A DNA stretch of 43,236 nt from Mogibacterium sp. Its GTDB lineage: Bacteria > Bacillota > Clostridia > Peptostreptococcales > Anaerovoracaceae. Shown one piece after another: positions 1 to 43,236 of this stretch. Location: assembly GCA_024403035.1 (NCBI GenBank), contig JAKSSP010000011.1:1-43236 (forward strand). Direction: 5' to 3'. Positions within the stretch are counted from its first letter, which is position 1; each line of letters begins with the position of its first letter. The notes under the pieces were generated by a model. It made no database searches and was not told where the DNA came from. It was given only the letters and a program-made list of their open reading frames with translations. The position numbers and the translations under genes were made by a program.

Positions 1-49
1 ACCCGTGACGGGACTTTCACCCGTTAGAACTGTGCCATGCCCGGCACAC
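1..49 (-). mobile_element. 5' end of a probable group II intron (cut by window edge)
   Basis: Read on the minus strand from position 49 downwards, the sequence begins GTGTG, the usual 5' end of bacterial group II introns. It then forms a 6-bp stem (TGTGCC with GGCACA around GGGCAT) and a second stem ACGGG-TGAAAGT-CCCGT of the kind found in intron domain I. The presumed splice junction lies 9 nt beyond the 3' arm of a hairpin at 59-85. Class C group II introns are known to insert just downstream of terminator hairpins. Only 49 nt are visible, so no reverse transcriptase or domain V/VI can be seen; the assignment rests on the 5' signature and the position. Confidence 0.55.
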
Positions 50-50
50 A

Positions 51-85
51 TTAAAGGAGGCAGATCACGCTGTCCGTGACCTGCC
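51..85 (-). terminator. Hairpin downstream of the clostripain-like gene, probable terminator and intron target
   Basis: Arms 59-69 and 75-85 pair over 11 bp with one G-U pair and a 5-nt loop. The tract after the 3' arm on the minus strand is TCCTTTAAT, a poor U-run. It fits a terminator whose U-tract was interrupted by the element starting at 49. It lies about 35 nt after the stop codon of the peptidase gene. Confidence 0.6.
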
Positions 86-119
86 CCTTGTTGTTTATAA
101 AAGCCTTGTTTTACCTGCT

Positions 120-2744
120 CTATTGTACCTGCTCTCTTATCTCTTCAGTCATAAGCTCTCTCTGATATATGTCAGTGAGCACTCCAAAGTACTGCACCTC
201 AGTGCCTGCCGGAAGCAGCTCATCGCTGACCGTAAGCATGTCGTCTGTTATGACGCGCAGCTTGTTTCCGTAAGTGCCCGTCTTTGTCAGGTTGCCCTGT
301 TCATCATAGAAATCGAAGAGGAATTCTATGGTGTCGCCGGTCTCAAACTGTTCAAGTCCCTTCTTCATGAAGAAGAATACTTTTTCATCGTCCCTGCTGT
401 ATCCGGTCACATGACCTTTGATCTCGCCTTCCGAGTCTTCCTTTACAGGATCCCACTCGATATGCAGAGTGATGTTTTCCTTGCCATTGAGTTTTGCCTT
501 GGCATGACCGCGGTAGACCGTGCCTTCATCGGTCACAATAGAATCATCTGCCTCATAGCATACTATGTTACCGTTGATGTGCGCCCAGACGCCGTCCATG
601 CTGACGAGCGGATGTCCTTCCGCATCTTCATCATAGAAGTGCTCCTGACCGATATACATCATGCCTTCGTCCGTTGCGATGTAAGCGGCGATCTCACAGT
701 CGAGTATCGTATCCCATGTCTTGTCCGGAAGCTGAGGCAGGTATCCGGCTTCTGTCTCCGTCACAGGTATGTCGATGAACAGATCGGTGGTGTCGTAGTT
801 CTCAAAACCCTCTATATACCATGCCTTGTCCGTGTAATCCACAGCCATGAGCTGGCCCCAGGTGCTGTCCGAATCCTTATTGGCAGCCATTTCCTGGCTT
901 GCCATAATGCTGCAGAATCTGTCAAAGAAGTCCATCTCTCTGCTGTACTCTGCAAAGTCGAGCTGTTCATGCTCAAAATCATAATAGCTGAGATCGCTGT
1001 ATGGGAAGTCTACCGCCAGTCCGTTGATGCCATCAGCCGAGTCGCTGTTGTGCCATACAACACAGGCCTTTGCAGCTTTAGCTATCTCATCTATCTCTTC
1101 ATCGGCAGCGACCTGCTGCTTGTAATCAGCGTTCTTTAGATTGGTAAGGAAACTCACCATGTCTACCTGCTCCTTGTCGGTAAACTGGTAGGCTTTGGCG
1201 CGGCCGGCCGACATGTTGGCAAATACCGCAGGGCTGTCTGTGATACCCAGCGTTGACTTTGAGTAAAGGTCTGTCAGTTTCTCATAGACAGGCTTTACGA
1301 GTGTAAGATCTACAAGCGAAAGCGTGCAGTCGTGCTGCGGCTCACCGTCATGTGTGGCGCGCATACTCTGATCGTAGGAGCTTATCATAGCCTTTCCGAA
1401 TTCCTCGGTGCTGATCGTGGCATCCTCCGCCAGTTTGCCGAATCCCGCTGTGTAGAACCAGCCTGTGCCCGGCTCGGTCTCCTCAGATGCCAGATAGTAA
1501 TCCGCGTATGGCTCCAGCGCGTTGGCATACTCGATATTCTGCATCAGGCAGGCGTCGAATCCTATGAGATCGAACTTCACACCGGCGTCTTTGATGGCGT
1601 TGATGATCTCATTCGCAGACATTATGGTCTCTCCGTCCTTACGCTTGTTCAGATCATCTGCACCGTAGCCGCTGGCAAATCCGCCGCCGTGATCCCACAG
1701 TACCAGAATGTATCTGCCCGCAGGGTAGTTGTCTTTCGTCCATACAATGAAGTCTGTAAGGTTCTGCGGCTCAGACATGCAGGTAGTCGGATCGAGCATC
1801 TCCACTGTCTCAAGCTTGCCTCCGCTTACGAGGTACCTTCCTACAGTGGAGTCCTCTATCCCTTTCGTGAACCAGCGGTCAGATCCGCCGGCTTCCATTA
1901 CAAAGTCAAGATGCTCGCCTTTTGATGTCGCGTCCAGCATCTGCGCTATATTGACCGAAGCCATTCCTCTGCCGTCCTCCAGGTTGGAGCCGATCACGTA
2001 TTCCATGACGACTACTTTCTTATCCGCTGAATGATCAGGGAAGAAATAGTCTCTGGTCCGCTGCCCATCGATGACCGTTTTATAGTCAGCTCCTAAAGTA
2101 TTTTCGCGGCCCACTATCTCATCCGAGTCCGTGACAGATGACAGTGTATTCATCGTATCGTCCAGCATATACTGCGCTACAGGCCTGAACGGATGGACCA
2201 TCATCGTTATGAAGAAGCATCCGACTACAAGAACGACAAGCTCAAGAACTGAAATGCAGACTGCTATTACCCTTCTGAATCTTTGCGCTCCCGGGCTGAG
2301 TTCTATCGCCGGCTTGAGATCCGGTTTGCCCAGATACGCGCTTTTCCCGAATCCGAGTATAGGCAGGAAGACAAGCGGAACCATTATAAGTCCGAACGCA
2401 AACATCTTGCTCTTGCCAAACTGCTTCGCGAGCCTCGCGTACAGACGTATAAGGAATACCCCGTAGACTATCAGGGCAACTAAGCCCATGACTATGGAAT
2501 ATATATTATCCGTCCCCAGATAACGCGAAGTCAGGAACATGGCTATCGCTATCATGGCAGGCCGCCAGAACGACCGCATGTAGAGGAAGAGGTCTGTCGA
2601 TATCTCCATCTCTCCGAAGATAGGGATAACAGCACACCATTTCCTCTTGTCCATCTTTCCGAGTATCTTCCAGTAACTCAGGATCTGGATCAGCAGAGGT
2701 ATGATCCAGGTTGCGGGATTTCTGAACAAATATGTAGCCAGCAT
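120..2744 (-). CDS. Membrane-anchored clostripain-family (C11) cysteine peptidase
   Basis: This 874-aa protein starts with several hydrophobic helices (about residues 10-210) that resemble the DUF5684-type membrane domain, followed by an extracytoplasmic C11 peptidase domain. The catalytic pair is visible: His in LWDHGGG near residue 351 and Cys in GFDACLM near residue 399. C11 peptidases cleave after Arg or Lys. The C-terminal 250 residues are a beta-rich region without a recognised motif. The ATG has a strong AGGAGG Shine-Dalgarno 7 nt upstream. It is the last gene of a minus-strand run from the DUF2207 gene. The membrane-domain fusion suggests a surface-tethered rather than secreted protease; the substrate is unknown. 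The peptidase family is firm, the topology inferred. Confidence 0.85.
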   Translation of the reverse strand: MLATYLFRNPATWIIPLLIQILSYWKILGKMDKRKWCAVIPIFGEMEISTDLFLYMRSFWRPAMIAIAMFLTSRYLGTDNIYSIVMGLVALIVYGVFLIRLYARLAKQFGKSKMFAFGLIMVPLVFLPILGFGKSAYLGKPDLKPAIELSPGAQRFRRVIAVCISVLELVVLVVGCFFITMMVHPFRPVAQYMLDDTMNTLSSVTDSDEIVGRENTLGADYKTVIDGQRTRDYFFPDHSADKKVVVMEYVIGSNLEDGRGMASVNIAQMLDATSKGEHLDFVMEAGGSDRWFTKGIEDSTVGRYLVSGGKLETVEMLDPTTCMSEPQNLTDFIVWTKDNYPAGRYILVLWDHGGGFASGYGADDLNKRKDGETIMSANEIINAIKDAGVKFDLIGFDACLMQNIEYANALEPYADYYLASEETEPGTGWFYTAGFGKLAEDATISTEEFGKAMISSYDQSMRATHDGEPQHDCTLSLVDLTLVKPVYEKLTDLYSKSTLGITDSPAVFANMSAGRAKAYQFTDKEQVDMVSFLTNLKNADYKQQVAADEEIDEIAKAAKACVVWHNSDSADGINGLAVDFPYSDLSYYDFEHEQLDFAEYSREMDFFDRFCSIMASQEMAANKDSDSTWGQLMAVDYTDKAWYIEGFENYDTTDLFIDIPVTETEAGYLPQLPDKTWDTILDCEIAAYIATDEGMMYIGQEHFYDEDAEGHPLVSMDGVWAHINGNIVCYEADDSIVTDEGTVYRGHAKAKLNGKENITLHIEWDPVKEDSEGEIKGHVTGYSRDDEKVFFFMKKGLEQFETGDTIEFLFDFYDEQGNLTKTGTYGNKLRVITDDMLTVSDELLPAGTEVQYFGVLTDIYQRELMTEEIREQVQ

Positions 2745-2761
2745 CTTTCTGCCTCCTACTC

Positions 2762-3352
2762 CTACTTTACCTTTTCCAGTATTTTTGCTTTTTCATCCAG
2801 TACATAGTTTTTTACGCCGGTGCCCTTCACTTCGCTGCCCTTGACGATGTCTTTTACGGCATTGTATTTATCGGCGACTGATACTATCGCGCCTTCCAGA
2901 GAATCCGGAGCCCCGGTCTCTCCAAGCGGCCACATGTGGCGTTCGATTATGCTTTCCGCTTCCTCCGGAAGATCTCTTAAGAGTTCCTTTGCTACCGAAA
3001 CGGATTCTTTAGGATGCTCCATGTTGGACTCTTTCAGGGATGCGAATTTTCCTCTGTCCAGCATACCAAGGTCGTGGCATAGAGAGCCTATGATGACCAA
3101 AGGTACGTTGACCTTTATATGCAGCTTTTTGAGCGCATAGCAGATCATGACGCTGGACATGGCGACTCTCATCGTGTGTTCACCCAGTGTCGACCATTTG
3201 TGATGCTTCTGGTCATAAGCCTGCTTCATCTCGTCTGACTGCAGCACTTCGCCGCCGTAAAGCTCCAGATCGTTTCTGATCCGTTCCTTGCGGTTTTCTC
3301 TCTTTTCTCTTATTTGTCTGTGTATCGTGCTTTCGTAGTACGGTATTCTCAT
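2762..3352 (-). CDS. HD-domain metal-dependent phosphohydrolase
   Basis: The 196-aa protein has the HD signature in order: His in EHTMRVA, the His-Asp pair in LCHDLGM, His residues in MEHPKES and ERHMWPLG, and Asp in VADKYNA. This layout is typical of small HD hydrolases that cleave phosphoester bonds in nucleotides or related compounds. A basic, charged N-terminal 40 residues precede the domain and no membrane segment is present. It lies 17 nt from the downstream peptidase gene and 19 nt from cardiolipin synthase upstream, so all three are probably co-transcribed. The substrate cannot be predicted. Confidence 0.85.
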   Translation of the reverse strand: MRIPYYESTIHRQIREKRENRKERIRNDLELYGGEVLQSDEMKQAYDQKHHKWSTLGEHTMRVAMSSVMICYALKKLHIKVNVPLVIIGSLCHDLGMLDRGKFASLKESNMEHPKESVSVAKELLRDLPEEAESIIERHMWPLGETGAPDSLEGAIVSVADKYNAVKDIVKGSEVKGTGVKNYVLDEKAKILEKVK

Positions 3353-3371
3353 TCTGTGTTGTGCGCCGCTT

Positions 3372-4943
3372 TTACATCAGCGGGGATATCATCTTAGCCA
3401 GACATCCGACTATCTTGTAGAAGAGTTTCTCTTTCTTTATGGTTTCAGCGGTGACAGGATTGCACTTTCTGAGGGTCTCCTGATAGTCCTTCTCTATATC
3501 GGTCACGCAATCTGTTTTGTACATGTATGTTGCACATTCAAAGTGATGGTAAAGGCTCCTGTAGTCGAGGTTGATGGTCCCGACGACAGCCTTTGTGTCA
3601 TCGCTGACAAATATCTTGGCGTGAACAAAGCCCGGTGTGTATTCATATATCTTCACCCCGGCTTCATCAAGCGCCTTGTAGTGTGTCTTGGCAAGCGAGT
3701 ACGCGACCTTCTTGTCAGGAATGCCCGGCAGTATCAGCTTTACGTCCACTCCTCTCTGAGCCGCGAAGCAAAGCGCTGTCTCCAGCTCTCCGTCAAGTAT
3801 CAGATACGGCGACATGATGTGAACATAATCCGTTGCGCGGTACAGGATGTCGATATATACCGCCTCTCCTGTCTTGTACTCATCAAGCGGGCAGTCGCAG
3901 TACGGCATAACGCAGCCTTTGGCGTCCGGCACTTCTTCTGCCGGCATCGAAAGCCATGTATCGTAGTCCGGATTATCAGCTCCTATGTACCACATCTGCA
4001 GGAACATCAGAGCAAAGCTCTTTGCCGCAGGGCCTTTGAGCATGACCGCCGTGTCCTTCCAGTGGCCGAACCTCTCCTTGCGGTTTATATATTCATCAGC
4101 GAGGTTGACTCCGCCGTTGAAAGCGACCTTTCCGTCTATCACGAGGATCTTGCGGTGGTCACGGTAATTGTAATGCGAGGAAACTACCGGCTTTATGGCT
4201 GAGAACGCTCTCGCGTGTATGCCCTTTGCCTCAAGGAGCTTCCAGTAGTTTGGAGGGAGCGTGGACATCTCGCACATGCCGTCATACATCACGCGCACCT
4301 CGACTCCTTCGCTTACCTTGCGGATAAGGATGTCCAGTATGCGGCCCCACATGTATCCTTCCTCTACGATGAAGTACTCCATGAAGATGTACTTCTCCGC
4401 TTTCTCCAGTTCTTTCAGCATCGCCTCGAATTTGTCTTCTCCGAGCGGGAAGTAAGTCACCTGAGTCCTGTCATATAGCGGGAAGCAGCCCGTCTTGTTA
4501 AGATATCTGCAAAGATCGTCTGTACCGGAGCCGTCATGCTCGACCGCGGCCAGCACACGGCCCGGCTTGTCCAGCTTTTTGCGGGTATCATCTATCTGTT
4601 TCCTTACCAGCTCCGTCTCCAAGCGGTGACCGATGTTCATATGTGTAAAAAGCAACAGGAGCGCGCCTGCCAGAGGCAATATGGATATCAGAAATATCCA
4701 TGTCAGCTTGGCGGATGAATCCATGCTGCAGTTGAACAGATATATCACCATCGCGAAAACAAATGCCCCCTGGACATAGAGAATGGCCGGCAGCTGCCTT
4801 CTGAACCACATGACGCCTGCTACGACCAGACCGATCTGCAAAATCAGGAGCAGCGCTATAAGAAAGAATCTGCTGAATATGAGTCTCAGTATTCCCTTTT
4901 TGACCGGTTTTGCCAGGCTTGCGATCGTTTCTTCTTTTTCCAT
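3372..4943 (-). CDS. cls: Cardiolipin synthase (phospholipase D family)
   Basis: This 523-aa protein condenses two phosphatidylglycerol molecules to cardiolipin and glycerol at the membrane. Three hydrophobic segments occupy about residues 18-105. Two HKD motifs follow: HRKILVIDG near residue 262 and HAKIFVSDD near residue 441, each with the downstream asparagine/serine context of the family (GGVNLAD; GTINLDYRS). The length is close to the roughly 480-510 aa usual for bacterial Cls. The ATG has an AGAGGAA ribosome site just upstream. It sits between the frameshifted small gene and the HD gene in the same run. Confidence 0.93.
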   Translation of the reverse strand: MEKEETIASLAKPVKKGILRLIFSRFFLIALLLILQIGLVVAGVMWFRRQLPAILYVQGAFVFAMVIYLFNCSMDSSAKLTWIFLISILPLAGALLLLFTHMNIGHRLETELVRKQIDDTRKKLDKPGRVLAAVEHDGSGTDDLCRYLNKTGCFPLYDRTQVTYFPLGEDKFEAMLKELEKAEKYIFMEYFIVEEGYMWGRILDILIRKVSEGVEVRVMYDGMCEMSTLPPNYWKLLEAKGIHARAFSAIKPVVSSHYNYRDHRKILVIDGKVAFNGGVNLADEYINRKERFGHWKDTAVMLKGPAAKSFALMFLQMWYIGADNPDYDTWLSMPAEEVPDAKGCVMPYCDCPLDEYKTGEAVYIDILYRATDYVHIMSPYLILDGELETALCFAAQRGVDVKLILPGIPDKKVAYSLAKTHYKALDEAGVKIYEYTPGFVHAKIFVSDDTKAVVGTINLDYRSLYHHFECATYMYKTDCVTDIEKDYQETLRKCNPVTAETIKKEKLFYKIVGCLAKMISPLM

Positions 4944-4958
4944 TTCCTCTTTGCCCTT

Positions 4959-5169
4959 CTATTTCCTGTTCCTGATGGCGGCTTCCATGTCTTCAGCCGC
5001 CCATTTTATCTTGTCCACGGTCCCCGGCACGTCTCCGCGGAACGGGTTTGTCGTCACTGTTATCATGGTAGACGACATCGTCATCCGCAAAACATAGTAA
5101 GCAAGAAGCGGCAAATAATGCCGTTGTAAATAACACTATTGCCGCTGTCCTTATGCTTCTGTTCTTCAA
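4959..5169 (-). pseudogene. Frameshifted small single-pass membrane protein gene
   Basis: A TTG codon at 5169, 5 nt after the buk stop, opens a frame that begins MKNRSIRTAAIVLFTTALFA, a basic start plus hydrophobic stretch. This frame ends at 4993 after 58 codons with an unlikely Arg-rich tail. Skipping one base near 5110 continues the hydrophobic segment as LLAYYVLRMT and then reads a plausible soluble tail ending KWAAEDMEAAIRNRK at a stop at 4959, 15 nt before cls. The span is 211 nt, exactly one base more than 70 codons. The simplest reading is a 69-aa single-pass membrane protein with a one-base insertion, a sequencing error, or less likely a programmed +1 shift. No family is recognised. 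Confidence 0.5.
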
Positions 5170-5173
5170 TTGT

Positions 5174-6241
5174 TTATTCGTAAGTCTCCCAGTGTCCGGT
5201 TCTGAGCGCCTTTATAGCACCCTCTGCGAGGGCTCTCATCTCCTCTTCGCCCGGGAATCTCATGATCGGAGCTATCTTGCTTACATACGACGCGATCTCG
5301 TCGCAGAATCTCTCCGAATATGCCATGCCGCCCGTGAAGATGATGGCGTCCACGTTGTAACGGAGGACTGCCGACATGGCTCCTATATCCTTTGCCAGCT
5401 GATAAGCGATTGCCTTGAATGCCATCAGCATCTTTTCATCGCCGTCATTGAACGCGGCGTTCTCTACGTCTCTGAAGTCCTTTGTGCCCGTGTAGGAATA
5501 CACGCCGGCTTCCTGTCCGATGATCCTCTTGACATCGGCCTTTGTCATGCCCTCCTTGAAGCAGAGGTTCACAAGAGCGTTGGCAGGCAGGGCTCCGCCT
5601 CTGTCCATGCCCATGGCTCCGTCGTCCTTGACGTTGTTTACGTCAACCACTCTGCCCTTCTTGTGGGCCGCTACCGAAACGCCGCCGCCCAGGTGGCATA
5701 CGATGAGGTTGAGCTCTTCATAAGCCTTTCCAAGATGCTTGGCAGCCTTTCTGGCCACAGACTTATGGTTGAGCGGATGGAAGAACGACTGTCTCTCAAA
5801 TCCTTCGAGTCCGAGTCCGGAGTATCTCGCGAGAGGCTCCATCTCGTCCACGCATACCGGATCAACGAAGAACGCCGGAATGCCGACGGAATCAGCGAGT
5901 TCTTTTGAAATATACGCGCCGAGGTTTGCGGCGTGCTCTCCGTACGGAGGGTTTTCTATGTCATGGATGACAGCGTCATTGACTTTATATGTGCCCGACG
6001 GGATGTGCTTGAAGAGACCGCCTCTTCCGCAGATGGCGTCAAAGTCCTCAAGCTTGTAGCCGTTCTTCTCTATGGTCTCAAGGATGGCCGCCTTTCTGAA
6101 CGGCGCCTGGTCTACCACATGAGGATACTTGGCTATCTCTGCCGCGTCATGGTCTATACCCACGCGCATCACTTCTTCTTCATCTTCAAAAACGCATATC
6201 TTTGTGGAAGTAGCGCCCGGGTTGATTACTAGAATCTTCAT
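5174..6241 (-). CDS. buk: Butyrate kinase
   Basis: The 355-aa protein belongs to the acetokinase/ASKHA superfamily and is the length of Buk rather than acetate kinase (about 400 aa). It interconverts butyryl-phosphate plus ADP with butyrate plus ATP, the last energy-yielding step of butyrate or branched-chain acid formation. It shows the N-terminal phosphate loop NPGATSTK (residues 7-14), the conserved CHLGGGVS near 181, and FTGGMAYSE near the C-terminus. The ATG has an AAGGAG site 8 nt upstream and lies 22 nt after typA. No phosphotransbutyrylase gene (ptb), its usual partner, lies next to it. Branched substrates are possible given the liv transporter in the window. Confidence 0.94.
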   Translation of the reverse strand: MKILVINPGATSTKICVFEDEEEVMRVGIDHDAAEIAKYPHVVDQAPFRKAAILETIEKNGYKLEDFDAICGRGGLFKHIPSGTYKVNDAVIHDIENPPYGEHAANLGAYISKELADSVGIPAFFVDPVCVDEMEPLARYSGLGLEGFERQSFFHPLNHKSVARKAAKHLGKAYEELNLIVCHLGGGVSVAAHKKGRVVDVNNVKDDGAMGMDRGGALPANALVNLCFKEGMTKADVKRIIGQEAGVYSYTGTKDFRDVENAAFNDGDEKMLMAFKAIAYQLAKDIGAMSAVLRYNVDAIIFTGGMAYSERFCDEIASYVSKIAPIMRFPGEEEMRALAEGAIKALRTGHWETYE

Positions 6242-6263
6242 TATATTGCTCCTTTCGGTATAA

Positions 6264-8150
6264 TCACCTGTTCATACGATTATTGTATTTGCGTCTCTCG
6301 AGCTCGGTCAACAGTTTTTTGCGCAGGCGGATGTCCGTCGGCGTCACTTCGACCAGCTCGTCGTCGTCAATGAATTCCAGCGCTTCCTCGAGCGTGAATA
6401 CCCTTGGAGGCGTCAGTTTTATCGTATCGTCTGATCCCGCTGCCCTCATGTTTGTGGCCTTCTTGGCGCGGCACGGATTCACCACCATGTCATCGGACCT
6501 GGCATTCATGCCTACCAGCTGGCCTTCGTATACGTGGTCCTGAGGCTTGACGAACATCTGCACTCTCTCCTGTATGGTGAAGATCGCGTAAGCGGTGCAG
6601 TTGCCCTCTTCCTGAGCGACCGCGACTCCGTTGATGCGTCCCTGTATGTCGCCCTTCCACGGCTCAAAGCCGCTGAAGCGTCTGACCATGGTGCCCTCGC
6701 CCCTTGTATCGTTTATGAACTCGGAACGGTAACCCATGAGGCCTCTGGTCGGAGCCGTGAAGACTATGCGCGACCAGCCGTTGCCCTCGGACATCATGGC
6801 TGTCATAAGGCCCTTTCTGAGATTCAGTTTCGAGATGACCGGACCCGTGTATTCATCAGGCACGCTCACGACTACCTCTTCTACCGGCTCGAGCCTCTCT
6901 CCGTTTGGCCCGCGCTTTACGACTACTTCAGGTTTTGAGACTGCCAGTTCGTAGCCCTCGCGGCGCATGTTCTCGATGAGTATCGAGAGATGAAGTTCTC
7001 CTCTGCCGGACACCTTGAACGAATCCGTCGTATCGGTTGGCTCCACCAGCAGACCTACGTTTACCTCAAGCTCCTTCTCGAGCCTCTCCTTGATATGCCT
7101 TGATGTGACATACTTGCCGGATTTTCCCGCAAACGGAGAGGTGTTGACCATGAAGTTCATGGAGAGCGTAGGCTCCTCTATGCTTATAGTACCGAGAGAC
7201 TCCGGATGATCCAGATCGCATATCGTATCGCCTATGGAGATATCTGAAATGCCGGATACGACAACGATGTCTCCGGCGCCGGCTTCAGCGACCGGTGTGC
7301 GGCTTAAGCCTCTGTATACGAATACCTGGTTTATCTTGTTTTTGGTGACACTGCCGTCTGATCTTGTGACCGATACCATCTGGGCTTCCTTGATGGTTCC
7401 TCTGGTAACGCGGCCTATGCCGAGACGCCCGATATAATCATCGTAGGCGAGAGTCGAGACCTGCAGCTGCAGCGGCTCGTCGTCCCTGTCAGGATACGGA
7501 TCGCAGTGCTTGGTGATGCACTCCAGCAGAGGCTCGATGCTGAATCCCTCGTAGCCCTTAGGCGACTTGTGGATCTTCTGTGTGCCTTCCCCTATGTTGA
7601 TGCCGTCTACTTCGGACGGATCCCATACCGCGATGCCCTGTCTGGCTATGCCGTAGAGGATCGGGAAGTCGAGCTGATCGTCGTTCGCTTCAAGGTCCAT
7701 GAAGAGTTCATAGACCTCGTCCACCACCTCGTCTATGCGGGCATCCTTCTTGTCGATCTTATTGATGAACAGGATAGGGTTGACGCCCTGGGCGAGCGAC
7801 TTACTGAGAACGAACCTCGTCTGAGGCATAGGTCCTTCGCTTGAATCCACAAGAAGGATGACCGTGTCGACGGTCTTCATGATGCGCTCCACCTCGGAGC
7901 TGAAATCCGCGTGTCCCGGTGTGTCGACTATGTTGATCTTATAGTCCTTGTACATGATGGAGCAGTTCTTGGAGTAGATGGTGATGCCGCGCTCCCTTTC
8001 GATCGCGTCGGAATCCATCACGCAGTCCACTATCTGCTCGTTCTCACGGAAAACATGTGACTGCGCCAGAAGCGCGTCCACCAGTGTGGACTTGCCCGCG
8101 TCTACATGCGCTATTACTGCTATGTTTATTATCTTCTGTTTTTCTGCCAT
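6264..8150 (-). CDS. typA: Ribosome-associated translational GTPase TypA/BipA
   Basis: This 628-aa GTPase binds the ribosome and assists subunit assembly and translation under stress. GTPase motifs are clear: P-loop AHVDAGKST (14-22), [13 protein letters not shown] and NKID. The P-loop has Ala where most BipA proteins have His (AHVDHGKT), as in EF-G. EF-G-like domains III and V and the BipA-specific C-terminal domain follow (for example [12 protein letters not shown] and the [14 protein letters not shown] segment). It is slightly longer than the usual 605-615 aa. The gene starts 6 nt after the DUF2207 gene with only a weak ribosome site, suggesting translational coupling. Confidence 0.95.
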
Positions 8151-8156
8151 TTTTCT

Positions 8157-10082
8157 TTATATGTTCTCGAATGTTCTGATGAACGATCTGAAATCTCTTG
8201 CGTAATCTATCGTTGAAGGAGTGCCCCTCAGGTTGCTGAAGGCATGGCCCTCTATGTCGTCCGCGTACCATTCAGGCTCCGGCACCTCGAGCGTGAGGAA
8301 TGAGATAGCCCACGATTCCTCGGCTCCGAAGGCCAGCGCGTACAGCATCATGTCGTAATAATACCGATCGTCAGCCAAATGGTTCTCAAGAAGCTCTTTT
8401 GGCGTCGGATGATAGATGAAGTTTCTGAGGCGGCGGATCCTGCTGACCATTACAGCGTTATTTTTGCCTCTGGCTCTCATGATGACTATAAGGAATACCG
8501 CGAGAGCGGATGCCGCTACCAGCGGAAGCCCTATGATAGGCTTTCCCGTGTTGGCCGCTACCCTGTATGCAGCGTACAGGACCGGGATCGCGAGCATCAG
8601 CGAACTCATTATCTCCGCGAATACTCCCGCGGAAGTCGATGACGAGTCTTTCTGATCAATCACCTTACAAAGCAGTAGTGACGCTAATGCGGCCGCGGCT
8701 CCGGCGATGACGCTCTCAAGGTATTTCGGGCCTTGAAAGCCGTAGAAATACGAGAGTCCGTTTGCCAGCGCGAGCCCTGCTCCGAGGACTGCCGCGCCGA
8801 CGTACCTGAATGTGCGGGATACAGGTGTGAACGGCGAATCGTCATTAGCCGTAAATCCCGCCGCTACATCGTTCTCTATGGACGCGCGTATCTTCTCAAG
8901 CCTTTCCGGGATCCTGTCCATCCCCACGGCTCTTCCCTTGTAGACGTCCTCAAAGAGTATGCTGTATGCGCTTCTGTACATCTTCTCTTCGCCTACCGGA
9001 CGCTTGCCCTTGATTATCCTGTATCTCTTTGGCTCATACTCGCTTATGCTGAGATAACCTTTCTGGGCAAACTGCAGTATCATGAGAAGCACGTCTCTGA
9101 TACGGACCTCACTGTTGAACACGTATCCGAGCTCGACCGGCGAAAGACCTTCTATAGGCTTTGTCACGGCCTGTCTTCTTACCTTAGGATCCCTTCCTCC
9201 TATGATCCAGAGTATTAGGAGGATAAGAGATACGGTCGCCATCACCAGAGTGACCGCGGTCAGAGACCAGCTTCCGTCGAGTTCGCCATCCCAGTAGCCT
9301 TCAGGCAGCTGTGCCTTGAGAGTGATGCCGAAGTTTTCCGGGATCATCTCGCCTGTCACGGTAACACTGTGCTTGGACTCTTTTGCCTTGAAGTTGATCT
9401 TGTTTTCTACATCCTGAACACCAAGCTGTCCTGCGTAGCACTGCATGTCGTCAAACGGGAAGTCCTCCGGAAAGCTGACGCTGATATTGACTTTTCCGAT
9501 AGGCTGCTTCCATTCAGGCAGCAACACGTTGAAATAGAACATGTCCTTCGCGGTGTCGCGGTCTTCATACTCGCGGATCTTATACTTGATAGTGTATTCA
9601 TGAGCCCCCTTGGACAGTTTTTCAGCTTCGGTTATCGCTACCTTGCTTGCCTCCGAAGCCTTCTTTGTCTCGTAGGCGGCATTTTCCACTTCGATGCCCT
9701 CTATGCGGAACCTGCCGCTCGGGATCGCGAATTCCATCTTGTCTATCTGAGCCGGAATATTGACGCTGATCTTCTCCTCGACGGTGTAAGAGTGATCCTT
9801 GCCCACCACGGCTGTCATGTCATATCCGGTGACCTCGAAGGCGCCGTTCGGTGTCGTAACGCTTTCAGTCAGTTCAGCCGCGTCGTTTGTTTCTGCAGAC
9901 CCTTCCGTCTCTGCCGTCTCTGCCGCTTCAGTCGTTTCTGCGTCATTAGGGTCAGCGTATACTTTGCTGATTCCGAAAAATGTGAAAACGCAAAGGACGA
10001 GCACGGCCATGAGGCACATTGCAGTCCTGCGGTAAATGCTGTTATTTGTATTGTTGTTGCTGTCTTTTTTCTTAAGTGTCAT
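8157..10082 (-). CDS. DUF2207 domain membrane protein
   Basis: This 641-aa protein has an N-terminal hydrophobic signal-anchor (about residues 20-42), a Glu/Ala/Thr-rich linker (EAAETAETEG), and a beta-rich extracellular domain typical of DUF2207 (VTGYDMTAVVGKDHSYTVEEK). A membrane helix follows near residue 270, then a cytoplasmic part and a helix bundle near 410-530. The function of DUF2207 proteins is not known. A TTG seven codons upstream (10103) is an alternative start, but the ATG at 10082 has AGAGG at good spacing and is preferred. A promoter-like pair lies at 10114-10143. It is the first gene of the run leading into typA and buk. Confidence 0.8.
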   Translation of the reverse strand: MTLKKKDSNNNTNNSIYRRTAMCLMAVLVLCVFTFFGISKVYADPNDAETTEAAETAETEGSAETNDAAELTESVTTPNGAFEVTGYDMTAVVGKDHSYTVEEKISVNIPAQIDKMEFAIPSGRFRIEGIEVENAAYETKKASEASKVAITEAEKLSKGAHEYTIKYKIREYEDRDTAKDMFYFNVLLPEWKQPIGKVNISVSFPEDFPFDDMQCYAGQLGVQDVENKINFKAKESKHSVTVTGEMIPENFGITLKAQLPEGYWDGELDGSWSLTAVTLVMATVSLILLILWIIGGRDPKVRRQAVTKPIEGLSPVELGYVFNSEVRIRDVLLMILQFAQKGYLSISEYEPKRYRIIKGKRPVGEEKMYRSAYSILFEDVYKGRAVGMDRIPERLEKIRASIENDVAAGFTANDDSPFTPVSRTFRYVGAAVLGAGLALANGLSYFYGFQGPKYLESVIAGAAAALASLLLCKVIDQKDSSSTSAGVFAEIMSSLMLAIPVLYAAYRVAANTGKPIIGLPLVAASALAVFLIVIMRARGKNNAVMVSRIRRLRNFIYHPTPKELLENHLADDRYYYDMMLYALAFGAEESWAISFLTLEVPEPEWYADDIEGHAFSNLRGTPSTIDYARDFRSFIRTFENI

Positions 10083-10113
10083 CTTTTCCTCTTTTGAAGC
10101 CAAAGTTAGAAAT

Positions 10114-10143
10114 ATTTTAACACTTTGTGGGCCGTTTATTCAA
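10114..10143 (-). promoter_or_regulatory. Candidate promoter of the DUF2207-typA-buk run
   Basis: On the minus strand there is TTGAAT (10138-10143) and TAAAAT (10114-10119) with an 18-bp spacer, about 30 nt upstream of the preferred ATG. This is a reasonable SigA-type promoter by eye. Confidence 0.5.
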
Positions 10144-10166
10144 GTGCGCCGGCCTGTTCTGCGGGC

Positions 10167-10196
10167 TTGATTAAGAGCGCTCGCGTGTCGTAAAAT
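10167..10196 (+). promoter_or_regulatory. Candidate promoter of the dCMP deaminase gene
   Basis: TTGATT (10167-10172) and TAAAAT (10191-10196) are separated by 18 bp. The predicted transcript has a leader of about 50 nt that contains a GC-rich hairpin (CCGGC with GCCGG at about 10220-10236) followed by five T, just before the GGAGGGAG ribosome site. Confidence 0.5.
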
Positions 10197-10252
10197 CACA
10201 GCAGACAAGACACATGAGACCGGCCCGCGCGCCGGGTTTTTCGGAGGGAGAT

Positions 10253-10744
10253 ATGGTAACAAAAAGAGAAGATTACATATCCTGGGACGAGTATTTCATG
10301 GGCGTAGCCCTGCTGGCAGCTAAGCGCAGCAAGGACCCTAACACACAGGTAGGCGCATGCATTGTAGATAAAAACAACGTGATACTCACCACGGGTTACA
10401 ACGGCTTCCCTAAGGGATGCTCGGATGATGAGTTCCCGTGGGACCGCGAAGGTGAAGTGACAAAATATCCGTTCGTGGTACACGCGGAGCTGAATGCCAT
10501 ACTGAACGCGTCCGGCAAGGATCTGAGCGGATCCAGACTGTATGTCGCCCTCTTCCCTTGCAACGAATGCGCCAAGGCGATAATCCAGTCCGGCATCAAG
10601 GAGGTCATATACCTCTCAGACAAGTATGCAGACACGCCGGCAACACAGGCTTCGAAGCTGATGCTGAGGACGGCCGGCGTCAAGCTTACACAGATGGAGC
10701 CTGAGCTGGATGAGCTGGTTCTTGACTTTAAAGTAGCAAAGTAA
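10253..10744 (+). CDS. comEB: dCMP deaminase (ComEB-like)
   Basis: The 163-aa zinc enzyme deaminates dCMP to dUMP, feeding thymidylate synthesis. The zinc and catalytic motifs are HAELNAIL (His ligand and catalytic Glu) and FPCNECAKAI (two Cys ligands). The substrate-side motif TGYNGFPKGCSD is typical of dCMP deaminases and ComEB. An in-frame ATG 13 codons upstream (10214) would add MRPARAPGFSEGD, but the ATG at 10253 has GGAGGGAG directly before it and is chosen. dapB follows after 12 nt and is probably co-transcribed. The dUTPase in this window supplies the same dUMP pool. Confidence 0.92.
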   Translation: MVTKREDYISWDEYFMGVALLAAKRSKDPNTQVGACIVDKNNVILTTGYNGFPKGCSDDEFPWDREGEVTKYPFVVHAELNAILNASGKDLSGSRLYVALFPCNECAKAIIQSGIKEVIYLSDKYADTPATQASKLMLRTAGVKLTQMEPELDELVLDFKVAK

Positions 10745-10756
10745 GGAGATCTCAAA

Positions 10757-11557
10757 ATGAAGCTGATAATAACCGCTCCGCGCGGCAAGATGGCAAGTCT
10801 TATAGTTGCCGACGCCGCGGAGAGAGACGATGTCGAGATAGTGGCCGGAATCGGACCTAAAGGCAGGGATTATATAGGTAAGGATATAGGCGAAGTCGCC
10901 ATGACCGGGAAGACCGCGGGCGCGCCCGTCGTCGATGATCTCGAATCCGTGATCGATGACGCCGACGTGGTCTGCGATTTTTCGAGGGTCGAGCTCGGCA
11001 TGGAAGTCCTTGACGCCTGCATCAGACATAAGAAGGCTCTTGTTATCGGTACTACGGGCTTCAATGCCGAGCAGCGCGCCCGTCTTGAAGCCGCGGCAAG
11101 CGAGATCCCTATCCTCATAGCAGCCAACACGGACCGCATGGTAAACGTGATGAGAAAGCTGCTGATGGAAGCTGCTAAAGAACTCTACGAAGATACCGAC
11201 ATCGAGATAGTGGACATGCACGACAACACGAAACTCGACGCTCCGAGCGGCACCGCCCGCGAGCTGATCGATAGCATGGGCGAAGCGGTCGGCGTCGACC
11301 TGGTCGACGATGCCGTATACGGCAGGCCGCTCGGCAGGCACCCCCGCGAGAAAGGCAAAGTCACCTTCCACGCCATACGCGGAGGTGACACACCGTCAAG
11401 CCACACCGTCTACTTCTTCGGAGACGGCGAACGCCTTGAGATCACACACCACTGCCTCAACTGGAAAGGCTGCGCAAAGGGCGCCGTCAACGCCTGCATC
11501 TGGCTGGCGGACAAGCCTGTCGGTCTCTACGGCATCCGCGAATCCATGGGTTTATAA
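10757..11557 (+). CDS. dapB: 4-hydroxy-tetrahydrodipicolinate reductase, divergent
   Basis: The 266-aa protein should reduce hydroxytetrahydrodipicolinate with NAD(P)H in lysine and diaminopimelate synthesis. The family signature is present as EIVDMHDNTKLDAPSGTA (His and Lys conserved), together with VIGTTGF and RGGDTPSSHTVYF. It departs from the usual form in three places: the nucleotide-binding loop reads APRGKMA instead of GxxGRMG, the second His of the common HH pair is Asp, and the NFSxGVN segment reads ANTDRMVNV. It abuts the next gene with no gap. DapB is the best call; coenzyme preference or substrate may differ. Confidence 0.82.
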   Translation: MKLIITAPRGKMASLIVADAAERDDVEIVAGIGPKGRDYIGKDIGEVAMTGKTAGAPVVDDLESVIDDADVVCDFSRVELGMEVLDACIRHKKALVIGTTGFNAEQRARLEAAASEIPILIAANTDRMVNVMRKLLMEAAKELYEDTDIEIVDMHDNTKLDAPSGTARELIDSMGEAVGVDLVDDAVYGRPLGRHPREKGKVTFHAIRGGDTPSSHTVYFFGDGERLEITHHCLNWKGCAKGAVNACIWLADKPVGLYGIRESMGL

Positions 11558-13231
11558 ATGAAATACAGGCTCAGCGGTATCAGAACAGATATAGATGAGC
11601 CGGTGGAAGCTCTTCCCCGCATCACTGCCAAGAAGACGGGCATCAAAGAATCTGACATCAGCTTCTTTGAGATAAGAAAGAGATCTATCGACAGCAGAAA
11701 GAAGCCGCATATACAGTTCGTATATACGGTAGATTTCGTTACAGATAAAAAACTGAACAGACGCAGGATAAAGAACCTGACGGAGGTCGATGAAGAAGCG
11801 GAAGCCGCGGCGGTAAAACCGCCGGAGCACGGAACAGAGCTGCTGGAAAGCAGGCCTGTAGTCATAGGCGCAGGCCCATGCGGCCTGTTCGCTGCATTTG
11901 AGCTCGCAAAGGCGGGATACAGCCCTCTTCTCATCGAGCGGGGCCCTGCCATGTCCGGCCGTGTCGAAGCGGTAGAGAAATTCAGAAAAGACCGGGTTCT
12001 TGACCCTGAAGCAAACATGCTCTTTGGCGAAGGCGGCGCGGGCACTTTCTCAGACGGCAAGCTCGCGACCGGCATAAAGGACGGACTCATCAGAAAGGTC
12101 CTTGCCGAGTTCAGGGATGCCGGAGCCGGCGATGACATAATGTATCTTGCAAAGCCGCACATAGGCACCGACGTCCTGAGATCCGTGATAGTTGATATCA
12201 GAAAGAAGATAATAGATCTGGGCGGCGAGGTCAGATTCAATACCAAAGTCGACCGCATCATCGCATACAGCGGCAGACTGCAGGCGCTTGACCTATACGG
12301 CCCGCATCCTGAAACAGGAAAGCTCTCCGAGTACCGCATATCTGCGGATGCTGTCATTCTTGCCGTCGGCCACAGCGCTAGGGATGCGTTTGTGATGCTT
12401 AATGAAGAGGCTGTTGCGATGGTGCAGAAACCATTCTCAATAGGCGTCCGTATGGAGCATCCACAGAGCCTGATCGACGCGTCGCAGTATGGCGAAGAAA
12501 ACCTTGCACGTGTCACTGACGCGGTCAGCGCGTCATCACAGTCCGGCAAGCTCCCGCCTGCGGATTACAGCATCAACTACAAGGCCTCAAACGGCCGCGG
12601 AGTATACTCGTTCTGCATGTGCCCGGGCGGAGAAGTCGTCGTCTGCTCCACGAAAGAAGGCGAACTCTGCGTCAACGGAATGAGCAACAGAAAGCGTGAC
12701 AGCGGCACAGCCAACAGCGGCATCCTCTGCGATGTCAGGACTTCCGACTTCGGTTCGGATGATGTATTGGCCGGAGTCAGATTCCAGGAAAAATACGAGA
12801 GACTGGCATTCGAAAACGGCGGCAGCAGCTTCGCACCGCCAAGCTGTACCATGAAAGAGTTCCTCACCATCACCACAGCTGAAAACTCTTTCACTCATGA
12901 AGACCCAAGCGTCTTAAGCCCTGCAGAACGCGTTTGCGCCTCACTCCCGGATTTCGCGTCCGAAGCCATACGTGAAGCGGTTCCTGACTTCGCCCGAAAG
13001 ATAAAAGGCTATGACGACCCGGAGGCTATTGTGACAGCAGTTGAGACGAGAAGCTCGTCCCCTGTAAGGATACTCCGAGACGCCGGCGGTGAAAGTAACA
13101 TAAAGGGCCTGTACCCTGCCGGTGAAGGCGCCGGATACGCGGGAGGCATAACTTCGGCGGCCTGCGACGGTATACGAGCCGCCTGGCACATAATAGAGAA
13201 ATATAAAAAGCCCAGTCCAGTACAAGACTGA
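11558..13231 (+). CDS. FAD-dependent dehydrogenase (COG2509-type flavoprotein)
   Basis: This 557-aa protein has a roughly 95-residue N-terminal domain (FEIRKRSIDSRKK) typical of the COG2509 flavoproteins. An FAD-binding dinucleotide fold follows (VVIGAGPCGLFAAFELAKAG, near residue 100), then FGEGGAGTFSDGKL, and the C-terminal FAD motif YPAGEGAGYAGGITSAA. No natural substrate is established for this group. The start codon follows the dapB stop immediately, so translation is likely coupled. A convergent ArsC remnant and flavoprotein gene lie downstream. Confidence 0.85.
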   Translation: MKYRLSGIRTDIDEPVEALPRITAKKTGIKESDISFFEIRKRSIDSRKKPHIQFVYTVDFVTDKKLNRRRIKNLTEVDEEAEAAAVKPPEHGTELLESRPVVIGAGPCGLFAAFELAKAGYSPLLIERGPAMSGRVEAVEKFRKDRVLDPEANMLFGEGGAGTFSDGKLATGIKDGLIRKVLAEFRDAGAGDDIMYLAKPHIGTDVLRSVIVDIRKKIIDLGGEVRFNTKVDRIIAYSGRLQALDLYGPHPETGKLSEYRISADAVILAVGHSARDAFVMLNEEAVAMVQKPFSIGVRMEHPQSLIDASQYGEENLARVTDAVSASSQSGKLPPADYSINYKASNGRGVYSFCMCPGGEVVVCSTKEGELCVNGMSNRKRDSGTANSGILCDVRTSDFGSDDVLAGVRFQEKYERLAFENGGSSFAPPSCTMKEFLTITTAENSFTHEDPSVLSPAERVCASLPDFASEAIREAVPDFARKIKGYDDPEAIVTAVETRSSSPVRILRDAGGESNIKGLYPAGEGAGYAGGITSAACDGIRAAWHIIEKYKKPSPVQD

Positions 13232-13271
13232 AATGAGCTTTGTATAGCTTTTCCTGATCTGCGTATCCCTC

Positions 13272-13418
13272 CTAAAGGATCGCTTCCCATTCCTTTTCTC
13301 TGAAGCCCGTGAGAACGGTATCGTCCTTTACGAGGATCGGTCTCTTTACCAGCATGCCGTCCGACGCGAGAAGAGCAAACTGTTCTTTGTCGTTTAGCGC
13401 CTTTACGGCCGCGCTGTT
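13272..13418 (-). pseudogene. C-terminal remnant of an ArsC/Spx-like reductase gene
   Basis: Reading minus from 13418 to the TAG at 13272 gives 48 residues, including KEQFALLASDGMLVKRPILV and TVLTGFREKEWEAIL. The DGMLVKRPILV...GF.E..W pattern is the C-terminal end of ArsC-family (thioredoxin-fold, YffB/Spx-like) proteins, which are normally about 115-120 aa. The N-terminal half with the CxxC or Cys motif is absent. The remnant is in the same frame as the upstream flavoprotein, separated by only one stop codon, and begins in a repeated 18-bp segment. It has no start codon or ribosome site, so it is a 5'-deleted pseudogene. Confidence 0.7.
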
Positions 13419-13442
13419 TTGTTACTTTACGGTCGCGCTGTT
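13401..13442. repeat. 18-bp imperfect direct repeat at a gene junction
   Basis: CTTTACGGCCGCGCTGTT (13401-13418) recurs as CTTTACGGTCGCGCTGTT (13425-13442), one mismatch, with a period of 24 bp. The copies encode NSATVK at the end of the flavoprotein and NSAAVK at the start of the ArsC remnant, with the stop codon between. This looks like the scar of a deletion or duplication at the junction. Confidence 0.85.
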
Positions 13443-14759
13443 TACAGCAGAGGCTATATCATCGGCGGCCGAGATACCTGTGAGCCACGCGTTGCTGAGG
13501 TTGAAGCCTCCGCATTGATAGTCTCTGTCAGCCAGCTCGCCCGTTATGTAAAGCCCCTTCACCAGAAGCGACTCCGAGGTCGCCCCGTCTATCTCATCAA
13601 GGGAAACTCCTCCCATCGTCACCTGCGCGTCATTCCAGCCTCGAATCTGCTTAGGGCAGAACTCAAGTGCGTGCACGTTTTTCGCTATCGCGCTTACCTC
13701 TTCATCTGTCAGCGATGAAACCGGTCTGTCCGCCATGACACGCCCCTCTTCATCCGGCCCGTCATCCGATGCCTTGATGACATAGTCCGTAAGCGGCTCC
13801 TTAAGGACTGTACGCAGGATCTCTCCTGCCGGCGTCCCTGAGAAGCTTCCGTTCTGTCTGTCTCTTATGTATTCTGCGATATCGCCGTCCGGGAACAGAT
13901 CGGTCCTGACGATGAACTGATCGAGCCCCTCGCCCATGCGCCTGTCGTATCTCATGTGCCTTGACATGTTGAAGACGCAGATACCGGACAGTCCGTACTT
14001 TGTAAACTGTATCTCACCGGCTTCTTCAAATATCTTTGTGTCCTCACCGAACTCATGCTTAGGGTCCTTGTAGAGCGAGACCACTCCCGCGCTTCTTGTG
14101 CCGCCAAGTGTGATACCGCAAGGCTCGCGGCCTTCATCCCACTCTTCACACTCGATTCCGGTAAGAGCCGGTGCCGGTGTGACCACGCTGTGGCCGAGGT
14201 TTCTGGCTATCCTGTAGCCGTCGCCTATAGTACCGTAAGTCGGGCCTGCCTTTCCGCCCATCGCCATGATAACGAACGAAGCCTGGGTCAGGATGCTGTG
14301 CATGCCGTCGCGGTCTTTAATGATAGTTTCCATCTGAAAAACATTGCTGCTTCCCGGCAATGGGTCTGAGACCAGCGATGCCGGCATGTGTTTTATGGAC
14401 ATGAGTTCTTCTCCGCAGGCAAAACGGACTCCCAGCGAAGCAGCTCGCTCCAAAAGAAGCGCCGCGACGTCTGCCGCTGACTCTGAGTAAGGATAGACCA
14501 ACCCGTTCTCGTAGGTCCTGGTGACCAGGCCTATCTCCCTGAAGAACTCCATTATGCGATTGAACCCGGCAGCCTCCGTGTTGGTGATATTGCAGCGGCC
14601 GCTACCGGTAGCCCTTATCTTGCGCCCCGGCTCAGGCATCTTCTCAATTACGAGCACGTCAAGGGCCGGGGCTTTCATCCCCAGCTCTATCGCGGCCGCG
14701 AGTCCCGAGGCTCCGCCGCCGATTATTACTACGTCAGCTACTCTCGTCTCCTTTTCCAT
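13422..14759 (-). CDS. BaiN/HI0933-family flavoprotein (NAD(P)/FAD-dependent oxidoreductase)
   Basis: The 445-aa protein has an N-terminal FAD fold (VVIIGGGASGLAAAIE), then the family mark GRKIRATGSGRCNITN, and the C-terminal LYITGELADRDYQCGGFNLS that closes the FAD site. Members are soluble flavoproteins; BaiN was proposed to act on bile-acid intermediates, but most have no known substrate. A longer frame opens at 14876, but the ATG at 14759 follows GGGAG at good distance and begins right before the FAD fold. It lies 14 nt after the dUTPase gene. Its C-terminus runs into the 18-bp repeat described separately. Confidence 0.85.
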   Translation of the reverse strand: MEKETRVADVVIIGGGASGLAAAIELGMKAPALDVLVIEKMPEPGRKIRATGSGRCNITNTEAAGFNRIMEFFREIGLVTRTYENGLVYPYSESAADVAALLLERAASLGVRFACGEELMSIKHMPASLVSDPLPGSSNVFQMETIIKDRDGMHSILTQASFVIMAMGGKAGPTYGTIGDGYRIARNLGHSVVTPAPALTGIECEEWDEGREPCGITLGGTRSAGVVSLYKDPKHEFGEDTKIFEEAGEIQFTKYGLSGICVFNMSRHMRYDRRMGEGLDQFIVRTDLFPDGDIAEYIRDRQNGSFSGTPAGEILRTVLKEPLTDYVIKASDDGPDEEGRVMADRPVSSLTDEEVSAIAKNVHALEFCPKQIRGWNDAQVTMGGVSLDEIDGATSESLLVKGLYITGELADRDYQCGGFNLSNAWLTGISAADDIASAVNSATVK

Positions 14760-14773
14760 CTGTTCTCCCGGAT

Positions 14774-15274
14774 CTAACTGTCCGTGCTTCCGAATCCGCC
14801 GTTCCTGGCCTCTTCGGACTCCGCGCCGTCCGGCACCTCGTACTTGACTACTATGCCCTGCGCGAAAGGCTTGCACTCTTCAAGAGGAACGGCAACGTCC
14901 GACGGATTTACGAGGCTGATGATGATATGCCCCTCATTGTCCGAGTCGCAGTAATCCGCGTCAATGACGCCCACCGTGTTGGACAACCTTATGCCATACT
15001 TGAATCCGAGTCCGCTGCGCGGGACTATAAGCAGCACCTTGCCCCTGTCGCCTTCTTCGCAGACCCAGCGGATGCCCGTCGCGATCCTGAAGCTGCTGCC
15101 GCCCTCAAAGTTTAAGTTGAACGGCATGAAAAAGTCGCAGCCCGCGGAAGCGGCTGTCGCCTGCTTTGGCAGCTTTATGGCATCGTACCATTTTCTCAGC
15201 ATGTCGTCGCTGAGGCCTTTTATGCCGCAGTCAGCCTTCCATTGTTCGAATGAAACTTTCTCAAAATGAGACAT
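14774..15274 (-). CDS. dut: dUTP diphosphatase
   Basis: The 166-aa trimeric dUTPase hydrolyses dUTP to dUMP and pyrophosphate. The conserved motifs appear in order: AGCDFFMPF (motif 1), PRSGLGFKYGI (motif 2), NTVGVIDADY followed by GHI (motif 3, catalytic Asp), a PFAQGIV stretch (motif 4), and RNGGFGSTDS at the very C-terminus (motif 5, the P-loop-like arm). A helical N-terminal extension of about 35 residues precedes motif 1. A GAGGAG ribosome site precedes the ATG. It sits between metK and the flavoprotein and is probably read from the metK promoter. Confidence 0.93.
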   Translation of the reverse strand: MSHFEKVSFEQWKADCGIKGLSDDMLRKWYDAIKLPKQATAASAGCDFFMPFNLNFEGGSSFRIATGIRWVCEEGDRGKVLLIVPRSGLGFKYGIRLSNTVGVIDADYCDSDNEGHIIISLVNPSDVAVPLEECKPFAQGIVVKYEVPDGAESEEARNGGFGSTDS

Positions 15275-15301
15275 TGATACTCCTCTTTCCGCGCCGCGCT
15301 T

Positions 15302-16489
15302 CTAGTAGTTGGCAGCTGCTTTTCTCAGCTCGTCCGCCTTATCCGTGTCTTCCCACTTGACTCCAAGAGCTGTCCTGCCCATGTGTCCGTAGGCAGCGAG
15401 CGCTCTGTACTGAGGCTTATCCAGCTGAAGCTTTCTGATGATAGCTGCAGGCCTCATGTCGAAGTGTTCGTAAATGAGCTTCGCGATCTGCTCGGAATCC
15501 ATCTTGCTGGTACCGAATGTGTCTACGCTTACCGATACCGGCTCGGCTACTCCGATCGCGTATGCCAGCTGCACCTCGCACTCTGTCGCGATGCCCGCTG
15601 CCACGATGTTTTTCGCGATGTATCGAGCCATGTATGCTCCGGAGCGGTCGACCTTTGTTGGGTCCTTGCCGGAGAAGGCTCCGCCGCCGTGCGACGAGTG
15701 TCCGCCGTAAGTGTCTACTATTATCTTTCGTCCCGTAAGGCCCGAGTCGCCCATAGGTCCGCCTATGACGAATCTGCCTGTCGGGTTGATGAAGTACCTG
15801 GTCTTCTCGTCTATGAGATCTGCAGGCACCACAGGATCAATAACATAAGTCATTATGTCAGACCTGATCTGATCGAGCGTAACGTCAGGGCTGTGCTGGG
15901 TGGATACCACGATAGTGTCTAGCCTTGTGACCTTGCCGTCATCATATTCGACCGTGACCTGCGTCTTGCCGTCCGGTCTGAGATAAGGCAGAGTGCCGTC
16001 CTTTCTGACCTCAGCCAGTCTCATGGCAAGCACCTGGGCGTACTTGACCGAAAGAGGCATGAGTTCTTCTGTCTCGGAATTGGCGTAGCCGAACATCATT
16101 CCCTGGTCGCCCGCGCCTATGAGCGCGAACTCATCAGAGCTGCTGCCTGTCTTGACCTCGTGTGACTCGTTGACTCCCATCGCGATGTCCGCCGACTGCT
16201 CCTCCATGTGCACGATTATGTTGCAGGTGTTGCCATTGAAGCAGGCTTCGTCGCTGTCGTATCCGATCTCGCAGATCACCTTGCGCGCGATAGCTTCGTA
16301 ATCGACATCGAAATTGCCGGAAGCCTCGCCGAATATGATCATCATGCCTGTCTTGGCAGCGCATTCGCAGGCTACATGGGCCTTCGGATCCTGAGCGAGT
16401 ATGGCATCGAGGATAGCATCGGACACCTGGTCGCAGAGCTTGTCAGGATGTCCTTCAGTAACTGATTCTGATGTAAATAACTTCTTCAT
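15302..16489 (-). CDS. metK: S-adenosylmethionine synthetase
   Basis: The 395-aa enzyme makes SAM from methionine and ATP. It begins [19 protein letters not shown], with the ATP/methionine-binding GHPDK, and carries [12 protein letters not shown] and [20 protein letters not shown] (the P-loop-like segment). The length is normal for the family. The gene is preceded by a SAM-I riboswitch with its own terminator, so expression falls when SAM is plentiful. dut and the flavoprotein gene follow on the same strand. Confidence 0.97.
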
Positions 16490-16521
16490 TTATATATAAA
16501 TTCCTTTCGTACTAGGCCAAT

Positions 16522-16549
16522 AAAAAACTCTCTGCCGCACGCAGAGAGA
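16522..16549 (-). terminator. Riboswitch expression-platform terminator upstream of metK
   Basis: On the minus strand CTCTCTGC (16541-16548) pairs with GCAGAGAG (16528-16535) around a short loop and is followed by six T (16522-16527). It lies directly downstream of the SAM-I aptamer and about 33 nt before the metK ATG, the normal place for a SAM-responsive intrinsic terminator. Confidence 0.92.
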
Positions 16550-16560
16550 ACCTGTGGACT

Positions 16561-16668
16561 CTCATCTGCCGGGGCATGGCCTTCGCCCCGTGGGAATTGG
16601 CACCTTCACTGCCTGTGAGGTTGCCGCGGGATCGAAGGGCCCATTCCCTCCCCCACTCTTGATAAGGT
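16561..16668 (-). promoter_or_regulatory. SAM-I (S-box) riboswitch aptamer for metK
   Basis: The minus strand carries the S-box core. CTTATCAAGAG opens P1 and is closed by GATGAG at 16561-16566. GGAGGGAATGGGCCC, CGGCAACC and GGTGCCAATTCC are the conserved SAM-binding and P2/P3 segments. The aptamer begins about 10 nt after the -10 box of the metK promoter. Binding of SAM favours the terminator at 16522-16549; AGTCCACAGG just after P1 is the likely start of the antiterminator. Confidence 0.95.
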
Positions 16669-16675
16669 CGTATTC

Positions 16676-16703
16676 ATTATAGCTCTGCAATTCGTAAAGT
16701 CAA
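16676..16703 (-). promoter_or_regulatory. metK promoter
   Basis: On the minus strand TTGACT (16698-16703) and a perfect TATAAT (16676-16681) are separated by 16 bp. Transcription would begin near 16669, right at the start of the riboswitch. Confidence 0.8.
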
Positions 16704-16718
16704 CAGTCCGGGCGTGAC

Positions 16719-16733
16719 AATTATCTGAAAATT
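16719..16733. promoter_or_regulatory. CodY-like box in the metK/orphan divergent region
   Basis: AATTATCTGAAAATT matches the CodY consensus AATTTTCWGAAAATT at 14 of 15 positions. It overlaps the -35 region of the plus-strand promoter and lies about 15 bp upstream of the metK -35 box. CodY represses in response to branched-chain amino acids and GTP in many Bacillota. No codY gene is in the window, so the match is suggestive only. Confidence 0.5.
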
Positions 16734-16746
16734 ATTGCCTTTTATC

Positions 16747-16755
16747 TGATATACT
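16747..16755 (+). promoter_or_regulatory. Extended -10 promoter of the orphan gene
   Basis: TGATATACT is an extended -10 element (TGn plus TATACT, 16750-16755). Only 6 nt separate it from the ATG at 16762, so the expected start of transcription is at or next to the start codon. No ribosome site is present upstream. The mRNA is therefore predicted to be leaderless. Confidence 0.6.
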
Positions 16756-16761
16756 TTAGCC

Positions 16762-18054
16762 ATGGCGGAACTGAAACTCATACACGGAAAAAAGTCAGAT
16801 AAATACGACCATTTCAGCGACTACGACTTTGAGTCCTGCCGCGCCGTCTGCGCGAGGCTCATGGGAGTCGTGGCTCTTAAAGTGACCTGGCGAGGCAAAG
16901 AAAACCGCAGGTCAAGGCTCTATCAGGTGATGCATCTCGACTACTCCGAGTACGGGATCGATGAGTATCAGGAATTCATCTGCACGCCGGGCGAGGAAGA
17001 CTTTGCCGATAACAGAGAAGAGATGAACGGCCTGTTCAACCGCTTTGTCGCGGTCATGGGAAGCACATTAAAGGACATAGACGCTTCTGTCATGCTGAGG
17101 CTGATCGAGGACGCCATGCCGCTTGCTTCCGAGGACATGCAGAGGGAGTACGATGACGATGAGAACAAAGAGTTCCGCACCTACGCGAAGATGAGGCTGG
17201 GCTTCATGACGGACGCTCTCAATTCAAGAGGCATCACATCAGCAGACTGCAGCAGCCGCGACGCCATAGAAGAGACTTCGCCGCTCAAGCTGTCGGCCTT
17301 CGAGACCATCAACTACTTCATCATGAGGCTCGTCGACTGCGACTATCCCGCGGCATCGTATCTTTCATCCATGAGCGAAGAAGCTCTGCGCGAGACCGGT
17401 CTCACGGATGCCGGCATACAGACTCTGGTACGCACGGACATAGAAAAAAGCGACAGGAAAAAGGATCCTTCCGGGGACAGCCTGTCCTTCCCTTTCCGCT
17501 GCCGGATAACCACGCTCGCAAGAGACGCGTACTACCACGCGACCCTCGTCATATGGCTGAGCGGGAGCCAGCGGACCACCAATCCGGTCGTAAGGGATAT
17601 AAAGCTTGGATCCATCATGAAGCTTTCGGATTACGAGGCGGCCATGCAGGTAAGCAGGGCCGAATACCTCACGGTCTTTGACTGCAAGGACGATATGCTG
17701 AAGGGATTCGATCCGAAATACATATTGCCATTTGCCAACTCCGCCGCGACCATGGTGCCTAACGGCTGGCTGTACACAGCATATAAAGGAAACAACAATC
17801 ACGTCGATACATCCTCCTACAGGCTGAATGACGATGTGTACGGATACGCCGTGCTAACCATAGCCGGAGAGCTGGTGCTGATGAGCAACGACCTCAGAAA
17901 CATCTCGATGCTGGATGACTCCACCATCTTTTCTCTGTACGCGCCTTTCCTCAGCACCAAGGGAAGATACAGGATAGATTCGTCCGTTTTCCAAACGCTC
18001 TGCCGTGTGCCGGGCGCCATGTTTGACGAGCTGGTGGAGCCTGAGGGCGAATGA
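16762..18054 (+). CDS. Hypothetical protein, 430 aa, family not recognised
   Basis: The protein is soluble, acidic and without signal peptide or membrane segment. I recognise no catalytic motif. Residues 1-70 (YDFESCRAVCARLMG, VTWRGKENRRSRLYQVMHLD) and 290-420 (a mixed alpha/beta part with YAVLTIAGELVLMSND) look like separate folded regions. The start ATG has no Shine-Dalgarno and sits 6 nt after an extended -10 box, with a CodY-like box just upstream. The frame is long, and its composition resembles the neighbours, so it is surely a real gene. It is single, divergent from metK, with no obvious co-transcribed partner. Confidence 0.8.
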   Translation: MAELKLIHGKKSDKYDHFSDYDFESCRAVCARLMGVVALKVTWRGKENRRSRLYQVMHLDYSEYGIDEYQEFICTPGEEDFADNREEMNGLFNRFVAVMGSTLKDIDASVMLRLIEDAMPLASEDMQREYDDDENKEFRTYAKMRLGFMTDALNSRGITSADCSSRDAIEETSPLKLSAFETINYFIMRLVDCDYPAASYLSSMSEEALRETGLTDAGIQTLVRTDIEKSDRKKDPSGDSLSFPFRCRITTLARDAYYHATLVIWLSGSQRTTNPVVRDIKLGSIMKLSDYEAAMQVSRAEYLTVFDCKDDMLKGFDPKYILPFANSAATMVPNGWLYTAYKGNNNHVDTSSYRLNDDVYGYAVLTIAGELVLMSNDLRNISMLDDSTIFSLYAPFLSTKGRYRIDSSVFQTLCRVPGAMFDELVEPEGE

Positions 18055-18373
18055 CGGCAGCTTATACCTTTTAAAAAAACATAAAACGTGCATCTTCACA
18101 TTGTGTTCGTTTTTTTGCCACATAATTTTCAACAAAACCAAAACGCCTTATTGTTCAAGGTCTGCGACTTTTCCACAAAGATTTTTAAAATCGTATACAA
18201 TCTTTTCCACTTATGCATGTGGAAAAGTCCGCAACCTGTATCGTTGGAATTTCAACGATAGAACGAGGTTTTTCCTTGTGTCAACAGGATTTATCCACAG
18301 TTTTTAAAAAAATTTTTGAGCACGCGTTTTGTTCGATTTCGTGAAACGCGTGAAACATGGGAAAGGAACATTG
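18055..18373. other. AT-rich spacer with DnaA boxes and nested palindromes
   Basis: This 319-bp spacer holds no gene. It contains one perfect DnaA box TTATCCACA (18291-18299), two TTTTCCACA-type boxes in opposite orientation (18169-18177 and 18218-18226) and a third inverted near-copy (CTTTTCCAC, 18202-18210). The segments 18163-18177 and 18218-18233 are inverted copies apart from one inserted base. An imperfect palindrome lies at 18241-18258, a run of A and T at 18300-18317, and a 9-bp inverted repeat at 18321-18352. The content resembles an origin or DnaA-binding locus, but no dnaA, dnaN or rpmH is nearby. No clear promoter or terminator could be assigned. Confidence 0.6.
18321..18352. repeat. 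9-bp inverted repeat upstream of the alaX-like gene
   Basis: CACGCGTTT (18321-18329) and AAACGCGTG (18344-18352) are perfect inverted copies around 14 nt, ending 21 nt before the start codon. It could be an operator or a hairpin in the mRNA leader close to the AAAGGA ribosome site. Confidence 0.6.
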
Positions 18374-19606
18374 ATGAGTACTGAAAGGATCTACAGAACA
18401 GACCAATATGCCACAGAAAACGAGGCCGTTATAACCGCGGTCCGCGAGAAAAACGGCTGTGATGTGATAGCCTGCGACGTTTCCGTCTTCTATCCTGAGG
18501 GCGGCGGACAGCCTTCGGACGAAGGTACGGTATCCGCAGGAGAGTCTGCGGTATTCGGGATAGTACGCGCCTCTGATGATGATCTGTTTGGCGACGTCTG
18601 GCACGAGACCGACGCCCCTGCAGGCACATTCAAAGTTGGTGACAAGGTAGTTCTTGCCATCGACTGGGACCTTCGTTTCCGCCACATGCAGCGCCACTGC
18701 GGCGAGCATATGCTGAGCGGAGCAATGTACTCGCTTTTTGGCGGCACAAACAAGGGATTCCACATGGGCGCGGGATACATCACCATCGACATAGACCTGG
18801 ACGGCCGCATGCTTACAGATGAAGAACTCGATCTGGCTCAGAGCGCGGTCAACGAGGCTGTGTGGGCAGATCTTCCCGTCACCGTTACATGGTTTGACGA
18901 CTATGAGTCATCACTCGCCCTGCCTGTAAGAAAGCAGGTGCCGCATGACGGACGCGTGTCCGTCGTCACCGTAGGTGACCCCGGCGATCCTTTCGACTGT
19001 ATCGCCTGCTGCGGCACCCACCCGTCAAGTTCGGCCGAAGTCGGGCTGGTCGCCATCTACAAGTGCGAGCCTAATAAGGGCATGAACCGCGTCTACTTCG
19101 ACTGCGGCAAGGCGGCATTCGAAAAACTGGCCGCGGACTCAGCGCTTCTGACTGACGCGGCAAAGCGCTACTCCTGCTCCCCTGCCGACCTCGTCTCGAG
19201 GCTCGACGCCGAAGCGGAGAACGTGTCCGCGCTCAAGGCACGCCTTGCAGGCCTGAGTTCATACGTGAAGGATATTGAGGCCGCAAAGATCGAAGACGCT
19301 GTCAGGGCCGGCGGCCTTGAACATTACGTTTACGAGTCCGATCTTTTCAGCACGGACGATCTGCTGAAGCTCGGCTTTACAGTGATCAACGAGATTCCGG
19401 GCCTCTTCCTGATAATGAAGCATCCGTCTGCCAGTACCTGCCTGCTGCTTTCATCGAGCGATGAATACAAGTGCGGGCAGCTGGTAAAGGAATACGCTCA
19501 GAGGTTCAACGGGCGCGGAGGCGGCCGTCCGGACAACGCAAGGGCCATATTCACCAGCCTCAGTGACATGCAGGCGTTCGCGGACGCTGTTTGCGCTTCG
19601 CATTAA
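18374..19606 (+). CDS. Alanyl-tRNA editing protein (AlaX-L type, with DHHA1 domain)
   Basis: The 410-aa protein is related to the editing half of AlaRS and hydrolyses mischarged Ser- or Gly-tRNA(Ala). An N-terminal beta-barrel contains YPEGGGQPSDEG. The editing site shows the zinc motif HxxxH as RHCGEHMLSG near residue 105 and the second pair as CCGTHP near residue 218. A C-terminal DHHA1 domain ends with FNGRGGGRPDNARA. The synthetase catalytic and tRNA-recognition domains are absent. A frame opens 15 codons earlier (18329), but the ATG at 18374 follows AAAGGAACATTG and begins at the family's usual N-terminus. Confidence 0.9.
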   Translation: MSTERIYRTDQYATENEAVITAVREKNGCDVIACDVSVFYPEGGGQPSDEGTVSAGESAVFGIVRASDDDLFGDVWHETDAPAGTFKVGDKVVLAIDWDLRFRHMQRHCGEHMLSGAMYSLFGGTNKGFHMGAGYITIDIDLDGRMLTDEELDLAQSAVNEAVWADLPVTVTWFDDYESSLALPVRKQVPHDGRVSVVTVGDPGDPFDCIACCGTHPSSSAEVGLVAIYKCEPNKGMNRVYFDCGKAAFEKLAADSALLTDAAKRYSCSPADLVSRLDAEAENVSALKARLAGLSSYVKDIEAAKIEDAVRAGGLEHYVYESDLFSTDDLLKLGFTVINEIPGLFLIMKHPSASTCLLLSSSDEYKCGQLVKEYAQRFNGRGGGRPDNARAIFTSLSDMQAFADAVCASH

Positions 19607-19617
19607 GGCCCCTGAAG

Positions 19618-19626
19618 TGATATAAT
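19618..19626 (+). promoter_or_regulatory. Extended -10 promoter of the cytidylate-kinase-like gene
   Basis: TGATATAAT is a perfect extended -10 element, 35 nt upstream of the next start codon and 11 nt after the alaX-like stop. No good -35 box is seen, as is common with extended -10 promoters. Confidence 0.5.
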
Positions 19627-19661
19627 TTTGAAAACGACTTAACGGAGAATGGAGAAAGGAT

Positions 19662-20306
19662 ATGGAAGATAAAGTCATCGTAACTATCGACCGTGAATTC
19701 GGAAGCGGCGGCCACGAGGTGGCAAAGCGCGTAGCTGAAAGGCTGGGCATCCCTTTCTATGATGAGGAGATCATCGCCAGGGCAGCCGCCAATACCGGCT
19801 ATCAGGAAGAATATATACGCGATAATGACGAGAAGGCTCCGGAGCTTTCTTTCAACACCATGTTCTCCGGATTCGATAATTTCCAGGCCTCTCCTTTCGC
19901 GAAGATCCAGGAAGAGGAGTTCAACATCATCAGAGAGATCGCGGCTGAAGGAAGCTGCGTGATAGTCGGACGCGCGGCAGACTACATCCTCTCTGAGGAA
20001 AGGCATGTGAGCATATTCCTCTTTGCCCCGTTTGAGGACAGAGTCAGGAGAAAACTGCAGATCCACAACACAGCCGAGCCGGAGAACCTCTTTGATGTAC
20101 CGACCGCAGAGAAAGCTGTCAGGCAGATCGACAAGCAGCGCCGCAGATACTACGAGTTCTACACCGACAATAAATGGGGCGGCCGCGACGAGTACGACCT
20201 TCTGATCAACACCAGCCGGGCGGGTGTCGAAGGAGCCGTAGACATCATCGAAGCATACATAAAAGGCGGCAAGGATAAAGACCTGATGTCCGACCTTCAG
20301 AAATAG
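19662..20306 (+). CDS. Cytidylate kinase-like family protein
   Basis: The 214-aa protein matches the cytidylate-kinase-like P-loop family common in Clostridia. It starts VIVTIDREFGSGGHEVAKRV, with the phosphate-binding GSGG near residues 15-18, and continues with RLGIPFYDEEII and IVGRAADYIL. The C-terminal part has YYEFYTDNKWGGRDEYDLLI, typical of the family. It is not the housekeeping Cmk; its substrate is not established. A GGAGAAAGGAT site precedes the ATG. A terminator follows. Confidence 0.88.
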   Translation: MEDKVIVTIDREFGSGGHEVAKRVAERLGIPFYDEEIIARAAANTGYQEEYIRDNDEKAPELSFNTMFSGFDNFQASPFAKIQEEEFNIIREIAAEGSCVIVGRAADYILSEERHVSIFLFAPFEDRVRRKLQIHNTAEPENLFDVPTAEKAVRQIDKQRRRYYEFYTDNKWGGRDEYDLLINTSRAGVEGAVDIIEAYIKGGKDKDLMSDLQK

Positions 20307-20336
20307 TAAAAACACTCTTGTCAGCGTGTCACGGAC

Positions 20337-20382
20337 ACGGGAGGGTTCAATGTGCGTGTGCGACGGAATTCTCCCGTTTTTT
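20337..20382 (+). terminator. Intrinsic terminator after the cytidylate-kinase-like gene
   Basis: ACGGGAG (20337-20343) pairs with CTCCCGT (20371-20377) across a 27-nt loop and is followed by TTTTTT (to 20382). Confidence 0.75.
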
Positions 20383-20405
20383 ATTTGCGCAAAGCCCCGC
20401 ACGCC

Positions 20406-20433
20406 TTGAATTCTCGATTATTTAGTGTAGAAT
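20406..20433 (+). promoter_or_regulatory. Candidate promoter of the liv operon
   Basis: TTGAAT (20406-20411) and TAGAAT (20428-20433) are spaced by 16 bp, giving a leader of about 75 nt. The leader contains a small hairpin GGCGG-CTTTGGGA-CCGCC near 20461-20478. I see no strong CodY box or T-box here. Confidence 0.45.
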
Positions 20434-20514
20434 TTTACCATATTTGTTAACTTTTTCTAAGGCGGCTTTGGGACCGCCGCGTATTGTAAGAAAATGTTTA
20501 TTGGAGGAACCAAA

Positions 20515-21690
20515 ATGAAAAAGATTTTAGTCCTTGCGCTTTCTCTGGTGCTCGCAATGCTGGCGCTCGCAGGATGCGGCGGCGGTGGCGGAAGCGCTGA
20601 TGGCGATGTCATCAAGATCGGTGTATTTGAACCGGCTTCCGGAGACAACGGAGCAGGCGGCAAGCAGGAAACACTCGGCATCCAGTACGCTAACGAGATG
20701 CAGCCGACGGTTACCATTGGCGACAAGGAATACACCGTCAAGCTCGAGATCGCAGACAACGAGTCCGATAACGCAAAGGCCGTAACAGCGGCTCAGAACC
20801 TCGTATCGCAGAACGTATCCATAGTACTCGGATCCTACGGCTCCGGCGTTTCGATCGCTGCTGCCGATGTATTCGCTGACGCGGGAGTACCTGCTATCGG
20901 CATAACATGCACGAACCCTCAGGTAACAGCTGACTGCGAACAGTACTTCAGGATCTGCTTCCTGGATCCTTTCCAGGGAACGGTACTCGCCAACTACGCG
21001 TGGGAGAGCGGCTGCAAGAAGGCATACTGCCTCTCCAAGCTGGGCGATGACTACTCTGTAGGTCTTGTGAACTACTTCGTAGAAGCGTTCAAGGGACTCG
21101 GCGGCGAAGTCGTCGAAGAGCAGTTCCCTGACAAGAACTCAGACTTCACATCCTATGTAGCAAATGCCAAGAAGGCCGGCTGCGACGTATTCTTCGCACC
21201 TGTATCCACAGAGGCCGCGGCTCTCATCATCGACCAGGCTGAGGCTCAGTCGCTCGGAATGCCTATCCTCGCGGGAGACACATGGGACTCCAACGTTATC
21301 ACTGAGGCTGCCAAGGGCAAGAACGTAGATATCACCGTTACTACCTTCTATCAGGAAGGCGGAAACCCTGAATTCGACGAAGGCATCAAGGCATGGATGG
21401 AAGAGAATGCAGATGCCAAGACAAACAACGGCGGCAACACAGACCTCGCTGCTGTAACGGCAATGGGCTATGACGCTTACTTCGTAGCTCTCGAAGCGAT
21501 GAAGGCTGCCGGTTCGACAGCTCCTGCCGACATCCTCGCTGCTCTGCCAAGCCTCAAGGTATCAGGTCTCGTCTGCGGAGACGTATCCTTCAATGAAGTC
21601 GGAGACGCCAACAAGACAGAGGCATTCGTAAAGAAATGCAACACAGAGACGGGATCCTGGGAGTTCCTTAAGACACAGGCTGCGGACTGA
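20515..21690 (+). CDS. livJ: Branched-chain amino acid ABC transporter, substrate-binding lipoprotein
   Basis: The 391-aa protein captures Leu, Ile or Val outside the membrane and delivers it to LivHM. It has a lipoprotein signal: MKKILVLALSLVLAMLALAG and then the lipidated Cys at residue 21, followed by a Gly-rich linker. The mature part begins IKIGVFEPASGDNGAGG, the start of the type I periplasmic-binding fold of the Leu/Ile/Val family, with VLGSYGSGVSIAAADVF further on. The ATG at 20515 follows GGAGGAACCAAA; a frame seven codons longer is not needed. It heads a five-gene operon. Confidence 0.94.
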   Translation: MKKILVLALSLVLAMLALAGCGGGGGSADGDVIKIGVFEPASGDNGAGGKQETLGIQYANEMQPTVTIGDKEYTVKLEIADNESDNAKAVTAAQNLVSQNVSIVLGSYGSGVSIAAADVFADAGVPAIGITCTNPQVTADCEQYFRICFLDPFQGTVLANYAWESGCKKAYCLSKLGDDYSVGLVNYFVEAFKGLGGEVVEEQFPDKNSDFTSYVANAKKAGCDVFFAPVSTEAAALIIDQAEAQSLGMPILAGDTWDSNVITEAAKGKNVDITVTTFYQEGGNPEFDEGIKAWMEENADAKTNNGGNTDLAAVTAMGYDAYFVALEAMKAAGSTAPADILAALPSLKVSGLVCGDVSFNEVGDANKTEAFVKKCNTETGSWEFLKTQAAD

Positions 21691-21724
21691 TCCGCTCAAC
21701 AGTTTAACGGCATAATAAACACAA

Positions 21725-21755
21725 GCGGGAAGCCCTCGCGGCTTCCCGCGATTTT
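21725..21755 (+). terminator. Partial terminator between livJ and livH
   Basis: GCGGGAAGCC (21725-21734) pairs perfectly with GGCTTCCCGC (21740-21749) around a 5-nt loop and is followed by GATTTTG. The short U-run suggests leaky termination, which would keep the binding protein in excess over the permease, as is usual for ABC importers. Confidence 0.75.
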
Positions 21756-21772
21756 GTAAAAAGGGACAAAAC

Positions 21773-22651
21773 ATGTTACAAACCTGGTTACCATACATAC
21801 TCGCCGGCATCGCGGTCGGCGGTCAATACGCGCTGATAGCCATAGGATATACGATGGTGTACGGTATCCTCAGGCTCATCAACTTCGCGCACGGCGATGT
21901 ATTCATGTGGTCGGGACTCATCATGGTTTACCTTATCACCGTACTGCCTCTCTGGCTCTCGGTCATACTGGTAATAATCTTCGCGATAGTCCTAGGAACC
22001 ACGATAGAAAAAGTCGCATACAGGCCTCTGAGGTCAGCGCCGAGAATGTCCATCATGATATCCGCGATCGGCGTATCGTACCTGCTGCAGAACTTTGCGC
22101 TGTACATCACCGGAGGTCTGACAAAGACATACCCTGAGATCAGCTTCCTTCAGAAGACTGTAAAGATCGGATCGGCGACCACAAAGATGGTTACGCTCAT
22201 CACTCCGGTCCTTACCATAGTGCTCGTATTCCTGCTCGTCATGCTGATAAGACATACCAAGATCGGAATGGCGATGCGCGCGGTTTCGCGTGACTTCGAA
22301 ACGAGCTCGCTCATGGGCATAGACATCAACAGGGTAATAACAGTCACGTTCGTAATAGGCTGCGGACTTGCCGCCATCGGCTCGGTCCTCTACTTCTCTA
22401 ACTACACGGGCATCAACCCGATGTCCGGCGCAATGCCGGGCCTCAAGGCTTTCGTCGCTGCAGTATTCGGAGGTATCGGATCCGTTCCGGGCGCTGTCGT
22501 CGGAGCCTTTGTAATAGGTGTCTGCGAGAACCTCATCAAGGGCGCGGGCTGGACTACCTTCTCGGACGCATTCACATTCGTGCTTCTCATCGTCATCCTC
22601 ATGGTAAAACCTACGGGACTCTTCGGCGAGAAGAACATCGACAAGGTATAG
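21773..22651 (+). CDS. livH: Branched-chain amino acid ABC transporter permease LivH
   Basis: The 292-aa membrane permease has about eight hydrophobic segments. The start region GGQYALIAIGYTMVYGILRL and NFAHGDVFMW is the LivH hallmark, and VFGGIGSVPGAVVGAFVIG near residue 235 is the cytoplasmic coupling loop. It pairs with LivM and is energised by LivG and LivF. The ATG has an AAGGG site 7-11 nt upstream. livM starts 9 nt after the stop. Confidence 0.94.
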   Translation: MLQTWLPYILAGIAVGGQYALIAIGYTMVYGILRLINFAHGDVFMWSGLIMVYLITVLPLWLSVILVIIFAIVLGTTIEKVAYRPLRSAPRMSIMISAIGVSYLLQNFALYITGGLTKTYPEISFLQKTVKIGSATTKMVTLITPVLTIVLVFLLVMLIRHTKIGMAMRAVSRDFETSSLMGIDINRVITVTFVIGCGLAAIGSVLYFSNYTGINPMSGAMPGLKAFVAAVFGGIGSVPGAVVGAFVIGVCENLIKGAGWTTFSDAFTFVLLIVILMVKPTGLFGEKNIDKV

Positions 22652-22660
22652 GAGGGTGCC

Positions 22661-23968
22661 ATGGCAACGACATTAAACAAGAAGACCAAGTCGGCCCTCT
22701 CCGTAGCCGCAATAGCGCTCTTCCTGGTGCTGGTATATCTGGGCGACATCGTCATACCGGCAGGTTCAAGCTGGAAGATGCTCATAACCGTCATCGAGAA
22801 AGGCTCCATCTACGCCTTAGTCGCGGCATCGATGAACCTGCTGAACGGCTTCACAGGCCTGTTCTCACTCGGTCAGGCGGGATTCATGCTCATCGGAGCA
22901 TACACTTACGCCATATTCACCATACCTGCCGCTTCGCATGATACTGTCTATCAGTACTTTGAAGGCGGCGTAATAAAGTGGTCCATAGTCGAGGCGCTCG
23001 AGGGCAGCCTCGGTGTCTTCGGACACTATCTGGGAATGCTCATCCCTATGCTGGGAGCCGGACTAATAGTCTCGGTCATCGCCTTCCTCATCGGTATACC
23101 GGTGCTGAGGCTCAAGTCCGACTACCTCGCGATAGCGACACTCGGATTCGCGGAGATACTGAGAGCTTTCTTCCAGTGGAACACCCTCGGCCCTGTCACC
23201 AACGGATCCAATGTGCTGCGTAAGTACACGACATACGGAAACGCGGTATTCCCTGTGCTGATCGCAGGCATATGCATCGCCATAATACTGCTGCTGATCA
23301 ACTCCACCTACGGGCGCGCCTTCCGCGCGATCCGCGATGACGAGATAGCAGCCGAGGCGATGGGCATCAATCTCTTCAAGCACAAGGAAATATCCTTCGT
23401 CATTTCTTCATTCTTCGCAGGCATAAGCGGAGCTCTTCTGGCGATGTTCCAGACCACGATCAACGCCACGCCGTTCAACACGGTCATGACTTATGAGATC
23501 CTTCTCATAGTCGTTATTGGCGGCATCGGGTCCATCACAGGCTCCGTGATCGGCGCGTTCCTCTTTACAGCCGCATCAGAATGGTGGCTCAGAGGCCTCG
23601 ACGCCGGACGCTGGCTGGGCATCTCCGCAAGCTTCATGAGACCCGGATTCAGAAAGGTAGTCTTCGCGGTACTGATCATGCTGATCGTGCTCTTCTACTC
23701 TCGCGGCATCATGGGAGACAAGGAGTTCAGCTGGGACAGTTTCATAGGCTGGTGGAAGGGCCTTCCTTCCAACCTCAGGACATGGCCTGAAAGACGCAAG
23801 GCAAAAGCTGCCGCAAAACGCGAAGCAAAGGCCGCTGCAGCTGCCGCAAAGGCAAGAGCGAAGGAAGCAAAGGATGCCAGCGATGCGAAGAAGGCTTCGG
23901 GTGAAGCTCTCTTTACTCCGCTCCCGGTTTCCGACACTGTGATGGTATTCGATAAGGAGGGCAAGTGA
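22661..23968 (+). CDS. livM: Branched-chain amino acid ABC transporter permease LivM with long C-terminal tail
   Basis: The 435-aa permease has LivM features: NLLNGFTGLFSLGQAGFMLI near residue 60, LKSDYLAIATLGFAEILRAF near 150, and VIGGIGSITGSVIGAFLF near 285. Residues from about 375 onward form a cytoplasmic tail rich in Lys and Ala (RREAKAAA... AKARAKEAKDASDAKK), about 60 residues beyond a typical LivM, likely a helical extension. The tail is in frame, ends just before livG, and is compositionally biased; its role is unknown. A GGAGGG ribosome site precedes the ATG. Confidence 0.93.
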   Translation: MATTLNKKTKSALSVAAIALFLVLVYLGDIVIPAGSSWKMLITVIEKGSIYALVAASMNLLNGFTGLFSLGQAGFMLIGAYTYAIFTIPAASHDTVYQYFEGGVIKWSIVEALEGSLGVFGHYLGMLIPMLGAGLIVSVIAFLIGIPVLRLKSDYLAIATLGFAEILRAFFQWNTLGPVTNGSNVLRKYTTYGNAVFPVLIAGICIAIILLLINSTYGRAFRAIRDDEIAAEAMGINLFKHKEISFVISSFFAGISGALLAMFQTTINATPFNTVMTYEILLIVVIGGIGSITGSVIGAFLFTAASEWWLRGLDAGRWLGISASFMRPGFRKVVFAVLIMLIVLFYSRGIMGDKEFSWDSFIGWWKGLPSNLRTWPERRKAKAAAKREAKAAAAAAKARAKEAKDASDAKKASGEALFTPLPVSDTVMVFDKEGK

Positions 23969-23969
23969 T

Positions 23970-24824
23970 ATGGCTGAAGACAAAAGAGAAGTCGTATTGA
24001 GGCTTTCCGACATAACCATGCAGTTTGGCGGAGTCGTCGCTGTCGACAACCTCAACCTTGTAGTTCACAAGAACGAGATCATCGGTCTTATCGGTCCTAA
24101 CGGCGCCGGAAAGACAACGGCTTTCAACTGCATCACGGGCGTATACGAACCGACCAACGGTTCCATTGAGATAAACGGTGAAGTCGTCATAGAAAATCAT
24201 CCGCAGGGAAAGATGAAAGAAGCGTACAAGGGCTGCAACGCCGGCAAGTACACCAGAGCTCTTACCATGCTTCCTGACAAGGTGACCAAACTGGGCGTGG
24301 CGCGTACTTTCCAGAACATCAGGCTCTTCAAGGGCATGACCGTTCTTGAGAACGTACTGGTGGGCATGCACATGAACCAGACCGAGTCCGTGTTCGGAGC
24401 CACTTTCAGAAGCAAGAAGGCGCGTACTGAAGAAGCAGCCATGAGGGCAGAAGCCGAAGAGCTGCTTCGCAAGGTAGACCTTTACGAAAACAAGGATGAC
24501 CTCGCCACCTCGCTTCCTTACGGCAAGCAGAGACATCTCGAGATCGCCCGCGCTCTCGCTACCCACCCTTCGATCCTGCTGCTCGACGAGCCAGCAGCCG
24601 GCATGAACCCTCAGGAATCCGATGACCTGATGAAGTTCATCGGACGCATCCGCGACGAGTTCGACCTGTCCATTCTCATGATAGAGCACCACATGCAGGT
24701 CATCATGGGAATATGCGAGCACATCTACGTGCTCAACTACGGCGGACAGATCGCGGACGGCACGGCAGCCGAGATCCAGGCCAATCCTGCAGTAATAGAA
24801 GCTTATCTGGGAGGTGACGAATAA
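23970..24824 (+). CDS. livG: Branched-chain amino acid ABC transporter ATP-binding protein LivG
   Basis: The 284-aa ATPase has Walker A GPNGAGKTTAFNCI near residue 45, a signature LPYGKQRHLEIARAL near 185 (LPYG replaces LSGG, as normal for LivG), and Walker B ILLLDEPAAGMNPQE. Residues 70-110 hold an insert (MKEAYKGCNAGKYTRALTM) before the Q-loop partner region GVARTFQNIRLF, somewhat longer than in E. coli LivG. The livM stop is 1 nt before its ATG, and its own stop overlaps the livF ATG by one base, so the ATPases are translationally coupled. Confidence 0.94.
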   Translation: MAEDKREVVLRLSDITMQFGGVVAVDNLNLVVHKNEIIGLIGPNGAGKTTAFNCITGVYEPTNGSIEINGEVVIENHPQGKMKEAYKGCNAGKYTRALTMLPDKVTKLGVARTFQNIRLFKGMTVLENVLVGMHMNQTESVFGATFRSKKARTEEAAMRAEAEELLRKVDLYENKDDLATSLPYGKQRHLEIARALATHPSILLLDEPAAGMNPQESDDLMKFIGRIRDEFDLSILMIEHHMQVIMGICEHIYVLNYGGQIADGTAAEIQANPAVIEAYLGGDE

Positions 24825-25528
24825 TGCTTGCGATCAGAAATCTGAATGTACATTACGGAGGAATCCACGCTCTCAGAGGCATAGACATAGACGTGCCTGA
24901 CGGAAAGATCATCTCGCTGATCGGCGCCAACGGAGCCGGTAAGTCGACCACGCTGAAGGCGGTCATGGGACTGGTCCCGAAAAGTGGCGGTCACGTTTAC
25001 TGGGATGACAAGGACATCAGCTCGCTGAAGACAAAGGACATAGTCGGAGAAGGCATCATCCTCTGCCCTGAAGGCCGCAGGATCTTCCCTGACCTGACAG
25101 TCGATGAGAACATCGCGGCAGGTGCTTATCTCCGCAAGGACAAGGCCGAGATAGCCAGAGACAGGGACTGGGTCTACGAGCTTTTCCCAAGGATCGCAGA
25201 GAGGACCTGGCAGCTGGGCGCTACTCTCTCCGGAGGAGAACAGCAGATGCTGGCGGTAGCAAGGGCCCTCATGTCAAAGCCTAAGCTCCTCATGCTGGAC
25301 GAGCCTTCACTGGGACTCGCGCCGCTTGTCATCAAGGACATATTCGCGTGTATCCAGAAGATAAAAGAGGACGGCGTAAACATCCTGCTGATCGAGCAGA
25401 ACGCCAAGGCGGCCCTGGACATCTCCGATTACGCGTACGTAATGGAGACCGGAGTCATCACGATGGCCGGCCCGGGCAAGGCCCTGCTTGTAGACGAACG
25501 TGTCCAGCAGGCGTATCTGGGAGAATAG
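24824..25528 (+). CDS. livF: Branched-chain amino acid ABC transporter ATP-binding protein LivF
   Basis: The 234-aa ATPase is the partner of LivG. Walker A is GANGAGKSTTLKAV near residue 36, the signature is LSGGEQQMLAVARALM near 137, Walker B is LLMLDEPSLGLAPL, and the C-terminal IEQNAKAALDISDYAYVMET is the H-loop-equivalent region of LivF. The length is typical. It is the last gene of livJHMGF and is followed by a bidirectional terminator against the convergent pseudouridine synthase gene. Confidence 0.94.
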   Translation: MLAIRNLNVHYGGIHALRGIDIDVPDGKIISLIGANGAGKSTTLKAVMGLVPKSGGHVYWDDKDISSLKTKDIVGEGIILCPEGRRIFPDLTVDENIAAGAYLRKDKAEIARDRDWVYELFPRIAERTWQLGATLSGGEQQMLAVARALMSKPKLLMLDEPSLGLAPLVIKDIFACIQKIKEDGVNILLIEQNAKAALDISDYAYVMETGVITMAGPGKALLVDERVQQAYLGE

Positions 25529-25550
25529 ACCCGCATTTAAACAAACACAA

Positions 25551-25579
25551 AAGACCGGAAGGATCTTCCCTCCGGTCTT
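25551..25579. terminator. Bidirectional terminator between livF and the pseudouridine synthase gene
   Basis: AAGACCGG (25551-25558) pairs with CCGGTCTT (25572-25579), with further pairing inside the loop. On the plus strand it is followed by ATTATTAT, on the minus strand by TTGTGTTTGTTT. It serves both converging units. Confidence 0.75.
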
Positions 25580-25590
25580 ATTATTATCCA

Positions 25591-26298
25591 CTATTTTACT
25601 GCCCTTCTAAGGTTTTCGACTTCCGCCGGGCTCAACTTTCTGCACTGCCCAATGGCAAGCTTTCCTATCGTGAGATCGCCAAGGCCCGTACGGCAAAGCT
25701 CCAGCACCGGGTGTCCTATGGCTTCAAACATGCGGCGTACCTGACGGTTCTTGCCCTCATGGATTATTATCTCAGCTAATGTAGAATTGCGGTCATGCTT
25801 TGCCAGATGCACCTCGGCAGGCGAAGTGACGAATCCCCCTATATCTATGCCCGCCTCAAGGCGTTTTACCTCATCGCGGGTCACTATGCCCTGGGCGCGG
25901 ACGAGATACTTTTTGTCGAACTCCTTTGACGGGTGCATCAGCGCGTTGGCGAGTTCTCCGTCGTTTGTCATGATAAGAAGTCCTGTCGTATTGTAGTCGA
26001 GCCTTCCCACAGGGAACACTCTGACGCTGTCAGGCACAAGCTCTGTGACAAGCGGTCTGCCCTCTTTGTCTGCTGTGGATGTCACATAGCCCGCAGGCTT
26101 GTTCAGCAGGTAATAGACCTTCTTTCCGGCCGGCTCTACGCGGACGCCGTCGACCTCTACTATGTCGCCTTCTTCCACATGATACCCGGGCGAAGTCAGT
26201 ATTGCGCCATTGACTTTCACCCGGCCCTCTGCTATCAGTTCATCTGCCTTGCGGCGGCTCGTAACTCCCGCCGACGCTATGTATTGATTGATCCTCAT
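25591..26298 (-). CDS. rluB: 23S rRNA pseudouridine synthase, RsuA/RluB family
   Basis: The 235-aa protein has an N-terminal S4 RNA-binding domain (MRINQYIASAGVTSRRKADE) and a pseudouridine synthase domain with catalytic Asp in GRLDYNTTGLL near residue 93. KNRQVRRMFEAIGHPV is the family C-terminal motif. It likely modifies U2605-type positions of 23S rRNA, as RluB does; RsuA activity cannot be excluded. A TTG-started longer frame exists (26331), but the ATG at 26298, 7 nt after the scpB stop, matches the family N-terminus. It follows scpA-scpB, a conserved arrangement in Bacillota. Confidence 0.9.
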   Translation of the reverse strand: MRINQYIASAGVTSRRKADELIAEGRVKVNGAILTSPGYHVEEGDIVEVDGVRVEPAGKKVYYLLNKPAGYVTSTADKEGRPLVTELVPDSVRVFPVGRLDYNTTGLLIMTNDGELANALMHPSKEFDKKYLVRAQGIVTRDEVKRLEAGIDIGGFVTSPAEVHLAKHDRNSTLAEIIIHEGKNRQVRRMFEAIGHPVLELCRTGLGDLTIGKLAIGQCRKLSPAEVENLRRAVK

Positions 26299-26305
26299 CG
26301 TCAGT

Positions 26306-26899
26306 TTACTCTTCGCTTTCCTTGTCTTCAAAATCGATCGACATCTGGCCGTAGCCTTCCTCTTCTCTTTCCCGTCTCAGTTCCTCGTACTCAGGCACCT
26401 CAGGCAGGTCTTTTAGCGAAGCGAATCCGAACTTCTTCAGGAATTCTTTTGTGGTCGCGTAGATGAGCGGCCTGCCGACGCCTTCCGATCTTCCGGTGAC
26501 CTCGATTAGGCCCTTGTCGATAAGTCCGTCTATGACGCGCTCGCTCTTGATGCCTCTGATGGAGTCGATCTCGGATCTGGTGACCGGCTGGCGGTACGCG
26601 ATTATGGCAAGCACCTCAAGAGCAGCCTGCGACAGTCTTCTTACCCTTACAGGTGTGCAGAGCTTCTGTAGAAACATGTCGTTTTCCGCAAGCGTGACAA
26701 AGCCGAAAGCGTCGTCTACTTCACGTATTCTGATGCCTCTGCCCTCCTGCTCATATTCCGCCTGAAGCTCTCTGAAGAGCTCTCTTACCTCAGCTTTTTC
26801 CGCTTCGAGCACCTCCGCGGCGTCCTTGACCTCGAGAGGCTCTCCCCACATGAACATCATGGTCTCAAGCGCGGATTTCATTGTTTTATTGCTGTACAT
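26306..26899 (-). CDS. scpB: Segregation and condensation protein B
   Basis: The 197-aa winged-helix protein binds ScpA and SMC to form bacterial condensin. It contains ALETMMFMWGEPLEV at the start, the conserved LSQAALEVLAIIAYRQPVTR near residue 95, and GVGRPLIYATTKEFLKKFGF near 150. The chosen ATG at 26899 lies inside the 3' end of scpA (14-nt overlap) after CGGAGATTTCGG; an ATG six codons later is an alternative. The acidic C-terminal tail is common in ScpB. Confidence 0.93.
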   Translation of the reverse strand: MYSNKTMKSALETMMFMWGEPLEVKDAAEVLEAEKAEVRELFRELQAEYEQEGRGIRIREVDDAFGFVTLAENDMFLQKLCTPVRVRRLSQAALEVLAIIAYRQPVTRSEIDSIRGIKSERVIDGLIDKGLIEVTGRSEGVGRPLIYATTKEFLKKFGFASLKDLPEVPEYEELRREREEEGYGQMSIDFEDKESEE

Positions 26900-27764
26900 C
26901 CGAAATCTCCGTTTCTGTATAGATCTCATCATTGAATTCATCGCTGAACTCATCGTCGAATTCATCATCGGCGTATTCTATGACTCCTGCCGCCTCGGCA
27001 TCGGCCTGCGCGGCCAGTATCTCAGGGTCCTTTCTGACCACCGTGATCTCTCCGAAGTTCTTGTCCTGCATGGCATCGTAATCCATGTTCTTGATCATCG
27101 ACAGCAGCGACATGAACGAGAGTGTTATATCATATCTGTCAGGTTTCTCAGGCAGCAGCTCCGCAAAGGATATCCCGTCTGTCCCCGGTTTCAATTTCTG
27201 GCCCAGCAGGACCGCCATATCCCTTATGCGCGCCTCTATAGTCTCCTTGCGCCTGCGCACTCTCTGGTAGCGTCTGGTCACTTCCTCGACCTTTTTGCGT
27301 CTGGTCAGGAAGAGTATGAAGGCGTTCACCAGCTGTTCGTCGCTCACACGCAGTATCTCGTCAGGATCATCCATGTATACCGACATGTCTTCCGCCGGCT
27401 TCTCATGGACTGCCAGGTTGTATTCTTCAGCCGCCTGCAGAGCCTCTGCCGCCCTTTTGATGCGCATGTAATCAAGCAGCCTTCCGCGGAGCTCGACTCT
27501 CGGATCCTCAACGATCTCGAGTTCGCCCTCAGGGTTTATCCTCGGCAGCAGCATGCGCGATTTAAGGCGTATGAGAATAGCCGCGAGCACTATGAACTCG
27601 GTGTCCACCTCGATGTTGAGAGATTCCATCTCCTTGAGGTAGCCGATATACTGCTCCGTTATTTCCGCGACCTTTATGTCATAAATGTCCATCCTCGCGT
27701 TCTCGAGGAGGTATATGAGCAGGTCGAACGGGCCTTCGAATTTGTCTATCCTGACTTTATACAA
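26886..27764 (-). CDS. scpA: Segregation and condensation protein A
   Basis: The 292-aa kleisin bridges SMC heads. The N-terminal kleisin motif is FEGPFDLLIYLLENARMDIY, followed by VDTEFIVLAAILIRLKSRML. The start codon is TTG, with AAAGGG 8 nt upstream and the family N-terminus directly after it. The C-terminal 45 residues carry an acidic stretch (EYADDEFDDEFSDEFNDE), where most ScpA proteins have a short basic winged-helix end, so the condensin contact may be modified. It overlaps scpB and lies downstream of truA. Confidence 0.92.
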   Translation of the reverse strand: MYKVRIDKFEGPFDLLIYLLENARMDIYDIKVAEITEQYIGYLKEMESLNIEVDTEFIVLAAILIRLKSRMLLPRINPEGELEIVEDPRVELRGRLLDYMRIKRAAEALQAAEEYNLAVHEKPAEDMSVYMDDPDEILRVSDEQLVNAFILFLTRRKKVEEVTRRYQRVRRRKETIEARIRDMAVLLGQKLKPGTDGISFAELLPEKPDRYDITLSFMSLLSMIKNMDYDAMQDKNFGEITVVRKDPEILAAQADAEAAGVIEYADDEFDDEFSDEFNDEIYTETEISDVQQ

Positions 27765-27779
27765 CAGTGTTTCCCTTTT

Positions 27780-28550
27780 CTAAAAATATATCTCTTTGAG
27801 GTACAGTCCCTGCGGCGGGGCCGTAAATCCCGCCCTTGAGCGGTCCCGGCTCTCTATCGCCTCAGCGACGCTCGCGGCTGTCCTGCGTCCCTCGCCGGCT
27901 TCTATCAGCGTGCCGACGATTATCCTTACCATATTATACAGGAAGCCGTCCCCCGTTATCTCTATCGTTATTGAACTTTCACCGTCCGTGATATCCAGCG
28001 CGGATACCGTGCGTACGGTCGACTCCCTCGGAGTGCCGCCCGCGGTCTCAAAGCACTTGAAATCGTGAGTGCCAATTATGTGAGACGCTGCTTCGCGCAT
28101 TATATCCACATCCAGCCTGTCAGCGCCCGGATATTGCAGAGCGTGGTTCCTGGCAAATATATCTCCGGTCTTGTCGATGACGTATCTGTAGGTCTTGCCC
28201 TTGCACGAGTACCTCGCATGGAAGTCCTCAGGCATCACATCCGCCGAGAGTATGCGGATGTCTCCGGGAGCCCCGCTCCTACCTTCTCCGCCCGCGCCGA
28301 ACCTGCGGTTCATCACTTCAGGCAGCTTCTCAACAGGCATGTTCGAATCCCAGTCGAAAGTCGCGCACTGGCCCAGAGCATGAACGCCCGCGTCAGTGCG
28401 GCTCGTGCCGTGGATGTGCACGTCATGTCCGGCAATGTATTTCAGCACGTGCTCTATCTCGCCCTGCACCGTGCGGGCTTCTGGCTGGATCTGCCAGCCG
28501 CTGAAATTTGTGCCGTCGTATTCGATTTTTATCAGAACGTTTTTGGCCAT
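27780..28550 (-). CDS. truA: tRNA pseudouridine(38-40) synthase TruA
   Basis: The 256-aa enzyme modifies U38-40 in the tRNA anticodon arm. It begins VLIKIEYDGTNFSGWQIQPE, has the catalytic Asp in HGTSRTDAGVHALGQ near residue 52, and the C-terminal YNMVRIIVGTLIEAGEGRRT. The ATG at 28550 overlaps the stop of the upstream peptidase gene by one base (TAATG), so translation is coupled; an open frame extending further upstream is an artefact. Confidence 0.94.
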   Translation of the reverse strand: MAKNVLIKIEYDGTNFSGWQIQPEARTVQGEIEHVLKYIAGHDVHIHGTSRTDAGVHALGQCATFDWDSNMPVEKLPEVMNRRFGAGGEGRSGAPGDIRILSADVMPEDFHARYSCKGKTYRYVIDKTGDIFARNHALQYPGADRLDVDIMREAASHIIGTHDFKCFETAGGTPRESTVRTVSALDITDGESSITIEITGDGFLYNMVRIIVGTLIEAGEGRRTAASVAEAIESRDRSRAGFTAPPQGLYLKEIYF

Positions 28551-29305
28551 TACAGTTCTATGAATAACATGTCCCCTATGTTCCACAGGAACAGGAAGTA
28601 AACCGTTACTGCGGCACAAGCTGCCGGCAGCATCGGATTGCGGTCCTTTATGGTGCTCTTTTTTGTCGCTATGAGGACCGCTGAATGCACAGCAAACAGC
28701 AGTGTCGTCAGTATGTATATCAGGACTATGCCCGTACGGCCGGTTATGAGCCCCATGCATGTGAAGAACTTGATGTCGGCTCCGCCTATGCTGCCCGTCT
28801 TGAAGAGCAGCATGCCAAGGAGCAGTACGGCCGCGGATATGCCAAAGCCCAAAGCTGCTCCGGCGGCGGGTTCCCACCACTTCTCGTGATACTCCACAAA
28901 AGCGGCTGCGGCTATCGCCAGCATTATGCTGAACTCATCCGGCACCACCCGGTAGAGCTGGTCGGATATAGCCATCTCAAGGACGATAAACAGCACACAG
29001 AGCACAGATATCTCAAAGAGCAGACCGGCACCCCTTACGGCCAGATAAAGCCCTGTGAGGGCAAAATATCCCGTAAATGCGTACTTCCACGGACTGCTCG
29101 GCAGTCTCTGTCTTCCGTCCGCGTCGGCTTCAACCAGTTTGATCGGCAGTATCTTTCTCGGCGCGTCTTTAGCTGCTGTCTCATCCCAGTCTTCGAACCA
29201 CTGGGGTTTTATGCGGTTAAACGCGACAACACTGCCGTTGCCAAACAATATGGCCAGAACGGCAGCGGTCACTATTCGTGCTATGAGTGCGGCACTGTAT
29301 TCCAT
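28550..29305 (-). CDS. A24-family prepilin peptidase-like membrane protein
   Basis: The 251-aa protein has about seven hydrophobic segments and both Asp motifs of A24 aspartyl peptidases: AISDQLYRVVPDEF near residue 113 and SIGGADIKFFTCMG near 175. These enzymes cleave leader peptides of type IV pilin-like proteins. The N-terminal zinc and methyltransferase domain of full PilD is missing, replaced by a soluble loop (about residues 30-75). No pilin, secretion ATPase or other pilus gene is in the window, so the substrate must be elsewhere. It is coupled to truA by a one-base overlap. Confidence 0.85.
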   Translation of the reverse strand: MEYSAALIARIVTAAVLAILFGNGSVVAFNRIKPQWFEDWDETAAKDAPRKILPIKLVEADADGRQRLPSSPWKYAFTGYFALTGLYLAVRGAGLLFEISVLCVLFIVLEMAISDQLYRVVPDEFSIMLAIAAAAFVEYHEKWWEPAAGAALGFGISAAVLLLGMLLFKTGSIGGADIKFFTCMGLITGRTGIVLIYILTTLLFAVHSAVLIATKKSTIKDRNPMLPAACAAVTVYFLFLWNIGDMLFIEL

Positions 29306-29324
29306 TCAGTATCCGGCTGTGTTT

Positions 29325-30260
29325 CTATTTGATGCAGCTGTCAAGGAATTCCAGCATGTCGGCGTAAACCTGATCCTTGTCAGTCTCATTGAGGATCTCG
29401 TGTCTGTCGTCATCGTAGATCTTGATCGAAACATCGCACTCGGTGTTGTCCTTGTAGACCATGAACGTCTTGCGGACACCCTCTCCCCATGCTCCGACAG
29501 GGTCCTCGGCTCCGGACGTGATGAGGATAGGCAGCCCTTTAGGGAGCTTCTTCATCCGGTCTGTGTCATGGGCCTTCTGCATGCCTGAGAACATATGGTA
29601 ATACGCGTTAGGCGTGAAGTGGAAGGTACACCAAGGCTCGTTGCGGTACCAGTCCACGACAGCCTCGTCCTTCGTTAGCCAGTCCGATATGGTGCGGGCG
29701 TTCGGTATCCTCTTAAGATAACTGCCGAACGACATCCCGTCGATCAGTTTCGCGGACTTGCCCACCGCTTTTGTGCCGAGCATTTTGGCGACCATCTTGC
29801 CTGCAGCGAGCACCGCGCCCGGCTGCCAGCCTGTTCCCATGATGATGACACCGGAAAGACCCTTTGCGTAGTCGGCGCCGTTCTCGGTGATGTACTGGCG
29901 GATCAGGAACGATCCCATGCTGTGGCCCATCATCAGGTACGGCAGGTCAGGAAACTCCTTCTGCATCATCTCTCTCAGATGATGGATGTCAGCGATGACC
30001 CACGCGTTGCCCTCTTTACCGAAGTAGCCATGGTATTCATCGGACTGTACCGAAGCTCCGTGTCCCAGGTGATCTTCACCGCAGACCAGATAGCCGTGGT
30101 CAGCCAGATATGAAGCGAAACCGTCGTATCTGTCAATGAACTCGATCATGCCGTGGATGATCTGGAAAACCGCCTTCGGCTTGCCTTCCGGATCCCATCT
30201 GATCGCGTGGATCTGTGTCTTGCCGTCTGTCGATGGATAGTAGAATTCTTTTTTCGTCAT
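29325..30260 (-). CDS. Alpha/beta hydrolase, lysophospholipase (monoacylglycerol lipase) type
   Basis: The 311-aa protein has the serine hydrolase triad in order: nucleophile Ser in MMGHSMGSFLIR near residue 108, Asp in SGAEDPVG near 256 and His in DDDRHEILNE near 289. The oxyanion region QIIHGMIEF and EDHLGHG match the lysophospholipase/monoglyceride lipase group (COG2267). No signal peptide is seen, so it is cytoplasmic. The ATG at 30260 follows GAGGTGTGGAC and is preferred over one nine codons earlier. Confidence 0.88.
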   Translation of the reverse strand: MTKKEFYYPSTDGKTQIHAIRWDPEGKPKAVFQIIHGMIEFIDRYDGFASYLADHGYLVCGEDHLGHGASVQSDEYHGYFGKEGNAWVIADIHHLREMMQKEFPDLPYLMMGHSMGSFLIRQYITENGADYAKGLSGVIIMGTGWQPGAVLAAGKMVAKMLGTKAVGKSAKLIDGMSFGSYLKRIPNARTISDWLTKDEAVVDWYRNEPWCTFHFTPNAYYHMFSGMQKAHDTDRMKKLPKGLPILITSGAEDPVGAWGEGVRKTFMVYKDNTECDVSIKIYDDDRHEILNETDKDQVYADMLEFLDSCIK

Positions 30261-30327
30261 GTCCACACCTCTTCGCTTTTTGATCAACTTAACTATAGCG
30301 AGTATATCATTTTGCCTGTAGGTCTAT

Positions 30328-31509
30328 CTACTCAATTTTGCTCTTTGGCGGCCTCTCTCCGTGATACTGATAGAACTGCGTCTCTATCGTACCGTTGTAG
30401 AGCTTGCGCCTCCTGTCGGCCTTGCGCCCTGTCCTCTTCATTATATCCTTTTCTATCTCTTTATCCGAGGTGATAAGGAAGAACGACCATTCAGGACACT
30501 CCGTCATGAGATCCGCAAAGTGACTGTATATCCTTTTTATGGACCTTTCGTCGCCTATGCGCACACCGTACGGAAGATTGGATATGACAATGCCGTGCTC
30601 GCCCGCCTGCACGCCCTTAGGTATGCCTGCTCCCGGCTTCCACTGCGTCATGTCCATGCAGATGAAATCGATGTCATCGATGACCCCGGCTTCTTCCGCG
30701 TTTTCCTTTGCCGCTTTGATGGCTCGCCTGTCTATATCTATCGCGGCTATATTCAGCTCTGTGTCGAAGTCCGCAGCCTCAAAGGCCAGACGTTTTTCTT
30801 CTCGCCAGATCTCAGCCGGGATGATGTCCCAGCCTTCCGCTGCGAACAGCCTTCCAAGGCCCGGCGCAATATTACGGGCTATCATGGCAGCCTCGATAGG
30901 GATGGTACCGGATCCGCAGCACGGATCGACAAGCACGCGGTCTTTTCTGTAGAAGCTTAGCTGCACCAGCGCAGCAGCAAGCGTCTCCTTCATAGGCGCA
31001 GCCACATCGCTCACTCTGTATCCCCTTTTATGAAGCCCCACGCCGCTGGTATCCAGCAGCATCAGGAATTCATCCTTATGCGCGATGAATCTTATCCTGT
31101 ATTCCGGACCGGTCTCCGGCATGGTTTCTCTGCAATAAAACTCGGACAACCTCATTGAGACTGCCTTCTTTATTATCTTCTGGCAGGCGGGCACGCTGTG
31201 CAGCACGGACTTGACCGAACCTCCCACCACCGGGAACGTTCCCTCAAGCGGTATGATGCTCTCCCATTCCAGCGCCTTTGTCTGCTGAAAGAGTTCTTCA
31301 AAGTCCGTAGCCTTGAACTCGCCCATGCGGACATATACCCTGTCAGCGCACCTGAGCCAGAGATTCGACCTCACGACAGCGCGTTCATCACCCATGTAGG
31401 TGACGCGCCCGTCCTCGGTCTTTATTATCTTGTATCCAAGCGCTTCGATCTCACGCCTTACCACGGCTTCGAGACCGAAGGTCGCCGTCGCGACCAGCTC
31501 CAGTTTCAT
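30328..31509 (-). CDS. THUMP-domain 23S rRNA (guanine-N2) methyltransferase, RlmL/YpsC type
   Basis: The 393-aa protein starts with a ferredoxin-like/THUMP RNA-binding region (LELVATATFGLEAVVRREI to about residue 165). A Rossmann SAM-methyltransferase domain follows with VDPCCGSGTIPIEAAMIAR near 205 and the catalytic ISNLPYGVRIGDE near 315. This layout is that of RlmL (RlmK/L N-half) and Bacillus YpsC, which make m2G in 23S rRNA (G2445 in E. coli). It follows nrdG after about 14 nt and may share its transcript. Confidence 0.88.
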   Translation of the reverse strand: MKLELVATATFGLEAVVRREIEALGYKIIKTEDGRVTYMGDERAVVRSNLWLRCADRVYVRMGEFKATDFEELFQQTKALEWESIIPLEGTFPVVGGSVKSVLHSVPACQKIIKKAVSMRLSEFYCRETMPETGPEYRIRFIAHKDEFLMLLDTSGVGLHKRGYRVSDVAAPMKETLAAALVQLSFYRKDRVLVDPCCGSGTIPIEAAMIARNIAPGLGRLFAAEGWDIIPAEIWREEKRLAFEAADFDTELNIAAIDIDRRAIKAAKENAEEAGVIDDIDFICMDMTQWKPGAGIPKGVQAGEHGIVISNLPYGVRIGDERSIKRIYSHFADLMTECPEWSFFLITSDKEIEKDIMKRTGRKADRRRKLYNGTIETQFYQYHGERPPKSKIE

Positions 31510-31523
31510 TGGGGCCTCCTTGC

Positions 31524-32093
31524 CTAGATTATCTTTATCTCAAAATCGAAGTCCGACTTGTACAGCACTACTTCATCGCCCTTGCCGGCAGCCCTTGCCT
31601 CGCGCGTCTTGTTCATGTCTATGACACGCTGGTTCTCAGAGCCGCAGTATACAAGCGTAAGGTTGCGGAGTTTTTCCTCATAACGGCCGTCCACCAGTAT
31701 GTCGATCATACCCAGCAGCTCTCCGACCGCAGAATCGCTCTCCGCTTTGGCCTCAAGCTCCTCAAGAGTATAACCGCTGTAGCTCATGAGGCTGTAGCGC
31801 ATGCCTTTAAGATAGCGGGCCAGATCGACGAGCGCTCTCGCCTGCTCAAACGGCTCGCCGCCTGAGAAGGTTACATCCTTGATGTTAGGCTTTGCCTTTA
31901 TCCCGTCGAGTATATCCCTGACGGTCATATCGTATCCACCGTTAGGATCCCACGACTCAGGGTTGTGGCAGCCCTTGCAGTGATGAGGGCATCCCTGCAC
32001 AAAAAGGACGTACCTGAATCCCGGCCCGTCGACTATTGACTCAGGCTCGATGCCGCATACTCTTATGACTTTGCTCGTATCCATCTCTTCCAT
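31524..32093 (-). CDS. nrdG: Anaerobic ribonucleotide reductase activating protein
   Basis: The 189-aa radical-SAM enzyme generates the glycyl radical on the class III RNR. The cluster motif is CPHHCKGCHN (CxxxCxxC) near residue 34, preceded by SIVDGPGFRYVLFVQG, and SGGEPFEQ follows near 77. The frame is open for 23 further codons upstream, but those lie in a terminator; the ATG at 32093 has AGAGG 8 nt upstream and fits the family start. It lies downstream of the small glycyl radical gene and an intervening terminator, so it is expressed by read-through or from an unseen promoter. Confidence 0.93.
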   Translation of the reverse strand: MEEMDTSKVIRVCGIEPESIVDGPGFRYVLFVQGCPHHCKGCHNPESWDPNGGYDMTVRDILDGIKAKPNIKDVTFSGGEPFEQARALVDLARYLKGMRYSLMSYSGYTLEELEAKAESDSAVGELLGMIDILVDGRYEEKLRNLTLVYCGSENQRVIDMNKTREARAAGKGDEVVLYKSDFDFEIKII

Positions 32094-32112
32094 GGCTGCG
32101 CCTCTTCTTTCA

Positions 32113-32152
32113 TAAAAATAGCCGCCGACCGCTTTCCGGGCCTGGCGGCTAT
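32113..32152 (-). terminator. Terminator between the small glycyl radical gene and nrdG
   Basis: On the minus strand ATAGCCGCC (32144-32152) pairs perfectly with GGCGGCTAT (32118-32126) and is followed by a run of T to 32113. It ends 20 nt before the nrdG ATG and includes the ground where nrdG's ribosome site begins. Confidence 0.85.
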
Positions 32153-32171
32153 GTAAGATCATAACGGTCGA

Positions 32172-32339
32172 TTAGTTATGGGACAGACCGTGTTTTACTC
32201 TGTCCTCTACCTCGGCTCTCTTGCCGTTGTTGAATCTGTCGAGTGTGCCTACGAGATATCCTGTGATCCTTCTGATTCTTTCGAATTCCACACCTTCTCC
32301 GACCTTGCCGTTGATGTTCTTTACTGCCTTGTTATTCAT
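32172..32339 (-). CDS. Stand-alone glycyl radical domain of class III ribonucleotide reductase
   Basis: This 55-aa protein aligns by eye with the extreme C-terminus of NrdD. ERIRRITGYLVGT carries the radical-bearing Gly at residue 27 (R-x-x-GYL), followed by LDRFNNGKRAEVEDRVKH, the conserved end of the domain. The NrdD encoded just upstream lacks this segment. The ATG at 32339 follows GGAGG with 6 nt spacing; a frame five codons longer is less likely. It has its own promoter (32382-32409) and terminator. The likely role is to supply the glycyl radical in trans to NrdD, as YfiD/GrcA does for pyruvate formate-lyase. The assignment of the domain is firm; action in trans is inference. Confidence 0.85.
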   Translation of the reverse strand: MNNKAVKNINGKVGEGVEFERIRRITGYLVGTLDRFNNGKRAEVEDRVKHGLSHN

Positions 32340-32381
32340 AACGTACCTCCGCACTCTCTACTCGCTTTTTTATGCTTGTTT

Positions 32382-32409
32382 ATTATATCTCAAATCACGC
32401 ATTTGTGAA
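32382..32409 (-). promoter_or_regulatory. Promoter of the small glycyl radical gene
   Basis: TTCACA (32404-32409) and a perfect TATAAT (32382-32387) are separated by 16 bp on the minus strand. The leader before the ATG is about 35 nt. Confidence 0.7.
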
Positions 32410-32457
32410 GTAATATTAATGTATATTGTTGTTTTTTTACATATAACCACATCATGT

Positions 32458-32499
32458 TGTGGATAAGCCTGTGGAAAACCCTGGGGATAAACCACAGGC
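32458..32499. promoter_or_regulatory. DnaA-box cluster upstream of the small glycyl radical gene
   Basis: On the minus strand there is a perfect TTATCCACA (32458-32466), a TTTTCCACA (32470-32478) and a related TTTATCCCC (32483-32491). GCCTGTGG (32467-32474) and CCACAGGC (32492-32499) form an inverted repeat that could also act as a hairpin after nrdD, though no U-run follows. The boxes are 50-80 bp upstream of the -35 element of the next promoter. Confidence 0.65.
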
Positions 32500-32509
32500 T
32501 CCCCTTCAA

Positions 32510-34786
32510 CTAGTGGATGCAGTCGCAAGGAACAGGTACGCTTGGGTACTTCATGCGAAGCTCATTCAGTCTCTCGATAGTGACAGGCTCGCCCTCGCGT
32601 CTTCCGCATCTTGGGCAAACGTCATCGATGACTCCCGTGTATCCGCAGACAGGGTCTCTGTCTACCGGATGGTTGACCGAACCGTAGCCAACACCTGCTT
32701 CCTTCATGAACCTTATGACCGATTCGAAAGCTTCAGGATTCTTTGCGGTATCGCCGTCCAGCTCTACATAGCTGATGTGGCCCGCGTTTGTCAGGTCATG
32801 ATACGGCGCCTCGATCGCGATCTTCTCGAACGCTCCGATCGGGAAGTACACAGGCACATGGAAGGAGTTTGTGTAGTAATCCCTGTCCGTGATGCCAGGC
32901 AGCTTGCCGTACTTCTCTCTGTCTATCTTGACGAATCTGCCGGAGAGTCCCTCAGCCGGTGTAGCCAGCAGAGTGAAGTTGAGTCCGGTCTCCGCGCTCT
33001 TTTTGTCGCAGAACTCTCTCATGTGCTTGATGATCTCAAACGCCTGCTCTCTGACTCTTTCGTCCTCACCATGATGCTTGCCTGTAAGAGCCTTCATCGT
33101 CTCAGCAAGTCCGATGAATCCTATGGAGAGTGTGCCGTGCTTAAGGATCTCAGCTACGCTGTCATCAGGTCCGAGATTGTCGGAGTCGATCCAGATACCC
33201 TGTCCCATCAGGAACGGATAGTTGCGGCCCTTCTTTGTGCACTGGATCCTGAATCTGTGCAGCAGCTGTCTCGCAACAAGTTCCATCATGGCATCCAGCT
33301 TCCTGTAGAACACTTCGAAGTCCCTGTTGGACTCGATCGCGAGCCTTGGCAGGTTGATCGATGTGAAGCTGAGGTTTCCTCTGCCGCATACTACCGCCTT
33401 CTTAGGATCATGGCTGTTGGCCATAACTCTTGTACGGCATCCCATGTAGGCAACTTCTGAATTGTAATCGCCCTCTTTATAGAACTTCAGATTGAACGGA
33501 GCGTCCAGGAAACTGAAGTTAGGGAACAGCCTTTTTGCACTGCATCTGATGGCCAGCTTGAAGAGATCGTAGTTAGGATCTCCCTCGTTGTAGTTGATGC
33601 CTTCCTTGACCTTGAAGATCGATACCGGGAAGATCGGTGTTTCTCCGTTTCCGAGTCCCGCCTCTGTGGCGAGCAGGAAGTTCTTGATGACCATGCGGCC
33701 TTCAGGAGTCGTATCGGTTCCGAAGTTGACCGAGCTGAACGGTACCTGAGCGCCGGCTCTCGAGTTCATGGTGTTGAGGTTGTGGATAAGGGCCTCCATA
33801 GCCTGGTAGGTCATCTTGTCCGTCCTTGCCCATGCTGCCTCGGCGGCCTGAGCGCTGCATCTTACCAGCTGATCTCTTGTGAGTCCGTCTACCCCGCCTG
33901 TCTTGTCGAACCACTCGCCCAGCACTTCGCCGTACGAGCCGTTTGTAGCCAGAGCCGGAGCCTCGGCCTCAGCCTTGATCTTGTCAGTGATCGCCTTTGC
34001 GTCCGCATACGCCACATCGAGCTTCGCGGCGATTATTTCAGTCAGCGCAGAGAAGTATTCCTTTATATATGTCCTTGCGACGCCCGGCGCCATAGCGTAG
34101 TCGAAGTTAGGTACCGACTGTCCGCCGTGCATCTCGTTCTGGTTGGCCTGGATCGCGATGCATGCCAGTGAAGCATAGCTCATGATCGACTGCGGCTCTC
34201 TGAGGTAGCCGTGGCCTGTGCAGAATCCGTCCTTGAAAAGCTTTATCAGGTCGATCTGGCAGCATGTCTCGGTGAGCATGTAGAAATCCTTATCGTGGAT
34301 GTGGATGTCGCCGTTGATATGCGCCTTTGCGATATCCTTAGGCAGTACGTAGTTGTCTACAAAGTACTTAGCGCCCTCGGAACCGTACTTCAGCATGGTG
34401 CCCATCGAAGTGTCACCGTCGATGTTGGCGTTCTCTCTCTTGATGTCCGCATCCTTGGAGTAGGAGTAAGTGAGCTCGTTGTAGATGTTCATCAGGTCGG
34501 ACTCGGCCTCTCTGATCTTTGCGTGCTCAGCGCGGTAGAGGATGTATGCCTTGGCGGTCTTTTCCCAGTCATACTTGATGAGCATAGCCTCGACGATATC
34601 CTGCACCTGCTCGACTGTGCAGGTCTCGCCTTCAAGCTGCTCTACGACCTTCTTGGTGAGGTAAGTGAAGTCGATGCTCGACATCTTTTCGCCGTCTACA
34701 GCCTTGTTCGCTGCGTAGATGGCGTTAAAGATCTTAGACTCATCGAACGGCATTTCCTTGCCGTCTCTTTTGATAATGCTTTTCAT
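32510..34786 (-). CDS. nrdD: Anaerobic (class III) ribonucleoside-triphosphate reductase, catalytic chain without glycyl radical domain
   Basis: The 758-aa protein reduces ribonucleotides to deoxyribonucleotides in anaerobes. Residues 1 to about 95 form an ATP cone (IIKRDGKEMPFDESKIFNAI). The catalytic barrel includes HINGDIHIHDKDFYM, AGAQVPFSSVNFGTDTTPEG and VVCGRGNLSFTSINLPRLA, with the thiyl-radical Cys region. The C-terminal zinc ribbon reads DPVCGYTG...VCPRCGR: three Cys (714, 724, 727) with Asp at 711 where a Cys is normal. The chain then ends in a short tail (GEPVTIERLNELRMKY... PCDCIH) with no RxxGYL radical motif. The missing domain is encoded by the next gene. GGAGAGAG precedes the ATG. 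Confidence 0.93.
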   Translation of the reverse strand: MKSIIKRDGKEMPFDESKIFNAIYAANKAVDGEKMSSIDFTYLTKKVVEQLEGETCTVEQVQDIVEAMLIKYDWEKTAKAYILYRAEHAKIREAESDLMNIYNELTYSYSKDADIKRENANIDGDTSMGTMLKYGSEGAKYFVDNYVLPKDIAKAHINGDIHIHDKDFYMLTETCCQIDLIKLFKDGFCTGHGYLREPQSIMSYASLACIAIQANQNEMHGGQSVPNFDYAMAPGVARTYIKEYFSALTEIIAAKLDVAYADAKAITDKIKAEAEAPALATNGSYGEVLGEWFDKTGGVDGLTRDQLVRCSAQAAEAAWARTDKMTYQAMEALIHNLNTMNSRAGAQVPFSSVNFGTDTTPEGRMVIKNFLLATEAGLGNGETPIFPVSIFKVKEGINYNEGDPNYDLFKLAIRCSAKRLFPNFSFLDAPFNLKFYKEGDYNSEVAYMGCRTRVMANSHDPKKAVVCGRGNLSFTSINLPRLAIESNRDFEVFYRKLDAMMELVARQLLHRFRIQCTKKGRNYPFLMGQGIWIDSDNLGPDDSVAEILKHGTLSIGFIGLAETMKALTGKHHGEDERVREQAFEIIKHMREFCDKKSAETGLNFTLLATPAEGLSGRFVKIDREKYGKLPGITDRDYYTNSFHVPVYFPIGAFEKIAIEAPYHDLTNAGHISYVELDGDTAKNPEAFESVIRFMKEAGVGYGSVNHPVDRDPVCGYTGVIDDVCPRCGRREGEPVTIERLNELRMKYPSVPVPCDCIH

Positions 34787-34894
34787 GTTCTCTCTCCGTT
34801 GTTTTATTTGTTTGTATGTATGAAAAATGTTGATTTGACTGGTTTTGGACGCCCTTTCATTTTTTAGAGCGTAAAAAAAGATGTTCCGTTCCGA

Positions 34895-34940
34895 ACACTA
34901 TATATTGTAGTCATGCAGGTTTTTAGTGTCAATATGTTGT
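34895..34940. promoter_or_regulatory. Two NrdR-like boxes upstream of nrdD
   Basis: ACACTATATATTGT (34895-34908) and TGTCAATATGTTGT (34927-34940) share the core CxATATxTTGT and start exactly 32 bp apart. NrdR boxes occur in pairs about 31-32 bp apart, three helix turns. Box 1 covers the -10 and box 2 covers the -35 of the nrdD promoter, so NrdR bound with ATP/dATP would block transcription. Confidence 0.8.
34904..34932 (-). promoter_or_regulatory. nrdD promoter
   Basis: On the minus strand TTGACA (34927-34932) and TACAAT (34904-34909) are separated by 17 bp. The leader before the ATG at 34786 is about 110 nt. Confidence 0.8.
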
Positions 34941-34995
34941 TATGTACTAATTATGTTTTTTTGCCCGGATCGTGCCGGTTTTCTCGGATCCCCAA

Positions 34996-35031
34996 AAGAA
35001 AAAGAGGTCAGAGCATATACTCTGACCTCTT
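34996..35031 (-). terminator. Terminator after the rubrerythrin gene
   Basis: AAGAGGTCAGAG and CTCTGACCTCTT (35002-35013 and 35020-35031) form a perfect 12-bp stem around a 6-nt loop, followed on the minus strand by TTTTTCTTTT. Confidence 0.9.
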
Positions 35032-35066
35032 CATCAAAAGCGCAGGATTTTTCAAAAGACAAGCTT

Positions 35067-35609
35067 TTAGCCGAAGTATCTCTTCAGAAGACCAGCAAAT
35101 GCCTTGCCGTGTCTTGCCTCGTCTCTTGCCATTTCATGAACTGTGTCGTGGATAGCGTCGAGGTTCTGCTCTTTAGCCTTCTTCGCGAGCATTGTCTTGC
35201 CGAGTGTAGCGCCGTTCTCAGCCTCTACTCTCATTCTGAGGTTCTTCTCTGTGCTGTCTGTGAGTACCTCACCGAGAAGCTCAGCAAACTTTGCAGCGTG
35301 CTCTGCTTCTTCCCATGCAGCTGTCTTCCAGTACTCGCCGATCTCAGGATATCCCTCTCTGAAAGCGACTCTGGACATAGCCAAGTACATACCTACCTCG
35401 GAGCACTCGCCGGTGAAATTCGATCTGAGGTCCTCGATGATCTCAGGATCCACTCCCTGCGCAACGCCGAGAACATGCTCAGCAGCCCATGTCATCTCCG
35501 CGTCCTGCCTGATGAACTTCTCTGCAGGAGCCTTGCATACAGGGCACTTTTCAGGAGGTGTATCTCCCTCATGTACATAACCGCATACGCTGCAAACCCA
35601 TTTTGCCAT
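35067..35609 (-). CDS. rbr: Rubrerythrin (N-terminal rubredoxin type)
   Basis: The 180-aa protein reduces hydrogen peroxide in anaerobes. Residues 4-28 form a rubredoxin-like iron site, [10 protein letters not shown] and CPVCKA, placed before the ferritin-like four-helix domain as in reverse rubrerythrins. The diiron Glu/His ligands lie in the helices, such as [37 protein letters not shown] and [18 protein letters not shown] precedes the ATG. It is a single-gene unit with its own terminator, divergent from the metal regulator gene at 35851; co-regulation by metals or peroxide is possible, but no PerR box was recognised. Confidence 0.93.
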
Positions 35610-35776
35610 AATAATTTCCTCCTTGTAATTACATTTTGATTTGTAAGAGCGGGCTTTGCCGCCTCTTGCTTGTCAACGACGTTATGATAGCACATCCACG
35701 ACAGGCTTGCACCTATTTTGATACAATTTCACATGAAGTTCATATGGCGTGTTATACGCAAAATTGTAAACCATCT

Positions 35777-35804
35777 TTGATTGAATATGTAAGCATATTA
35801 TGAT
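35777..35804 (+). promoter_or_regulatory. Promoter and palindrome of the MntR-type gene
   Basis: TTGATT (35777-35782) and TATGAT (35799-35804) are spaced by 16 bp. The spacer is a perfect palindrome AATATG-TAAG-CATATT (35784-35799), a likely operator for autoregulation by the encoded regulator or another one. Confidence 0.6.
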
Positions 35805-35850
35805 ATTTTTAATGCGAAAGAAGTGCCCTGCATGGTAAGGAGAATCCATT

Positions 35851-36249
35851 ATGAAGATCAGGCAATCCGCGGAAGACTATCTTGAGGCAATGCTCATCCT
35901 GCAGGAAGAGCACGGTTACATCCGCTCCATAGATATCGCAAAGAAGCTCGGAGTCACCAAGCCGAGCGTCTCATACGCAGTAAAGCGCCTCAGAGAGAAC
36001 GGATATATCAATATGGATGCCAATGGGCCTATCACACTGGCTCCGGCAGGCTACAAGATCGCAAAGAGGATCTATGAGAGGCATAAAGCTCTTACAGCCT
36101 TCCTTGAGAAGCTTGGAGTAAGCAGCGAGCAGGCTGAAGAAGACGCGTGCAAGATAGAGCATGACATCTCATACGAGACATATGTGGCCATCTGCGACTA
36201 TCTGAACGAAGGCCGTGAAGAAAAGCTTGGAAGCTACGACTTCGAATAA
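35851..36249 (+). CDS. MntR/DtxR-family metal-dependent transcriptional regulator
   Basis: The 132-aa repressor has an N-terminal winged helix (SIDIAKKLGVTKPSVSYAVK) and a short dimerisation/metal domain, as in MntR, without the SH3 domain of DtxR. Metal ligands by alignment are Asp9, Glu12, His78, Cys100, Glu103 and His104. Cys100 (in EEDACKIEH) replaces Glu99 of Bacillus MntR and resembles the Cys of DtxR/IdeR, while Asp9 is MntR-like. Manganese or iron could be the signal. A palindrome lies in its promoter. AAGGAGAATCCATT precedes the ATG. Confidence 0.88.
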   Translation: MKIRQSAEDYLEAMLILQEEHGYIRSIDIAKKLGVTKPSVSYAVKRLRENGYINMDANGPITLAPAGYKIAKRIYERHKALTAFLEKLGVSSEQAEEDACKIEHDISYETYVAICDYLNEGREEKLGSYDFE

Positions 36250-36276
36250 GGGGGCCGGGCTGAAATCAAAACAACA

Positions 36277-36309
36277 AAACGCTTTATCACGAATGGTAAA
36301 GCGTTTTTT
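36277..36309. terminator. Bidirectional terminator between the metal regulator and divIVA genes
   Basis: AACGCTTTA (36278-36286) pairs with TAAAGCGTT (36297-36305) and is followed by T-runs on both strands (TTTTTT on plus; TTTTGTTGTTTT on minus). Confidence 0.85.
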
Positions 36310-36336
36310 ATCGTGTTAATAAGAAAGGACAGGCTC

Positions 36337-37011
36337 TTACTTCAGGATGATAGTGTTATCGATCGAAGTCTCTTCTGCCATAGCCTTAAGGCTGTCGGAA
36401 AGATCCGAGAGTGTTGCAGGCTCGGTCGGAGCGCTGAAGTCGACTTCAAGCGAGCCCTCATCTTCGATCTTGTCGAATACGAGAGTCGGCGCCTTATCTA
36501 CTGTCTCTTCTGCCTTAACAGGCTCCTCTGCCTTTGGGAGCTCTATATCCGCGAGGTCTCTGATCAGATCGAAGTCATCATCATCAATGCGTGCCAGCTC
36601 AGACTCGAGCATCTTGCGGAAGTTGTCCTTGAGTCTTCTTACCTTTGTGCTGAGTACTGCGTGCTCGTCAGTCAGCTTTCTTACGTTGACCTTTGCGTCA
36701 AGCAGCATGTTCTCTGCCTCGAGCTCAGCGTCTCTCATCATGAGCTCAGCTCTTCTCTCTGCGCTTGCGGAGATGTCTGCCATCAGCTTCTTTGCAGTCT
36801 CAAGTGTCTCGACCATGGCATTGTCATCCTTCTGAGCTTCTTCGAGCTGCTTCTCGAGAGCCTTGATCTTGTGAGCCATTGTCCTGTTGTCGTTGAGTAC
36901 CTTCTCATAATCTGCGACTATGAGATCCAGGAACTCGTCAACCTCTCTTGAGTTGTATCCCTTTTTGTCACGGCTGAATTCTTTCTTATCGATATCAATC
37001 GGCATTATCAT
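36337..37011 (-). CDS. divIVA: DivIVA domain protein
   Basis: The 224-aa protein has the DivIVA N-terminal membrane-binding and coiled-coil start (MPIDIDKKEFSRDKKGYNSREV, then DEFLDLI) and a long coiled coil to about residue 150. An acidic linker (EEPVKAEETVDKAP) and a short C-terminal tail follow. DivIVA senses negatively curved membrane at septa and poles and recruits division or wall proteins. The ATG at 37011 has AGGA 5 nt upstream; an ATG two codons later is equally close to the family start. It is downstream of sepF, the standard order in Bacillota division clusters. Confidence 0.92.
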   Translation of the reverse strand: MIMPIDIDKKEFSRDKKGYNSREVDEFLDLIVADYEKVLNDNRTMAHKIKALEKQLEEAQKDDNAMVETLETAKKLMADISASAERRAELMMRDAELEAENMLLDAKVNVRKLTDEHAVLSTKVRRLKDNFRKMLESELARIDDDDFDLIRDLADIELPKAEEPVKAEETVDKAPTLVFDKIEDEGSLEVDFSAPTEPATLSDLSDSLKAMAEETSIDNTIILK

Positions 37012-37075
37012 AGTGTCCTACCTCACCTTTCCTATTGATTTACATTATCATTGTTATATTTTATCTGCGGACTGT

Positions 37076-37615
37076 TTATTTCCACGGACTTTCTTTCGAA
37101 ATCGTCTTACCGGACTCTGTGGTCCTGTCTACCATTGCCTTAATGTTAACATTACGAGGGGCAAAAAGGTAGATATTCTGGTTGATTCTCTGGATGTTGC
37201 CCTGGAGCGCGTATGTCGCGCCGCTCAGGAAGTCGAACATCTTGCGGGCCAGATCTGTCTCGACCTTCTCGAGATTGATGATGACCGGCTTGTTGTTTCT
37301 GAGATTGTCGATCAGCTTGCGGCATTCCTCGATGCTCTTAGGCTCGATGACTACCATCTTGAACGCGCCGGAATCGTTGCGGGATGCTCTGTCTGCCTGT
37401 ACCTGCTGCTTCTCAGTGAACTTCTGCGGTGGTGCCACTTCGTTGAACGCGAGCGGGCTGATGCCGGTGTTTGCCGGAGCCTCAGGCGCTGCGGCAGCTG
37501 CTGCCCTGTTCAGTTCATTCTTGTAAGCATCGATTTCTTCCTGCGTTATATCGTAATCATCTTCATACTCATCGGTGATCCCGACCAGGTCTTTCATTTT
37601 ATCCATGAAACCCAT
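37076..37615 (-). CDS. sepF: Cell division protein SepF
   Basis: The 179-aa protein anchors FtsZ to the membrane. It begins with the amphipathic membrane-binding helix MGFMDKMKDLVGI, continues with an acidic and Ala-rich linker, and ends with the SepF core: MVVIEPKSIEECRKLIDNLR, VIINLEKVETDLARKMFDFL and FLSGATYALQGNIQRI. GGAGGAACAAGCAA precedes the ATG. It lies 15 nt after yggS and precedes divIVA by 64 nt. Confidence 0.94.
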   Translation of the reverse strand: MGFMDKMKDLVGITDEYEDDYDITQEEIDAYKNELNRAAAAAAPEAPANTGISPLAFNEVAPPQKFTEKQQVQADRASRNDSGAFKMVVIEPKSIEECRKLIDNLRNNKPVIINLEKVETDLARKMFDFLSGATYALQGNIQRINQNIYLFAPRNVNIKAMVDRTTESGKTISKESPWK

Positions 37616-37630
37616 TTGCTTGTTCCTCCT

Positions 37631-38329
37631 CTATCTGTAATTGCGCGGTCCGAATATCGAACTGCCTACTCTGACTATCGTTGCTCCCTCTTCAACAGCG
37701 ACCTCGAAGTCGCCCGACATGCCCATGGAAAGCTCGGTCGGCGCGAACCTCTCAGGCGGGAGTTGCCAGCTCTTCATGTCCTCGAAGAGCTCTGCCGCTT
37801 CCTTGAAATACGGCCTTGAATCCTCAGGATCCGCTGCTATCGGCGGTATGCACATGATGCCGCATACCCTCACGTTTTCGCACTCGGCGGTGATGTCCGT
37901 CACCAGCTGCTTAAGGTCGCCAGCCGCGATGCCCGACTTGGTCTCTTCCATCGCGGAATTGATCTCTATCAGGACGTCCATCTTCAGCCCTGCGACCGCG
38001 GCCCGCTTGTCTATCTCGCGTGCCAGCTTGAGGGAATCGACAGAGTGGATCATCACCACCTTGTCTATCACCTGCCTTACCTTGTTGGTCTGAAGGTGCC
38101 CTATAAGGTGCCATCTGACCGTCGATACATCGTCGATCTTCTCCAGGATCTCCTGGACGCGGTTCTCACCTATGTCCGTGGCTCCCGCTTCTATCGCCTC
38201 ATTGATCTCCGATGCCGGATGCGTCTTGGTGACGGCGACCAGCTTTATATCTTCTGGATCCCTGCCGCTTCTTACCGCGGTGTCATCGACCCGTTTTTTG
38301 ACTTCTTTGAATCGTTCAGTTATGGTCAT
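37631..38329 (-). CDS. yggS: YggS-family pyridoxal phosphate homeostasis protein
   Basis: The 232-aa fold type III PLP protein controls cellular PLP and amino/keto-acid balance; it has no clear enzyme activity. The PLP Lys is in LVAVTKTHPASEIN near residue 35, and GENRVQEILEK, WHLIGHLQTNKVR, MHSVDSLKLAREI and ELSMGMSGDFEVAVEEG are the family segments. Its ATG overlaps the end of the HlyD-like gene (ATGA), so translation is coupled. It belongs to the conserved yggS-sepF-divIVA cluster. Confidence 0.94.
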   Translation of the reverse strand: MTITERFKEVKKRVDDTAVRSGRDPEDIKLVAVTKTHPASEINEAIEAGATDIGENRVQEILEKIDDVSTVRWHLIGHLQTNKVRQVIDKVVMIHSVDSLKLAREIDKRAAVAGLKMDVLIEINSAMEETKSGIAAGDLKQLVTDITAECENVRVCGIMCIPPIAADPEDSRPYFKEAAELFEDMKSWQLPPERFAPTELSMGMSGDFEVAVEEGATIVRVGSSIFGPRNYR

Positions 38330-39528
38330 GGTTTCTTTGCCGGATGCGATTTTTCAAGACCGGCTATGTCTTCTTCTGTCGGTTCCGCGACTATCTCGTC
38401 GTATGTACGTATGGTCTCAACGAAATTGCCGTCTGCGTCAACATATATATCCGAGAAGACCACGCATTTCTTGCCGTTGTCGGCCTTGGCGCTTACAGGC
38501 TTGAATACGTGCTCTCCCAGCTTGTTCTTAACAAAGACTCCGCGCATCCCGTCCGGTGCGGTCACGATGCTGGAATCATCAAGCACCAGACCTTCCGCCT
38601 CGTTGATGGTGACCGTTGTATCCAGATTGCGGATCTCCAGGAAGCCCGGGAAAAATGTCTTGCACGAAAGTACTATCTTCGAAGTCTTGGTGCCGCTCTC
38701 TATGCGGCTGACTCTTACCGCTACCTCTTCATCATTGATATCGATGTTTACGGTCTCGCCCTCGTAGTACTTGGCCGCGGATTCGTTATCCAGGTAATAT
38801 ACCAGATACCACTTGCTGTTGCGGACCACCTTGAATACCGGGTAGCCCTTGCCGCAATGTTTGTCAGGTACCTCTATAGCCCTGCGCCCCGTGAGCGACT
38901 TGATATCTTTTTCTGTAAGAGAGTCGATGGCGTCAGTGCTCAGTTTCGCCTCGGCTCCGTCGACATAGTAGCTGATGTAGCCCGAATCTGCGGCGACACC
39001 GTCTTTGGTTACCACCACGTTGTCACCCAGATCTTCCATGATCTTGGTGTACCTGCCCGTACGGTCCTTTTCTTCAGGTTCTCCGGCGGCTTCACCTTCA
39101 GCTGCCTCGCCCTCAGCGGTTTCGCCTTCAGCAGGCGCAGGCTCCTCCTCTGTTTTAGGTAAAGCATCCCAGGCACCCCTGATCACCGGATTGTCGCTTT
39201 CCGATCCGTCTATCATTTCGAGATCGGCATCTGTCGGTGTCAGTTCAACTATCTGAGTGTAGGCCTTGATCAGCTTGTCAGTCTCCGCAAGCCTGTTGAT
39301 CATGCTCTTCTGGCCGGCAGCATAGACAGTCTCGTCTCTCACAATAAAAGCAGAGACCTCATCAGTGACGTCTATACTTCCATATTGTGCTATATATGTC
39401 TTCTCAAGCATGCCCCTTACAGAAGGGATGGCATAGACGACTATACAACACAGCGCGATCAGCCCTATATATAAGAGGATCGCGAATATCCACTTCCTTG
39501 TTAAAAGGCCTTTTCGATCAGTTTCCAT
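38326..39528 (-). CDS. HlyD-like membrane protein of the sepF cluster
   Basis: The 400-aa protein has one N-terminal membrane helix (WIFAILLYIGLIALCCIVVY, residues 13-32) and a large extracytoplasmic part. Residues 45-85 and 230-330 recall the barrel-sandwich and beta domains of HlyD/RND-type adaptors, as in the HlyD-family proteins encoded beside sepF in Clostridia; the partner is unknown. Residues about 125-155 are an acidic low-complexity insert of repeated EGEAA units. A perfect TATAAT ends 11 nt before the ATG and no ribosome site is seen, so the mRNA may have almost no leader. It is the first gene of the unit into yggS, sepF and divIVA. Confidence 0.7.
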   Translation of the reverse strand: METDRKGLLTRKWIFAILLYIGLIALCCIVVYAIPSVRGMLEKTYIAQYGSIDVTDEVSAFIVRDETVYAAGQKSMINRLAETDKLIKAYTQIVELTPTDADLEMIDGSESDNPVIRGAWDALPKTEEEPAPAEGETAEGEAAEGEAAGEPEEKDRTGRYTKIMEDLGDNVVVTKDGVAADSGYISYYVDGAEAKLSTDAIDSLTEKDIKSLTGRRAIEVPDKHCGKGYPVFKVVRNSKWYLVYYLDNESAAKYYEGETVNIDINDEEVAVRVSRIESGTKTSKIVLSCKTFFPGFLEIRNLDTTVTINEAEGLVLDDSSIVTAPDGMRGVFVKNKLGEHVFKPVSAKADNGKKCVVFSDIYVDADGNFVETIRTYDEIVAEPTEEDIAGLEKSHPAKKP

Positions 39529-39539
39529 AGTTCAAGCCG

Positions 39540-39545
39540 ATTATA
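39540..39545 (-). promoter_or_regulatory. -10 element of the HlyD-yggS-sepF unit
   Basis: TATAAT on the minus strand, 11 nt before the start codon. A possible -35 TTGTGT lies 18 bp further upstream inside the trmD terminator. The predicted leader is only about 4 nt. Confidence 0.5.
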
Positions 39546-39548
39546 CAA

Positions 39549-39591
39549 CAAAAAAGCCCCATAACACAATATATATTTGTGTCAGAGGCTT
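39549..39591 (-). terminator. Terminator after trmD
   Basis: On the minus strand AAGCC pairs with GGCTT (39587-39591 and 39554-39558) and ACACAA with TTGTGT (39577-39582 and 39564-39569) to give an interrupted stem, followed by TTTTTTG. The 3' arm overlaps the next promoter. Confidence 0.75.
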
Positions 39592-39630
39592 GATAGGCCT
39601 ACATTTTGTGTATTTTTGTCTGCAGGTTTT

Positions 39631-40356
39631 TTACAGATACTTCTGCAGTATGGTCTTCTGCTTTTTTGACAGCTCCGGCTCGCTTTTGAGGTACGCCTCA
39701 AAGAGATCCGGTCGTCTTTCCTTTGTGAGAGCAAGCGCCTGTTCCCAGCGCCAGAAGTCTATCTCTCCGTGATTGCCGGAGAGCAGTATCTCAGGCACCT
39801 CGTCACCGTCATATTCTCTCGGCTTCGAATAATGCGGATACTCCAGCAGGCCCGAGTAGATGGACTCGTCATTCACCGACTCATCTCCCGCAAGCACCCC
39901 GTCGATGAACCTCGCAACAGTATCTATGAGGACCATCGCAGGCAGCTCGCCGCCGGTCAGCACGTAGTCGCCTATGGAGACCTCCCTTGCGCCTAGCCTG
40001 TCGAGAGCGCGCTGATCAACGCCTTCGTAATGACCGCAGAGTATGGTGATCTCATCCTTCCCGGAGAGTTCTCTGGCCATATCACCGGAGAGCATCTCTC
40101 CGCGCGGTGACATGTAAATGACTTCACCGCCGTACCCGCTGCCCTCAAACGCGTCAAGAATAGGCTGCACCTGCATCACCATGCCTGCTCCGCCGCCGTA
40201 AGGCGTATCGTCGACGCGGTTATGCCTGTCAGTCGTGTAGTCGCGTATATCCGTGACATTCAGCTCGATTATTCCGTTGTCTATCGCTCTTCCCAGCATG
40301 CTCATGCGAAGCGGAGCAAACATTTCAGGGAAGATAGTGAGGATATTGATCTTCAT
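39631..40356 (-). CDS. trmD: tRNA (guanine-N1-)-methyltransferase TrmD
   Basis: The 241-aa SPOUT methyltransferase makes m1G37 in tRNA. It begins INILTIFPEMFAPL, with the SAM trefoil knot region YMSPRGEMLSGDMARELS, ILCGHYEGVDQRAL and SIGDYVLTGGELPAMVLID. The length is typical. It lies 15 nt after rimM and is followed by a terminator; rplS, which usually follows trmD, is absent. Confidence 0.96.
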   Translation of the reverse strand: MKINILTIFPEMFAPLRMSMLGRAIDNGIIELNVTDIRDYTTDRHNRVDDTPYGGGAGMVMQVQPILDAFEGSGYGGEVIYMSPRGEMLSGDMARELSGKDEITILCGHYEGVDQRALDRLGAREVSIGDYVLTGGELPAMVLIDTVARFIDGVLAGDESVNDESIYSGLLEYPHYSKPREYDGDEVPEILLSGNHGEIDFWRWEQALALTKERRPDLFEAYLKSEPELSKKQKTILQKYL

Positions 40357-40371
40357 TTCTTATACGCGTTT

Positions 40372-40905
40372 TCAGTCCAGGAATCCCGGGATAAGCTCGA
40401 CCTCAATGACTCCGGCCTCTTCATCGATACTTCTCAGGAAGGCGTCGACCGCAGGTATGAGGACCTGTTTTCCGTCAGGCGTGCTGACATCGAGCACGCT
40501 CTGAGCCGTGTTCTGTATAACGTCTCTGAGCACTCCGATCTCTGATCCGCCCTGCGCTGTGTCCACTACCCTGCAGCCTATGAGGTCACGCACATAGTGC
40601 TCGCCCTCAGGAAGCTCTTCCATGTCTTTTGCATAGATGCTGACGTCCATGCCCCTGATTTCCTCAGCGGCATTCCTGTCTTCGATGCCGGTAAGCCTTA
40701 CCACAGGCTTATCTTTCTGGTATCTGACCTTCTCTATGGCCCCGCTCACGCTTTTTTCCGCACGCTCAAGAAGGAGGACCTTGCCCTCCTTCAGATTGCC
40801 GGAATCCTGCGAGTACAGATTGACTCTGAATTCGCCTTTTATACCCACAGGACTTCCGACCTTGCCTATCAGGACTTTCTCCTGAGATACGTCAGTCTTC
40901 TTCAA
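40372..40905 (-). CDS. rimM: 16S rRNA processing protein RimM
   Basis: The 177-aa protein assists maturation of the 30S subunit head and binds S19. The N-terminal RimM domain shows IGKVGSPVGIKGEFRVNLYS and the C-terminal PRC-barrel HYVRDLIGCRVVD and VLIPAVDAFLRSID. The start codon is TTG at 40905, with GGAG 5 nt upstream, inside the end of the khpA gene (14-nt overlap), which implies coupled translation. Confidence 0.93.
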   Translation of the reverse strand: MKKTDVSQEKVLIGKVGSPVGIKGEFRVNLYSQDSGNLKEGKVLLLERAEKSVSGAIEKVRYQKDKPVVRLTGIEDRNAAEEIRGMDVSIYAKDMEELPEGEHYVRDLIGCRVVDTAQGGSEIGVLRDVIQNTAQSVLDVSTPDGKQVLIPAVDAFLRSIDEEAGVIEVELIPGFLD

Positions 40906-41128
40906 CTATCTCCACCGACACTCTGAGATTCTGCTTGATCGCCGCAGCCTTTACCACGGTCCTGATCGCCTTTGCTATTCTTCCCGACTTGCCTATAATC
41001 TTGCCGATATCTTCGTCGGCTACTTTAAGCTTGACTATTATGTCTCTTCCGTCAGTCTCTTCGGTGACAAGGACCTCGTCCGGCTTAGTGACCAGCGCTT
41101 TCGCGATTACTTCTACCAGACTTCCCAT
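40892..41128 (-). CDS. khpA: KH-domain RNA-binding protein KhpA
   Basis: The 78-aa protein is a single KH domain with the RNA-binding loop GKIIGKSGRIAKAIRTVV (GxxG at about residues 45-48). KhpA works with KhpB/EloR in cell elongation and as an RNA chaperone in Bacillota. AAGGAGGCACGGA precedes the ATG. It is encoded between rpsP and rimM, its conserved place. Confidence 0.93.
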   Translation of the reverse strand: MGSLVEVIAKALVTKPDEVLVTEETDGRDIIVKLKVADEDIGKIIGKSGRIAKAIRTVVKAAAIKQNLRVSVEIVEED

Positions 41129-41139
41129 TCCGTGCCTCC

Positions 41140-41382
41140 TTATTCGATAGCGCCGGACTTCTTGAGAAGCGCTCTGACTGTATCAGTCGGCTGTGCTCCG
41201 TTTGCGAGCCACTTCTTTGCAGCTTCGTTGTCGATGATGATCTCGCTTGGATCCTTCAGTGGATCATATGTGCCGATCTCCTCGATGAACTTGCCGTTTC
41301 TCGGTGTTCTCGAGTCAGCAACAACTACTCTGTAGAAAGGCTTCTTGTGAGCTCCAACTCTCTTAAGTCTGATCTTTACCAT
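41140..41382 (-). CDS. rpsP: 30S ribosomal protein S16
   Basis: The 80-aa ribosomal protein starts [20 protein letters not shown] and contains [20 protein letters not shown], the S16 signature. The length is usual. GGAGG precedes the ATG. It is the first gene of rpsP-khpA-rimM-trmD. Confidence 0.97.
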
Positions 41383-41454
41383 TTTTTACCTCCATTTATG
41401 AATAAATAATTGATATCTATATTGTTGATCGCGAAGTATTTTCGTTTACAGCGA

Positions 41455-42798
41455 TCAGAATCCGAGATTGCGCATCATGCTCCTAGCCTTTTTCGAATCC
41501 GGATTAGCAATAACTTTGGTCATCTTCTTCATCTCTTCGTATTTCTTGACGAGCTGATTGACGTCCGTGACTGTGACGCCCGATCCCTTAGCGATGCGCT
41601 TGCGTCTTGAAGCGTTAAGCACGTTTGGCTTTGCTCTTTCGAACGGTGTCATCGAGAGGATGATGGCCTCCCACTTCCTGAGTTCGGCCCTGCCCTGTTC
41701 AAAGTCGATGTCCTTCTTCTGAGCCGCGGAGATGCCCGGGATCATGTCTATGAGCTTGCTGATTCCGCCCAGCTTGTTGATCTGCCTCATCTGGTTGAGG
41801 AAGTCTTCAAGATCATATTTGTTGCGGCGGATCTTCTCCTCAAGCTTTCTGGACTCCTCTTCATCGAAAGCGTTCTCTGCCTGCTCGATAAGTGACATCA
41901 CGTCGCCCATGCCGAGTATCCTTGAAGCTATCCTGTCCGGGTGGAAAGGCTCAAGAGCATTGTACTTCTCGCCTGTACCCATGAACTTGATAGGCTTGCC
42001 GGTGACCGACTTTACGGAGAGAGCCGCGCCGCCTCTTGAGTCACCGTCCATCTTGGTCATGATGATGCCGTCGACTCCAAGCGCCTGGTTGAATCCGTCA
42101 GCGATGTTGACCGCGTCCTGACCGGTGAGAGCGTCTACGACCAGCAGTATCTCGTGCGGCTTGATCGACTTTTTGAGTGTCTTGAGCTCGTCCATCAGCT
42201 GCTCGTCTATCTGCAGACGGCCGGCCGTATCGACGATCAGCACGTTGCAGCCGCGTCTCTGGGCTTCCCTTACGGCTTCGCTGGCGATCTGCTCAGCGTC
42301 CTTAGTGTCTCTGTTGACATAGACCGGCGTGTTGACCGCCTTGCCGACTATCTCCAGCTGATCTATAGCCGCAGGCCTGTAGACGTCGCAGGCTGCCAGC
42401 ATCGGGTGTTTGCCTGTCTGCTTGAGCCACGCGGCGAGTTTGCCCGCAGTCGTTGTCTTACCTGTACCCTGGAGCCCTACCAGCATGATGACTGTGAAGC
42501 CGCTTGGGTTGAACGTCAGCTTGCTCGCCGTGCCGCCCATCATCTCGACCAGCTCATCCTTAACGATCTTGATGACCATCTGGTCAGGAGTCAGGCTCTT
42601 CAGAACGCCGGCGCCTAGTGCCTTTTCTTTTACGGTCGCTACAAATTCCTTTACGACCTTGAAGTTGACGTCAGCCTCAAGAAGTGCCATCTTGACGACG
42701 CGCATCGCGTCCTCAAAATCCTTCTCGGAGACAACGCCCTGGCCGCGCAGGTCCTTGAACGCTCCCTGTAGTTTTTCGGATAATCCTTCGAATGCCAT
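41455..42798 (-). CDS. ffh: Signal recognition particle GTPase Ffh
   Basis: The 447-aa protein targets nascent membrane proteins with 4.5S RNA. An N domain precedes the GTPase (G1 GLQGTGKTTTAGKLAAWL near residue 108, DTAGRLQIDEQLMDEL near 190, TKMDGDSRGGAALS near 247). The M domain from about 300 ends with KRIAKGSGVTVTDVNQLVKK, the RNA-binding helix. It follows ylxM by 4 nt. The C-terminus is shorter than in Ffh proteins with Gly/Met-rich tails. Confidence 0.96.
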   Translation of the reverse strand: MAFEGLSEKLQGAFKDLRGQGVVSEKDFEDAMRVVKMALLEADVNFKVVKEFVATVKEKALGAGVLKSLTPDQMVIKIVKDELVEMMGGTASKLTFNPSGFTVIMLVGLQGTGKTTTAGKLAAWLKQTGKHPMLAACDVYRPAAIDQLEIVGKAVNTPVYVNRDTKDAEQIASEAVREAQRRGCNVLIVDTAGRLQIDEQLMDELKTLKKSIKPHEILLVVDALTGQDAVNIADGFNQALGVDGIIMTKMDGDSRGGAALSVKSVTGKPIKFMGTGEKYNALEPFHPDRIASRILGMGDVMSLIEQAENAFDEEESRKLEEKIRRNKYDLEDFLNQMRQINKLGGISKLIDMIPGISAAQKKDIDFEQGRAELRKWEAIILSMTPFERAKPNVLNASRRKRIAKGSGVTVTDVNQLVKKYEEMKKMTKVIANPDSKKARSMMRNLGF

Positions 42799-42802
42799 GT
42801 TT

Positions 42803-43147
42803 CTACTCTGTTATCTTCTCTATGATCCTTTTGATCTTATCTGCCTGCGACACATCCATGCCGGCAGAATCGATCACCTTATATGCTTTTTCAGCAAGTT
42901 TCTGGTTCTCTTTGTATGAAGCGACCAGATTCAGCTTCTCTTCATAAGACTCGAGCGCTTTCTCGGCCTTCCTCAGTGTGTAGTGGACCGCCTGGCGGGT
43001 CTGTCCTAGCTCTTCAGCGATCTCCGAAAGCGAAAGGTTGTCTTCGTGATACAGCGCCATGACCTCGTTCTGCGCCTCGTTCAGAAGCGCGCCGTAGAAG
43101 TCATAGAGCATGCTCGCGTATTCAACTCTTTCGATGTCGTCTTTCAT
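42803..43147 (-). CDS. ylxM: YlxM/UPF0122 helix-turn-helix protein
   Basis: The 114-aa protein has a sigma-70 region 4-like helix-turn-helix (LSLSEIAEELGQTRQAVHYT near residues 37-56) and is encoded immediately before ffh, where it is found throughout Bacillota; it is linked to SRP function. The ATG at 43147 follows GGAGATCCGCT; a longer frame starting at 43201 runs through the promoter and is not used. Confidence 0.92.
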   Translation of the reverse strand: MKDDIERVEYASMLYDFYGALLNEAQNEVMALYHEDNLSLSEIAEELGQTRQAVHYTLRKAEKALESYEEKLNLVASYKENQKLAEKAYKVIDSAGMDVSQADKIKRIIEKITE

Positions 43148-43172
43148 AGCGGATCTCCAATCACACCGCCAT

Positions 43173-43201
43173 ATAATAACATCTCTTTGAGTTGCTGTCA
43201 A
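43173..43201 (-). promoter_or_regulatory. Promoter of the ylxM-ffh unit
   Basis: TTGACA (43196-43201) and TATTAT (43173-43178) are separated by 17 bp on the minus strand, with a leader of about 20 nt before the ylxM ATG. Nothing else is seen out to the window end. Confidence 0.8.
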
Positions 43202-43236
43202 ACATTTTCTTTGACAACAATGGTATTTCTTTGCAA

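Follow-up and report, generated by a model that had tools for sequence, protein, structure and literature searches.

The nrdD, GRD and nrdG genes of the window

The window, a stretch of 43,236 nucleotides from Mogibacterium sp. (JAKSSP010000011.1), carries three genes in a row on the reverse strand: nrdD (32510..34786), a 55-aa ORF (32172..32339) and nrdG (31524..32162). The product of nrdD is the catalytic subunit of a class III RNR. It is 758 aa in length and possesses an ATP-cone, a 10-stranded barrel and a zinc ribbon, matching Pfam ATP-cone, positions 1–531 of the 562 of Pfam NRDD and positions 2–711 of the 746 of NCBIfam NF005497. The initial annotation was correct in stating that the protein stops after the zinc ribbon without a radical motif, the NRDD match ending at position 531. 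Also borne out is its claim that the glycyl radical domain (GRD) absent from NrdD is specified by a separate gene 170 bp downstream, the 55-aa protein corresponding to NRDD positions 532–562 (33.8 bits, curated cut-off 26.2). NrdG was identified as a radical SAM activase through TIGR02491 (139.9 bits, cut-off 126.1).

Alignment to the solved NrdD of Prevotella copri (chain 8p23) gave as the best stretch for the window NrdD chain residues 285–705, and as the second residues 7–244. The small protein aligned with residues 707–738, the two together spanning the C-terminal half of the Prevotella protein as far as its end. In the small protein, Gly27 (codon 32259..32261, reverse strand; motif RRITGYLVGT) falls on chain residue 715. 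In the published work on the P. copri enzyme, its radical glycine is Gly711 and the last residue of its GRD is 739 (PMC11226230). Because chain 8p23 has 743 residues and the published protein 739, we assume a 4-residue tag, in which case residue 715 is most likely Gly711.

An alignment of 42 rows was made from loci in which both genes are in phase, stops being read as Q. Cys450 (MGCRT motif), C175 and N471 are invariant in all 42 sequences. The first of these (codon 33437..33439, reverse strand; YMGCRTRV) is by motif the thiyl-radical cysteine; we take the roles of C175, Cys450 and N471 to be those of C79, C290 and N311 in T4 numbering, the spacing between C290 and N311, and between C450 and N471, being 21 in both cases. 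Of the properties which define a class III RNR, the window locus displays barrel and ATP-cone homology with the catalytic Cys/Asn motif (the residue roles being assigned by T4 numbering) and an adjoining dedicated activase of the radical SAM type, NrdG; a GRD in the same polypeptide is absent from the window NrdD. From these matches NrdD looks complete except for its radical-carrying part, which is separately encoded.

Like the autonomous cofactor GrcA (YfiD), the 55-aa product is a small stand-alone protein with a glycyl radical domain, but it does not belong to the PFL-type Gly_radical sequence family. No other glycyl-radical family was matched at E≤1: Pfam returned PF13597 and a chance match to Pinin, and NCBIfam only NrdD models. 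A second full-length nrdD, which the initial annotation held would speak against a functional split enzyme, was not found in the window genome (1.46 Mb, 76.9% complete), nor was any other NRDD, PF02867 or TIGR02505 match; since the genome is 77% complete, a second RNR could be absent from the assembly.

The initial annotation had placed a promoter and DnaA boxes in the 170-bp gap between nrdD and the small gene. A GGAGG ribosome site precedes the small gene at 32346..32350, and a sigma70-like promoter site, TTCACA-16-TATAAT, matching at 11 of 12 positions, lies at 32382..32409, both on the reverse strand. Four sigma70-like sites were found in the region where 2.8 are expected, and a match alone is little proof. 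In the window and seven relatives the -35 (TTYAYA), the -10 (TANAAT) and GGAGG are kept in 8/8 aligned sequences, and the upstream AATATACA-like block is largely kept too; the rest of the spacer differs in length and sequence. Three DnaA-box-like 9-mers (TTATCCACA, TTTTCCACA and TTATCCCCA) with 12-bp spacing do occur at 32458..32490 on the reverse strand, and the window holds seven matches (0.87 expected) to a pattern that was chosen after seeing them. Similar repeats are present in four of the seven relatives (L034–L036 and L045), with none in L037, L038 and L044.

Compared with eight relatives, the small gene has dN values of 0.025–0.059 and dS values of 0.50–1.30, and looks to be under purifying selection. 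With its own GGAGG, conserved promoter-like columns and dN far below dS, it is a real gene and not a remnant. That the NrdD tail GEPVTIERL is what remains of the old domain, as was suggested initially, is plausible.

Distribution of truncated NrdD and stand-alone GRDs

When GTDB species genomes were scanned with the 55-aa protein, at least 591 stretches were matched, of which 562 code for a relative; analysis was confined to the best 80 of these. With the small protein as its query, such a scan detects split loci by design. The 80 comprise 65 short stand-alone GRDs, 13 proteins of a longer form and two GRDs in fused NrdDs. An NrdD lies upstream in the locus for 57 of the 65 short GRDs, and every one of these 57 NrdDs lacks the GRD (L091, whose zinc ribbon is absent in the assembly, is counted here and was left out of the trees). 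Each of the eight genomes with the remaining short GRDs also has an NrdD whose match ends at 531–532. The record titles span Clostridia, Bacilli, Fibrobacter, Succinivibrionaceae and Desulfovibrio. The pair is confirmed to be split across many anaerobes, and not in the window only; the co-occurrence of truncated NrdD and small gene which the initial annotation proposed to look for held in 57/57 loci among the best 80 of 562 relatives.

The gap between nrdD and the small gene ranges from 4 to 284 bp across the 57 loci, and the small frame relative to nrdD is 0, 1 or 2 in 23, 21 and 13 of them, respectively. Because all three frames occur a general recoding mechanism is excluded; nor can a sequencing error, which in the view of the initial annotation would have spoken against a functional split enzyme, account for this recurrence. 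A same-strand nrdG lies downstream in 52 of the 57 split loci (fused L055 and L084 being left out). The small genes display a Shine-Dalgarno match of 5–6 of 6 in 53 cases and an ATG start in 55, both of which are favoured by the start rule. Since the gap may be as short as 4 bp, co-transcription is likely outside the window's clade. The initial proposal that the radical subunit could be separately regulated is supported in that clade, in which the promoter-like columns are kept in 8/8.

Among 147 evenly sampled genomes of the window's class, the matches listed showed only three truncated NrdD cores away from a contig edge (G000, G160 and G201), each ending near 531 with a GRD adjoining; the split is a minority form in this class among the matches listed for this sample. 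Within the 60 genomes of the window's family, the NrdDs of G000 and G049 (L264) end near 531 with a GRD adjoining. That of G005:C18 (L273) stops at 539 and is not followed by a GRD, but a GRD of the longer form and a full-length NrdD are present in this genome.

Forty-one genomes with a split pair, their completeness not given and many of the sources being MAGs, were searched for PF02867 (class I/II RNR), TIGR02505 (monomeric class II) and NRDD. In 26 of them the split NrdD is the only RNR detected; these include Massiliimalia timonensis Marseille-P3753 and Succinivibrio dextrinosolvens DSM 3072. Among the other 15, a PF02867 match occurs in five and another full-length or partial NrdD in 11, one genome having both, so that the split enzyme does not always stand alone. 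RNR is needed for growth, and since the split form is the only one found in many of these bacteria it most likely works.

Six truncated nrdD genes in five genomes (L266–L270 and L273) have no GRD in the approximately 1.8–2.4 kb downstream; nrdG follows in five of the six. A stand-alone GRD is located elsewhere in each of the five genomes. A full-length NrdD was found by search in none of four of them, the fifth, G005 (L273), having one. The search of G253 and G257 yielded no NrdD-type GRD other than the longer form. Because these five genomes have a truncated nrdD without an adjoining GRD, their gene content implies that the GRD acts in trans on truncated NrdD. The functional split enzyme proposed in the initial annotation is well supported by the 57/57 informative loci, by the 26/41 genomes with no other detectable RNR, and by the existence of unlinked GRDs.

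A quick tree of NrdD cores was constructed with the GRD columns left out, using 107 of 116 rows (nine near-duplicate or damaged rows were dropped by eye). The split label needs nine changes on this tree, at least five of them forced by starred branches; when seven distant rows were also dropped (100 rows), ten changes were needed. A single origin, with the 49 split rows as one clade, was rejected (p-AU 1.2e-5, 100 rows). The pattern could have arisen by repeated splitting, by re-fusion or by transfer.

Longer GRD proteins, conjugation clusters and viral contigs

A protein of about 92–129 aa (one is 180 aa by its earliest start) is encoded by 19 of the 60 genomes of the window's family. In this longer form, of approximately 95 aa, an N-terminal part (ITGNAS.EEAQAYVDYLE.KYGRKL.SLDI..DGDYADL.Y) is fused to the same GRD. 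It is accompanied by a full-length NrdD in 16 of the 19; the other three genomes, which are 73–92% complete, yielded no NrdD. Of the 13 longer forms from the wider scan, 11 are in genomes with full-length NrdD, in one of them as two contig pieces. The longer form together with full-length NrdD is, by analogy, the GrcA/YfiD–PFL arrangement transposed to RNR. Both the short and the longer forms matched only NrdD-type models above chance in Pfam, NCBIfam and PHROGs, with no family of their own there.

Several genomes near the window's carry extra short GRDs. Twenty such copies from eleven genomes were examined, 13 of them in G237, G238, G259 and G260. Judged by eye from shared neighbours, 12 of these 13 (L144–L152 and L154–L156) lie in a conjugation-gene neighbourhood, L151 on weaker grounds; no conjugation genes were found at the other eight of the 20. 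The neighbours of L154 were identified through Pfam as a T4SS coupling protein, a TrbL-like protein (just below the cut-off), PrgI and a TraG/VirB4-like ATPase. Another extra GRD, L157, sits between genes for rubrerythrin and a Crp-type regulator, neighbours which would fit a link to oxygen.

IMG/VR contains 292 viral contigs coding for a relative. Among the best 80 of these the radical motif is present in 79, with 74 distinct cores; in none does the GRD lie in a long NrdD frame (a frame was called in 79), and in 77 neither NrdD nor NrdG is present in the flank (up to 5 kb, shorter at contig ends). Phage hallmark families are present in a pool of 102 neighbour proteins from 15 viral loci, and terminase, portal, tail and clamp-loader genes were observed in L193, L226, L164 and L221. 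Ten proteins adjoining viral GRDs gave three named phage matches, two matches of unknown function and five without any. Viral contigs L179 and L208 possess a truncated NrdD and a separate GRD. Contig L190 resembles a host nrdD–GRD–nrdG region.

Only 15 of 50,697 deposited phage records were matched, the named features under the match being mostly annotated NrdD, which speaks against a wide carriage of the stand-alone form among such phages. The one record examined, Eggerthella phage EL753P1, specifies a truncated NrdD followed by a GRD-like stretch whose frame is interrupted in that record, and OY725842.1, a 90.5-kb circular Subdoligranulum record, carries a split nrdD–GRD–nrdG set. Found both in conjugation clusters and in viral contigs, the small protein gives the impression of a part that can be replaced. 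The initial analogy with YfiD/GrcA, and the idea that the radical subunit is exchangeable, thus find support of a genomic kind in these extra copies.

Proposed mechanism and relation to known systems

We consider it highly probable that this class III RNR is composed of the truncated catalytic NrdD and a radical subunit of approximately 5–6 kDa, the stand-alone GRD, which would be obligate and probably exchangeable. The support is at the sequence level and consists of the split itself, its conservation, the GRD genes unlinked to truncated nrdD, and the spread. The small protein would dock in the C-terminal groove of the NrdD barrel, the normal site of a fused GRD. Judging from homology, NrdG and S-adenosylmethionine would make the glycyl radical on Gly27, the small protein being either free or docked, and the radical would then move to Cys450 of NrdD for the usual NTP reduction, with which the invariant catalytic residues are consistent.

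It might be argued that a single protein is made after all, the frames being joined by recoding (stop read-through or frameshift) or by RNA splicing. The small frame is indeed in phase with nrdD in 23 of the 57 loci, in some with a single stop between, but the other 34 are out of phase and several in-phase loci have 2–6 stops between the genes. The Shine-Dalgarno matches and ATG starts of the small genes (53/57 and 55/57, with the start rule favouring both), the promoter-like columns between the genes in the window's clade, and the GRD genes unlinked to truncated nrdD also argue against joined frames, which we regard as very improbable. It is scarcely credible that nrdD is decaying or mis-assembled and the small ORF its broken-off end. 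Many of the genomes are MAGs, the GRD frame is interrupted in phage EL753P1 and the zinc ribbon is missing in L091; against this stand 57 loci from several phyla by record, named strains included, a dN far below dS in the small gene, and the 26 of 41 genomes with no other RNR found.

The small protein might alternatively be a repair part only, the equivalent of GrcA, with truncated NrdD obtaining its GRD from some other, unseen source. The occurrence of the ~95-aa form with full-length NrdD (16/19 family genomes and 11/13 genomes of the wider scan) is in keeping with such a role, but G253 and G257, for example, have a truncated NrdD, and no NrdD-type GRD was found in them besides the stand-alone one, which would therefore have to be constitutive there. 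We think this unlikely, and prefer the two-subunit enzyme.

The radical glycine is the point at which O2 cuts glycyl radical enzymes. Because the cut falls there, oxygen damage to the two-subunit enzyme would cost a cheap, swappable part in place of the irreversible loss of an enzyme of approximately 85 kDa. A swappable part would also explain the extra copies, those in conjugation clusters and viral contigs, and the presence of the ~95-aa form mostly alongside full-length NrdD. Replacing the subunit once oxygen has cut it would be a natural purpose of the split, suggested by analogy and by one gene neighbourhood. We give an even chance to the broader proposition that glycyl-radical cartridges for class III RNR are interchangeable and drawn from one pool by gut anaerobes, their phages and their conjugative elements. 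Hosts with truncated NrdD would depend on these cartridges, hosts with full-length NrdD would use the longer form as a spare, and mobile elements would bring cartridges of their own, so that dNTP synthesis in a new or hijacked host is maintained or resumed once oxygen has done damage.

RNR makes the DNA precursors in anaerobes which rely on class III. In a natural two-piece RNR the radical, which is sensitive to oxygen, would sit on a very small and possibly exchangeable subunit; such an enzyme might offer a tractable system for studying the activation of a GRD by NrdG. Carriage by phages and conjugation clusters would make the radical supply of RNR a target of host takeover.

The locus shares with canonical class III RNRs (P. 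copri 8P23 and phage T4 1H78) the barrel, ATP-cone, zinc ribbon, catalytic Cys/Asn motif and NrdG partner, as well as the GRD sequence FERIRRITGYLVGT...DRVKH. It differs in having the GRD, and with it the radical glycine, made from a gene of its own, which in some genomes is not linked to nrdD.

GrcA/YfiD of E. coli and Y06I of phage T4, the cofactors of PFL, are likewise small stand-alone GRDs able to work in trans, and are phage-borne too; the ~95-aa form resembles YfiD in having an N-terminal part followed by the GRD. Unlike these proteins, those described here are of NrdD type (PF13597), and for truncated NrdD the stand-alone protein is the only GRD and not a spare. PflB G734A can produce formate in vivo with the support of E. 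coli GrcA (PMC12338860), so a glycyl radical enzyme can make use of a GRD supplied in trans. Only PFL spare parts had been validated according to Andorfer et al. (2021), with ones for other glycyl radical enzymes considered possible (PMC8683613); the present proteins are candidates for the question raised there, whether spare parts exist for non-PFL enzymes. Neither a split NrdD of the present kind nor an NrdD spare part was described in the literature covered, which mostly excludes subscription papers, and priority is not proven.

RNRs which occur naturally in two chains include the split class II enzyme NrdJa/NrdJb of P. aeruginosa, which belongs to another RNR class and is split in another way (PMC9669993, PMC4520616). 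Phage nrdD genes may also be in pieces (introns, inteins, phiAS4); these are described as introns, inteins or unexplained breaks in single phages, and not a conserved separate GRD as in the loci described here (PMC3653736).

Extra glycyl radical domain genes in cellular genomes

Extra copies of the NrdD-type glycyl radical domain (GRD) gene, the products of which are 53–87 aa in size, lie among genes of the conjugation (T4SS) apparatus, as judged by eye from shared neighbours, at the fetched loci L144–L152 and L154–L156. Four genomes near that of the window hold such conjugation-cluster copies, with at most four per genome. In Candidatus Crickella equi an extra GRD gene has rubrerythrin on one side and a gene for a Crp-type regulator on the other (L157, 3378–4840).

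A longer form of approximately 95 aa (L245–L263) is composed of an N-terminal domain without a family name followed by the GRD. Most genomes carrying it also possess a full-length NrdD, and its recurring neighbours, identified by eye, are purB/purA or alanine racemase-like genes. At L091, a locus from the scan of GTDB species genomes, the zinc ribbon of the split NrdD is missing in the assembly.

Viral and plasmid records

NrdD-type GRD genes also stand alone in IMG/VR viral contigs (L164–L243, the best 80 of 292), including contigs of 238 kb (L237) and 252 kb (L221). In most of these 80 neither NrdD nor NrdG is present in the fetched flank. The NrdD of Eggerthella phage EL753P1 (L244) is without a GRD; a GRD-like stretch lies 3' of its nrdD, with the frame interrupted in that record. 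A split nrdD-GRD-nrdG set is found at 3634–6629 of L265, from the circular 90.5-kb Subdoligranulum variabile record OY725842.1, a plasmid by its listing.

A second DnaA-box-like cluster

The window contains a second cluster of DnaA-box-like sequences, three 9-mers at 18169–18299, upstream of an ORF (18329–19606) which by eye resembles an alanyl-tRNA editing protein.
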